From: Phoebastria nigripes
Lineage: Eukaryota; Chordata; Aves; Procellariiformes; Diomedeidae
DNA: 64,000 nt
Assembly: GCA_035582835.1 (NCBI GenBank)
Contig: JAYKAV010003443.1
Coordinates: forward strand, 1,426,588 to 1,490,587
Direction: 5' to 3'
Below the pieces are notes generated by a model. That model was given only the letters and a program-made list of their open reading frames with translations. It did no database searches and had not been told where the DNA came from. Made by a program: the position numbers and the translations under genes. Positions 1 to 64,000 of this stretch are shown in pieces (positions within the stretch are counted from its first letter, which is position 1; each line of letters begins with the position of its first letter).

Positions 1-610
1 TACTAATCCCCAGACAATAATAAACTGAGCTGTCCTGTCAAATTTTTATTTAGGCGGCCAGCGGTACTGTGCCATAAGATCTTAACGGGATTTGAAAGTG
101 TCCTCTCAGCAGGCTGCCATAAACATTTTGCTTCACTTTGAGAAAGCTGACTAGTATAGTTTATACTAGATAAGTCACACCAGCCCATTCAAGGACATTT
201 CTTCTGTGGACTGGATGCCAGAAAGGAGTATAGGCTCTGGAACTGGAGCTTTGCCAGCTTGAATACTATCAAAAAAACCCACAACCCACCACTTTACCTT
301 CTTCTTTCAAGTGTGGATTTAGTACTTTCAATTATTCTTTTGATCAGTGATCCAAAAAGTACACTAAAAACCAAGCAGTAGCTAGAAAGTACAGTAAAGG
401 GACAGAGACCTTGGAAGTATTAGACAAATATCTTTCCATACAAAACACATTTTTCCATAGAAATGAAGGGATGTGATCTGAAGAGAAATGCTACAGTCAG
501 CACGACGCATCTGTCTATTTGCTAAGTCTCAAAGAACAGCATCAGCACTCCAGCCCAAAAAAGTGAAACGAAAACACCATCATCCAGGTTCTACAGAAAA
601 AGATCAAACT

Positions 611-645
611 GGGGGGGGTGGGAGGGGAACGGGGAGAGAAGGGGA
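611..645 (+). other. G-run cluster, possible G-quadruplex
   Basis: Five successive runs of three or more G (8, 3, 4, 4 and 4) lie within 35 bases, separated by spacers of 1 to 6 bases. This satisfies the usual four-tract rule for an intramolecular G-quadruplex on the plus strand. There is no neighbouring gene or promoter to give it a role. It may simply be a purine-rich low-complexity tract. Confidence 0.5.
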
Positions 646-2545
646 GATACAATGTCTTTTGCAAATAACAGAAAAGATTAATAGGCATCTTCAGCTTTCC
701 AAGCCCTCTAGCTTCTAAGAACAAGCACGAGAAAGAAAAATATTTTGCTGCTTAATTGCTGGGTAACTTAAAAAACAGAGTCACCGGAATTGTTCTTTCC
801 TAATTAACAACAAGAAAAGGAGAGGTTCTTGTAAGGCAACATTAGCATCTTGATAAATATGACAAAACAAAAGACATACTTGTCCCCAGAAATTAGGAAA
901 CTTGAAAATTATTACAATGAGCATAGGAGAGAGATACTGTCATGCACTGAAGCTTCTTTGCAAAAATTTTGACAACAACAACAAATATTTTTTTGTGTGA
1001 TCTTTCAGTAGCCTAATTTTCACAGCTTGACACTGAGCAAGCTCCGGTCTCCAAGCACGTTAAATGCAGAGATTTTCCTTGGAGAAAGGTTGGGCCGTGT
1101 CCCTCAGCACCCAGCACTGTCCTCCGGAGTCTGCCTTTGCACAACACAATAGTCGCATCCCTGAACCACTTTGGGTTGGCTTCTAGGCTAGGACCTACAT
1201 GACTTGGGGGTAATGGGAAACAATCAGCCAAGCACGAGATGGTTAGCGGAGATGCCAATGTGCCAGAATGGCCAATATCATCTTAAGCATATGAATTTGG
1301 GAATACTAAGATTACGGAGGAACGATGTTATATTTGCATTAGGAACTGGAACAACTACTACTGAGTTGGTATGCATGTTGGTAACATCAATCTGCAGAGC
1401 CAGTTTACAGACTAAAGAGGATAATAATTTTATCATCTCATAATAAAAGCAAACCTGAACTTACTTTCTCTATCAATATTAAAAGTTTCAGATTTTACCA
1501 CTTCACATGAACTTAACTTTGTTACTCTAAGAGTGAAGTGACAGTTTTGTTTAGAAAAAGAACCTGATTTATAAGATAGAAAACAACCTGGTTTTGTTCA
1601 AAAAATGAAGTTTTAATAGTGACACTGGAACAGTACATAAAATATAATAAGAAGTCCCAGTTTTGGTACCCATTATCCTTTCATTGTATTTTCCATCACG
1701 TTCCATTTGTACAGGGTCCACTTGAATAGGAAGGCAGTACTGAGCAGGAAAGGGAGTGGGTGAAAGGACCCATATCAAAAGCCCTAACTTCTGCCCTTCC
1801 CAGGCCACTGACCTTATGTGATACTGCGTGCACGAGCATGTAACCTTTTAACATCCTATGAAGGAATTTACTATCATTAATGGGTTTGTAAACATCTCTC
1901 TCCTCATACATTTTACTCAGTGTGCAGTCATTGCTGACAGACTCGTTTGTGGCTGGGGCTTTTTTTTAGCATGAAAAAACATCATGAAGAAATGGAACAT
2001 GTTAGAGGTGATAGGAGTGACAATCACTTAAGGTAGTAATTTTTTTAAGTTCCACATTGCATCGCTTATATCCTTCAGTTTAGTACTCCACTTAAACACC
2101 CATTAAGCCTTTTCTGCATTCTATTTCATTTATTTTGAAGAGGATAAAGAAGTACTGAAGCTTCCAGCAAGCTCATAATTTTGAGCACCTCTACAACTGT
2201 ACCTTTTTAAGCAACTTTCCCCCTTGAAGTTTGCTCTTTAAAGTCAGAAAGACCATATAGTCTATTAGAATATAACGCAGGGAATAAACTGAATAGAGTA
2301 ACTGCCAGCTAGAGTATTGCAGGAATTAAATAAGATGAAAATGTTTCTTTCTGAATTCCTTTCCAGTCAATTCCACGCCGCAGAAAGAATTCAAAAATAG
2401 AATGCATTTGTTGAAAACTCTGCTAGCTGTCATCTAACAAGTTTGTAAATCTTTATAAATTTGCCAGTTAAAAGGAATGTGTCGTTTATATTTGACGCTG
2501 GCAGAGTTCCAGGTACTATTAACCAGGCAAACCATAACACTTGTG

Positions 2546-2612
2546 AAAAAAAGAAAAAAAAAAAAAACACACAACAAAAAAACCCACAACAAAACCAACA
2601 CAAAACAAAAAA
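2546..2612 (+). repeat. A-rich/AC-rich low-complexity tract
   Basis: Long A runs are interrupted by isolated G and by CAC and CCAC groups. Reading frames across it translate to lysine/asparagine/glutamine strings and are not genes. No transposon body is recognisable upstream, so I do not call it a retroposon tail. Confidence 0.8.
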
Positions 2613-5600
2613 ACAGAATAAATTATGCCCAGGTTTGCATTGCTTAAAAGAAGATTTAACTAGGATTTGCATGCACAAGTATAATCTGATCTGGTTTTCC
2701 TAGTGTAATATAATATTTGTATAAAATACAATCTAAACAACAGTTACTATACAATAGCTACTAAATCTGTTCCCTTCCCCTACATTTCAGCCTCTAATTA
2801 GGAACCAGTGTCCTCTAAGCCTTCCACTAAAAGATATACATTTTAGTAGACAACACTTATGAAAAAATTTTGGACTAGCCAGTTTGGATGCTCCCAGTGG
2901 AATTGGCAATAATCAATGTTCTACCCGCCTAGGTCACCACCAACGCGTATCTGCCAGGCGGTTCCCACATGATGAGCGTCCAGCCTTTCCTTTGTAAAGC
3001 TTGTGGTGCTTACACTGCTCCCAAGATAACCTACAGAAAGCAGTCATATCACGTAATATGGCTGACAGCACCCACCACACAAAATACTAATGAAGACACC
3101 CAGATACATCGCTGGAGAGCAGAAGTTTCTAAACACGTTCCCAGCATGCTGCAAAAATGCTACGTGTAGAAGTCTGATACAGTGCCAAATGCCATCAAAC
3201 AGCTGTTTCAGATGCTGCTGTCAAGCTGATAGGAAGGTGCTGTTGTAAAGCTATGCTAGAGTAGCATCCAAACCCTCAGAACCAGGGATTGGTTAGCTTC
3301 ACAACATCCCCGTTCTTAGCATCCTTCNTTTTTTGGGGGGATGGGGAAGGGTTTAAGATGTGCAGCTCCAAAAATGCACCAAAAGATCAAATAGGAATTT
3401 TCAAAAATTTCTGTCATCAAAAGAGTTAATCTACCCTTTGAAGATTTACCCTTACACAAGAACCGCAGGATATGTTTATGGCAAGATCCTTCTCCTTCAG
3501 CTTTCCTTCTCTTTCTAAAACATATCCATGACTGTGAACCACCATGCACTCTGTAAAGTCCTCATGATTCCACACTGTTACTGTACAACCATGTGAACTA
3601 CCAAGTGTGTTTGTACATATTTCAGGCAGAACCCTGAGTTATTACACCACACTAAAGAGAACCTTGACCTATGAAGCAGAAACAATTTGGCAGGAGGCAG
3701 AAGAAGGAGGGCGGCGAACATTTCCTCCCACCACCCCCCATTGCATATTAAGACTGCATCTGTCCCCGTGATGTATATCAAAATATGACATCTCCTCCCA
3801 AACTGCTTTTGCCTTATTATTTCACTATATCTGGTCTGAAAACAGAAGTTTCTTTATTATATTCTGTAATATATATATACTGGAATAAACAACCATTGTT
3901 TTCAAGATGACAAAAATATTTCAAGTATTTGCAGGGTGGGGGTTGAATCTTAGGAAAAGGTAGCTAAACTTTAAGGGAAGACACTTAAAAGGAAAGTGAC
4001 TGCATACCACTAACCGTGGCTGTTAGCTTTAATAATCATTTGCCTATTCACTTACATGGGAGGGGTGTCTGTGCGTGTGGTGTTCATAATTCTTCATAAA
4101 AAAGTGACAGTGCTAATAGTCTAGAAAAACTTTATGTTCTTTTTTAGGGCACAGTTTTTTCCATCATTAACTCTGAATGTCAGTGGGGCAAGTTTCCAAT
4201 ATTGTTCCCCTTCAAAATACTGTAATTACAACAGATCTTAAATGTTTCTGAATTTTTCAGGCAAGTGGAGGATTCAAACCATCTCAGCTTTTACTTTTCT
4301 CCTGCTGAATAAGTTTTGGGAGCATACAACATTTTCTTATGTGCTCCCAGCAATAAAACAATGAAAATAAGTGACTGTTATTTGCTATGGACAAGCTGTG
4401 TTTCTTGAAAGCGATACAAAGCTCAGAGAGCTGGAAGTGCATTACAGGAGTCGGTGGCGCTCTCAAGCGATGGATCTCAAGGTCACATTTGGCCCTGCGC
4501 CTCAGAAGGCTACCCAAGAAAGGCTAAGAAGATTGCCCTAGAAGTATATAACTAAGTGATAACATCATTGCCCCTGTGTTCTGCAAAGCAGTAGTCCAAT
4601 TCACTTGTGATAAACTACTTGTTCTCCAGCCTCATAACTCAGCCACTGAACGTTCAATTATTCTACCATAAAACAAATGGGCAATGATTATTGTTGTTAT
4701 AATTCCTAGACCAAAAAAAAAAGTTGAACTTGCTAAGTGAAAACAACTAATTACCCCTCAACTCACGTTAAAATGGTAGCAGGTAAGCAGATGAATAAGT
4801 CATTTCAGTCAGGTACCTTGGAAACAGATGGCAGTCTTGGTGATATATACCTTGATACTGTCCTGTGTAAATTACAGAAAATAATAAAAATCATCATTTT
4901 TCAAAGCTTTCTTGACCTTTCTTCCAACAGAAATTGGGCCACTCGGAAGACAATACTCCCACACCAGCTTTTCTGCATCCCTGGCAGCACCTCATTTAAC
5001 TGGGCATGAGCAAAACCGCAGAGCTGGTGCTTGAGACTGTGGCTATATTGCCGCAACTTTGCCCTTCTAAATAAAATACAGCATATCCTGACACAACTTA
5101 CAGCAGGGTCACAACAACAAGATTTTAATTGGAACAGAGGGAAAAGGCAAATCTCCTTCAAGACAGCACCATCTGATCTTTGTCCCCATATTGTCTTCCT
5201 AAGGTTCTCCTTTTGTAATGAGGACATGCATACTTCCCATATATATATAGGATGTCATTTCTTTACTATTTCTAGATATTTATCTGGCAGTCTGGTGGTA
5301 CTGAAATTCTCAATGTATGAAATACAAAGTGATGCACAAATTAGTAACACTGATGGTACCACCACCTCAGCAGTCTTCTCTCAGTATCCCAAGCTGTGTG
5401 ATATGCATAAGTTCTGTGTGTCCCGAGAGGAGGGATTTCATTTGGGTAGTATCCTACGAGAGCTAAGAAAAAGGACGGTAGTCCACTGCCGCAGCGTGGT
5501 CCAGCTGCCAATAAAGAATTAAATCTTTCCGAGTTTCATTGTCAGCCCCTACTTGTGAGATTGGCTTATTTGGGGAGTAAGAGGTGAAGCAGAGCACAGA

Positions 5601-7283
5601 GAAACTCCCAGTCCCACCCCAAACAACACACTGGATATTATTGCTAAAGCTTTTATAGTCTCATTGTGCTACTTGCCAGTCCCATAGCTTTCTCTCTATA
5701 TCAGCAGCATGAATAAGCGCCCCCAGAGTCCTAGAAGAGCCAATCTCATCTTCTTGAGCTCAACATGTGAGCCAACCTAAGTTATCACAGATCCAAAATG
5801 ATATGCAGATACTGAATTTTCTCTCATAACTCAAAAATTGCTCTGATCAATGGCCAGGTGAGGCTGGGGTATGAAATCTTCCTTACACGAGCCAACATAG
5901 TTTGCAGCCTATAAAATCCCACAAGAATCTTAATGACAAAAAGTGATGTGGTCCTCCATTCCCTATGTAAAGCAAGGAGAACAATTTCCACAGTAATTTC
6001 CCCGAGAATTATGCAAGGACAGTATCCAACACCATAAAAACGTACAACAGCATGCACTGAACTGTCGGGATACAGTTTGCCTTCCCCAGCAACAACATAG
6101 GCTCTGAAGAAGTCCTGACCCCCAGCCTGCATTCCTGCTGCTCACTCCCATGTCAAGGCCCTCCCCTCAGTTGTGCCACCCCTCGTAACTCTTTGGTGGA
6201 CCACACAGTAACCTGAATCCCTAATCTCACCCTTTCTGGTATCATTATCTTGGGTCTTGAATAGATCTGGACTGGATCTCCACAGGTGGTCTCACAAACG
6301 ATTGCATTTGTGCACAAGTGGTGAGGGGCCCCAGATAGGAAAAGTAGAAAACGCAGCTGAGAAAAAGGTATATAAATCCCCACCGTGGTTACCTCTCTTT
6401 CAAGAAGCTGGGCATTACATACTGGCTTTTCAGCACAAATCTAATCTCATCAGAACTGAGACAATCTCAGTGAAACCTAAGTAAATATTTAGCACAATTC
6501 TCGTCAAGTTCTAAACTTTTAAAACAAAGTTCTAAATTTGGAGTCTTAATGGTTGGCAATATTCCTTGGAGTAAAATTTNATATATTCGCAAAAGTGCCT
6601 AAGAGGCTAGGCACCAGAATCTGACACCGAAAAGTAGCTACTGGCCCTTTATAGCGGTGTTTATTCTAAAATTTCTTTAAGTGGATAATTATTTGGATGA
6701 GACAACGTAGCTTTCAAAGACATTCTTTCCTGTTAGTTTGGCCATTTTGCGTTTGTTATAAAGTTTGAATGCAAAGCAGTAACACGGAGGGGGAAAAAAC
6801 ACCCCATGCCTCTGTATGTAACATCACACCGTCTTTGTGGAACAATATAAACACCACTCTAGCCTGACATTCTTGTTGCAGGCAGAGATCTAAAAATAGC
6901 TCATGCCTCCATGTGTTTTACAAAGCAGGAAATATTTATGCGAACTATGGGCTGTGAAAGAAGATGAAATAAGAGCACATTAGAGTAAGAGTGTTTGGAC
7001 AAATTTTTATCTTATTGATAGCTGGAAACAGAGCAACAATTGCCATATGCACTTCATGAACATATGTGGAAAAGCATATCAAGCTCCTAAGCTCAGCCCT
7101 TCATTGGATGATATTTAAAAAATGATTCATTGTTATGATTGATAAAGGTCACAGCATACCCATTTCTAATATTTCAGCCCTCACTTAGTCTGAAAAGCTT
7201 TGTCGCCATAACACAGGTTTTATCACCAGAGATTTATGTGTGGACACTCACAAATTCAGAGCAAGCCAGCAAAACTAAACTAC

Positions 7284-7286
<3 letters not shown>

Positions 7287-7382
<96 letters not shown>

Positions 7383-7398
7383 CTTTCTTTCTTTCTTA
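7287..7398 (+). repeat. 96-base poly-T followed by (TTTC)n
   Basis: An uninterrupted run of 96 T (7287-7382) is followed by about four units of a CTTT microsatellite. Frames through it give polyphenylalanine and are not coding. The length is near that of a short sequencing read, so the exact number of bases is doubtful. It may be a gap-filling product over a genuine shorter T/TTTC tract. Confidence 0.85.
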
Positions 7399-8527
7399 AG
7401 TCAGCAATATCATCTCCTTAAAAGCCACAAGCCCTCAGCTAACAGGTAACTATCACCCAAATCCCACTGCAGTCACAACTGCTTGCCTGTACTGCGTAGC
7501 GGATGAACTCTGCGGTAGGCTCTGCAGTCCTGCTTTGCCTGTCACTGGAGCAACTGGAGTCACTGGATATGACAGGAGTGTGCCATGATTCCTTGCCCGT
7601 CCACTGGCCCACGTTTCATTCCCAAGGAAACCACGGCAGAGGGAGAGGGACACAGTCAAGGCACACATCAGGTGTAGGTGTTTGGAAACAATACTCTGGC
7701 CCCACACTTCAGCTAAAGGCTCTATTTTTTGTGTTGAAGGCCAGCTTCACCCCAGGTTTAACCCCACAACCCCCACACTTTCACGGTGTCATGATTTAAA
7801 CTCCGCTGCCCAGGTCTTCTGCGCTGGGCGTGAGGTGGGAGAGAGACGGCATAGGGCTCCTTCTGGACCTTAGCAAGAAAGCCCAGCAACAAATGGCTTA
7901 ATAAAANAGCTGGTTTGATAAGATTGAACAGAAAGAGGAATATAGATAGCAAGTAAATCTTGTGACTCTTCAAGATGCCGGGAACCCCGCGTTCATGCAG
8001 CATCAGACAGACCCTGGATGGATTTTCCCACAGCACAGATGCCATCCGTGGAGAGATGTTCCTCCTTTTTGGTCATTTGAGCTACTACATAATTTTCTTA
8101 CCAGAAAAAAACCCTCTTCATTTCTGCTGTCAAACAGAAAGGATGTTGGCTTGAGAACTCATTGCTGCACAGTTAGATAAAGGCAAGGCCAGGCAGGTGG
8201 CTCCGAGTGGGAGCTGCCAGCAGGCTCCTCTGCTGCCAAGAGCGGGCTGAGGTGATCCTGCAGCCAAGGGGTCCGTGCAGCTCCCCACAGCCCGAAGGCC
8301 AGGCTGGACAGGCAGCGTAACGCAGCACAGCACGGGCCTGCGCCTGCCTAGGGTAGCTGTTACGTGGGTCACCGACTCCTGGACATACAATGGTCCCCCC
8401 GTGAGGATCACTGCTGCGGGTCAGCATGACCAGCAGCCTCNCGCCGCTGCCCTGCCTGCCTACCACCTCTGCAGCTCCCACACAGCACCAAACCCTCAGG
8501 GTGATTTTAAAGCAAATGGGTAACAGT
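7399..8527. other. GC-richer non-coding stretch
   Basis: This is clearly richer in G and C than its surroundings, particularly 8170-8480, and has single Ns at 7907 and 8441. Several overlapping short open frames on both strands reflect base composition, not a gene. At 7787 the sequence begins with a TG-starting stretch that loosely resembles the start of an avian LTR, but the likeness fades after about 20 bases and no matching end or target duplication was found. No exon is supported. Confidence 0.45.
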
Positions 8528-8680
8528 ATCAGAGAATCGTAGAATCATTTAGGTTGAAAAAGAACCTTAAGATCATTGAGTCCAAGCATAAACCTAANGC
8601 ACCATCACCCACAGATAACTACTTGTATGATTCCTCCTATTACACTGCCAAGTCTTGCCAGGATTTAGGGGCTTGCTTGT
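8528..8680 (-). mobile_element. CR1 LINE 3'-end fragment
   Basis: The plus strand starts with a degenerate copy of the CR1 terminal repeat (ATCAGAGAATCGTAGAATC) and continues with a decayed CR1 3'-UTR, including AGGTTGAAAAAGAACCTTAAG and ACTGCCAAGTC. Because the terminal repeat is at the left, the element lies on the minus strand. Only the last roughly 150 bases are present, as expected of the severe 5' truncation typical of CR1. An insertion or rearrangement seems to separate the two matching parts, and there is an N at 8598. The right boundary is approximate. Confidence 0.8.
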
Positions 8681-8700
8681 TTGTTTTTTTGATTGTTGTC

Positions 8701-8718
8701 TTTTTTTTTTTTTTTTTT
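8701..8718 (+). repeat. poly-T tract
   Basis: Eighteen T follow a T/G-rich lead-in (8669-8700), just beyond the CR1 fragment. This is simple low-complexity sequence. Confidence 0.9.
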
Positions 8719-9053
8719 AATGCAACTTGACCTCCGGTCACTAGAAGAGCCTACGCAGGAAGCCGGCTAGTGAAGGCACTTTCCCTGCTGTCACTCTTTC
8801 CCCAACAACTTTTGTGCACAGATTCCTTGGAAGACAGAGAGGAGCAAATGCAAGTCAGAGGGAGGGATGGGTACCAGGGTCACTCAAAAACTATTTTCTC
8901 CCTGGATATATGGTCACTCTACTCACTCTTGCGCAACTGTAAAATGGCAGAAGACAATAAGGATGGCTTTTCCATCACTCCAATGATTTGGAAAGTGATA
9001 AGGATAGGAATTTGGAGATAACATTTACAGAAGAAAAAAGAAGTATCACAAGC

Positions 9054-9054
<1 letters not shown>

Positions 9055-9088
<34 letters not shown>

Positions 9089-9102
9089 ACCAAAAAAAAA
9101 AA
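9055..9102 (+). repeat. poly-A tract with CCACC interruption
   Basis: Thirty-two A (9055-9086), then CCACC, then eleven A, followed by CCCACC. No retroposon body is recognisable on its left, so it is treated as a simple repeat. Its length in a short-read assembly is uncertain. Confidence 0.85.
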
Positions 9103-9818
9103 CCCACCTACATTTTATACTCCTGCCTGGAGAAGAGAAAGAAAATAAATCCAAGGGGGTCTCAGCATGGGAAGGGGATTAGAGGCAGGCGAGGACAGCT
9201 CAAGCCCAGCTGCAGGGAAGAAAGGGACGGGAACACTTCTGAAGACATCTTGGGGAGGGCTGCGAGCCATGGACTTCGACAGGGACAATCAGCGGCTTCC
9301 AAGAGGAGGTCTCCAAAGCTGGCCTACCACAAGAGAAGGTCACACAACAAAACAGCAGAAGCCAGCCCAGCGATTTTCCCTTTCACACTCAGGGGCGAAC
9401 CACCCACACTCTGCTCCATACCACCGATACTTCATGTGAACTAGACAACGCGTGCTTTCAAGTACACAGCAAAGGAGAGGAAGGAGATGCCAAGGGTGAT
9501 GTTGACCCATCTGAGAGTGCCCNGAGCTCTTAGAAGCACAACAGGACTGCAAACACGCAAGTCACAATGAACAGTCAGGAAAACAACTGATTTCAGAGAT
9601 GCCCATTTTTCTTCACTTTGATGCCCCCTCTTATTTGAAAATGGCAATTCTCCCTGATTTCTGATGTTTTTCGTTTTCATTTCACAAACCTAAGATTACT
9701 AATATTAGATAAATCCAGAGCCATTAGGCGTTCTTTTAATTCTAAGCTATTAGAAAGTCATTTCAATGCAAAGCATTTTACAAGCAAAAGAAAAAAAAAA
9801 AGAATAAAAAACTATACG

Positions 9819-9844
9819 AAAAAAAAAAAAAAAAAAAAAAAAAA

Positions 9845-9883
<39 letters not shown>

Positions 9884-9890
9884 AGAGAGA
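9819..9890 (+). repeat. poly-A tract followed by (GA)5
   Basis: An A run (9819-9844), a single C, a second run of 35 A (9846-9880) and five GA dinucleotides. Another A-rich patch lies just upstream (9787-9810). The lysine or phenylalanine strings seen in translation are artefacts of this tract. Confidence 0.85.
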
Positions 9891-12800
9891 AGAAACAAAT
9901 ATCTCTTTGCAAGAGTTTTGGTGCCTGCTGATAGAGAATGAAGCATACAAGGAGCTGTGAGATTTACCCTTTGCAAAAAATTCTGGGCTGCAAAAACACC
10001 NAGGAGTGGAAAAGACAAACACATGGCCTGTTTTTCCTTAGTATTTCTAATTCTTTCATGCTAATCCAGTATTGGACAACACACTGCTTGAGTGTCCCAT
10101 GATGTATTGCACCAAAGCACGGAAAGGAGGTCTCTGCTTTTTCTATCCAGAGAATACATCAGCTTCAACTGCTACAGCAATCAGCTGCAAGGTGATATGT
10201 AACCAACATTAGCATCCTGATGTCACTATGTCCCCAGAGCACGTGCAAGCTAACTGTTACTGGATAACAAAACTTAGAGCAGCACAATTTTGCAGTGCAG
10301 ATCTACGTCTGCTGAGCAATCCTAATGACTTCTGTAGGACTTAGAGAGGAACNTACTCAAAACAAGTGAGCATGCAGCATAAGGCATAACATAAGTAATA
10401 ACTGGAAGTCACAGAATGCAGCAGGTAAAACCAAAGTATTGCACAATGACTATTCATCATAGAAAACACTAAAGTACAGTGTTAAAAACCAGCATGGTTT
10501 GTCTCTTGACAAAAGTCTACAGGACACCTGTACCTTTGCAGGAAAACATTAATAGTAGCTGAAAACTGAATCCCATCCACATTTCTGCTTGTAGGTGTAA
10601 GTGCTGCATCCTCATTTTCTACTGAAGAAGAGGAGAGCAAAATTCAAATCAGCCAGTCACTTAAAAGTATGCTGGCTCCTATATCCTTCTTCCTTTGAAG
10701 CCTTCATCTGCAGGGGCATCAAAGGATGTGATTTTGTTGTTGTTGTGGCAGATCTAAAAAATTCTGTTCTTCTGAAAGATTTTAACAGGCTCACAAAAGG
10801 TCGTAACGGCATGCAAAAGAGCTGGATGGGAGCAGAAGAACATCAGCCTATCTTGCTGCAACATCTGCAGGTGAGGCAGGATGGGCTTGTGGAGGGGAAC
10901 CGGTGTTAGTAATTTAGCACTGTAAAGACTGGGATGGTCTTAAGTGTGGTTGCAGGATGGAGGAGTCTGTAGATATTTACAGGCTCTTCAGGAGACACAA
11001 GTTTGGTGGAGACTGTACCACAGGGCTTGAAACTGGATTTCTGACACATCTAGGTGAGCTTCAGAGATATGGGGCTGGTTTATTTATCTGCTGAAGCGGG
11101 AGCCATTTGCCAGCTTTGGCTCCAGTTCACAGTGCCACCACAGGGACTGGAATGTTAATATTCAGGGAAAGGCCAGAACCTGAATTTTTTTGTTCTTCTC
11201 TTTTGCAGACAAAAAAAGAAAAAGCAGCAATGATTTTGCACNAATTTCTTGAAAGCTTTTATAAGCTCAGAGTTAAAAATTACACTTCAGGGGATCATTT
11301 TTTTGCCAGCTAGAATTGTCAGTTCAGGTGGTCACGTCTGAGAATGTATCAATGACAACACATGCCAAAGATCTAGCTTAAGTTTTTACAGATTTTTTCC
11401 CCAGATTTTTCAAAATAAAACAATGCAGTAAAAAGCTGACTACATACCTCTGTGCTAGACTCACTCTGTTAGACTCATAACTATACTGTCTGATGGCAGG
11501 ACTCTAAAAAGAAATCTCTTAATAAATCTAAATGCATCTATATGCCTGATCACGACCTGCTTATTTCAGCTTGTTAACAGAGCCTGAATCATCATGTTGA
11601 TAGTGGTTTAAATGAGTCATTTTTGCTCGTATAAACGAAGCCTGTCAAATATCTCGACAAGTTTTCTTTGAGGATTTGAAGCTGATCCACATCTTACACA
11701 GCTGGAAGGCAAAGTCCGGTGATCCATGCTGCACCCAGCCTGACAAAGTCATCATGCCCCACTTTTAATGAGAGTCACACTAATTGCCTGTGCNGGGCAA
11801 AACAAACAGGGATTTAAAAAAAATAAAATACAAAGAAAGAAAGGTGGACTACAGGCTCAGACTTGAGGTGGAATCCAAGCTCTTGCTCTGACAATATTAA
11901 GTATTACACCTCCAGGGCTGAGTAAAACCACAAATAGCAATCACCCTGACATCAGATATTAAAAACACCTCTAAAAGGCACCTTACTTGAAAATATATTT
12001 ATAGCCCCAGCACAGGGGAATGGTTTCCCTCCAATTTTTGTGAGAAAAATAAAGCTGATGTCCATTAAGTTCTGCTAAAAAAAAAAAACCCACCCCATAC
12101 TAAGGGATCTGTTTTTCCTGAAACATATTAGATCTTCATTTCTTCAATCTATTCAATACATGGCTTTTGCACTACTGGAAAGCACTGGGTGACCTCCTGT
12201 TGGGGAAGTACGGAGATTTTGGAGGGTGCTGTGCAATGAAATAAAGCTGAGCCAGCAAACNCACAGTAGTCCCATTCCACTAACTCATGGGAACCGTGTC
12301 AATTCAAGTGAGCTGAGGACTTCATCAGGAGAGCCTGAACTGCATTAAAGCCCCAAGTGAAAGTCTGCCACTCCTCTGAAGCTAAAGGTAGAAAGAAACT
12401 ACTGAAAATCCAGAATTCTTCGCATGTGAAAGAGCCGGGTTAGAAAAACATGTTAACTCCCGAGTTTGAAAAACACTCCCATTTGAATGGCTGTCTGTTA
12501 TAGACATATTAAACCAGAAAGCTGGTTTCCCTCCAAACATCTCTTTCCTGCCTACTGTATTTCAAATATCCAACAAATTTCTTGCTATTTCCAGCAGGTT
12601 CAGATCACCCTAAATCCATACAGCACCCTGCAACTCCCCCTGGAGCTTCCCCAACCTTCAGCCTCTGCCCACAGACAAAGAGGGAGGGGAAAGCAGGCAG
12701 CAAGGGGGATAACAGGACTTCTTCAAATTGTCTCCTTGATCTGTGATGCTGAGGTTATGGCTCCCTGAGCCGTGGGAGTTACTTCTACGAGGCTGTCCCA

Positions 12801-14309
12801 GAGACAACCACAGCCTGGGAGTCCCCGAAAAACAGGTCCCGAAAGCTACTGAGAAGTCGTGGGGCCACAAACTGCAAGGCACACAAGACTTTCCCCACAA
12901 ATGACAACAAAACTTGAAAACAAATCTCAGGGGGAACTCCCAGCTTCTTTAAGGGAGGGAAAATCCCAGCCNCTGCTGGAGTGAGTTCTAATTCAGCATC
13001 ATCTAGCCTGGTTACTTCNATACGTGACAATGTTTTGTTTGAATTCCTGTCACACTGGTAGCCGATGGGGGCTGTTTACCAGCTGGATGTACTCTCCTTG
13101 GGCCAGGCTTCAATGTTTTGACCTGCAAGTCACTTTCCTGAGTTGCTACACAGATCAGCAACAAACAGGAGAGAGAGCAGCAATACCACAGCACAGCTAG
13201 AAGAGGGACAAAACCTTTACGGCAGGGAACAGAAACGTCCCTGATGGAATGAAGTAGATTTACGAGGATGTAGATTTTGTCTCCGGTTACCTGTGCTCTT
13301 GCTTCTTCTGCCCACTTCTGTATTTGTGGGGAAGAGAAGCTTGCCCCCTTGATTTTGGCGTACTCCAGCTCTCTTCATTTGTCCTCTTTTCACTTCAAGC
13401 CTCCAGCCCCCTCCATGAGTTATCCCTACCCCCAGGAGGACACGGCAGTCAGTGCACACCGGTGCCACTGAAGGTGGAGGCCAGCAGATAGACATTGTGC
13501 TAGCCATGCATGTCCTCACTGGTCTCCATACCCACTTTCCTCCTGCTTTGCAGGCAACAGGCTTCTTTGAGAGCATGATTAAAACCACTAGAAAGTATAG
13601 CCACTTCGCCAGGTACAAAACAGATCCCACTGCTCGCAAGTCAAACAATTGATTGCTGAAGAAACTTGCTCTGGAGTTGTGTCTGAAGCACGCAAACGGT
13701 CACTGGTGGAATCAGGGGTGGAAATCTGTGCGTTTAATGTGCTACATGAAAGCTGTGCTACTCGGACTGCCCCACAAAAAACCCATACCTTTCATTTGCA
13801 GCTGGAGGAATGAATGATAAAGGATGCACTTTGAAGAGCCTGATGCTAAAGGGGGTGGGGGGAAGAGAGAAAAAAAGACAGGATGCTGGGTGGCTAGGCT
13901 AAAAGAGGGTCCTCAAATGCAGTACATCAAGAAAGTAGAATCTGAAGCATATTCTATATTTGTGCCATGTAAACAGATTTCCTGGTTTGGTATAGGTAGG
14001 CTGTGATACTACTGCGCTTTCTGCATTCTAGTATCTTCTGTTCAGGGAGTGACAAATAGACTGGACTTGATGGAGAACGTTAAAAGTGTAAGAGTCTGTA
14101 ACCCACACTGCTGAATCGCTTGCTCTCCGATTCACAACACAGCATGGCCGTTTTCCTTAAACGGAGATTACAAGCGAAAAGCAAAGACAGACAACTTTTT
14201 TGTGATTTGAATTTCAAATATGATACAGTGGGGTGGCAAAAGTTAATAATACACGTTACAGCACACTAATTCAGAAGCATNAGAAGCACTTCAATGTCTT
14301 TTCAGTTTT

Positions 14310-14450
14310 GTTTTTCCCCCCTCGCATCTAAACCCCTTTCCTTGCCTTCATGTTCATCAGCATTTCTTCTGGAATTTTCTTTCTTCTTTTCCATATTTTT
14401 TAAATTAATCACCCCTCTTCCCTCCTTATCTCTCCCCTTCCCAATCCCTG
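14310..14450 (+). repeat. pyrimidine-rich tract
   Basis: About 140 bases are dominated by T and C, with several CCCTT and TTCTT blocks. An open frame of 122 codons starting at 14294 owes its length to the lack of purines, and hence of stop codons, and not to coding. A long polypyrimidine stretch could sit before a splice acceptor, but no plausible exon follows. Confidence 0.5.
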
Positions 14451-16450
14451 GCTTCAGTCATTCATCCATAGAGCCTGTCAGTTGGATTTTGTTTCTCCTC
14501 TCTGAGGCAAGGAAAGACCTTGTTTTCTTTGCTTTTCTTGCTATTCTTTCTCTGCCAGTACAGACAACATTGAATGCCAAAGCCATTGCACAGTCTAAAG
14601 TAGAGACCTTGTACGAACCCTTCTCAAATATATTTCATGGGTTTCTTCTATCACTGCCTTAAAATCATGTTATACTTTCACTTTTCCAGCTTTCCATCAA
14701 GTTATTTTATCTGATTTTCCCTTTGATTCAGAGCAGATTTGCAGGCCGTGCACAAACGCTAAGTTGGGGGAAGAAGAGGGGCTGTTTAGACTGGGTGTGC
14801 CTGCCTGAAGTTACTGAGGAATTAATCCAGACCCAGCAAAACCAGGTTTAGAAGCCAATGTTCCTCAAGTTGTGGGATGTCTGAGTCCTATCTTTAATGT
14901 TTATGTTTAATGCCACACCAGAAAGGGCTTACCAGAGAAAACACTACTGTGAATCTAGACTCTTCACACGAACAAGATCCTAATCCAATTCTCCATCAGC
15001 TTCCAGGGAGCAGCGCGCTTGACTCCGGAAGTTCAGACGCTCACCCACACGTACACTCAATTATCTGCTGCCTGTCAGCACTCACGATTTAAGCTATTTT
15101 TTCACCTACAACAGCACCTGAGTGCAATACACAAATATATGCTGTTTCATGATAAAAAGTAGGCCAATATAATTATTAACAGCAGCTTTCCTTGGTTCCA
15201 ATGTTGTTTTAATCACTGCAAATACCACCTCAGTCTTCCCTCTTTCATAAGACTGCTGATAGTCCGGAGCTACTCCAGATTTAGCAATTAAGATGAGATG
15301 ATCACTCTTTCAGAAACAGAAGAGAAGTAGTCTGGGTTCCTGCTATGAAACCACAAAGTCACCCTGTCATTCTCTGAATCATCACACACCACGGTGGAAG
15401 TTGGCCTTTGATTTTGCAAACTCCACAAATAGCCAAGGATACTCAACATCCATTTTCAGAAATCATCACATGTTCCTGTTGTGAATGAAGTACCTCAACA
15501 CCGCCACGGACGTTTCAGCGAAGGCAGGATGTGTAACTGCACAACCCNATGTACCGAAGCAAGTCATAAGACTAAAACTTGAAATGGGGAAGTGGTGAAA
15601 AACAAGGAACGTTCCTCTCTCTTTTAGGCATTTGCACAGACTTATGACTGAATTTCAGAGACACTAATCATGACTAATTTCAGAAGAAAAGGCAAAGGCG
15701 GCTGTGACACCTCAACAAAAGCACGGGACATGCTCCACAGAGCCCACTCTCACCAGACAGCCTGTTTCTCAACCTAACACACACTGCGGCTCTACCCAGT
15801 GTCGATGCGCAATACTGCATCAACCTGGTAAGATGGGCATGTGCTAATTGTGGACCTTAACTTTACTCAAGCAGATAAAGTACATTTAAATACAGTAGAA
15901 GAAACTGTGACTACCATATTTTAGGATGAGAAGGGAAAGAGCTACCAACAGAAAATACTGTGGCATAATACTTCACNTAGCCACAATGTAATTTCCAAAC
16001 TGGACTTAGTCCAAACATCAGAGTTAATAAACTTCCTACCGTGAAAAGTACCAAGAAATTTTCAGTGCCAACAGGTGATTAGGACCATGGGTTAAGTCTC
16101 ACACTACAGTAGCTCAGAGGTCTTTGCTTCAAGAATGCTGCCAGCACACTGATGGAAACAGTTTTTAGTCACAAGCTCAAACAACTTTTTACTGANGTGC
16201 ATTTTAATGCTCACACAGAGCAGCCAAGGTATTTTAGTACTGAAGTACCAGTACCATTGTAGGATTAGGAGTTTACATCTGTGTAACATATCTATTACAA
16301 GGAGAAAACAATTTAAAGTATAAATTCAGAAGCACCATCTTGACATAACCCTATGCTATGCTAGCNTTTTTGCACATAACCCAATCTTCAGGACAATAAA
16401 CTGCTTTTTCTCCAAAAAGCTCTGCAGATCAGGACCCATCTGCAGTTTCA

Positions 16451-16498
16451 GGTGAGCTGTCCTGTTGACTCCAAGGTGAGTTGTCCTGTTGATTCCAA
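16451..16498 (+). repeat. 24-bp tandem duplication
   Basis: Two adjacent 24-base copies (16451-16474 and 16475-16498) differ at two C/T positions. Both start GGTGAG and end TTCCAA or CTCCAA. The two transitions suggest an old duplication. No coding context. Confidence 0.9.
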
Positions 16499-19400
16499 GT
16501 TTAAAATTGCATTCAAGCCAAAAATTTCATTAGGTTTAGGGCCTAAAAAACTATCTTCAGACTAGCCTCTGTACTTTGNTTCATTTCATGTTCTATTTTG
16601 CCACTATGGAGGGATGCAGGAATTCCCCATGCTGCCTTCCATTTTATTTATTACAGAAATTACTATCTAAATTGTATTACATATTCCAGAGATTTTAAAT
16701 GACGGCAGAAGCGTTCATGCAACTGCAAGGAATTCATGAGAAGATATTTAAAATCACATATGCCTCCTCCTGCAGAGAGCTGCAAAGCCAGGCACGCACC
16801 TCTTGGCCACACAGCTCAGCAGCAGCCCTCCCACTCTCCTCACCCCAGCAACACTTGGGGAAAGAGATAAATGCCGATAGCCTGGGCCTGCTCTGCCTTC
16901 CCAGTCAGCTGTGCAAACTGTGCAGAAATCCTACTAAGAACAAGGTTTTAATCTTGTTCCAATACCCTTTCTCCCAACCCCATGCAGGCAGGCAAGCCAA
17001 CCCATCTCCTGCGTGCCCCTGCTAAGCCTCAGAAGTCCTTTGTTGTGCTTCCGACTGCGTTGCCTGTAGCCCAGTGTTTTTCCTTTGAAGGCTTGCATCG
17101 TAATCCCTCTTCTCTATGGTTTTAGTGCTTCAGTAAAGGGTTTTCTTTGTCTTAAGTAAGTGTTTTTACAAACCCAAAAGTATGCTTTTAAAAAGCATCT
17201 TCCCTGTTTGCAAGCCAGTGCACTGTGATGTGACACTCCGTCCATGAGATCGTGTTACTGAAGGAGGGAAAAGATCTCCACACATTATCAGAATTCTCTT
17301 CTCGCCACTTTTCTTTGTTTCTAAATCCATTTACTGAAAAAATCTTTTAGTTTTACAGTGTCAGTTGTTTAGCGATACACCACCAAAAATGAAAATAACG
17401 CTTGCCACAAAATGCAGATATTTATATTCAAAAACATAAGGACTTAAAACAACTGATCCATACCTGGAAGTATGAAAGAATAACAAGAAAACTTGTATTT
17501 TAAATGTTGAGTTTTTGTCTTACTGCAGCTTTCTCTTTCAGCAGCTGGTCTTAACAGAAATGGCTTTGCACCACTTTGTGACCCAANGCCACCCAAAACA
17601 CAATGGAAACAAAGCAGCTCAAAAACAAGTTCTGAATACACCTCTCCCTCTCCTGCCCTGTGCTGTTGGCATTTGCTTTTTTTGCACCAAAAGGAGAAAA
17701 GGTGTACATGCAAAATGGGGTCAAGTGCACTCACAGTTCAGAAAACTGAGGCTGAACATCGTCTAGGTCACTGAACACAAAAATTAGTTTCAGCCATACA
17801 GTCTACGTGACAAAGTGCACCTCACCTCACTGAAGCTCAGCCATGACAGAGATGGTTCTCTCATCGCTATATTCCAGCACTTTTTGTCAACAGGGTAAAG
17901 GAAAAATGTCACAGAGCTACCAGAACTTCATGGGGCTCATCTACACGATGGGGTTTCCCTGAGAGTAACAAGTGGTTGTTCACCGAAGTAGTTAATTCAT
18001 AAATGCTGACCTTACACCCAGGCTCTCGTGGCAGGCTGACAGCNAAGATGACACCCAGCTGTAAAGACCAAGGGAGAAATGTTTACTAGCATGGTGCAGG
18101 ACTTGGAGAGCCCTGTTCCCCCTCAGGCAAAATGTGACCCTGCCCTACAAGACTCCTACAATTGAAACTCAAGTTTATAAATCAACTGGGAAGGTACTGA
18201 ACCTCCCTCACAGCATCAGTGCTGCCCTGCACAGAGCCTTTGGCTGTTATGATGGAGCAGAGGAACGCAGAGGGGCAGGGAGGAAACGTTGGTTAATTTG
18301 TGCTTTTTAATACAGTGCCTACTTCTGCTGCAGGTAAAGCAGCTCACAGAGAATGTATGAACTGATTTGGGATTAATACTTAAAGGCCTTTGAGAATTAC
18401 ATTTCTGCTAAAGCCTCTTTTAGAATATAAAATATACTTCTATTTAAAAGCCATTTATGAAAATGACTGGGATTTACTGATACACAAATTTGTGCAAGAC
18501 CTTGGAGAGCAGCCTCACCAAACCTGTACCGATTAATATCCCTCCNTATCATGCAGCAGGTGCTTTGGACTGCTCACACAAGGTTTCCTGCTCAGTAAGA
18601 CATCTTTGTTAAGGAAGTCTTCTCCTGAGCCTAAGATGGTTGGGATGCCAGCTAATAAAGTCAGATAGAGAAGTGGGACAGAGATGCAAAGGGAAATGGT
18701 GGCAAGATAGCATTTTAGGATCCAGCGAAAGAATAGGATGGGGGAAAAGATGCAGAAGCTGACATTTTGAGCATACATTTGAGGAGGCCGTTACGTGGAG
18801 GAAATTGTGCTCAGTCTAAACTCTCTTTGTTCACATTTGCCCAAGATGATGACAACCAATGCCAGGAACAAAACCGTGCATTAGCTCTAAGCATCCCCTA
18901 ACAGCCAACACAAGCACAAGCATGCTTACTCCTTGCCCTACAGGNCTGCTGGTACCTTCACCATGGAGGCCTAAGGCTCCAGGACCCTGGTCAGGCTGCC
19001 AGCCACAGCACAGCTCCAGGCAATCAGGCACATCCCCAGTCAGAGAGTCATCTTTCCTATCCATGTTACTTTTTTCCAAGCTATCTTCACGCTGTTCCAG
19101 ACACGAAGCTCAGTGCAGAGCTTCACGCCAAAATCCTCTCCCCCTCCCTCTGCAAATCTGGAGCAGTGCTAGAGATGTCACTTTGGTCTTTGATCTACTG
19201 CTCCCACCTGCTGTCTCGCTGCAGCCCTGCAGGCACCTCACTTGAGACCTGGCACAAGGGAGATTAGTTTCTTGGTCCCTATATCTGTTACTCATCCTTA
19301 CAGGATGAGCTGGGGTATAATCTTCAGAGAAGCACAGATGTAAATACAAACCATCAGTATGGCAAAGGATTTGCTAGCCAAAAATACATACATTCTTGAG

Positions 19401-20763
19401 GTATCGTGGAACCATCCATTTAATGAAAGCAGGGTGTAGGCTGCCTGGATACGAGGTGAAGACTCCACAAAAAGCAAGTTGCAAAGAGAAGCTTCTCCGT
19501 GTGAGAGACAAGGCAAGCNTCATGTTGGCCCCACACTCTTCCTTTCCTCCTGGCCAACTTCCCAGGCATACACCACAGGCCAAGAGCCTCAGACCAGAAA
19601 ATCCTTTCTAGAACAAGCAAAAACCAGACAAAGTCCCGACAAGCTGACATTTTGCACACAACGAGAATGCAGGAGCAGACCACAGGGGGCTTGGGCAAAT
19701 CCAAAAAGGTATTTTTGGCTTCTACCCAAACAGGTAGAAGTCCTAGCCACATGTAGTTCAAGGGCTAAAGCAGACATGGGCAACCTAACCATGCTGGTAC
19801 CTCACAGATGTCTCACTTCTGGTCACAGGAGATGCAAAGAGCACAGTTACAAAGCACTCCCATAGCAGAGGTCTGGACCCTTTCCTAGAAGTCACACTAG
19901 CACATCATTAGACCATCAAATTACTTCAGTACAAAGGGACATAGAGGTAAACACAGCTATGTTGTAAGTTGGTTTGAGGCAAAATTATACCCACTTCAGA
20001 GAGGAACAAAATTTCCGAATACGCTCCTGACTCTATGCCACAGCAAGGAGCTGCGTTCTGCAGCCTTAGGCTTTTCCACATCAAAGCAAGGCAGTTTAAA
20101 AAGATACTCGAATAAACAACCCCATGCTTTTTGATACAGAGGGCAAGAGGAAGATACAGCAGCAAACAAAAGCCCAGCAGCATTCTGTTGCCCTGAACCA
20201 CCCAAGAGACAAGAACGAGGACCTTCAGTGCAGAACGTGTCGGTATGTCTAGCCATTCAAATGAGAGACATCCAGCACATGTAAACACAGGAGGGCGGGT
20301 TTTTTCATGTCTAATGCAAAAATCTATATACAGTGATAAGCAATAAAGCAGATGAGAAAACACGGTCTCAGAGCAAGAGGTCTGATTGTCCCAGAGACTC
20401 TCCACTCTCTCTTCCCATGGTCTTCCAAGCTTCATTTAAACCATATGTTTTACTACAGCTCTGAGTGCTCAACAATCTGGAAAATTGCACCAGTAAATTA
20501 GAGGACTGTTTATGTATACTTGTACAGAAATCCTTCCCGTGCTGGCTACAGTAATGAACGAGTAAAGCTTTTATTTGCTGCAGTATTGCTAACTATTTCT
20601 CTAATGCATCGCTGCTTAGAGTTCGTGGAAAGATCAGTCCTTGGTGAGACGGGAACTTTACTTAACAAGTACTTACAGGCCCATTTGGAAAAGGTTTTGT
20701 CTAACTGCATTCCCTCTGTTTAAGCTCAGAAAGAACTGCGAGCCTCAAATCTGCCAATACGCC
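16499..20763. other. non-coding unique sequence
   Basis: No gene or transposable element is recognised. Isolated Ns occur at about 16579, 17587, 18044, 18546, 18945 and 19519. The overlapping open frames on both strands between 18.8 and 20.4 kb (longest 169 codons, minus, 19926-20435) resemble no known protein and lack a supporting splice or start context. Confidence 0.55.
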
Positions 20764-20805
20764 TCTATTAATATTTGGAGAATTTCTATTAATATTTGGA
20801 GAATT
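20764..20805 (+). repeat. 21-bp tandem duplication
   Basis: Two perfect, adjacent 21-base copies (20764-20784 and 20785-20805) of an AT-rich unit containing TATTAATATTTGGAG. The lack of any mismatch suggests a fairly recent duplication. The unit length is a multiple of three, so it keeps open the chance frame that spans it; this is not evidence of coding. Confidence 0.95.
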
Positions 20806-23800
20806 AGCTGTTTTATTAGAGAAAAAGGCCAGGCAGTCAGGAAGAGATTTTGTGAGTTCAGACTAAAAATAGTAGTGAGTATTTATTCATCTGTAAGTCT
20901 GTTTATCTTGGATAGTTTTTCATTGGTTTTACTGGGGCTCTTCCAGGTCTATAAGCTTGAAAAGCTTTTAACAAATAAAGGTACTACTTTGTCAGATGGG
21001 CTGTTTCCAAGCTTTCAAAGCAAGAAGCTCCCTTTAACCTTTGTGGCAAGTCCATCAATAAAAGGGATGATCAAAGAGGGCAAAATTCTACCCTTAGCAC
21101 GACAGATCTGTATAATCACACATCCCCAAAGAGTGCAGGCTCTTTTCCCTCAGCACACATGCAATAGCCAAATAATCAAACAGAAAGCAGGACCCAGACA
21201 CGTATGCCGCATGCACATTTAACTGTGTCCCGATCTTCTAGGTAAGCAGCACCGCTCTGGATTACTGTAGGAAGAGAGGTGATTTAGAAGATGGTAAGTC
21301 ATACAAAAGTAGGTAATATGATGCTAGAACCATACCTCCTTTTGTATTAGACTGAATACTTGTCTAGAGACCTGTACCAAAACATTAATTTAATTCGTGC
21401 TATAAAACACTCAAGAGGTACTTAGCTTGAAGGATTCATAACTGAAATGCAAACTCTTCTGATGTAAAAGATAGCAAGAATCATAAATCAAACAGTAACA
21501 GAAAAGCTGGGGGAGAAGGGTAAGCGTGCTGCTGTCCTGAGTGGAAATTTAGCACTAGGGGAATTTCACCAGCGGAACAGGAGCGCTGACCATTCTCAGA
21601 TATCAAAGCTCCCGTGGCACTTTCTGAAGTCTTGAGGCTAACACTGGTGTCTTAGTCAAACGCAGATGGTTATACTTTGCTTTCTTCAGCTTCCTTTACA
21701 GCATCAATTACAGAAGTTATCCTCTTGCTTTTGCATCACACAAGTTTCTGCTAGCAGCTGCCGAGTTCCCCAGGATCGGTCAGTAATCACCTGTGGGTGG
21801 ATTCAGTCTCTATATACTGTATACACAACCGTTAGTGTCCCAGGTGGATCCCTTGGGGTACAGGGTATATCTTAAATGTCCCATGCACCATACACTGTAA
21901 AAGTAGCTTAACATAGAGCTTAATACCTAAGCTAAACCACTTTCAAAGCTTAAAAGCCTACCTCTGCTTGTGATTTAAAGCAGCTAAGTGTGTCTAATCA
22001 CAAAATCTATGTCCCACAAAAGAGATCTTGTCATCCCTGTTAAAAAAAGGATTATCCATTGAGTGTCAACAGAAATAAACTGGCTGTTCGAAGAAAATCC
22101 ATTTAAACACACTTCTCAATTACCCATTTCCAAAACTAATTGGAGTGTACTGTATTACACAAATGAAGGATGTTGCTGATTAATGTCCCCATGGAGTCTT
22201 AACCTACTTTACTTCAAAGTTTCAAGGCCAGAATTTTGAAGTACAACCAGTAATAGGAGCGCTGTCATTTCTGGGTACAAAACCTGAGGGGTTTGAAAGA
22301 GAATTGCTTTTTAGAGAGCGCCAAACCCCTTATTTTTGAGAAATGGCATTCAATGCCCAGCCCATTGAAGTCAACGAAAAACATTTTGTTCGCTCTAGTG
22401 AGGGAAGGATTTCACACCCCCACCTTTTAACTTTGTCACAGGAAGAGCAACTGAAAGTAGACAAAGCAGGCTGGATCTGAAAAAACTATAGTAAAAGTAA
22501 TTACCTGGTAGAGTTTGTTTAAACTTAATTTGTAAAAAATTCTGAAGTGATCATTTCAGAATGTCCTCTGATCTCTTATATTTGCTTTCTTCACCATATA
22601 TCAGATACAGCAAACATGTACCTCTACATTAATGGTCTTTTATATAAGCGAGCGTATCTTGTGCTACCTCTAAAATAAATTCAGACCATGTCTACTTGGT
22701 GACTATTATTAAAATGAAAAGCACATAAAAACAACTATCAAATCAGACATAATATTCCTTCGTCTTCACAGAGCAAGATAAAATGTACGTAAGTAGTCAT
22801 GAACTTCAGCTTCACTTGTATTCCCAGTTTTTCATTTAAGATTTCATCTCCTAGCACAGTCTTTTTACTGTCAAGCTAGCCCTAATGTCTCTATTTTAGC
22901 ATTTGGGTACAGATCAGAAGCACACTTTCAAAACAAGTCTCCCAATCATATTCCCTTACAGCAAACTTCATATTTCAAAGATGAAGCGATAGTGATTGTT
23001 TCTTATTTCTCCCTACACCCTCACCTTTTTTTTTTTTNCCCTGCCTCGGGGGAATCTCCCAGGAACCTATTTCTCGCTGTTTGTGTTGCGACCACCCAGC
23101 ATATCCACTCTGCTTGGCATTTGGAACCCGCATGCTGTTAGCGGCCACTCATCGCTGCTTCAGAGGGGGTTTAAATGCCGTTTGGTACAATTACAAGCAA
23201 ATAGAGATGCTATAATAATACCTACTAAAACATTTCATGTCCAAAGACCCTACATGCTGATGCTGTTCAAGTACAGAANGTGGACTGCCATTCTGTCTCC
23301 AGTGTATTTAAACATATCATAAGGACACAGAACTAATCTCATCTCTTAAAATGACATAAATTGGAAAAAAAAAAAATTCTTACTGTAAGGTTAGTTCTAC
23401 CAAACCACATAAAGCCAGTATATCATTTATAGGTGCAGGTTTTATTTAATTTACAGTAATTTTATTACTCAAAGTTTCAAAAATATCTTTATATATCCAC
23501 TGCCTACTACTCTCTGCCAGATTGAATTAGGTCCCCTAAAACTAAAATTAGTCCCCCCTAAAACTGTTAGAGAATTTTCTAGCAAATTATAACAGGCATT
23601 TTCATTAATATATGTATATATACATTTTTCATATGTATGCATGTTTAGAAATGTACCTATGTTCAACCCCCAAGAAAAGCATAAAGCAAAAGCTCAATAT
23701 AACCTTAAAGGGAAATCAGTGGGCTTTGATACGCCCTGTGGCTGATTTCTGTTTATTTTAAATACTATCACGAAGCAAGAGTGGAATACATGTTTGTCAC

Positions 23801-25082
23801 AGGGTAAAATGAAAATATATAGTTTATCTTCTGTTTTTTATAAATTGTTCATCTTATTATTGCTGTACACAATACATAACATTTATTACAGCTTCAAGCA
23901 GAAGCATATCAGTATTATTGGTATCTGTGACTAACAAGCAATATGAGGAGAAATTGTGACTAAATTATCAGCTGATACGGGTTTACCACCAGATTAAGAA
24001 NCCAGCTTATGTTTTGATAGGACTGGTCAAATGTTCATTTCAAACAGAAAAAAATCCTTTAAAAACAATCACTTTGATTGACTGATATGGAGCCTCAGCA
24101 TACACATTTTCAGATCCCTTTGAAAACTGTATTCTACCATCAGAAACACTATAATATAATAAATAACATCTGACCAAAAGCAATGACATTTAGAGCTTAT
24201 TGCTAGTAAATGTTTAAAATTGAAATGCTGGGCCAGACTATCTGCTTCAGCTGTACCATCAAATTTTGTAAGCAATGCTGTAAATAGCCACGCACATCAG
24301 CATCTGCCAAGCAACTGCTTGTTACCCACCGAATCCCTGACTCAGCAAAGCTGCACCACACACGTTTGGAAGAACCCACCAAAAACTCTACCAGAAACTT
24401 GCTTCTTCACCATATTTTGACCTCATCCACAGTTTGAAGGGCTCCATTGCACCTCAACTCCAGTTTTATCAGCCCAAGCATTCAAAATCAAAATTTAGGA
24501 CCTTGAAGTAAAGATGATATGTAAGTTCTCAGAGTTTAGAAGTTAGTATGGTTGGGGGGTTCTTCATCTCACTGAGGACTCAGAGTCAGCACCCAGAGAG
24601 CACCAACAGGGTCGAAGCACTTAACAGCCCCAGCCAGCCTCACCTGGGAACCCCACCCATGCCAATGTGCTTAAGTTACAGGTTGCAAACACACACATAC
24701 AAGTACATGAATACTCATATATGCATATATTTCTTGAAGATCTTGTTTTCCAGTGTAAAATCTCATGGTTTCAATTACTGCAAGCACTGCCATAAGACAA
24801 TTTCTGTAAATACGTTCAATACTCTAGCATGATTTATCCGAAGTACTGAGAATAGCAATACATGCTTTCACCTTTTTAAGATTCGTGACTATGAAAAGAA
24901 GAATTTCATTTTTAAAAATCCCATCATCGACTCTAAGCTGATGGCTATCAAGAATAACAACAATTATTTTTAAAAAAAAAACCAAACACCTAGACATTGC
25001 CCTCACTAGGAAAACAGAGGGCTCTAAACTGGTTTAGCTCTAGGTGGCGATGAGTTAGCTTTAACTGAAGGTAGCAGACCAG
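20806..25082. other. non-coding unique sequence
   Basis: AT-rich, with no gene recognised. It contains a possible palindromic MITE-like relic at 22315-22396 (listed separately), a T run at about 23026-23037 next to an N, an A run near 23365-23376, and a TA-rich patch around 23605-23640. Open frames are short. Confidence 0.55.
22315..22396. repeat. possible palindromic MITE-like relic
   Basis: The stretch is bounded by short inverted ends, AGAGCG at 22315-22320 and CGCTCT at 22391-22396. It contains CCCATTGAAGTCAACG at 22361-22376. A CCATTGAAGTCAATGG-type core is shared by an old palindromic non-autonomous DNA transposon group that I recall from reptile and bird genomes. The similarity is short and I cannot align it, so the call is tentative. 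Confidence 0.25.
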
Positions 25083-25622
25083 ATCATAGAATCATAGAAT
25101 AGTTTGGGTTGGAAGGGACCTTTAAAGGTCATCTAGGCCAACCCCCCTGCCCCCTGGGCAGGGACATCTTCAACTCGATCAGGTTGCTCAGAGCCCCATC
25201 CAACCTGACCTTGAATGTTTCCAGGGATGGGGCATCTACCACCTCTCTGGGCAAGCTGTTCCAGTGTCTCACCACCCTCAGCTTAAAAAAATGTCTTCCT
25301 TATATCTAGTCTAAATCTACCCTCTCTTAGTTTAAAACCATTCCCTCTTGTCCTGTCGCAACAGGCCCTGCTAAAAAGTTTGCTGCCATCTTTCTTATGA
25401 GCCCCCTTTAAGTACTGAAAGGCTGCAATAAGGTCTCCCCGGAGCCTTCTTTTCTCCAGGCTGAACAACCCCAACTCTCTCAGCCGTTCTTCATAGGAGA
25501 GGCGTTCCATCCCTCGATCATTTTTGTGGCCCTCCTCTGGACCCACTCCAACAGGTCCGTGTCTTTCTTATGCTGAGGGCTCCAGAGCTGGATGCAGTAC
25601 TCCAGGCGGGGTCTCACCAGAA
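25083..25622 (-). mobile_element. CR1 LINE, 5'-truncated, minus strand
   Basis: The left edge is a clean CR1 3' terminus on the minus strand: two copies of an ATCATAGA octamer-type repeat (25083-25100), then the well-conserved 3'-UTR stem with GGTTGGAAGGGACC at 25107-25120. Further right the minus strand encodes the C-terminal part of CR1 ORF2. The copy is about 540 bases against a full length of roughly 4.5 kb for the family, so it is strongly 5'-truncated, as most avian CR1 copies are. The 5' break falls near 25622, just before a conserved RPRLEYC motif. The 3' end and coding similarity are good, suggesting a moderately young copy. No target duplication was sought because CR1 rarely leaves a clear one. 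Confidence 0.93.
25283..25622 (-). pseudogene. CR1 ORF2 C-terminal remnant (reverse transcriptase region)
   Basis: Translated on the minus strand, this holds the C-terminal end of a CR1 ORF2 polyprotein, which in intact elements carries endonuclease and reverse transcriptase and copies the element's RNA into the genome. Two blocks are recognisable: [18 protein letters not shown] with VQRRATKMI in one frame (about 25520-25620), and [20 protein letters not shown] with [15 protein letters not shown] in the next frame (about 25290-25510). The frame change between RATKMI and the LSYEERL block, near 25515, points to a one-base deletion. A stop follows KTFF near 25280, in a run of T on the minus strand, probably from a second frameshift. 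The endonuclease domain and the catalytic part of the polymerase are absent. This fragment cannot be active. Confidence 0.9.
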
Positions 25623-25690
25623 CCTTTTGATTCTCAGCGCATGGTAGGACAGGACTGACAGCCCTGCGAAACTGCAGATCCTTCACCTCC

Positions 25691-25830
25691 TAGTGTGCCA
25701 ACCTCTCTGGATCCCCTAACCCACAAGCCTGTCTTTAAGAAAGGCTTTGACCACCCTGATCTACCTGGGACATCAGGCCTGCTTTGAGCAAGAGGCTGGA
25801 CAAGACAACCTCTAGAGGTCCCTTCCAACC
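25691..25830 (+). mobile_element. CR1 LINE 3'-UTR fragment, plus strand
   Basis: The plus strand reads like the end of a second CR1: CTGCTTTGAGCAAGAGGCTGG, then ACCTCTAGAGGTCCCTTCCAACC ending at 25830. The final ATTCTATGAT repeat is missing and a C/T-rich run follows. Its orientation is opposite to the CR1 at 25083-25622, so the two 3' ends form inverted arms about 700 bases apart. The left boundary is a guess: the sequence between 25623 and about 25690 belongs to neither copy as far as I can tell. Confidence 0.7.
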
Positions 25831-28800
25831 TTTTCCCTCCCCTCCCCCCCAACCTCAGCGGCTTTTCTTAGACAGACTCTGCAGAATAACAGTGTCTCAA
25901 CAACAGCTACGCTCATTTACCTTTTCACTACAGGCACCACTATAAACCTGTAAAACTAGAATTAAAAAAATACCTTTTGTAGTCTTTAGACAGAGATAGT
26001 GGTATAAGCCTTAAGCCCAGTAAGCTTCAGGGTACATTTCAAAATACACTATCACTTTGAGAAGGACTGGTTAGTGTAAAAACGGGAAGAATAAGAGCTG
26101 AAAGCAATGCACAAGCAATTAAAGCCATTGTTTGGACCGGGAGGGAATGAATGCAGGTGAACATTTCACTCAGGCGGGTCTCAGCTATTTCAGAGAGTGT
26201 GGCAAAGAGGTGCTGTGTTGATTTCTCAACTGCTACAACCAGTATCCCCAAAGTGTTATGTGAGACTTGCAAGTGTGCTAGAACTCATATCTAGCTCCAA
26301 TACTACCATTGCAAACTGGTGTGTGGACAAAGTTCAAATGACCGCTCTTTCCAGAATGAACTCTTTTTTCCTCTTTTTTTTTTTTTTTTTTTTTTTGTCA
26401 GAAGACATAGCTGAAGTCTTTCCAAACCATTCCNTTATTCCCTTCTACTGATCACAGCTTAAACCTCCTAAGTTCAGTGGCAAGAAAGTAAAAAAAAAAA
26501 AAAAAGTCACCCTGCAAAAAGCTCCCAGTGATTCTTGAAGCTTTCCTGCCATCTTGCTTTTGTCTGTCCCTTCAGAAATGTTTCCACACTATCCACTCCT
26601 CCTATTTTATGATTTCTCTGATCACAAAACTGGCATAAGGAGATCCTGGGAAAGGGATCCAAGTTCACCACTCACAGCTGCCCCCATTTTACAGTGTAAA
26701 GCTCCCTCAGTTGCTCCCATTTAATTATTTGTGATTCATAGCCCAAACCACAAATCCCTACTCCGCTCCCTTTTCTTTGGAGAATTAGACCTTTAAACTG
26801 ACGGTTTCACAGATCTGGTACATCTCTCCATCAATCAAATGAAGACAATTTCATTCTGATGTAGGGCATTTATGCATAGGTTTAAATAGTTCACGTTAAA
26901 GAGGTCTGTCTTTCAGGGACCCTGTGTTTCATTTCTTTTTTATTCTGAGTAAGTACAAACTAGCTTAAGGAAAAAAGTTCATCCAAGACTAGTGAGGGAG
27001 AGCCTNGTATTAAATGTGATAGAAAGAAAACATGGCCTAGTAATAAAAATATGACTGGAAACCCAGAGACGTGAATTATAGACTTCATTTCTCATCTGAC
27101 TTGGCAAGTTGTGTTAAATCCTATGAGTTCCAAGTGAAAACATTTTCTTGTACCACTGCTATAAGTATTGCTCATTAATGTTCACAGTCCTCTGAGATTC
27201 CCAGATAAAAGACATCATGCAAGCTACAAAAGTCACACAGCCATATGTTTTTCTGTTTTACTTTGCTGGCTTAACTTGTGATAAATGCTCATTGATTCTT
27301 CTGTATGACATAACTGCAGGCATTAAACCTCCTGTACCACTGTGACATGTGTTGCAGTTTGCGGCTCTGAACCTCTCGCCTTTAAATTTTAGGCAAGTTT
27401 ACTTTTCCATTATACAACGCACCAGGTATTTTCTGAAATGCACTCAGGATCAGTACTGACTTGTTAAGCTTTCTTATTTCCTAAGTAGACTAAATGCATC
27501 NGTTTTCTTGATTCTGCAGCGTATTGAACTCAGATGCAGTCAGTCATGCAACAGGCTAGTGGAAGAAGTATATACACAGACTGGGTCTCCTAATGACTGA
27601 CAATAAAATGCGCATAGTAGGGATACTGAAATCCAGGATATCAAATAGATTTTCCCACAAAAAGGCATGAAGCAAAAGCTGCTCAAGAAGGTTATTCTTC
27701 TCTGTTTTAAAATGTTGCTTTGGGAGTTAACAAAAACTCCCAAAGGAAGCAGTCAGCAAATCGACAGAGATGGCACTTAAAAGATTCAAGTAACAAAACA
27801 ACTGAAAAGTTTTAACAGGTCTCTAAGGCTGAACAATTTGTTCCCACCAGGAGATTTCTCTGTGGAAGTCCATCTTATATTACAAGTGACAAAACACCAG
27901 CAGAGCAAGTAATAAGTGTCTCTGAAATCAATCAAATGCAATTATTTTACTGCAGCTATATTTTTTATTGTTGTTTCTAAAGATTACTATATTTTATTAG
28001 TGCTGCCACCACTAAAAACTTATTTTATACCACAATTTTGCCTCACAAAGAGATGCGGCAATTTCATTTTTTGGCCTTCTATTCTATTGTTATTTTGTGT
28101 TTTACACTTTTACTGTGTTACAGAATCACAGCAGCAGGCCCTGGAGGAAGCCACTTGGTTAATCCATTTTAGCCTTCTGTATCACAGAAGATATGTCACT
28201 AAATTCTCCTCACTAATCTCAACTAATCTTTTCAAGTTATTTTCATTTTAGATTTATGCAGAGGAATAAAAGGAGAAAAGTAATTTGTTGCAAGAAGCAG
28301 CAGGAAAACAACCTCTTACTGCAGTATTACTACACTGTCAGTTCTTACAAAAACAGACCTGAGGTCCAACACATCTGATGTGTGAGAAGCTCCCATATGG
28401 GGGACAGACCATGCATACAGAACAAGTGAATCTAATGATAAGAACTGAATATTTCTCCATCGGGTTAGGTTTGCTCCCATTCCCATTATTCCTCCTACAG
28501 AACAAGCAAGTTTTCAAGAAGTTTATAGATTGGGAGGGAGTAGTTGATTTTCTTCCGTGTACACCAGTATCACCTCCTGGGACACTAGTGAAATTTCTGT
28601 TTTCTTTCCATACATGTTTACTCTTAGGCAACACCTATTTCTCAACCTCATCAATATTCATCTGCCATTTCATCATGAATGACAAATAAACAAGAAAGGA
28701 AGGAAGGTAATATTTCTGAGAAGTTTGAAGTTACTTGTTAACAAACTTGTGAAAATTGGCAGGAATCCATCTACCAGTGGCTTCACAGAAGACCTTGCCC

Positions 28801-31800
28801 AAAAGCTAAGTAACAAGCTAAGCAAAAAAAGCTACTGGCTCTTCACGCCCAGCTACACAGACAGTAACCCATGTTCCTTTAGTTTCCCTAGCTGATGCAG
28901 AAAACCTGAGCTGCAGGTGAGAGCCCTGGGGGTCTCCAGCACCAGTATTTGATTCGGTACCTGTCTACTTGGCTATAAATCAAGAACACCCCAAGTATAA
29001 CAGAAGAAGGGAAAATCAGGTCCAGGTACATCTAAAGAGGTCTGAAAAAGTTTTTCTTTGTCTTCTGCACAAAGCTGTTTTCAGCTGGAGGTCAACTGCT
29101 TCAGACTAATTGCAGTTTTATTTCATGAGCATTAGCTACCTACCAATCACCATACAGCAGCACCAATGAACTATAAGTATTTTGGGTCGCCCTTTTAATC
29201 ACTTCTCATCCCTCATCATTAGTTGCTGGCTTCACTGCAAATTTCATCATCCATCCTGGATGAAAAGCACACACTTCCGTGCTACTGGTACAAGATACCA
29301 AAGCAGTGACAATCTTTGTTTTCTCAAACCAAGAAAAAAGAAAGCATCATAACTGTCTTCATTTTTTCTCAGAAACCCTTTCACTCAATCCCCTGCAGTT
29401 TTTCTTGCACATTAATTTATGCTAAATCGAATACTGAGTGACTTTGCTCAGCTTTACTCAACTGATCACAAAGAAAACCACAGACATTGGAAAATACCTC
29501 GGCACATATCTAAACCCAGACAAACTCAGGTCTAACAAAAACATGCAACTATTCTTCATCAAATATATCTCCTTTATTCTTCTATCATTTCTACATAATG
29601 TTTTAGGGGGGGAAAAATGCCCCAGGTTTCCATTTCCAAGGATGAAAAGGTAAACTGATTTGATGACTTTCAATAATTATTTAGGGCCATGGCCTCAAAG
29701 TGAAGAATTCTTACTTGCTTCTATCCCCAAGATCTATTCACTCTTACACCTACCATCTGGTTCAGTTTTGCCCAGAAAAACGCTACTTTTTCTTTCAGAG
29801 TCAATTCTAATTTAAGTTTGAAAAATGAACTTTAATATATAGACTGGGAAGCAGATAAAGATAATTGCCACTTTAGTTGCATGTGATTAGAACAATTCAA
29901 ATTGCTCACAGCTAATTCATTCTCTTGACTTCCACTCTGTTTCACTAATCTTCTCAGAGCGTACCATGCCATGCATAGAAAAGACCATCATGGGGTCCTA
30001 GATGCTAAGCTAAAATCAGAATGTAGTAACAAACATTTAAATACAACATCTTAATTTTATAATCCCTTGCCTTTATGTCAATTATATCCCTACAGATGGT
30101 TTCTTCACAGCCCTCTAAACTTCCATAATCCCTTTCCTCATACATAAATCCTTCCACTCTGTTTGTCATGTAGATGCTCTAGGACACATGCTCTACAATT
30201 TTAGTACATCTTTCTTCAAAATAGAGTGAACTAAGTTGGGCAATAAATGTCAGATGAAGACAAAATGAGTTCTACAAAGTGACAGCAGAACACTCCTAGA
30301 CTTACAGCCCACTTTATGCAAGCCAGCATCTTATTAAACTTTATTACTGCTGCTCACTGGTCAAGGAATTTAAATAACGTGTGTATTAATACACCTCAAT
30401 CAATTTCTCCTTAGGCATGTATGAACATATTTGAAATTCTGTGAATTGAAGCCACAGATCATCCGTCACATTCTCCTTTTAAGAGCTGGCTGCATCATCA
30501 TACAACTGTACAATGCGGCAACAAAAGACAAACCTTTGTGTGGATACGGAACTATTTCAAACAACAACAAAAGGAGCACAGTTAACTACTGATTGATTCC
30601 CCTCTGCTACGTATAATTGTTCCCTCTCCTTACCAGCTTGCTTCAGTGAAAAAGCTGCTTATTTTATGCTTTTGAACACGTTTTCAGAAGGGTAAGGGAA
30701 GGACAACTCTGGGAAATTACAAGATCTTTGTTCTGCATGACAGAATTATGACAGAGTGTGAATTTGCATAAAGTTCACTTTCCTTCAGAGAAATTTAATT
30801 TCTCTGCAGAGGTTTATACGCCTTAGGAATTCAGAGACTGGATTTGTTTGGCTTTGTGCAACACTCACCATCTGGCTTCTTGTGTCCCTTCCATAGAAAA
30901 GTTTACTTTCCTGTCAATTCTGTGTATTTGAGATGTTTTTAATCTTTCTTTTGAGATCTTAGAAATGGCTCCACAGAGTCTGGCACGTAGCAGCATTTAG
31001 AGAACTTCACTGAGTGAAAATTAGTCATTTATTGTGCTGTGTGCCAGCTGTACTTTTGCCTGTTGTGTCTGTTTTCCTGACTGCAGAGAGGCCATTGAGT
31101 AAAAGAACACAAGCATGAAAACCCTCTCTGTTCTTCATACACTGTGGGCTTGGAGACCCACCAGGATCTTGCAGTTGCTTGCTTTCTACCGCCTATTGAA
31201 AGGATAAGGTGAATCTTCAATACACAGAGTTGCTAAGGTGTCATTTGCATTTTTGCCAGTATATCTACAAACACCAAAAAAACCTCCCCAAATTTAAAGT
31301 GTTTAAAATGTCTGCCTCCCTATGATGGCAACTACTTATCCAGCTTGTGGTCTATTCCACCATAGTGGGGANGAAATACTTCTCCCCCATCTGGCTGTTC
31401 ATTGACTCCAACACTGAAATCCACAGTTTCCACCCATTTGGGAGCATTTTCTGTTCCCTTTTTCTAACCAAATCTCTCTTCTGACTTTCTCAGCCTTTCC
31501 TTGCACACCCTCCCTGTTACCAATCTTATTCTTCACTTCCTCCAAGTCTATTTCAAATGGAAACAACTTTTCCCTTTATTTCACTCTGAAAATAAAGCAG
31601 GAAAAGGAGAGGAAAAGGAAGAAAGATGATGAAATGTGAAAAAACAGAGGAGATTGTTAGAAATACGTCCATCTAAGGACAATGAAGAGGTAGAGGCAAA
31701 GCTGGCAGCAGAATAGCAAGGAAGTCAATGTGGCAACACTATTGGTAGGGGAAGGAAAGTGCAGCACTACCGGATGGGACAGAGATCCGTATCCATGTGC

Positions 31801-33825
31801 TATATTCGGCAGACGCAGGTCTCAGTTTTCCTTCACTGCCTTGAAAATTATCCTTTCTCTTCCACTGACAAATGAAAAGCATCTCACATGAAAAAACAGA
31901 AATCCTTTGAAACGCTGACACTACACACTGTTCTTGGAGTATATGGCTGTGTAACTCGGGAGGAGCGTTGTTTACTTGCAGATAGCTCTGCAGGCTCTCC
32001 ATGTGCAGCCATCCCACAGGAGAGAGTGGCAGCAGGAGACAAAGCCCTGGCAGAGTCATGCGTCTGACAGAAATCTCCAAACAAGTTATTTAACCGACAT
32101 GGGGAAGTAGACAACCTGCTTAAGGCTCCTGATCCCAAGTGACTCACATCTGTTGGCTGTATATGCCTCTACAAGCATTTGTATNTGAAACTCTCCCTTT
32201 GCGTGGGCAGAAATAAAAGATTAGCAAACACTAGCTGGGGTAGTGGCCTCTGACTCACGCGGAGGGAACACAGAGGTGCGTTTGTGCGAAGCAGGTTACT
32301 GCAGTATCTGAAGTCTGAAGCTGCACTTGTTTGTTTGTTTACCCACAGACCTTAAGTTTGAGTTCATCCTCATTTCCATGCAAACATGAGCTGCCGCGTG
32401 AATCAGCGCTGAGAATCCTCCCTCCTGCGTGTCTGCATGGCACTCCATGTTCTCCGTGTTACCCCATTCCTGTCTTCACTACAGGGCATTTTTTTTTCCT
32501 CCATAAGCACAGTGAGACAGATGAGGTGCAATGAAAATAAGGGACATTCGACATCCATGGTTAGATGTAGTCCAGCACCATACAGCCTGGGACACTGACG
32601 CAGGATTAGGCTGAGACACATAAGCTCCCAAGTGTTCTCATTACAAACAAGACAGCAAGTGACCATCAACTAAAATGTTGAAGAAAAGTCAAGAAATACA
32701 CAGCACGATACTCTACACATAGCATAAACAATTCTGGGTGCAAAGAGGGATTTAAACTTGCAGTGCTTTATATCCATCTATGTAATCTCAGTTGTGTCAG
32801 CAGATGCCAGTTTGGCAGCCAGTAGTTACCATCTGAGGAGGGCTCAGCCCCAAGAGCCTGAATCCAGCAAGTTTCTCAGGTGTCCCCAGGAGAGCCTACG
32901 TGAGCGTTACCTGTAACACACTTGTATCTCTTCTGGTGTTTTCCCTGTGTCAGCTTTTCCAAGCCAATTCACAAATTTAAGAATAATTCAGCAAATAACC
33001 TATCTGGGCAAAAAACATTGCAGGGGCTAGCTTGACAAAACAGAAAATATTGACATTGATGCCCAGCGCAGAGGAAGTTCCCAGGAAAAAAAAAAAACAG
33101 TAGTCAGTGAGTTTCAGAGAGAAGTCTGCAGAGGTTTAAGAGAAGTGTTCAAAGCAAGAGAACATTTGGCAGCCTACCCTGATGCCACTCTTTCATTTTA
33201 ACAACATAATGACACCAATTTTTTAGGTAAAGGCTTGCCTTTCGAATGACAACTTCGGGTTTTTTCCCAAGTTCCTGAACTGTCACCAAAATTGCCTCTG
33301 CTGCAGCAAGGCACCCAAGAAGGCATGATACAAGTGACATGATCTACACAGTATGGGTTAGAAAAATGTGGAGCCTTTCAGGCTTCAGCGAAAACACAAA
33401 CTAACTAGTCTTGTACTTGTTTTATAGTAATTTTATGTTCGTATTTATCACCTGCAAACCAGCACACTTCTTTGCTCAAAACGCCATATTGTCATTATTA
33501 TTCCATAGCTATTTTCATGAGGTTAACCCACACAACAGGATATCAAGCTAATCATCAGAAACACTTCGGAATATGAATATTCATAATAAAATCTGGTGCA
33601 TACCCCAAATTGGGACCATTTCCATCACTGAGAGATAAGTTATCAGGAGGCCAGTCAAAATACAGGTTCCCTACACTTAGGATCCTTCTCATACAAATAA
33701 GTTCCACAAACTTGGAAAATAAAATGCCCTTTTACATGTGCAGTACACAGAAGGAATTTCCTTGTTCACATGTATGCCAAAGCCCCATACCAATACAGAG
33801 ATATAGATATATTTTAAGAAAAAAA
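25831..33825. other. non-coding unique sequence
   Basis: No gene or interspersed repeat is recognised over 8 kb. It includes T23 (26374-26396), A16 (26490-26505), a pyrimidine-rich stretch near 31430-31560 and a purine-rich stretch near 31590-31720. Very few Ns occur between 27.5 and 31.3 kb. All open frames are short (up to 113 codons) and unrecognised. Confidence 0.55.
26374..26396 (+). repeat. poly-T tract
   Basis: Twenty-three T follow a T-rich lead-in. A run of 16 A lies about 90 bases further on (26490-26505). The two runs could pair in single-stranded form but have no recognised function. Confidence 0.9.
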
Positions 33826-33890
33826 NNNNNNNNNNNNNNNNNNNNNNNNNNNNNNNNNNNNNNNNNNNNNNNNNNNNNNNNNNNNNNNNN
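33826..33890. other. assembly gap of 65 Ns
   Basis: This is the only multi-base gap in the window. It is flanked on the left by AAGAAAAAAA and on the right by CAAAAAACCCACACACAG, so the missing sequence is probably another A-rich tract that could not be assembled. Open frames that run through the Ns have no meaning. Confidence 0.98.
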
Positions 33891-35721
33891 CAAAAAACCC
33901 ACACACAGTAGAAGAAAAGTTATGCTGACAGTATAAAGTCCTCCCATCCTCCTTGCAGTACCTTTGGCCATCTGACTCACTTTCAACACAGTGGTGTGAG
34001 CGTCCCTTCGATAACTGTTGCACGACTACATCCTTTACCTATCTACCAAAACCTACGGGTGTCTGGACAAGAACACTGTATTTGTTCGTGTTGGTCTCCA
34101 GTCCTAAATGCATTTCTACCTAAGTCAGTTTAATGATCTAGATATCACAAAAGTTTTCTGCTGTCTCTCGTGTATTCTTTCATGTAAATACCTAATATGG
34201 TTTTCATCCCCTTCTTCACCTTGCTCCTAAGGAGGAAGGGAAATCAAGGCACTCAAAACTTCTCTCTCAGTGACAGTACTCTGTACTGTTATGGCAACTG
34301 CCCAACCACGAATGAAGTATTTGTGTTAAATAGCATATATAAAGTAAGCACCCTAGGGTAAGACCTGCCATTTTTACCAGCAGATGGAGCAGCGAGATCC
34401 TGCATCTAGAAATGCAGGACACACACTTCTGGCTTTGTTTCCCACTCACAAGTTTTCCAATTTTCCTACCTGCTTTTTGTAAACTCTGCTAGATGAAAGA
34501 GACTGTGCAAGAAGCGACTGATTCTTCCTCATGGAGGAGAAACGTGAGTCGCCTTTTGGCTCCAACTGCACTGCCTGGGGTTTTGCAGATTCCAGGTCCA
34601 GCAGGCTATGTCTTCTTCAGGCCCACTAGCCGTGAAGCGCCTCCTGAAGTCTGCATAAACTCTAAGTTTATTCTAAAACTTATGATTCATATGCTGGACT
34701 GTATGTCATTTATGTTCATCTCATTCTTCCAAATTCAAAGCAGCTCCCAATATAGTGTGTACCCGTGTTCAAGCATAAGAAAGTAGAGTTCATGCAAATG
34801 TTTTCCTGCTCCTCTGCCATCTCAGAGGGGATTTAATCATCATGCGTAGGCAGAAGTTATCTTAGAGAGCTCAGGTAGCAGTTTGTTGCAAGAAGGGATA
34901 TAGCTGAACTTCACCTTAACATTGTCTTTCTCTAAATGTAAAACTATTCCATGAAAACATGTTTCAAGAATACTGACTTTAAACAATATTACATTCATAT
35001 ATGCAGGAGTATATATACATGCATATATGCATACACATCTAAAATCATACATTTCATATGTGTGACATATATTACACGTAAAATACACACACACACACAC
35101 ACACAGAGCTTAAGCCATCTCTGGAGCTGGTTTTCTGAAGCTCCTGCGTGCAGGGTCTTTTAGCTCTGCATTCAAAGACCACAAAAGGCAGCAGGGAGGG
35201 CAAGGTTTTGGAGGCTCCCTTGGCGATGGTTGTTAGCTGTGGCAGGTAAGCAACCACCCGNGGATATAAATTGCCAGTGGAAGCAGCCAGGTACCCAGCA
35301 CTTTTGAAAAATCACATATTTAAATAGGAGCTAGGGCAGTATTCACAATACCTAACACTTTAGGTACCTAATTTCTGTTTCCAAGTTCGACAGCTTTTCT
35401 TCTTGTGTTACCACTGAATAGAAACAGCTCCTAAATAGGGAGGTTTAAACATTGGAAACATCTAAAATTATATAGTGTGAATACGCTCCCTTCTTTCCAN
35501 CTTCCAGCTCTCCCCTCCTCCCAGAAAGTGTATCTTGAAGTTCCTATTAAAAACACAGTGTCAGATGGATGTATTTCATATATAAACATAAAATTGCTAT
35601 ACATATATACGTGTATGCACTTACACANGGCAAGGAGAGCGCTGTCTGTAATTCACCACTGCTTTGTTTAGTCTTGGGCACCAAAGCAACAGATAAAATT
35701 ACCCTGGCACCCCCCAGGTAC
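33891..35721. other. non-coding unique sequence
   Basis: No gene is recognised. It contains an (AC)n microsatellite at 35085-35105, preceded by TA/CA-rich sequence from about 34995, with isolated Ns at 35261, 35500 and 35627. Short frames are not supported as coding. Confidence 0.55.
35085..35105 (+). repeat. (AC)n microsatellite
   Basis: About ten uninterrupted AC dinucleotides, likely polymorphic in length, preceded by a TATA/CATA-rich stretch. Confidence 0.95.
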
Positions 35722-35726
35722 CACTG
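35722..35726 (+). repeat. target-site duplication of solo LTR (left)
   Basis: CACTG lies directly before the LTR and is repeated exactly at 36321-36325 after it. Five-base duplications fit the class III (ERVL-type) group of endogenous retroviruses, though some other groups also give 5 bp. Confidence 0.85.
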
Positions 35727-36320
35727 TGTCGTTGTTTAACTCCAGCTGGCAACTAAGCACCACACAGCCACTTGCTCACTCCCCTCACAGTGGGATGGGG
35801 GAGAGAATCAGAAGGGTAAAATGAGAAAACTTGTGGGTTGAGATAAAGACAGTTTAACAGGTAAAGCAAAAGCCATGCACACAAGCAAAGCAACACAAGG
35901 AATTCATTCACTGCTTCCCATCGGCAGGCAGGTGTTCAGCCATCTCCAGGAAAGCAGGGCTCCATCATGTGCAATGGTTACTTGGGAAGACAAATGCCAT
36001 CACTCCGAATGTCCCCCCTTCCTCCTTCTTCCCCCNGCTTTATATGCCGAGCATGACGTCACATGGTATGGAATATCCCTTCGGTCAGTTGGGGTCAGCT
36101 GTCCTGGCTGTGTCCCCTCCCAACTTCTTGTGCACCCCCAGCCTCCTCGCTGGTGGGGTGGGGTGAGAAGCAGNAAAGGCCTTGACTCTGTGTAAGCACT
36201 GCTCAGCAGTAACGAAAACATCCCTGTGTTATCAACACTGTTTTCAGCACAAATCCAAAACATAGCCCCATACTAGCTACTATGAAGAAAGTTAACTCTA
36301 TCCCAGCCAAAACCAGCACA
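35727..36320 (-). mobile_element. solitary endogenous retrovirus LTR
   Basis: A 594-base element is bounded by TGTCGTTG on the left and CCAGCACA on the right, so on the minus strand it begins TGTGCTGG and ends with CGACA, the TG...CA ends required of an LTR. It is flanked by a perfect 5-bp duplication, CACTG. I recognise the sequence as a widespread neoavian LTR family from several phrases, for example AATTCATTCACTGCTTCCC and the CTATGAAGAAAGTTAACTC end. No gag, pol or env sequence adjoins either side, so this is a solo LTR left by recombination between the two LTRs of a provirus. The minus orientation follows from the TATA box. No canonical AATAAA is seen on the minus strand downstream of it. 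Open frames inside (such as 35875-36195) are not viral genes. Two Ns occur, at 36036 and 36174. Confidence 0.92.
36039..36061 (-). promoter_or_regulatory. LTR promoter: CRE-like site and TATA box
   Basis: On the minus strand a perfect palindromic cAMP-response element, TGACGTCA (36054-36061), lies nine bases before TATAAA (36039-36044). This is the normal arrangement of a retroviral U3 core promoter and would drive transcription toward lower coordinates. CRE sites bind CREB/ATF factors. Whether this copy is still active cannot be told from the sequence, and no host exon is known downstream. Confidence 0.75.
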
Positions 36321-36325
36321 CACTG
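36321..36325 (+). repeat. target-site duplication of solo LTR (right)
   Basis: CACTG, identical to 35722-35726, marks the right edge of the LTR insertion. Confidence 0.85.
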
Positions 36326-37608
36326 ATCAGAGAAATGTGAAGTATGTGCCTGCTGGGCTGTGCAATTTCTGCATTTTTGATGTCTCTTCAGTCTGTTCTC
36401 TCATACAAGTCAAGCAAGGAGAGAATATAAATGTCAATAAGTTCCTGCATATTACCTGCTCCTTTTTCACTTAATCCCTTTTTGGGTTTGTGAGCTTCAA
36501 GTAATTGCAAAAAGATGGTGGTGCTTTTGTGGGGAGGAGTTACCATTATGCAGACCTACACTTCTGTAACAAGGTCCTTGTTTAACTTCCACTCTCAATA
36601 CAAGCTCTGACAACATCTGGGACACACAGAGGGATGCTTCATATTTAAATTCTGAGGAGAATCAGCATCATCCTAGTATCAGATATCACAGCTCTTTTTG
36701 GTATAATCCAGTTGCAGCTTCATTTTCTTGTAGTTATTAAGCCTTACACAAATCAGCAAAATTACTTGATAGATATTTCTTACCTTTTTCCCCCAAACAG
36801 TTCCTTCTCCCCTATTTCTCTTCATGGAAGAATCCTACAGAAAATAAACTCTGTTGACCTTCTTATGCCACTCAGTAGAATTTAACTGAAAATTGTATTC
36901 CTCTTAAAAAAATCTGTAGAATNGCTTTCACTTGAGACAGTGCAGGTTGTCATTTCCTTTAGATTTTTAGACCTGGGTTTATGGATGTTTCTGTATAAAT
37001 AATACTGATTTGTCTATTAAACTCATGGAAATCTGGCTCTGAACTTTTGTGGGTTTATTTCTTTATTTAACCTATCTTAATAGTTGTGAAAATANACCTG
37101 TTGCTCTATTTGCCCACAAAAGCTAGACAGTAAAACAATTCAAGTGCTGTACCCCTGAGCTGAAGATAACACGCTCGAGTAGACACTTCTATTCCTGCAC
37201 CTCAATTTTCCCTGTGCCAAAGCAACCNACAGCATTAAACCCTTCTGGGGGCTGAGACGTGTCTGTGGGCACCTGGACTGCAGTAAGCTCAGACAGCTAT
37301 TCTGTGCAAGAGCTATATTTTGTTCAGCAACTGAAACAAAATCTTGGGGACAACTGAATCTATTGACTAATGAGTTGACTACTGAAATGGGAGCAAAAAT
37401 GGAAAAAACCACCCTACACTGTTTAAATGAATCCTTTCCATTTTTCAAACTAGATTCCCAAGCTTCTGAGGTTAGATTCACCAACACAGAAAGAAACAAG
37501 CCTCCAGAGCCAACGGCTTTCCTTTCCCCCACTGCTAATTCCAGCCAGGGATCTGACACTCAAAAGAGACGTGAGAAAAAATTATCCTCACATCACCAGA
37601 TATCCATG
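36326..37608. other. non-coding unique sequence
   Basis: No gene or transposable element is recognised. The 139-codon minus-strand frame at 37140-37559 is unrecognised and contains an N. Confidence 0.55.
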
Positions 37609-37664
37609 CAGTTGGACTAGATGATCCTTGTAGGTCCTTTCCAACTGGAACTATTCTATTCTAT
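37609..37664 (+). mobile_element. very short CR1 LINE 3' end
   Basis: Only about 56 bases remain: GTTGGACTAGATGATCC, TAGGTCCTTTCCAACTGGAA and a terminal CTATTCTATTCTAT repeat. The terminal repeat at the right places it on the plus strand. It is 5'-truncated to the 3'-UTR stem alone. Confidence 0.88.
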
Positions 37665-39659
37665 ATCTGGATTTCCAGCTAAAATAACATTTTCTTCATA
37701 GACTACAAATCTTGGAAGAATAATAAAGTGAATTGCAATTGTCCGTGAACACCTTACCATACATTCCAGCAGAACTGCAGGCAACAAATAACTATCCAAG
37801 TATGATTTAAAATCTTGGACCAATCTAGGTTCCCAAACAGAGTTTGACAAATGAGTCCGTGAACAGAGAACATAAATGCCAATGGCTGGGCACTCCAAAT
37901 GTCTCCTCCTCATTTCTTTGAGCTGTGCAATTAAGGCAGACTAGCACAGTCCTTTAATGCCTCTAGCAATATGCAATGACATTTTAAACTGAGTAACACC
38001 TTTCTATCCATCTGTTCATCACACGGGTGAGTCCTATGGCAATTGTGCTAACTTCACAAATGCCTAGAAAGCTCCCAGCTTACAGAGAGATTTTTGTCTT
38101 TAACTAACCTTCATCAATATGGGCTTTAGGGATAGGCATGCTACTTTGATGTAAGCTTACCTTTCCGTCCTAATTAAAGGGAAGGTAGAGAGAGCTGGGC
38201 ATTACTGGTTCCCTGAGGGTTCTGGGGGTTAGTCCTTATCTGTCTGTAGCTCAGAGACCTCCTGCATAGCTGATGGTTTTCTGAACATAGCAGATTGAGC
38301 AGAGAAGCCAAAAGAGAGGAGAATTTGACTGCAAGCACCTCTTTACTTGAACCTTGATATTTTGAACAATGCCTGATGTTATTAAATCTCCACACACATG
38401 CTTATTCTATAAGCAGAGCAATTATCTTTGATCTTTATACACAGCCACACGGCAAAAATAATAAAAAAGGAACCATATCTTGTTTCCTGTTTTCATCTCT
38501 ATGAAACGTAATGCAACAATATGAGTTATGTTTTAGTCTGTTAATAAAAAACACATGAAAAACCTAAGGAAAATTTACTTAAAACNATACTATTTCACTA
38601 TAAAAAAAGCTTTTTTTCTGATAAATGGTAATGTTAAATCCTGTCATAAGATCTTCTTGAGGATTCTTCAGGAACCTCAAATGTTTCCTAATAGGTAGGT
38701 TTGTACTTAAAAACCTGTAAGAAGCAGCAACACCATACCATTGCCATGTTCTCCAAGATACGCGATTTGTTCCAGAATTAGTATTGAAACAGAAGTGCTT
38801 CATGGAACAGAGCTGAACTCCAGTATGCCACNTCTACCTTAGCCACTTAGGATACAAACCTATCCGCTGATCACACAAACAAATTATTGTTATATTAAAG
38901 ACTTTGTAACAGAATAAATATAAGCATTCTTTGTAAATATATGGTATGTTTCACAGGTGGGAAAATAGCGTAACATACTCACCAGAAGATACTATATACG
39001 TAAATTCTTTCAGATACAAAATCTTCTTGATTCTTACATTACTCTTATTTCTAAGGTCTACAGGATTCCACATTCAATAAACGGACTTTTAAAACCAGCT
39101 GCAGTCACACCACAAAGTTCTTCTAAAAAAGCTATTAAAATCTGCTGTTGGTGTGTGGTTGTTAATTAAGGCTCGTTATCTTTATTTACTGTATGCAGTA
39201 TTACCATGCAGACTGCAGGGTCTGCCATGCCACGTACCCACCTACCTACTCTGGGAGGCAGGATGAAGAATTAGGATTCAGGTGTGGAGGTCCACCCCAT
39301 CAGGGAAATTATTCCCGTGATATCCGTGGCCGAGTGAAAGGAATGGCCACCTGTACTGTAAGGCCGTACACTTATTTCGCAGTAGCGCAGGCTATAGTAG
39401 CACTGTTCAAGTGCAGCTGAACTCTGTGGCCAACTATTTTTAAAATGAAAGGCAACTCATGCAAGCTCAAATTTTTGTATTAGCAACCGCATTTCTGAAT
39501 GCACATTCCACTTCTGTTGGACTTGGGGCTCTGAGCAACGGACTCGCTACTGAATTTGCCACAACTTCACAACTTCTCTCCCAATTGCAACAACCCATTT
39601 TGGTGTCACAGCCTCGGGTCTGAACTAATCTGGATAAAGAAGCAGTTCAACTTCTCTGT

Positions 39660-39706
39660 GGAAAAACAAAACAAAAGCAAAAAACAAAACAAAAAATACA
39701 ACCAAC

Positions 39707-39752
<46 letters not shown>

Positions 39753-39780
39753 ACACAAAAAAGAAACCAACCCACACCCA
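39660..39780 (+). repeat. A-rich tract with 43-base poly-A
   Basis: Repeated AAAAC-type units lead into 43 uninterrupted A (39708-39750), then CCACAC and CCAACCC groups. It resembles several other A-run loci in the window that are followed by C-rich groups. No retroposon body is recognised. Confidence 0.85.
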
Positions 39781-41780
39781 AACTTTCTACTTCATTTTAT
39801 GTAAACTATCATGAGTTACTTCATCACTTGTTCAATGAGACACCAAGGAAGCCACCAGTTTAGCGGAAATGGCCACCATATGAAGCATAAAGGCATCTTC
39901 AGTGCATAAAGGACAAAAAAAAAACCCTCTGTAGTTCTGCTATCATTGCCTCAGAAACAAACTAGCAGATGGAAAGTGTAGCAGTCTCTCCTTTGCTGAG
40001 CCGGTCACTGCTGTGCTATTGGAAGTCCTCTAATCAGATTTTGTTCATATTCTTTCCAGGACTGCCGAGTTGTGTCAGCAAAAAGTGTTCAGAAAATGCT
40101 AACATGCAGCATTTTGTGGTCAATTTGGTGTTTTCATTTGAACTACCTTTTGCAACCCATGTACCTCCCTCCAGAATGCGAAAAAAAAAACCATAATCAC
40201 TAACCTTGAAAATAAACTTGTTAAGTTTTAAAAACACATAAGAACTCCTGAAGTTGGGAACCAGCAAACAAGCTCTTAAATATTTTGGCCTTACGTATTC
40301 TTTGAGATAGACAGAGACAGACATCTGCTTTATATGTTAAGGAACAACAAAGAAAGCAAAGGCTGAACAGTTTGGCAGAGATGCACAGGAGTCATCGAGC
40401 ACCTCGCACAGGTGGACCAGGCAGGTTCCTCAGGGGCATCACATGGACACCTCAGCCACCAGCTAATCAAGTTTCTATAACAAAATAAAGGGAGGGGGAA
40501 ATAAACGTACAAGGGAAAGAGGTAGTTATTCAGGGCATTTTGAACTAAACATGCCATGTGAGGCAAAACAGAAGAGGTAAGAAAGTCACGTGGGTCTCTC
40601 TTTCCACCCTGGGTTCTTTATGAACCCCACCATCAATGTTTTAAAGTAACAATCATTAAAAGACAAAATACTGTGGGAGCAAACCTGTAGTAGCTAGTTA
40701 GAGATGGTTGTTTCCTTGTCAGGATATATAGAAATGCATACACAGAGACCCGTTTTTACGAAAAGGTACATTACATACTCATTTAGCAGAATTTTAAATG
40801 CTAATGTCCTAATAATCCCCCACCTTACTTTTATCTAAGAAACAGTTGCCTAATCTCCGTCATTCTATTTTTCAGTTAGCTACATAAAAAAGAAAAGCAC
40901 CATTACTCCTTTTTTTGTACTTAATAGTGAAAAATAAGAAAAGAAAAATAATTTTTCCAGTGTATAATGGGAGAAAACTAGGATTTTTTTTCATTTTCCA
41001 TTTATTATTTATTCTTATATTCTTCACAGGTATGTTCTTCCTCTCTTGACATAATATGCTATTGATGTTGCATGCGGTTCACAACATCCGAAAGGTGCTG
41101 CAGGGTTTAAGTGTTCTTATCAATATATGTTTTTCTGGCATCAGTCTCTAATCATTGGAGTTTTTACTACTTCCAGAATAATACTTCTACAAGCAAAGGC
41201 ATGCATTATTACCTAAATCACAGCAACATCAATGAACAAAAGGATACGCCACTTCTGCCATGAGGAAGACCTAAAAACATTTCAGTAAAATAAAATATCT
41301 CATTTTATTCAAACCAGAAAAAGCTTTGCAATAAATAAAAGACAGGTTTCATTTACAAAAACAAGTTCCTAGTACATAACTTTCAGAATCTCTCAAATAT
41401 GATGGTATAAATACATAGAGCCCGTGGGTTCCTTTCCCCTACTTTCTGCTATTTCCTAGACTGTTTACACCGCATGTGCTGGAGCACAGACTTTTCAGCT
41501 GCTACCTACATTTGGATGAAATATACGGCAGCAAGAATTCCCATACCATTCTCTCTTTTTCCTCTCCCCACCTGGCACAGGCTGCTTCTTACACTCAAAG
41601 TATCATTAATATCTAGGATGGTTGCTAATCTCCTGTCAAGCAACTTCTGGGAATTACTTGATAGTTATAAGGAGGAGGAGTTGTAAACAGCTGCTTGTCT
41701 TCCACGCGCCTTTTGATCCAGGCTGATTCCCCATAGGAAATTACGCCTACTGGACCATCTAATTGGAAAGTCTCTCCAAA

Positions 41781-41825
41781 TATAATATAGTATAATACAA
41801 TATAATACAATTTAATATAGTAATA
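41781..41825 (+). repeat. AT-rich decamer tandem repeat
   Basis: Four successive ten-base units of the type TATAATACAA, the middle two identical (41791-41800 and 41801-41810), followed by a partial unit. On the minus strand it translates to a tyrosine-rich string that extends a chance open frame. Confidence 0.85.
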
Positions 41826-44721
41826 GTAACTGGCAGCAAGTGAAATTAGCTGCTGCCTATTTGGCAGAGTCCCTGCTTGCCCCGTGAGCAGCTCAACACA
41901 GAGGAAGACTTCGGGCCGCTTCAACAGGGTTGCTGCCCCATGAGATGTGATCCAAGAGGTCTCGCACCACTTAGAAATGCTTGGAGCTAAAACCCAGGGC
42001 CCATTCCCTACAGAGAGTAGGGAAACAGTCCCAAAGATCAGGCAAGACAGGTTAAACAAAACTCCATGAAACCAAAGCCTTTGAACTTGGTTGTGTTGGG
42101 GGACAGGATTTACAAGCTGACCACAGCCATGCACAATATCAGCTGCCAAAGGCCAAGAACAGGAAGGCATCGGTCACTTCCTGGTAAAAGAAAAATCTAC
42201 AGAAATTAAACAGTAAAAACAAACAATATTGGGAAATTAACCTAGACTGATTACAAAGCATAGAAGTAGCCTAATCTGTTTTGCATGAAAAAGCTCCTCA
42301 TCCATCCCCAGAAAAGGAATGGATGGGTTTGATTGATTTATTCATTTCCCATGCATCATTTTAAAATAAGTGCTGTAAAACCACAGCCAAGCCAATGCCA
42401 CTGGTTAACCATGTCTATGCAGATGTTAGGAGATAAAATGATTCCAACATCAATCTCTTTTTCCAGTTTCCTGCTGCAAAACACAGCAATAAATTGCAGA
42501 CAGTTCACCACAAGGCTAAGATGTAATGCTGTAAAGACTTCTATAAAGCTTCAGTACCAAATTTAACTCCAGTGATAGCCTATATCACAAGGTCCTCATG
42601 CTGTGGCAGGAGATGGCTTTGCTAAACAGTAGCAGCAAATCAATTAAAAGTTGCAGTAAATAGCACAACCTCTTAAAAGCATTCACAGTACAAACATGGT
42701 AATGCTCAATGTTATATTTAGGAATAGGATATAAATAACTTACAGTTGCATTTACAATGCTTCAAGCTTTGCTTAAGGATAAAAATAACTGTACAGTAAT
42801 TATAGCTGAGGAGGTTTAAGGAAGTTTCACAGAGGCTTTGTTATAAGCGCATTTAAAATACAGGCCAGCTGCACTATTGCAATATTAAAACTCTCTGCTA
42901 TTCTGCTTGAAACTCCTAACGCTAACAAAAAAACATACTTTGGTATATGTTGAAATATCACTTGTCTGTCTGGTAGTCCATGTCCCTTGTGAATGAGGGG
43001 TTGTGTTCAGTAGGAGGAGCTTCACAGGGATGTCTGCCATGCCGGAGCCTCTGAGGGGGCAGACACAAGTTGGAGAGCACGAGTGGGAGACGCACACATG
43101 GGGCAAGAGCCAGCTCCTGGCTCCAGCACACCATCAATGAGCCACAACATCGTTTCCTTGAACGGCAAACATTGCTTCAGCTACCCTGGGTTATGACTCC
43201 AGAAATGCCAGTACTGACCCACACGTGAAATATTAACACGGATAATCTGGAATTACTATATATTTATACAATATTTTCCAAGTAAAGGCAAAAGTATAAG
43301 TATGGGTGGTATTTGCAGTTGGGACGTTAAAGAACTACTATCTTATTAATGAAGATGTTTTATAAACCTTGGGAAACAAAGAAAATCAATGAGACAAAGC
43401 GATCTCAGCATTTTCAGAGACAGGTCTTTGAGTTGCAGGTAGTTAAATACAGCTCAGCATTTACAAAACCCACACTAAACCCCTATGAACACTCCTAAAA
43501 AAACAACTCACACTTTACAACCCGCACTAACACAGGAATCCTGCTAGTAGCTAATGAAAGCATGCCATTTGCCCTAGAGTCTACTGCGAAGGAGCCTGAC
43601 TGAAAAGATGAAAAGAACTCAGGATAAAGTTTCATCATCTTTCATCTAGCTTTAGAAAATCATGGCCAGCTAATAATCATGGAATGAATCATATTCCCCT
43701 TTAGCAGAGGGCCTCTTCTACAAATAAAGAAGAAACAATAACTGATATTGGCAATGTTGCCTGCCCAGCACAGANCCCCACATGGTGTCCCCCTGGGTCT
43801 TCATTTCTACAAACAGAAAGTACGTTCCTGGGCGTACTGAAGGTATCTCACGTGCAGGACCAGGTGCAGATACATTAAAAGATATGGCAGCCTGCCTGCT
43901 GATTTGTCTCTTTCTGAATAGCTTAACAAAACAATAAAATATACTTCCCCCTTTCTCATGAGCATCAGCCCCACTGGAGTTTAATGCTTTCGTCTTTTCA
44001 TGCACTAGAAAGTGCTTCAGGAGAACAGATGTGGACAACACAGAATTAAACAGAGAGAGGAAAAATAGAGAGAAATGACCATAGGCTAACAATGCACATG
44101 CGAGCATAAACATGTATATATTTTATAACCTCAGTACATCACACTTTGCCAATTACTCATTTAAGGATTTGGCAGCATAACTGGCAGTTACAATGACCAC
44201 TATTTTCCTACTGGATTAATTTTTAAATTGAATATATCTTTTGTACAGGGGCGTGGGCAATTTGAATACATACAAAGTTCCAGCATACTGGAATAGAAAC
44301 CATTTTTTTTGTGTACATCCATGCAACACCAAGACCAGCAGAGGCCCAAGAACAACTGGAGCCTTTGTGTACAGCTATAGTAGACCTAAATATATACTTA
44401 CCATTTTTAGGTGATTTTTCTGTGACAGAAAATTAGGTCATAGGCTTACCCGTTTTCGATTAACAGCTTCTCTTCAGCTCCTTACCTAACTACCAAGGAT
44501 ATTCTCTCCAAGGGCACCATGTTGAGGATTATGTCACTTTAAAAGGATTTTAGTGTAGAGGCCAATTCATTAAAATTGAGAGCTCCTGTGCTTCTAAAGG
44601 CCATCTCATATAATGTCTATGTATTAAAAATACGCTCTGGCATTAACAAGCAGTGAATTAAAAGTAGCAGAATTGGTAGACAAGCAAGATTGAGGTGGGA
44701 TAGTAAGCCATTAGCTGCCCC

Positions 44722-44800
44722 TTTTTTTTTTTTTTTTTTTTTACATAAGACGGCTTTTTTTTTTTTTTATTTTTTGGTGTTCAGACGTGTTCTTTTCCGA

Positions 44801-44828
<28 letters not shown>
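44722..44828 (-). other. poly-T tract with embedded Illumina adapter relic (artefact)
   Basis: T21, then a 64-base segment at 44740-44803, then a T run reaching 44828. The segment aligns end to end with the standard 6-nt-index Illumina P7/TruSeq read-2 adapter. AAGACGGC (44747-44754) matches the P7 part, GTTCAGACGTGT (44779-44790) and TTCCGATCT (44795-44803) match the read-2 part. The 24 bases between GACGGC and GTTCAG equal the real adapter spacing with a six-base index. By my hand alignment 39 of 58 non-index positions match and 18 of the 19 mismatches are T. On the minus strand this is an insert reading into the adapter and then into poly-A, with decayed base calls. This is not genomic DNA. 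Confidence 0.93.
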
Positions 44829-44833
<5 letters not shown>

Positions 44834-45983
44834 AACAAGCAAGGCAAGAAATAGAGCTGATACATTCGTGAAAATTTTTTGAGCAAAACTCTATACAACA
44901 GTGGAACATACTGTAGCAAGGACACCATCTTTCTCATCCTAGGAAAATATATGTTAGATACGCTCAACTCGCAAGATAATTGTTATGCCTGCCACTGTAA
45001 ATTGCCCTGCTACCNATACGCTTGCCTCCTGTTCCTCGACACAATGCTAAGAATTGTGGCTGTTGTTCCCTTCTTTGTTGCTCAGACTCGCGTTTGGCAC
45101 CACCTTTTCAGTAACGAAACAAAACCACCACCACCAGCTTTCTCCTTCCGCTGAAAACTTTGTCCCATGGGTTTCCAAAGCANCTATAAGGCTCCCCCGA
45201 AGGTCACCCCCATCACCTCTCACATCAAGAGCAACAAAGGACTCAAACCACAAGGAGAAGAAAAGGACATCTGCATGAAGAGCTCTAGTGTGAACCCCTA
45301 ATGTTACAGCAAATGCCAAAATATTTTACAGCCAATAAAATTCTTTCTTTACGCAAAAACATTCCACAAACAGAAGAAAGAGTAAACAGAAGAAAGCTGA
45401 ACGCATTGCATTCTNCTTTGAACTTTGTGTACGTTTCTTGTAGAAACAGACACTCTACGCAATTCCAAAACCTTATAAAATGTTAATTGAGCAAAAATTA
45501 ATTAAATACATCAACCGAGGACTTGAATGGCCATGTATTCTGTGTACAAACTAGAATGAGCACATACAAATTATGTCAACTCTACATACCCTGGACATTC
45601 ATTTAATTTCTATGCATAATTATCAAATTCATCATGCTAAATACATTANAAATCCCGTTTTATCTAAATTGTATCACAAATACCATGTTTCTGTGCCACA
45701 GTGTAAAATTATACAGGTTACTTTGTTTTCTTTTTTTTGCATTTCATTCTGGAAATAAATTGAGATTCTACAGTTAGGTGATTTATTGCAACAGACTTTT
45801 TCACATCTTTAAAGTATCATATAGTTTAAAGAGATCAGAGTTCTAGAGATAAACCTTTCATAGGCATTTACAATTACTAGCTTATCACTTTTTAGGACCT
45901 CCAAATTCATACCTGTCACAAATACACTTTGAAACAAAAGCAATACCCTCCTCTTTCCTTTTCAAATGCTAAAGTGATGCTTC

Positions 45984-46006
45984 AAAAAAAAAAAAAAAAC
46001 CACACC
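45984..46006 (+). repeat. poly-A tract followed by CCACACC
   Basis: Sixteen A followed by CCACACC. It is one of several A runs in the window with a C-rich right edge. Confidence 0.85.
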
Positions 46007-48068
46007 TTTTGTTCTGCTCAAAAAGAAATCAAAGCAAATAAGGAGAAATGTGTAAGTCTTGCACTGTACTGTTATCAGGACTGAATTCGTTAATTTGATG
46101 AATTGTCACAGTTAGGCTATAAAGTGCAGAAAATGTCTGTAGCGTACAGTAAGAGATATTCTGGAGTTTACAACTTCCCACTACCACTTACTTTGAAACT
46201 CCACAGTCAGCAATAACTTTCATGCCAGAAAGCTAAAACTCACATTTTTGGTTTTTATAGCCAAAGGAGAAGATAATACAAATGCTATTAGACAAGGCTG
46301 CTTTTTTTCTCCATCCACACTTCCTACAAAATCCAAGACAAATTATATTTTCCATATTATCCTAAAAAGTCAAGATCCCAACCCCTCTTGGAACCATATA
46401 ATTCCAGACAAGCGCACTATCTGAAGTCCTAAACATATGCCTGTTTTCAGGATCAGGATCCCACAAGTATAAAACCTGACATTTACTTTGGTATACTAAC
46501 GCTTTTAAGACTGCCATAAATGGGCGATTACTTTGCGCTAATATGTCATGTTGACAACTCCACATATTTTGAGTCATTTACCTAAATAACTAAAGAAGGT
46601 CACACAGTCCACATCAGTCAAGAATTTACTCCCAAAATCTCCAGGGACCTCAAATCCTGCCAGTCTCCATTTTTTCCCCCTGCAATGGACAGTTTTCTAA
46701 ACAACTCTAATTGATTCACATCTGCATTGAGAACAAATATTTGACCACTTATCTATAGACAGGTAACTGGTAATAAAAACGAAGCGCATTTCTCCTTTCC
46801 TTAGTCTATTTTGACTATCACCATGACCCATCCAGCTTTAATTTGATCTTCTTGAAAAGAATACGTCGGAAAAAAGCTCCTAGAATCCACCTATACATTT
46901 TGGAGTAACCAAAGTGGGTCTGCTTTTACTTCTGTTTTTTTCCCTTGTCAGCTGTCTAGTGCAGTAGTGCTTACTACCTGTTGCTACCATCAGCAATGCT
47001 CAAAAACCATGAGCACTGATTTTTCTGCATGTAAATGCACTTTAGGCACCTTATCTCATTAGTAATCTGTAAATAGCCAAAACTGCAGAATTATTTGCAT
47101 TGCCTAGAGGTGAAATTCGCCATTACCATCTCCTTCGTCAACCAAATTAAGATTCAGATATTAAGTATTACAAAATTCAGGTCCTGTAGGGAGACCTGAG
47201 NGCACCTATCACACACCAACTGCATGGCACAGCTATGCAGCACCTACACAGCTATACAGACAGTCAATCACCTATGCCAAAGGTGTGTGCCTGACTCCCC
47301 CAAGAAAGATTAGAGCCGGGGTTCAGTGCTCCTCCTGAGCTCAAGAGAGTGTCCTGGCATTTGCTGTCAAAGATAACAAGTAACAGACACCTGAAAATAG
47401 AAGAAAAAGGGGAAGTATAAATTTGTCTTTAGAAAAAATTAAGGTCATGAGACTTNAATATTTTTTCCACCAAGTGACAATTTGCACCTTGGTAATGCAA
47501 TGGTGCAGGTATTGAGCCACATTAAGAATGGGCCTTCAGGGCACCTCTTTTTTGCCTGTCTTCTGATGGAAATCAATGTGATATATACACATTGCACAAG
47601 TTGAATTGCATCCTCCATTTTGTGAGGTAAATGGTCAGTAGCAAATACTTTCCTCATCGATTGCATCTCGTCTTCACTTTTTCATTTGTAAGAAAACAAG
47701 GGCAGTTGNGTGTTCCAGCCCCAGAGAACATTATGCTGCCACAAAGATATAAGAACTGGGTATAAGCAGCCTGAATCTCTAGACATCTGGAGTCTTCTTC
47801 CTGCTCAAGTAAAGAGAAACAAACAAAATAAGATTGAACTGCATTATCTACTGCATGGCACATACAGTGATGCAAGATTATTGCTTCAGAACCCTATTTC
47901 TGTCAGCTTTATCTGAACTCTCATATTATTTGCTTATACATTGGATTCTATGTACAGTGCTTGAGAATGCATGAAAAATGATTTAATGTGCAAGCATTAT
48001 TAATAGTATCTGAAGGAGGTTGGTTTTGCCTTAAAGAGTACTTAAATGTGTGTTGGACTCTTTGGGGA

Positions 48069-48140
48069 ATTCTGATCTTAATCCAGCAAAGCATCTTAAG
48101 AGGTTGAAGCCTCTCACATGCTTAAAACCAAGCGTATGTG
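48069..48140. repeat. possible ancient sauropsid MITE-like repeat
   Basis: It contains ATCCAGCAAAGCATCTTAAG and then CTCACATGCTTAAAACCAAGC. The combination of a GATCCAGCAAAGCACTTAAG-like arm with a CACATGCTTAAA arm is one I associate with an old palindromic repeat family common in turtles, crocodiles and birds. The copy is short and diverged. The family assignment is from memory and untested. Confidence 0.35.
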
Positions 48141-51100
48141 AAAATGTTTTGCCAGGCTGCAGCTTTTAATAGCTCTACATATGCTTATAATTAATGCTCT
48201 GTGGCTATTTTTCATTATTGGATTTTTGTGAAAACTGCGGGAGACTTGACAGATCTGTCATAGTCTGCAGTCACTCAACAAAAACTAAGGCAGCCCATAT
48301 TAGTGACATTTAAGACCATTTGAGTCTGGTAACAGCAGAAATCCAAGCAGTAAAGGAGACAATTTTACAGTGCCTGCTTAACGAAACAACATACAGTCCT
48401 GCTGGTGGATCAGAATAGCTAACTACAGCAGGAGAGTCACCTTGCTAAATAGCTGGATGCTACCCAGTACTAAAACTGCCAGGGCTTTCACTTACTTAGC
48501 TGGCGATCACTGGAAGGATTTGTCCTTTAAAGTTTTCTGCAAGTTTGACTTGAAGTGCTGCTAATAGGTGCCTTGAAACAGAAGCCCAGACAGGACAAGT
48601 AGGATGGGCCCCTGCTTCCCTGAATGAGGGGGACATGCCTGGGGCAGACAGAGAGACTGGTTCCCACCCATCAGAAACTAATTTTTACCTTTCTCTTTTT
48701 TTAAGTATTTCAATTAACTAAATATTAGGTTGACTGCTTTTTCTTCAAGAGCAAGAGCAATACATGCCACGCCATCATGTGCAGAGAAGATGCAATTCGC
48801 AGTGGCTATATACATACACTCTGCAGCTGGAAATAGGACTGCAACACCCGTAGGAATACCTGCCCTCCACTCAACCTAGCCAGCTGAGGCAGTAACCAGA
48901 GAGATACGAAGCAAATGACTTTGGCACAACTTTGCAAATGAAGAGTATGCCCAGGGGTCCCCAGAAGCCCTAGATATCAGTTGCTGGCATCCAGGCCACC
49001 ACACCTTTTGCTGCAGCAGTTAGCCATGCTGAAAGGAGTAAAACCAGTGTCAGCGTGTCTGTTACTGCTACAGTATTTCCTCCAGATTCACAGCAGGTGC
49101 CCGTTTGCAGCCCCGAGGGGCAGCCACCTTCAGGGCCTTAGGAAAAACCTTCTGCCAAATGAGACTCCCGCTTTACCGCTGCCCCATGATCACCTTCCAG
49201 TGGCAGCACCAGCCGCTGGGCCAGGGCTGTGGCGCATGGCATGTACATGGGGCCACATGCCAAGACTGAGTTTACCACCTTCGCTGCAAGCAATTGCCAC
49301 GAAAACATGTTCGCACCTTCTGTTTTACACTGTACGCTGGGAACATCTATCTGTATGTTATATTCGTACATATATGTGTCACACTTTCAGTGCAGGCATA
49401 TTGCTTAAAAATAAGCAATTCTATTCAAACCAGTTCCATTTACCAAAATTATTCCAGTTTTCTTCAGCTACCCTCCTCCCTGCCTTTTGTTCAGGAAGAG
49501 GGGTCACTAGAGATGGAAAACCAGTGGAAGCACATGGGAAGGGAAGGCTGAGAAGAGAAGGCTTTTAAGGGAAAAGAGCTCTTTACTCCCATCTCTTGAT
49601 CAGTATGGAGAGACATAACAAAGGCATGCAGCAAAAACTGTTACCTGCTTTCATTACTAGCCCTCTGATGAGAAGGAAAGTTTAACTTCTAGTCTCTTCC
49701 AGGGGTAATTGAANCTTATCCTAATTGAATATCAAAAGATCCACATAACATCCTGCACTGGGAGCCACCACACTGCAACCAAAAAGGCAGGATAGTAGAA
49801 CCAGGATCACATTAAAAACAGAGGGGAAAGGGGAATCCATGGCCAGGACAGAGGCACCAGCTCTGCTTCTGTGCATGCTGAGTTCTTTCACGATGTGAAA
49901 GATCACAGTGTGATCACAGAATCGATGAGATATTCTGTTTTCCTATAATTTAGGAGCAGGAATAGAAAGAAGTCTTATTTCATACCTCCAAAGAGGAGCT
50001 CCTAGAAGCTAATACTAACATCCTTAGATAGAATTGCACAAACACACATTTCCCCCAAAATTACCACATCATTGAGCTCGAATTATATGATTTCATTACC
50101 TGTAGAACAACCTGAGTGAAGTCAGGTGTAAATCAGAGTTTCCGCTGTTGGGTTTACCTGTCGGACAGTATTCCCAACTCAGGAACTCTGATCCGCTGCA
50201 AACACCACTGACAAAAGACTCCAGTTCCAACAGTAAAACCCACCCCAAAAAAATATTTTGTTGGCCTAGTGCTTTGATTCCAGGCCATTACTCATGACAA
50301 CTTACAGTGAGAGACAAGATTATGGAAAATAATGAGTGTGTACCTTACACATCTGAGCAGAAATTAGTGTTTTACTGGCCACAATACAGAGGGAATGTCC
50401 AAATGCAATAAAAGGTGCACATCTCATTTTATACCTCACTCCCCAAAGTCCATTCAAAAACATAGATAAATGCTGACGTGCGGTACCCCCAGGGAAAACA
50501 GATACCTACTCAGTCTGTGGGGCTTGGTTCTCACAAGGACAAAAAGAGCCTTTCAGTTTGTAGAGCCAGGACAGAAGAAGAAACAGTACCAGGGTGGGAT
50601 GCTGGTCATCTTCTAGTGGAGTAAGCTTATTTTCAAGTGCTCTAGCATATGTAGACTCCCAGGAATCAAAGAAAGGAGTCAGAATAAACACAATCTGACT
50701 GAAAACTAAACCAAAAACTTTGGATACATGGGGAAAATATATTTAACAGATAGAGAAACGCTTAAGTTATGTGGTCACGCACAAACCCCTCCAAGGCTCT
50801 GTTTCATCTTTTGGTCCTCATAGGCCTTTTAGCAGGGCTCCAATTTCACATTACTATCAAATCTAACAACTTTGTTGTTTCAAAAACAGCTTCTTGGTGC
50901 CAACCAGCTAGAGCTGTCCAGTTCTCTAAGGAAAAAGACGTCTCAATAACCAATCAACTCTGATCTTCCTCTTATTGACATGCAGAAAAAGAAACCCTCG
51001 CTTTTAGTAATAGGACTTCCTTTCATGCAAAGATAGTGGAAGCTTTCAAAGGATAAATAATTCATCGTCTTCCAAGCTCTGAGAATAAATTTGTTCTTTT

Positions 51101-52412
51101 TCTGTTTTACTTTCCTTCAAGATATGACATCTTAGGAAAGCAGGGGGAAGGAGACTGCTCTTTGCTTCTAAGGATATAAACACGCTCAATGTTTCATTCC
51201 CTACTGCAACAAAACCGTAAGATCAATAGACAAGCGCTGAAAAGCTTTTCCCACCAGGCAGAGACTCTGCCATCTAAATAGTCTCTCAAAAGATATAATC
51301 TCACAAGCAGCAACAACAAAGAAACATCTGACACATAGCTAGGGAGCATGCTCGGAATAATCTCACATGGGGACAACTCCACAATAAGACATCAAATTAA
51401 TTAAGCTTGATCATATCAGTGACTGGTGACCTATAGTTCTGTCTCCATTCTTTTAAGTTTTATCTAAACTCCAAGGGGATACGGGAAAGTTGTTTTACTT
51501 TTTGTGCCTTTTTTTTGTAAACAAGGAAAAAAAAAAATCTGTAGACCAGGTTGAATAAAAAAAACGCAACATACTCTATCTGGCAAGCTGGGCTGCGTTT
51601 ATATAGGTCTAAAGCAGCAAAAAAAATTGAACAGAGCAATAACCATTTTTCACCAGTGACCGATAACACCAGCAGGCTAAGCATTTGTGCGCAAAACTCA
51701 GGGGGGCTATTCTCATGCATGGGAGTTCTCGGCCCAATTGCATTTGGCAAAGGATCCAAAAAATCAGCTTGGAGATGATTCGCGTGGTTCCTGTTTGTAG
51801 CACGGCAGGAATCACCTTGTATTAGGTTTATTCACGAATCACAAAAAGTAGATGCAAAAACATAAAAGCTGCCATCTGGTCAGCTCAAAGCCAAATCCAT
51901 CCCAGGAAAGCATTTCTCACAAGGAAGGAGGCAATCCCCGAGGATGGTGTGCAAGCAGGAAACACCAGAACAAGTATTCCCATCCATCCTGCAGGATTAT
52001 TCCCTAATACACAATTACTAATCTTCGTCTGGTCACAGTTTACATTTATTAAAGAATGGAGCTTTCAGTACTTACTTTTAAAAGCTCCCCCAGCATTATG
52101 CAGACAGGTCATTGCCAGCAGCCACAGGATACCAAATGTAAACACCATTCTGCAGATGACAGGGTAATATTTTCTAATGATAATTTTAAACAGTGTATCC
52201 CTCTTCAGGAGACTGAAAGTGCATTAATATGAATGATTTGCTGACCAAAGAGGGAGTAGCGCCATTTGAAACTTACAGCTGCCTAGTACAAAGTAATGTT
52301 GGGGAGGGTGGAGGACAAAATCACTATATAAGTGATAAGTCATTAATTTATACCTCAGCACTGTGGATTAATTATTTCCAGCAATACTGACAAGAGAAGC
52401 CATGGAGAGAAA

Positions 52413-52427
52413 GGGGGGGCGGGGGGG
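52413..52427 (+). repeat. G7-C-G7 run
   Basis: Two runs of seven G are separated by one C and followed by an A-rich run. It could supply several G-tracts for a quadruplex, but base counts in such runs are unreliable in draft assemblies. Confidence 0.7.
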
Positions 52428-53702
52428 AGAAAAAAAAAAAAAATCACTGCCAGACTTTTTTTTTTTTAATGACTGTTATTGTCAGCACTACTAATCCAGT
52501 TAAGAGTCTACTAAAATGATTAAGGAAATGCAAGATAAGGCTTCCACAAATACAGTCCACCCTATGGACCAGTTTGCTGCTTCAAGCCCGACTCCATCAG
52601 TGTGCTGGTATCCATGAAACTGCAGCTCTTACAAACAAGGTATTATTGAAAAAGGAAAAAGAAAAAAAAAAATCAAATGGTTGATTGCAAATACTTTGCA
52701 TGGCAGCTACTATCATGCTGCTGGGAGGCAGTGAAAGCTGAGGAAAGAGAGAAGGAGAAATCATTTACAGTGACAACACTTACTGCTGTGGATGTCATTT
52801 TATCTGTAAGCTCTGGGAGCAGAGAATCTGAGCCATTATTGAAATGGTATTGAAAATGCACTCAATGCTTCTCTTCACAGGAACTGCAGTTCCAAAACAT
52901 GGAGGGTTTCCTAGTTCTAAGGACTTATTTTCACTATTTGTTTGTACTTGGGTGGAGGAAGAGGTGGCAGATGTCTTCCCCTACTACACCCTGTTTATTC
53001 CTTGTCTCTTTGTTGGTTTTGCTCCCACCAGAGCAGCAAAGGTGAGGGGAGAACCCAGCAACACCGAATTGAGCTCTGGCTCAGCACACCGTACACATCA
53101 TTGATCTGGTATCATGGTGGGCATTCACCACTGTCCACTTCAATAACCTTTACGTATAGATACAAAAAGATAGAGAAACAAAATTTCCAGTATTCCTTTT
53201 TCAATCTTCTCTTTATGCCCTGATACAAAAATAAACACTATCACATCACACATAAGGCAAACTTCTCTGAGGAGAAACATTTGGCCCATTTCAACATCAA
53301 CCATAAAGGAGTACTTGAAGAGCTGCTACATACCATGCTAGGAGGACAAAGAACCGGTGCAAACAGCACTACTCCAGCAAAGATTTTGCTGTCTCAGCAC
53401 TGTTATACCCCAAGGAGAAAAGAGGCTGCCAGGGACAGAAACAGGCTGNGCACCCAGCACACAATTGCTCCAGGGAGGGAAGGAGCCTGGGCTTTGGTCC
53501 TGTTAACCAGCAATGCAGCGGGTAAAAATNTCATCTCTGCCAACTTTGCGCTGCTAGGACTACAATACAACTAGTACCCAAACTGACTACATTAAAATTA
53601 GTTCAGGTCATTCTATCCCTACAATATCCATTAAAATGTAAAGTGTACTCCCTGCCTAAAAGACACTGGGTTTTTCAACACCTCACTGATACAGGCAAAT
53701 GG

Positions 53703-53746
53703 CCTAAGCCTATATATTTTACATATATATATATGTATATATTTCT
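53703..53746 (+). repeat. TA-rich simple repeat
   Basis: Alternating TA steps interrupted by TTTACA and GT make up a short TA microsatellite-like patch. Confidence 0.75.
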
Positions 53747-56700
53747 TAGCCAGTATACTTTTTAAAGCAATTTGGCACATACATTTAATTAAAATCCAAA
53801 GGGATTACTTCAAAGAAATTTAACCCCATTAGCTTTCCTACCACAAGCAAGCTGGCATAATCCCCCTGGAGTGCAGGTCACCCAGCGTAGTGCTGGCCCT
53901 GCAGCCTTTAGGCTTCACTTTCCCCAGCACAGTTTTAATGTACATACTAACATACGAGGGCGCAGGAGAGCAAGTGCATTTCTCAGGCTGAAACTGGAAC
54001 CTGTTCCTTAAAACTGAGCTACACGACCAAACGAGCCACGCTGCTGGGCACACAGTTTTCCAGCATATTTTTCCAGGCCAAGCCTTCTCTCCACACTTCT
54101 GCCGGTGTATCTGTGTCAGTCAGAGATCTGGAGCCAGAAGATCAATGTCAGGAAAAGCTGCCAGAGAGGATACAAGCTACAGGCAAAACTCCACCGAAGT
54201 TAATTCACTTTAGAAAAGAGGAATAAGACAGGCTGACAGAAAGCACAGGTTTGCCGTAACCTCGCCATGTATAAGACATGCCATTATAAGCTGAACACTC
54301 TTACAGATCTGACCNGAGCAGAGAAGTGGAGCAATTCATGAGAAATTAATTTCAGCAGATGACGGGAAAGACCTTTCGCTTCCCAAAGCAAGCACACTTT
54401 GTTAGGTCACTAGGGTTCGGCTAATTAGAGCCGTTTCCTGCTCTTCCAGAACTGAACGTATCAAACAAAACTGGTTAGAAGAAAGAAGTTTTCATGCAGA
54501 TANTCATTTCAGTCCCTCAACATAAATTTGTCCAACATTCAAAGGGCTCTCAGAAAAACTGGGGAAACTGGGAACATTGGTAATAAAGTCTGCAGAGGTC
54601 AGTCCTAGATACTCTGCATGTGCTGACATACACACAGGGGCTTTAGCAGCTCCTAGTTCAGTGCATTTTTCAAGATTTTGAATGTCCAACAGCTCAGCAT
54701 CCCAGACAAATGGCCACTGTCATTTGTGCAGTGAGTGTGACACATCCTGGACTTACACTGCGTGCACTATAGGGTCTGGCTACACGGCCACCAGAAGACC
54801 TGCAGTTCCTATAGACTTACCGCTTCAGCTTCTTCCACAAGTGCAACACACGCACGGTGCATTTGGCCTACTGACACAGTGATTTCATTGCACGTGAACC
54901 CAAGTTTTTCCCCAGGATTTCTCAAAAGAAAATACGGAAACGTCCCGTGCAGCTCACACATAGCTGTACAGCCCCTTGCACCTCCCTGACTCCTGCCCCT
55001 CTCTAGTTTGGATCACCCCAGCTCAGCTCACACTGTTAGCACATAGTCGTGCTTTCACCATCCCTGAAAAGACGTTTTCCTGGATCTGCACCTTCAAATG
55101 GGGTGCCTTCAGTTCCCAAAGGAAGAAAGTCTTCATCCTCTTTCTCTCTGTTGAGGACTTTATTCATGTAGTTTTGCACAAGTAAGACAGGGTGCTTTCT
55201 ATCAAAAAGTAAGGCAGAAATGTCCATAGTATATCAGATTCCATAGTCTCAGTTTCAAAAATCGATAATGCCATTGCCCTCACATTTTGCTCAGGCTTTT
55301 TCCAACGTTGAACAGTTCTGTTCTTATATTACCCACTGATGACTCTTTCTCCAGTTTGACACTGTANTTCTTTTTGAGATCTCACAATTTCTCTCCTAAG
55401 CTGCTTTCGCCCCAGCCTCCAGCACATGGCTATTAGAGCAAACTGGCTACAACAGCACTAGGTATCTGGGTTCCAGCACTGTATCAGCTCTCCTCTGATC
55501 CCTCCCCATGTAGAAATCCTTTCAAGTTATTGTCTGAAGAAGAAAAAGTCTCTTCAGGTCAAGTGTTCATTCTACTGAATTTGTTTTATAGTGTTTACTC
55601 TCAAAACGCACTCAGGGTGCAGAAGTCAGTGGCTGTGAAAGAGCATGTCCGCTTCTTTTTGCTGTCGTATCATGGAACGAGTCAGGCCACATCTCGCCCA
55701 CATTTCTAAATAAATGAGCCTTTTGTCTTTGATTAATATAATTGATTTGCCTTCCTCGTTCATATGCTTACATTTTTTCAGTGGAAATGACACAACCTAG
55801 TGCAAGTTTTAAGACAACAGGTTTCGCTACTCAGGATTAAACAAGCAAACACACACAAAAAAGGGATTTCTCCACAGAGTTGTAGCCAGGGCTAATGGGA
55901 CTCCAGAAGGTATTTACACACTACAGGTTTTCTGGATGTGAATCCGGGCTATATCNAAATCCAGCTGAAGCCATCCTGTCCTGCCAACAGACCCTGGGCA
56001 GTCTTACACTGATAACTTAACTGTTTCCAAGATCAAGTCAGATCTGGAAAGTAATTGATTCCTTGTGCACTAGAATAATTAAATAAGAAGAATCAAGGGC
56101 TTTCTGAACAGCCTGGAGGGATTTGGAGCCCTCTCCCCGAATCTACATTAAAAATAGTTCTGAAAATATTTAGACCAAAAGTCTAGATTTTTTCCCGCAA
56201 ACAGTCTATAGGAGCCAGTTATTGTTTGCCTTTGATCTAATCAGTTGGACAATAAATAGTAAGAGTTTGGACTAACTTTAATAGAATTATAGTGAATTAT
56301 TTTTTCATTATTCTCAGATTTATTGTTATTTTACTGTAAATTATCTGCTGTCATGTTTCATAAAAAATTCACTGGAACAGAAGAGCAAAACTAAAACCTT
56401 TATAAGCAGCTTAACTAGTTCTTATAGAGATCTTTTACAGTTTGAATTCAGTTAGCTTGTAGGGTGCACGAGCAGATCTAAAAATAAAGATGTTTCAGAA
56501 TCTTTCTTCATGTTCAGACCAATCCTTCAACCTCAGTGAAAATTTTGGATGTATGAGAAACTCAAACTCAGTTCTCCCATGAATATTCTTTTACAAGGAT
56601 CTGCAATTAAAGAGGGAGGGAAGCAGCTTTACATGCTTACCTTTGAAACATGCCATTACAACATTTAAGCGAGAGCACAGAGAATCCATGCCCTCAAGCA

Positions 56701-59700
56701 AAATATACAAACAAAACAAGGGTTATTTAATGGCTGGGGGTTTATTTCAGTTTCCTTCTAGAAGAGGAATTTTGCATTGTGGTTGTTGTGTGGACAGCAG
56801 CACCTGGTCATTAGGTGTTACTGCGGGCTCTAGGCTGGTTTCCAAAATACACCTCAGCTGGGTAAAAAGTGCACACCTGATTTATAGGCTGTAAATGCAG
56901 CTAGAAAATGGGTAGCTTGGTTTTTGATGATGTTCCTAAGAGCAGAAGGCAAGAGTCACTGGCTAACCCCTGACATACTTGCATAAGATACTATAATGAC
57001 TTGTTGTACAACCCACAAAAGGCCCAAGGACATTTCAAAGGAGTCTAATTTGCCCCAGAAAGGACAAGGTAGCACGCTGACCAGAGGACCAGCACAACTT
57101 CAGCACTCCCGCACACCGTGACATCTGCCTGCTTGGGCATTGCACCCACTGCAGACTTGCACCTCAAAAGCAAGATCTTGCAGCCACCAAGACATTACTT
57201 TAGACATGGCTGCTCCAAAGAGGTTGCATTTTGGGATGTCTCCTATGGTGGACAATACCAGGAAGAAGTCTGTAAATTGTACGGATTATTTTCTTCCGAA
57301 TATGATCACTCCTGTAGCTTCACCCAAGCCTTTAATATAATTAACCTAGACAGGACCATACACGCAGCAACATGGGGTATTACTAGCACTGTAAAGCACA
57401 TGTAGTCTAATGCACGCCACAGATCACAGAAAAATATGCTGCTTAACATTTAAAGCACTAAACACGCTGTCTAAATAACTCAGTCCGTGCCTATTTAGTA
57501 GACTGATTGTGTACTTTCTCCTGGGGAATATTACTGGAAACAAGAAGTGTTTTAGCAATCAATTTTTCTGAATTCTTTACCTCATTCACAACAAGCATGG
57601 AAACAGCAAAGGTATGTCCTGCTGACACCCTGCCCTCCAAAGGGACAAATTCCTACACGTCCTCTCTCACTCCTCCAGTGCTGCCGTACTCCCCCCTGAT
57701 TTGTCAGCAGCCCAAAGAATCCCCATTCCTGCCAGCATCAGGCTTTCAAACCTATGGCTCTGATATAAGCAAGTTTATTATTCCCGCAGCTGAANGCGAG
57801 GATATCAAAGGGGGCCTCTAAGATTAAGTTTTCATCAGAGTTCAGGCAGAAGGAGGAGGATTGTGAAGGATGCTCTTAGACCAAGTTTCTCCAGGAATTG
57901 CAAAACTGGTAATTTTAAAAGAAAATAAAGATGTATTTTTTCAAAGTTTTAATGTTTCAATATGAAAATTATTTCAACAGAAGCATTTTCAAAAGGCTAG
58001 GGGAGCAAAGGGAACTGAACAAGGAGAAGCAATAAGAGAATTACATAAAAGAAAGCAGATGATTAAAAAATAGTCTATTAATAGTTGCACTAACACTTTT
58101 AGATGCTGGCTTCAAGACCTTTCCCCAAAACAGCCCTGAAGCTGAATAAAACTTGTACAACTTCATATTTGGAGCAGTCTCATTCAACACAAAGGAAAAG
58201 ACCAGCTGAAAAAGAGAGATACTGATCTATTTACATGGATTCAAAGCACTCTGGGATGGCACTGATTAAGGTACCCTAAGGATCNATGCATACTCAGAAT
58301 AAATGTGGAACGTTGACAGTAAATATGAATATACAGGATCCTTACACTACTTTGCGCGATGGTGAAATGCAGTCTTTCAAAGATGTAAATTTGTGATGAT
58401 ATGTAAACAGATTTCCTCAAATGTCTAGAGATTCCTGGGTACATCACAAGTGCAACTGGTTAGTGGCAACTTCTATAAATGCCTTCTTTCTGACATCTGA
58501 TGACAGATTTTGTAAATTGAATAAGCACTTCAAAGATAGCAAAGCGGGGGGTGTTTATTTTGCTGTTAGAGAAGTATCTGCTGACCATGATGGGGACTTT
58601 GCATACTGCACAGCACAAACCATGTTACATAAGAATACACAGCTTTATAGCAATTACTAGCATATGAGTTGCTTCTTAAAATGGAAAACACAGAATGGCT
58701 TACTTTAACTGAAGCTGGAATTGCTCACCCAAAATCTTTCAATTTATGAACAATGCAGCNCAATTGTAACAGCATGGACTTGGCCAGCATACAGGTTTCT
58801 AAACAAGCTGTTAATATATTTATTGAGATTGCATTATGATTGATTATTAATTCATTTCCTACGTGACTGAATCAATATTCAAAGTCTACACTTAAAGCCC
58901 CCTGTTAATTATGCAGGAAGATGAATGATCTTATAGGTTAGCTTTGTCAAAACCAGTTGCACCATCTGCCAGAGATTAATTAGGAAGAGATTTATAAGCA
59001 CAAATGAATTTGTCACATTTACTAAAGAAAAATGACTTGGCTGATGAAAATTATCTTCTAATGAATATAAATAATAAATATGACTGTAACCTCTTGAACT
59101 AGACATGAAACTTCAATTCAAAATAAGGGAAGAAACAGAAGTATGATTTCAGAGCTCTGGTCGATTTTCATGTATGCCCTATCAGGAAAACGTACTAAAG
59201 AAGATTCTTCTTGAAACTGTTTAACTTGCCTTGGATTTTCTTAGTTAAGTCTACAATTCTTCCAGGTCCTTTTCATAAGATTCTAACTACTCAGACAATT
59301 TCAAATCCAGCAGTAACTGATCAATCAATAGATATTTGCATGTGTACAGAAATAAAATGATTGTTAGCTTTTAAAAAAGAAATCAGAGGAACCATTCAGA
59401 GAGATAGAGTGCTAAACATAAAATTTTGCCTCACCTCTTTAAAAAAAATGTAGGTACCATTCAGAAACCAAGGACGGACATTTGCCTGAAGTACACGTTA
59501 AGATAATCAGGCTGTTCTTTCTAAAACAGGATTGGAAATTTCGCTTTATCTTTTTTGATGTAGTTACTAATTATTACTTACAATTCATATTGCATTAGCC
59601 CCTAGCAGATTTGTCTGCTCTTACAGAGAACTGTTTAGATCAATTCAGTGATAACGGTGTTTCTAACAATCACGTGAAGAATCTTAAATTATGCTCTCAA

Positions 59701-60151
59701 TTTCATACAAATTCATCTTCCAACTTCTGATTTTCCACTGGCTTGATCTTAGGGCATTTGCATATTTTCAGAATAAGGCATTCTGAAATCTTATATTCNA
59801 CACTGCTTTAAAGACCTGACAAAAAAACACCACCACCACCCTGTTTGTGTTCCATTTTCTTCAGAAAACNCAGTTCAAGTTGTACAGTGTGTTGAATGCC
59901 TGCTAGGGCAACAGCCTGGGAGGCGCATCAGCACTGACTGCTCTATGTGCTTCGAGGGGCTGAACTACAAGTAGGTAGTAAATGTGACTAGGAACAGATA
60001 CTGCAGAAGACATGTTCATAAGGCCATCACACCTGACTCGCTGCAGACCTGAGCATCGAACATGGACAGGTCCCCCAAGCCCCGGCAGCCTGAAGGAGCA
60101 TCAGGGTTACTCTTGGAGCAATAAGTGACATCATTTCTTTAAAAATACTGG

Positions 60152-60200
60152 GGAAAAGAAAAAATTTAAAAAAAATTTAAAAAAAAAAAAAAAATTTAAA
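60152..60200 (+). repeat. AAATTT-type low-complexity repeat
   Basis: Three ATTTA/AAATTTAA blocks are separated by A runs of increasing length. It is simple sequence without coding capacity. Confidence 0.8.
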
Positions 60201-60839
60201 AGTTGCCTTTTCCAAACCGTTTGCTTTCATGGTCTGCTTCTCTTTGTTGCATCTTCTAGACAGCAGTACTGACAAACTGCAAATAGTTATGCTTAATGAC
60301 GGTGCCGTAAGACCTGCCGCACAGCTCTGCGAAGTGCAAACTGCCTTTCCATGCTGTCCTCTTTAATTAGCACTGCTGCTGCTGTTCAGCAGTNGTAAGA
60401 TGAGCGGTGTCAACAGAAAAAGCAGGGCCAATGTTTCTGTTGAGTTAATTGAAAATGTCTCACAGTTACTGTGGAACAACATTTACAAAACACTTCAAGG
60501 CCTTTCAACAGGAATTTTTCTTTAATTCCCATCTATAGGCTTACTTAAACAATTGCCCTCCACTGGCTCTTATATGTTGCGCAGCAAATTTGGGCTGCAG
60601 CAACAACAGGTCTCTGACACAAATTTCCAAGCAGCTGGAATTTGGCCATAAGAAAAAGTGAAAACAAGGAGCACTCTGTACACACACACACAGTAGGATG
60701 GTCAGAAAGCACAAGAGCCAGAGGTAGCTCAAGTGGGAAGAATAGAAATAAATTAATGTAAGAAGGGAGGCAAACAGAACACAAGGCTCTTTTGTAAGAA
60801 GGGAAAGGAAAGGAGTTTGTTTTGGTCATGTAATAATGA

Positions 60840-60860
60840 TTTTTTTTTTTTTTTTTTTTT
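60840..60860 (+). repeat. poly-T tract
   Basis: Twenty-one T. The minus-strand polylysine frame that crosses it is an artefact of composition. Confidence 0.9.
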
Positions 60861-62396
60861 AATGCACTCTGAGGCAAACATTAATGGTGAAACCTGTAAC
60901 GGGCAACTCAGGCCAGCTGAGGCAGCATGAAAGAGAAGATGTGATCCTTTCTTGTCATCCTCAGAAGAACCACACGGCGCTCAGCCTCAGTGACCATTTA
61001 CAGCAGTATTAGTAATAAGGTATAAATTGTCATCCTGTCGGCAACACTGCCAGCACTCAAGTTAATGAAAGCCTAAACAACAGGAGGACCCTAAGTGATG
61101 TTAACGACAACACAAGCGCTCTCTCTTGCAAAGAGGTGATGTTCNTTACTGCTCTTGATCTTGGGGGTGGACTTGGAGAACACTGTGCATTAGCAAGCGT
61201 GAGAACAGATGGGTGAGAAGAGAAAAAGAAATTGTTCGTGGCTGCCTAAATTTTATACTGGCTCTGTCCTCAGCACAGTTTAGGGCAACTTCAGGGGTTG
61301 TAATACAGTGAAGAATATGACCTTTTTTTTTCTCCAAGTGCAGAAAAAAAATTAGAAACAGGGCTCCACTTCATGCAACCAAGAGAATTGGCTCTTTTCC
61401 TTCTGCCCACTTATTTTATGCAGCAATCTGCTCTATTACCATTTTAATAATAATCAAACACCACCATTTTTTTTCCCCCTGAGAAACAGAACTAATGAAG
61501 TCTGGCTCCTGATTCATCCGTATCCTCTGACCCTCACCCCACTGTTTTCTTCCATTTCCATACTCTCTTCAGCTCTCCCCTGTCACTTCCACCAGACTGA
61601 GACCAGTCTGAAGCTGCCCGNGGACTGGCCAGGCTGTGAATTTTCTCTTCCTCAGCAGCAGCACTGGTGTACATCTCTCCACTCCTCCCTATTGCAAATT
61701 TTGAAATGAAACTAAAAAAATTAAGATACTTACTCTTTTCTAATTAGGTTGCAATTGGCNCCCATTCAAAATTTATGAGGGGAATAGAGGAAACTTACAG
61801 ACAAACCGCACCATCATATAAAGTCCTATTTCCCAGGGGAACCTGCCTAAAAATACTTACACATAACACGTCAGATTNACATATCAATGTGGACATTGGT
61901 TGCTGTTTCTCAACAAAAACAAGGCTAGACAATAGAAAGAGAATCTGATCAAAACGTACAGGGCATACACATGCCCATTGTCAGTGATATTAAATCAAGG
62001 ACAATTCCAAAGAGAAGGACAGCAAGATCAACAGAAAAACATCTAGTGGGCAGAGTACAAAGTTCATCTTATCTTCTGCTTTCAAAGTAGACTTGAAAAA
62101 CTTCAGCAAAGAAGTCATACCAGACAGTACATTAGAGTTAATAGAAATCTGTTGGATTTCTCTGACTCTAACCACAACTCAAGATCTTGTTTAAATGGTT
62201 CATCAACAATCGCTTTGATGAGCATTACAGGTAAGTCCAAATCTTAGCAGTAGGATAGCAAGAAGGTTGTCAGTAACTTTTGTACTGAGGTTTTAAACAC
62301 TAATCAGTCTGATTCTGCAGATCAGTTCCCAGTGGCCTGCAAGATGTAGAGTTTAACATACAGCTAACTGAAATATCTTGTATCTTGATAATCCAC

Positions 62397-62471
62397 GGGG
62401 GGGGAGGGGGGAAACAAATAACTTGGGGTTTGGGTTTTTTTGTTTTTGTTTTTTTTTTTTTTTTTTTTTTT
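62397..62471 (+). repeat. G-run and poly-T low-complexity tract
   Basis: G8-A-G6 (62397-62411) is followed about 15 bases on by GGGGTTTGGG, and then a T-rich stretch ending in 23 T (62449-62471). Four or more G tracts lie within about 40 bases, so a quadruplex is possible on the plus strand. Confidence 0.75.
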
Positions 62472-63385
62472 CGAAAACAAGACAAGCTGAATTCAAGAAT
62501 CAACCCAAAGAAATCATTTACACAGTCCTCATTTTTCCTATCCTACCTAAAAAATTTTCTCTGAGACTTAAAAATACTTTAGGTATTACGTTTATAATTT
62601 AGGGTCACATGTACACAGACTTAACTTTAGATTTGTGAAGGTGGTAATTTAAGAGGACTATTTATTTCAATAAAGCTAAGCACAGCCATTAAAAAAAGTT
62701 TCGTGCCTTGTGACTTATCTCATGGTTTATGCTGCTCTGGAAGATGTTAAAAGGCTTTGTCTTTTGTGCTAATCCTTAATTACGAGACTCCGCCCTTAGT
62801 TGTGTAACTACTATGCATGCACATTTACAGCAAGAGTTTAGTGCACTTTCCCTGCCCACTGAGATCAGCTTAGATACGTAGCACGGAACTAGAATAGCAC
62901 CACTGTAGACTTGAACATGGATATTTTCTTATTAAAACCCGGTTCCCCTCTGCCATAGTGAAGACTTCTTTTTGCTACCATCAATAATCCATCACACAAA
63001 TCCAAGATACATGTGTTTGTTCTGAAAGTGCTTACTGATACCCACTTGTCATCCAGCTTTACCCCCACCACAAGCTCCAGGACTCTCCTTAGAAGAGCTC
63101 TGACTGCCATACTCCCTTTGTAACATAAAGGCAGTCACAGACTACGAACACATACAGTAGTCTCAGAGGAAGATGTTGCTACAAATATATTACTGCTAGG
63201 TGGAATTCCACCTTCTTCCTGGCAGGTAATCAAAATGTGTTCAGAGTTACTCCACTACAATCATAGTAAATACCAGTGGTGCAACCAACAACAGAAGAGT
63301 TTTCTCCAGACATTTTTCTCAATAAAACCCAGCAAAAAAAAAACCCATGCTGTTTCATGAGAACCTATGAGAAACAAAATAAAAA

Positions 63386-63410
63386 AAATATATTTAAAAA
63401 AAAAAANAAT
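63386..63410 (+). repeat. A-rich tract with an N
   Basis: A/T-rich runs of A containing an isolated N at 63407. Simple low-complexity sequence. Confidence 0.8.
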
Positions 63411-64000
63411 AATCTCACGTTTACCCTAAAGTCCAGGTAACAACTGTAACTAATTCAAAATATGTCTTCGAAAAAGTAATGATAAATTTATAAAAAATAA
63501 ACTATTGTTGCCACCATTCTAGTTGGTGCCTCCTTTGAAATGTGCTAAATAGGTAGAGCTGCTTTACCAACTGGTAACGAGGGCAGGAGCAGGATACCAT
63601 CTGCAGGAGTCTTATGTTTGTAGGACCACATATCTACATCATATCTTTACAAGCAGTAAAATTTGCANCAGTTGCCAGTCTGGTGCAAGCTATGCACGTG
63701 CAGAGGGCTAACTGCTGGAGGACCTAGCAGCCACATGGCAAGCAGGGCACTCCAGATTGTGCCCTGGTGCACAACTTCAACTTCGGTTTGACCATGAGGA
63801 AGACAAGTATACCAGTGGTGTGCTGAAGAGCATGCCACAACACAAACTCAGACCAAAAAGAACACTAAATCGGTGAAGTGAGCAACGCTCAGTGAAACCT
63901 AGATAAATAAGCAAAAAATAATCCTGCTAAAATCTCAGACTCTGTCAAAAATGGGCAGGACTGCCAACTGCTTCTAAAATCAGTTAGGTTATAGAACAAC

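What the first reader, a model, noticed from the sequence alone, without database searches (positions are those of the whole stretch)
44740..44803. Illumina indexed adapter embedded in the assembly
A 64-base segment follows the P7/TruSeq read-2 adapter with exact spacing: the 24 bases between GACGGC and GTTCAGACGTGT equal nine P7 bases, six index bases and nine read-2 bases. Eighteen of 19 mismatches are T on the plus strand, i.e. A on the minus strand, and T runs flank both sides. This is what an assembler or gap-filler would make from poor-quality reads of a short insert running through the adapter into poly-A. The locus is false sequence and may hide a misjoin.
Basis: partly seen in the sequence, partly recalled or inferred. 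Interest (0 to 1): 0.75.

Follow-up and report, generated by a model that had tools for sequence, protein, structure and literature searches.

The report
Sequencing adapter overwritten on poly-T tract
A 64-base piece of Illumina sequencing adapter is mixed, letter by letter, into what is probably a long natural run of T in this animal genome assembly; it is a technical error, not biology, and one of about a dozen like it in the same assembly.

Summary
Confirmed as an artefact, with the mechanism corrected. Window 44740-44803 matches the TruSeq P7/index/read-2 oligo at 39 of 58 fixed columns; 1500 shuffled oligos reach at most 34, and 26 of the 27 non-T letters at compared columns are the adapter's. 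Two searches of the window's own 1.2-Gb assembly found 11 further degraded copies; the reversed pattern gave 1 and 0. In 10 of these 12 loci a T run ends 0 to +6 bases from the first P7 base. L002 and L003 also hold a clean copy of the same place. There the adapter replaces exactly 64 genomic bases in register, and 14 of 17 and 14 of 14 non-adapter letters are the genome's own. So the false block looks like a consensus mixture of adapter read-through and genomic reads, probably registered by run-off poly-A lying on a genomic poly-A tract. Here the partner would be poly-T itself, which explains why 18 of 19 mismatches are T; failed base calls are not needed. A misjoin is possible but unlikely (L010 is a counter-example). 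The block escapes VecScreen-like screening. No biological interest; modest quality-control value.

The parts
44740..44803 (-). TruSeq P7 + 6-base index + read-2 adapter, mixed with T; the read-through strand is minus (begins AGATCGG at 44803)
   Evidence: 39 of 58 columns
44747..44754 (-). exact P7 block of 8 bases
44764..44769 (-). index columns, reading TTTTTA on plus (TAAAAA on the read strand); original index not recoverable
44779..44790 (-). exact read-2 adapter block of 12 bases
44795..44803 (-). exact adapter block of 9 bases at the insert junction
44722..44742 (.). T21 ending at the P7 end (+3): run-off poly-A of the read, genomic T tract, or both
44803..44828 (.). T26 on the insert side, probably genomic T tract (its first T is also the last adapter letter)
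33826..33890 (.). the only multi-N gap in the window (65 N), inside an A-rich tract; suggests that such tracts are where this assembly breaks

Best explanation
An Illumina read from a short insert ran through the whole 64-base read-2/P7 adapter and then ran off the template into poly-A. The locus is a genomic poly-T tract (poly-A on the read strand). With the insert matching on one side and the run-off A's matching the tract on the other, the read was accepted in local assembly or gap filling, and the consensus was voted column by column between adapter letters and genomic letters. Where the genomic partner is T, every lost adapter letter becomes T. The result replaces 64 genomic bases in place, probably within a T tract of about 107 bases (44722-44828). 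Shown: adapter identity, further copies in the assembly, the T run at the P7 end, and the letter mixture and exact 64-base collinearity in two comparators. Inferred: that run-off poly-A is the anchor, that voting rather than another correction step made the mixture, and that the true tract here is plain T.
For: Adapter match above 1500 shuffled controls. Assembly search with up to 3 mismatches: 11 places (the window's included), none with 0 or 1 mismatch, 6 with 2, 5 with 3; reversed control 0. One search, two positions left free, up to 2 mismatches: 9 places, reversed control 1. T run ending 0 to +6 from the first P7 base in 10 of 12 loci; 240 of 67800 positions of these loci (0.35%) have a T run of 12 or more ending -1 to +6 from them. 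This holds in L006 and L008 too, where only 4 and 3 of 24 P7 letters match. L003: 14 of 14 non-adapter letters equal the clean copy, best of 2575 other 64-mers of the locus 10; L002: 14 of 17, best of 2634 others 13; against 118818 64-mers of the window, both strands, maxima 12 and 13. Downstream sequence resumes exactly 64 bases on in both. Index columns equal the clean genome in 6 of 6 (L002) and 5 of 6 (L003). L012 repeats the all-T pattern: 28 of 29 wrong letters are T.
Against: No clean copy of the window locus was found in the window and the whole-assembly search for its flanks did not complete, so its genomic partner is assumed to be T. One adapter column (44743, A) fits neither, nor does index letter A at 44769. 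Of the three loci with a clean copy of the insert inside their 3 kb, one, L010, fails: no T run of 10 or more at the P7 end, and the clean copy explains only 4 of 17 non-adapter letters, within background. For L002 the margin over chance is thin (14 against 13). L007's wrong letters are mostly A (14 of 19) with no clean copy to test. A single adapter read should be outvoted at ordinary depth; low coverage must be assumed.
Confidence: 0.8

Rival explanations
1. One reading: one or a few poor-quality adapter reads in which failed base calls default to A gave the T letters; no genomic letters are mixed in.
For: 18 of 19 mismatches are A on the read strand. Higher error at read ends is stated in PMC3163567 (passages seen). 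Default-to-A calling is recalled, from no call.
Against: In L002 and L003 the non-adapter letters are mostly the genome's own letters. In the window locus read positions 30-49 keep no adapter letter other than A (3 of 14 compared columns, all A), yet the next 8 letters are exact, which a steady quality decline does not give.
Confidence: 0.14
2. The adapter piece bridges two places that are not adjacent, so the locus hides a misjoin or missing sequence. (This can be true together with either account of the letters.)
For: L010 holds an adapter piece whose insert recurs exactly, 242 bases downstream and out of register. Short N gaps follow the adapter in L002, L003, L007 and L010. Adapter contamination lowers contiguity in microbial assemblies (PMC11536531, abstract and Results read).
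Against: L002 and L003, the two comparators with a T run and a clean copy, are collinear with exactly 64 bases replaced. GC and CpG ratio on both sides of the window locus agree (0.393/0.251 and 0.402/0.255 over about 5 kb), which is weak evidence.
Confidence: 0.17
3. The 64 bases are natural sequence that resembles the adapter by chance or descent.
For: Only 67% identity to the oligo.
Against: Shuffled-adapter control and agreement of 26 of 27 non-T letters; a dozen loci share the same synthetic oligo with different letters lost in each.
Confidence: 0.01

Closest known systems
Illumina adapter contamination of assemblies (for example PMC11536531)
   Same: Untrimmed TruSeq adapter carried into assembled sequence
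   Different: There exact 12-mers were counted and were concentrated at contig ends; here degraded copies lie inside scaffolds, in 10 of 12 cases beside a T run, and in two tested cases are mixed with genomic letters
Gap-filling error at homopolymer tracts (general knowledge, no paper read)
   Same: Lies in a long T tract; the window's only multi-N gap (33826-33890) is also in an A-rich tract
   Different: Filled with reagent-derived letters rather than a wrong repeat length

Membership tests
TruSeq adapter contamination | Adapter letters in the oligo's order and spacing, above chance | tested here: met
   39 of 58, shuffled maximum 34 of 1500 trials; the oligo letters are recalled, but match the fragments quoted in PMC11536531
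TruSeq adapter contamination | Other copies of the same oligo in the same assembly | tested here: met
   11 places at 3 mismatches or fewer, the window's included, reversed control 0
TruSeq adapter contamination | Caught by a standard vector/adapter screen | tested here: not met
   blastn with VecScreen-like settings (recalled): no hit; best +1/-5 segment score 13. NCBI's own tools were not run
Adapter read-through mixed with genomic reads | Non-adapter letters equal the clean genome in register | tested here: inconclusive
   Comparators: L003 14 of 14, L002 14 of 17, L010 4 of 17 fails. Window locus: 18 of 19 if the partner is T, which is assumed
Adapter read-through mixed with genomic reads | Read-level support (adapter reads with run-off poly-A at the locus) | not testable with these tools
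   No raw reads held

The most novel reading that the evidence does not exclude
A recurring and little-noticed class of assembly error: fragments that end exactly one adapter length before a genomic poly-A tract are trapped, because run-off poly-A mimics the tract. Consensus voting then writes a letter-by-letter hybrid of adapter and genome that keeps length and collinearity and escapes contamination screens. Many short-read animal assemblies could carry it beside A/T tracts.
Probability: 0.5. Interest if true: 0.3.

Novelty: not a real feature. Interest (0 to 1): 0.17.

Why it matters
The block should be masked before any use of this locus (primers, motifs, conservation). The practical lesson is that degraded, genome-mixed adapters beside A/T tracts pass an exact or VecScreen-like filter, and that a screen for a diverged adapter next to a T run would find them. 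It has no biological meaning.

Tried and rejected
Rejected: a second degraded adapter at 9786-9880 (contains ATACGA), or at the long tracts near 7287, 9055 and 39662; the scan gave no positive score there. Exact adapter 12-mers elsewhere in the window: one, at 38813, taken as chance. Target-site duplication beside the tract, as for a retroposon tail: exact 11- and 12-mers of the flank edges recur only far away. Rfam: no match in the window at gathering scores. Index identity: the observed TAAAAA is compatible with three of the 12 recalled TruSeq LT indices, but since index columns in L002 and L003 are nearly all genomic this means little. Literature: the searches showed, among the papers listed (only part of the hits), none whose title or opening of the abstract describes run-off poly-A trapping; none of their full texts was read except the parts of two papers named in the report. 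An adapter-contamination paper on the common carp genome that I recall was not found.

Not done: search for the P5-side adapter and for other copies of the window locus's flanks in the assembly, because the search machine did not answer; so the 12 loci are read-2-side copies only and a lower bound.

Full report
The 64 bases at 44740-44803 match the TruSeq indexed adapter at 39 of 58 fixed columns with the six-base index spacing; 18 of 19 mismatches are T and one is A. The next best place on the + strand and the best on the - strand score 29, and 1500 letter-shuffled adapters scanned on both strands reached at most 34. The strongest single statement is that of 27 non-T letters at compared columns, 26 are the adapter's.

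The block would escape ordinary screening. With VecScreen-like settings (recalled, not from a call), blastn found nothing against a small adapter set; the best segment scores 13 at +1/-5. A more permissive short-query search finds 25 bases at 92% (44779-44803). NCBI's own screens were not run.

The window's own assembly was searched: 1,201,434,925 bases in 1961 contigs, with the window at C1907:1426588-1490587. The adapter's last 25 bases, two of them left free, gave 9 places at up to 2 mismatches, reversed control 1. The full 25-mer at up to 3 mismatches gave 11 places, reversed control 0; none had 0 or 1 mismatch, 6 had 2 and 5 had 3. L004 is in the first list only, so 12 different loci were studied (L001 is the window's own). 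The tool calls its counts lower bounds. The absence of near-clean copies suggests that intact adapters were trimmed or masked and that only degraded ones survived; this is inference.

The 12 loci share an anatomy. A T run of 10 or more ends 0 to +6 bases from the first P7 base in 10 of 12. L012 has a longer T run covering the P7 part, and L010 has only seven T's there. As background, 240 of 67800 positions in these loci, both strands, have a T run of at least 12 ending -1 to +6 from them. The lock holds in L006 and L008 although only 4 and 3 of their 24 P7 letters match. This is what run-off poly-A after a full-length adapter predicts; that Illumina reads run into A after the adapter end is recalled, not from a call.

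Two loci show how the letters were made. L002 and L003 carry the flank and T tract twice: once fused to the adapter, and once clean, beyond a run of 73 and of 15 N. In both, the sequence right of the adapter resumes exactly 64 bases after the matching point in the clean copy. The adapter has therefore replaced 64 genomic bases without changing length. Within those columns the letters that are not adapter are mostly the clean genome's: 14 of 14 in L003 (best of 2575 other 64-mers of that locus: 10) and 14 of 17 in L002 (best of 2634: 13). Against 118818 64-mers of the window, both strands, the maxima are 12 and 13. The margin for L002 alone is thin, but the matching place is also the collinear one. 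The index columns equal the clean genome in 6 of 6 (L002) and 5 of 6 (L003). Among columns where adapter and genome differ, L003 keeps 29 adapter and 14 genome letters of 43, and L002 keeps 17 and 14 of 33 with 2 neither. Adapter letters are kept more often near the insert junction than at the P7 end, but the search pattern itself selected for the junction side.

A third locus with a clean copy of its insert, L010, does not fit: the insert recurs 242 bases downstream but out of register, and only 4 of 17 non-adapter letters are explained, as by chance. It has no T run of 10 or more at the P7 end. It may be an ordinary adapter-ended contig. It is a result against making the mechanism universal, and it shows that local misorder does happen. 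For the other nine loci no clean copy was found within the 3 kb held (the matches listed for L001 and L009 are homopolymer only).

Applied to the window locus, the genomic partner would be T. Poly-T explains 18 of 19 non-adapter letters, against at most 14 for 2462 other 64-mers of the locus, and L012 shows the same pattern with 28 of 29 wrong letters T. The partner was chosen after seeing the letters, so this is weaker than L002 and L003. The window holds other long tracts (T96 at 7287-7382, A43 at 39708-39750), so a tract of about 107 T is plausible. The window's only multi-N gap lies in an A-rich tract (33826-33890), which suggests that such tracts break this assembly.

Known background: adapter sequence at the end of short inserts and its difficult removal are described in PMC3163567 (passages seen). 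Adapter contamination of public microbial assemblies, concentrated at contig ends, is described in PMC11536531 (abstract and Results read). The present case differs in being internal, degraded and, in two tested loci, mixed with genome letters. I saw no paper on this variant in the listings, which show only part of the hits.

Noticed in passing
window, 69 single N positions (e.g. 45015, 45183, 45415, 45649): 69 isolated N's, about one per 930 bases; preceded by C in 31 of 69 (15.1 expected, p 2.5e-5), followed by G in 20 of 69 (13.0 expected, p 0.04), one or the other in 46 of 69 (25.3 expected). They look like polymorphic or ambiguous sites, many at CpG, written as N.
   Followed up: partly
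L002 and L003; L007 and L010: The N run after the adapter ends at exactly +173 from the P7 start in both L002 and L003, and at +109 and +110 in L007 and L010, 63-64 bases less; and in both L002 and L003 the clean copy lies 227 bases on. It may betray the gap filler's procedure. Unexplained.
   Followed up: no
window 7287-7382, 9786-9880, 39662-39766: Very long A/T tracts, one of 96 uninterrupted T's; perhaps also wrong in length.
   Followed up: no
window 25084-25100 and L006 right of the adapter: Sequence like the 3' end of avian/reptilian CR1 elements (recalled motif), together with a 1.2-Gb assembly, suggests a bird; the species was not identified.
   Followed up: partly
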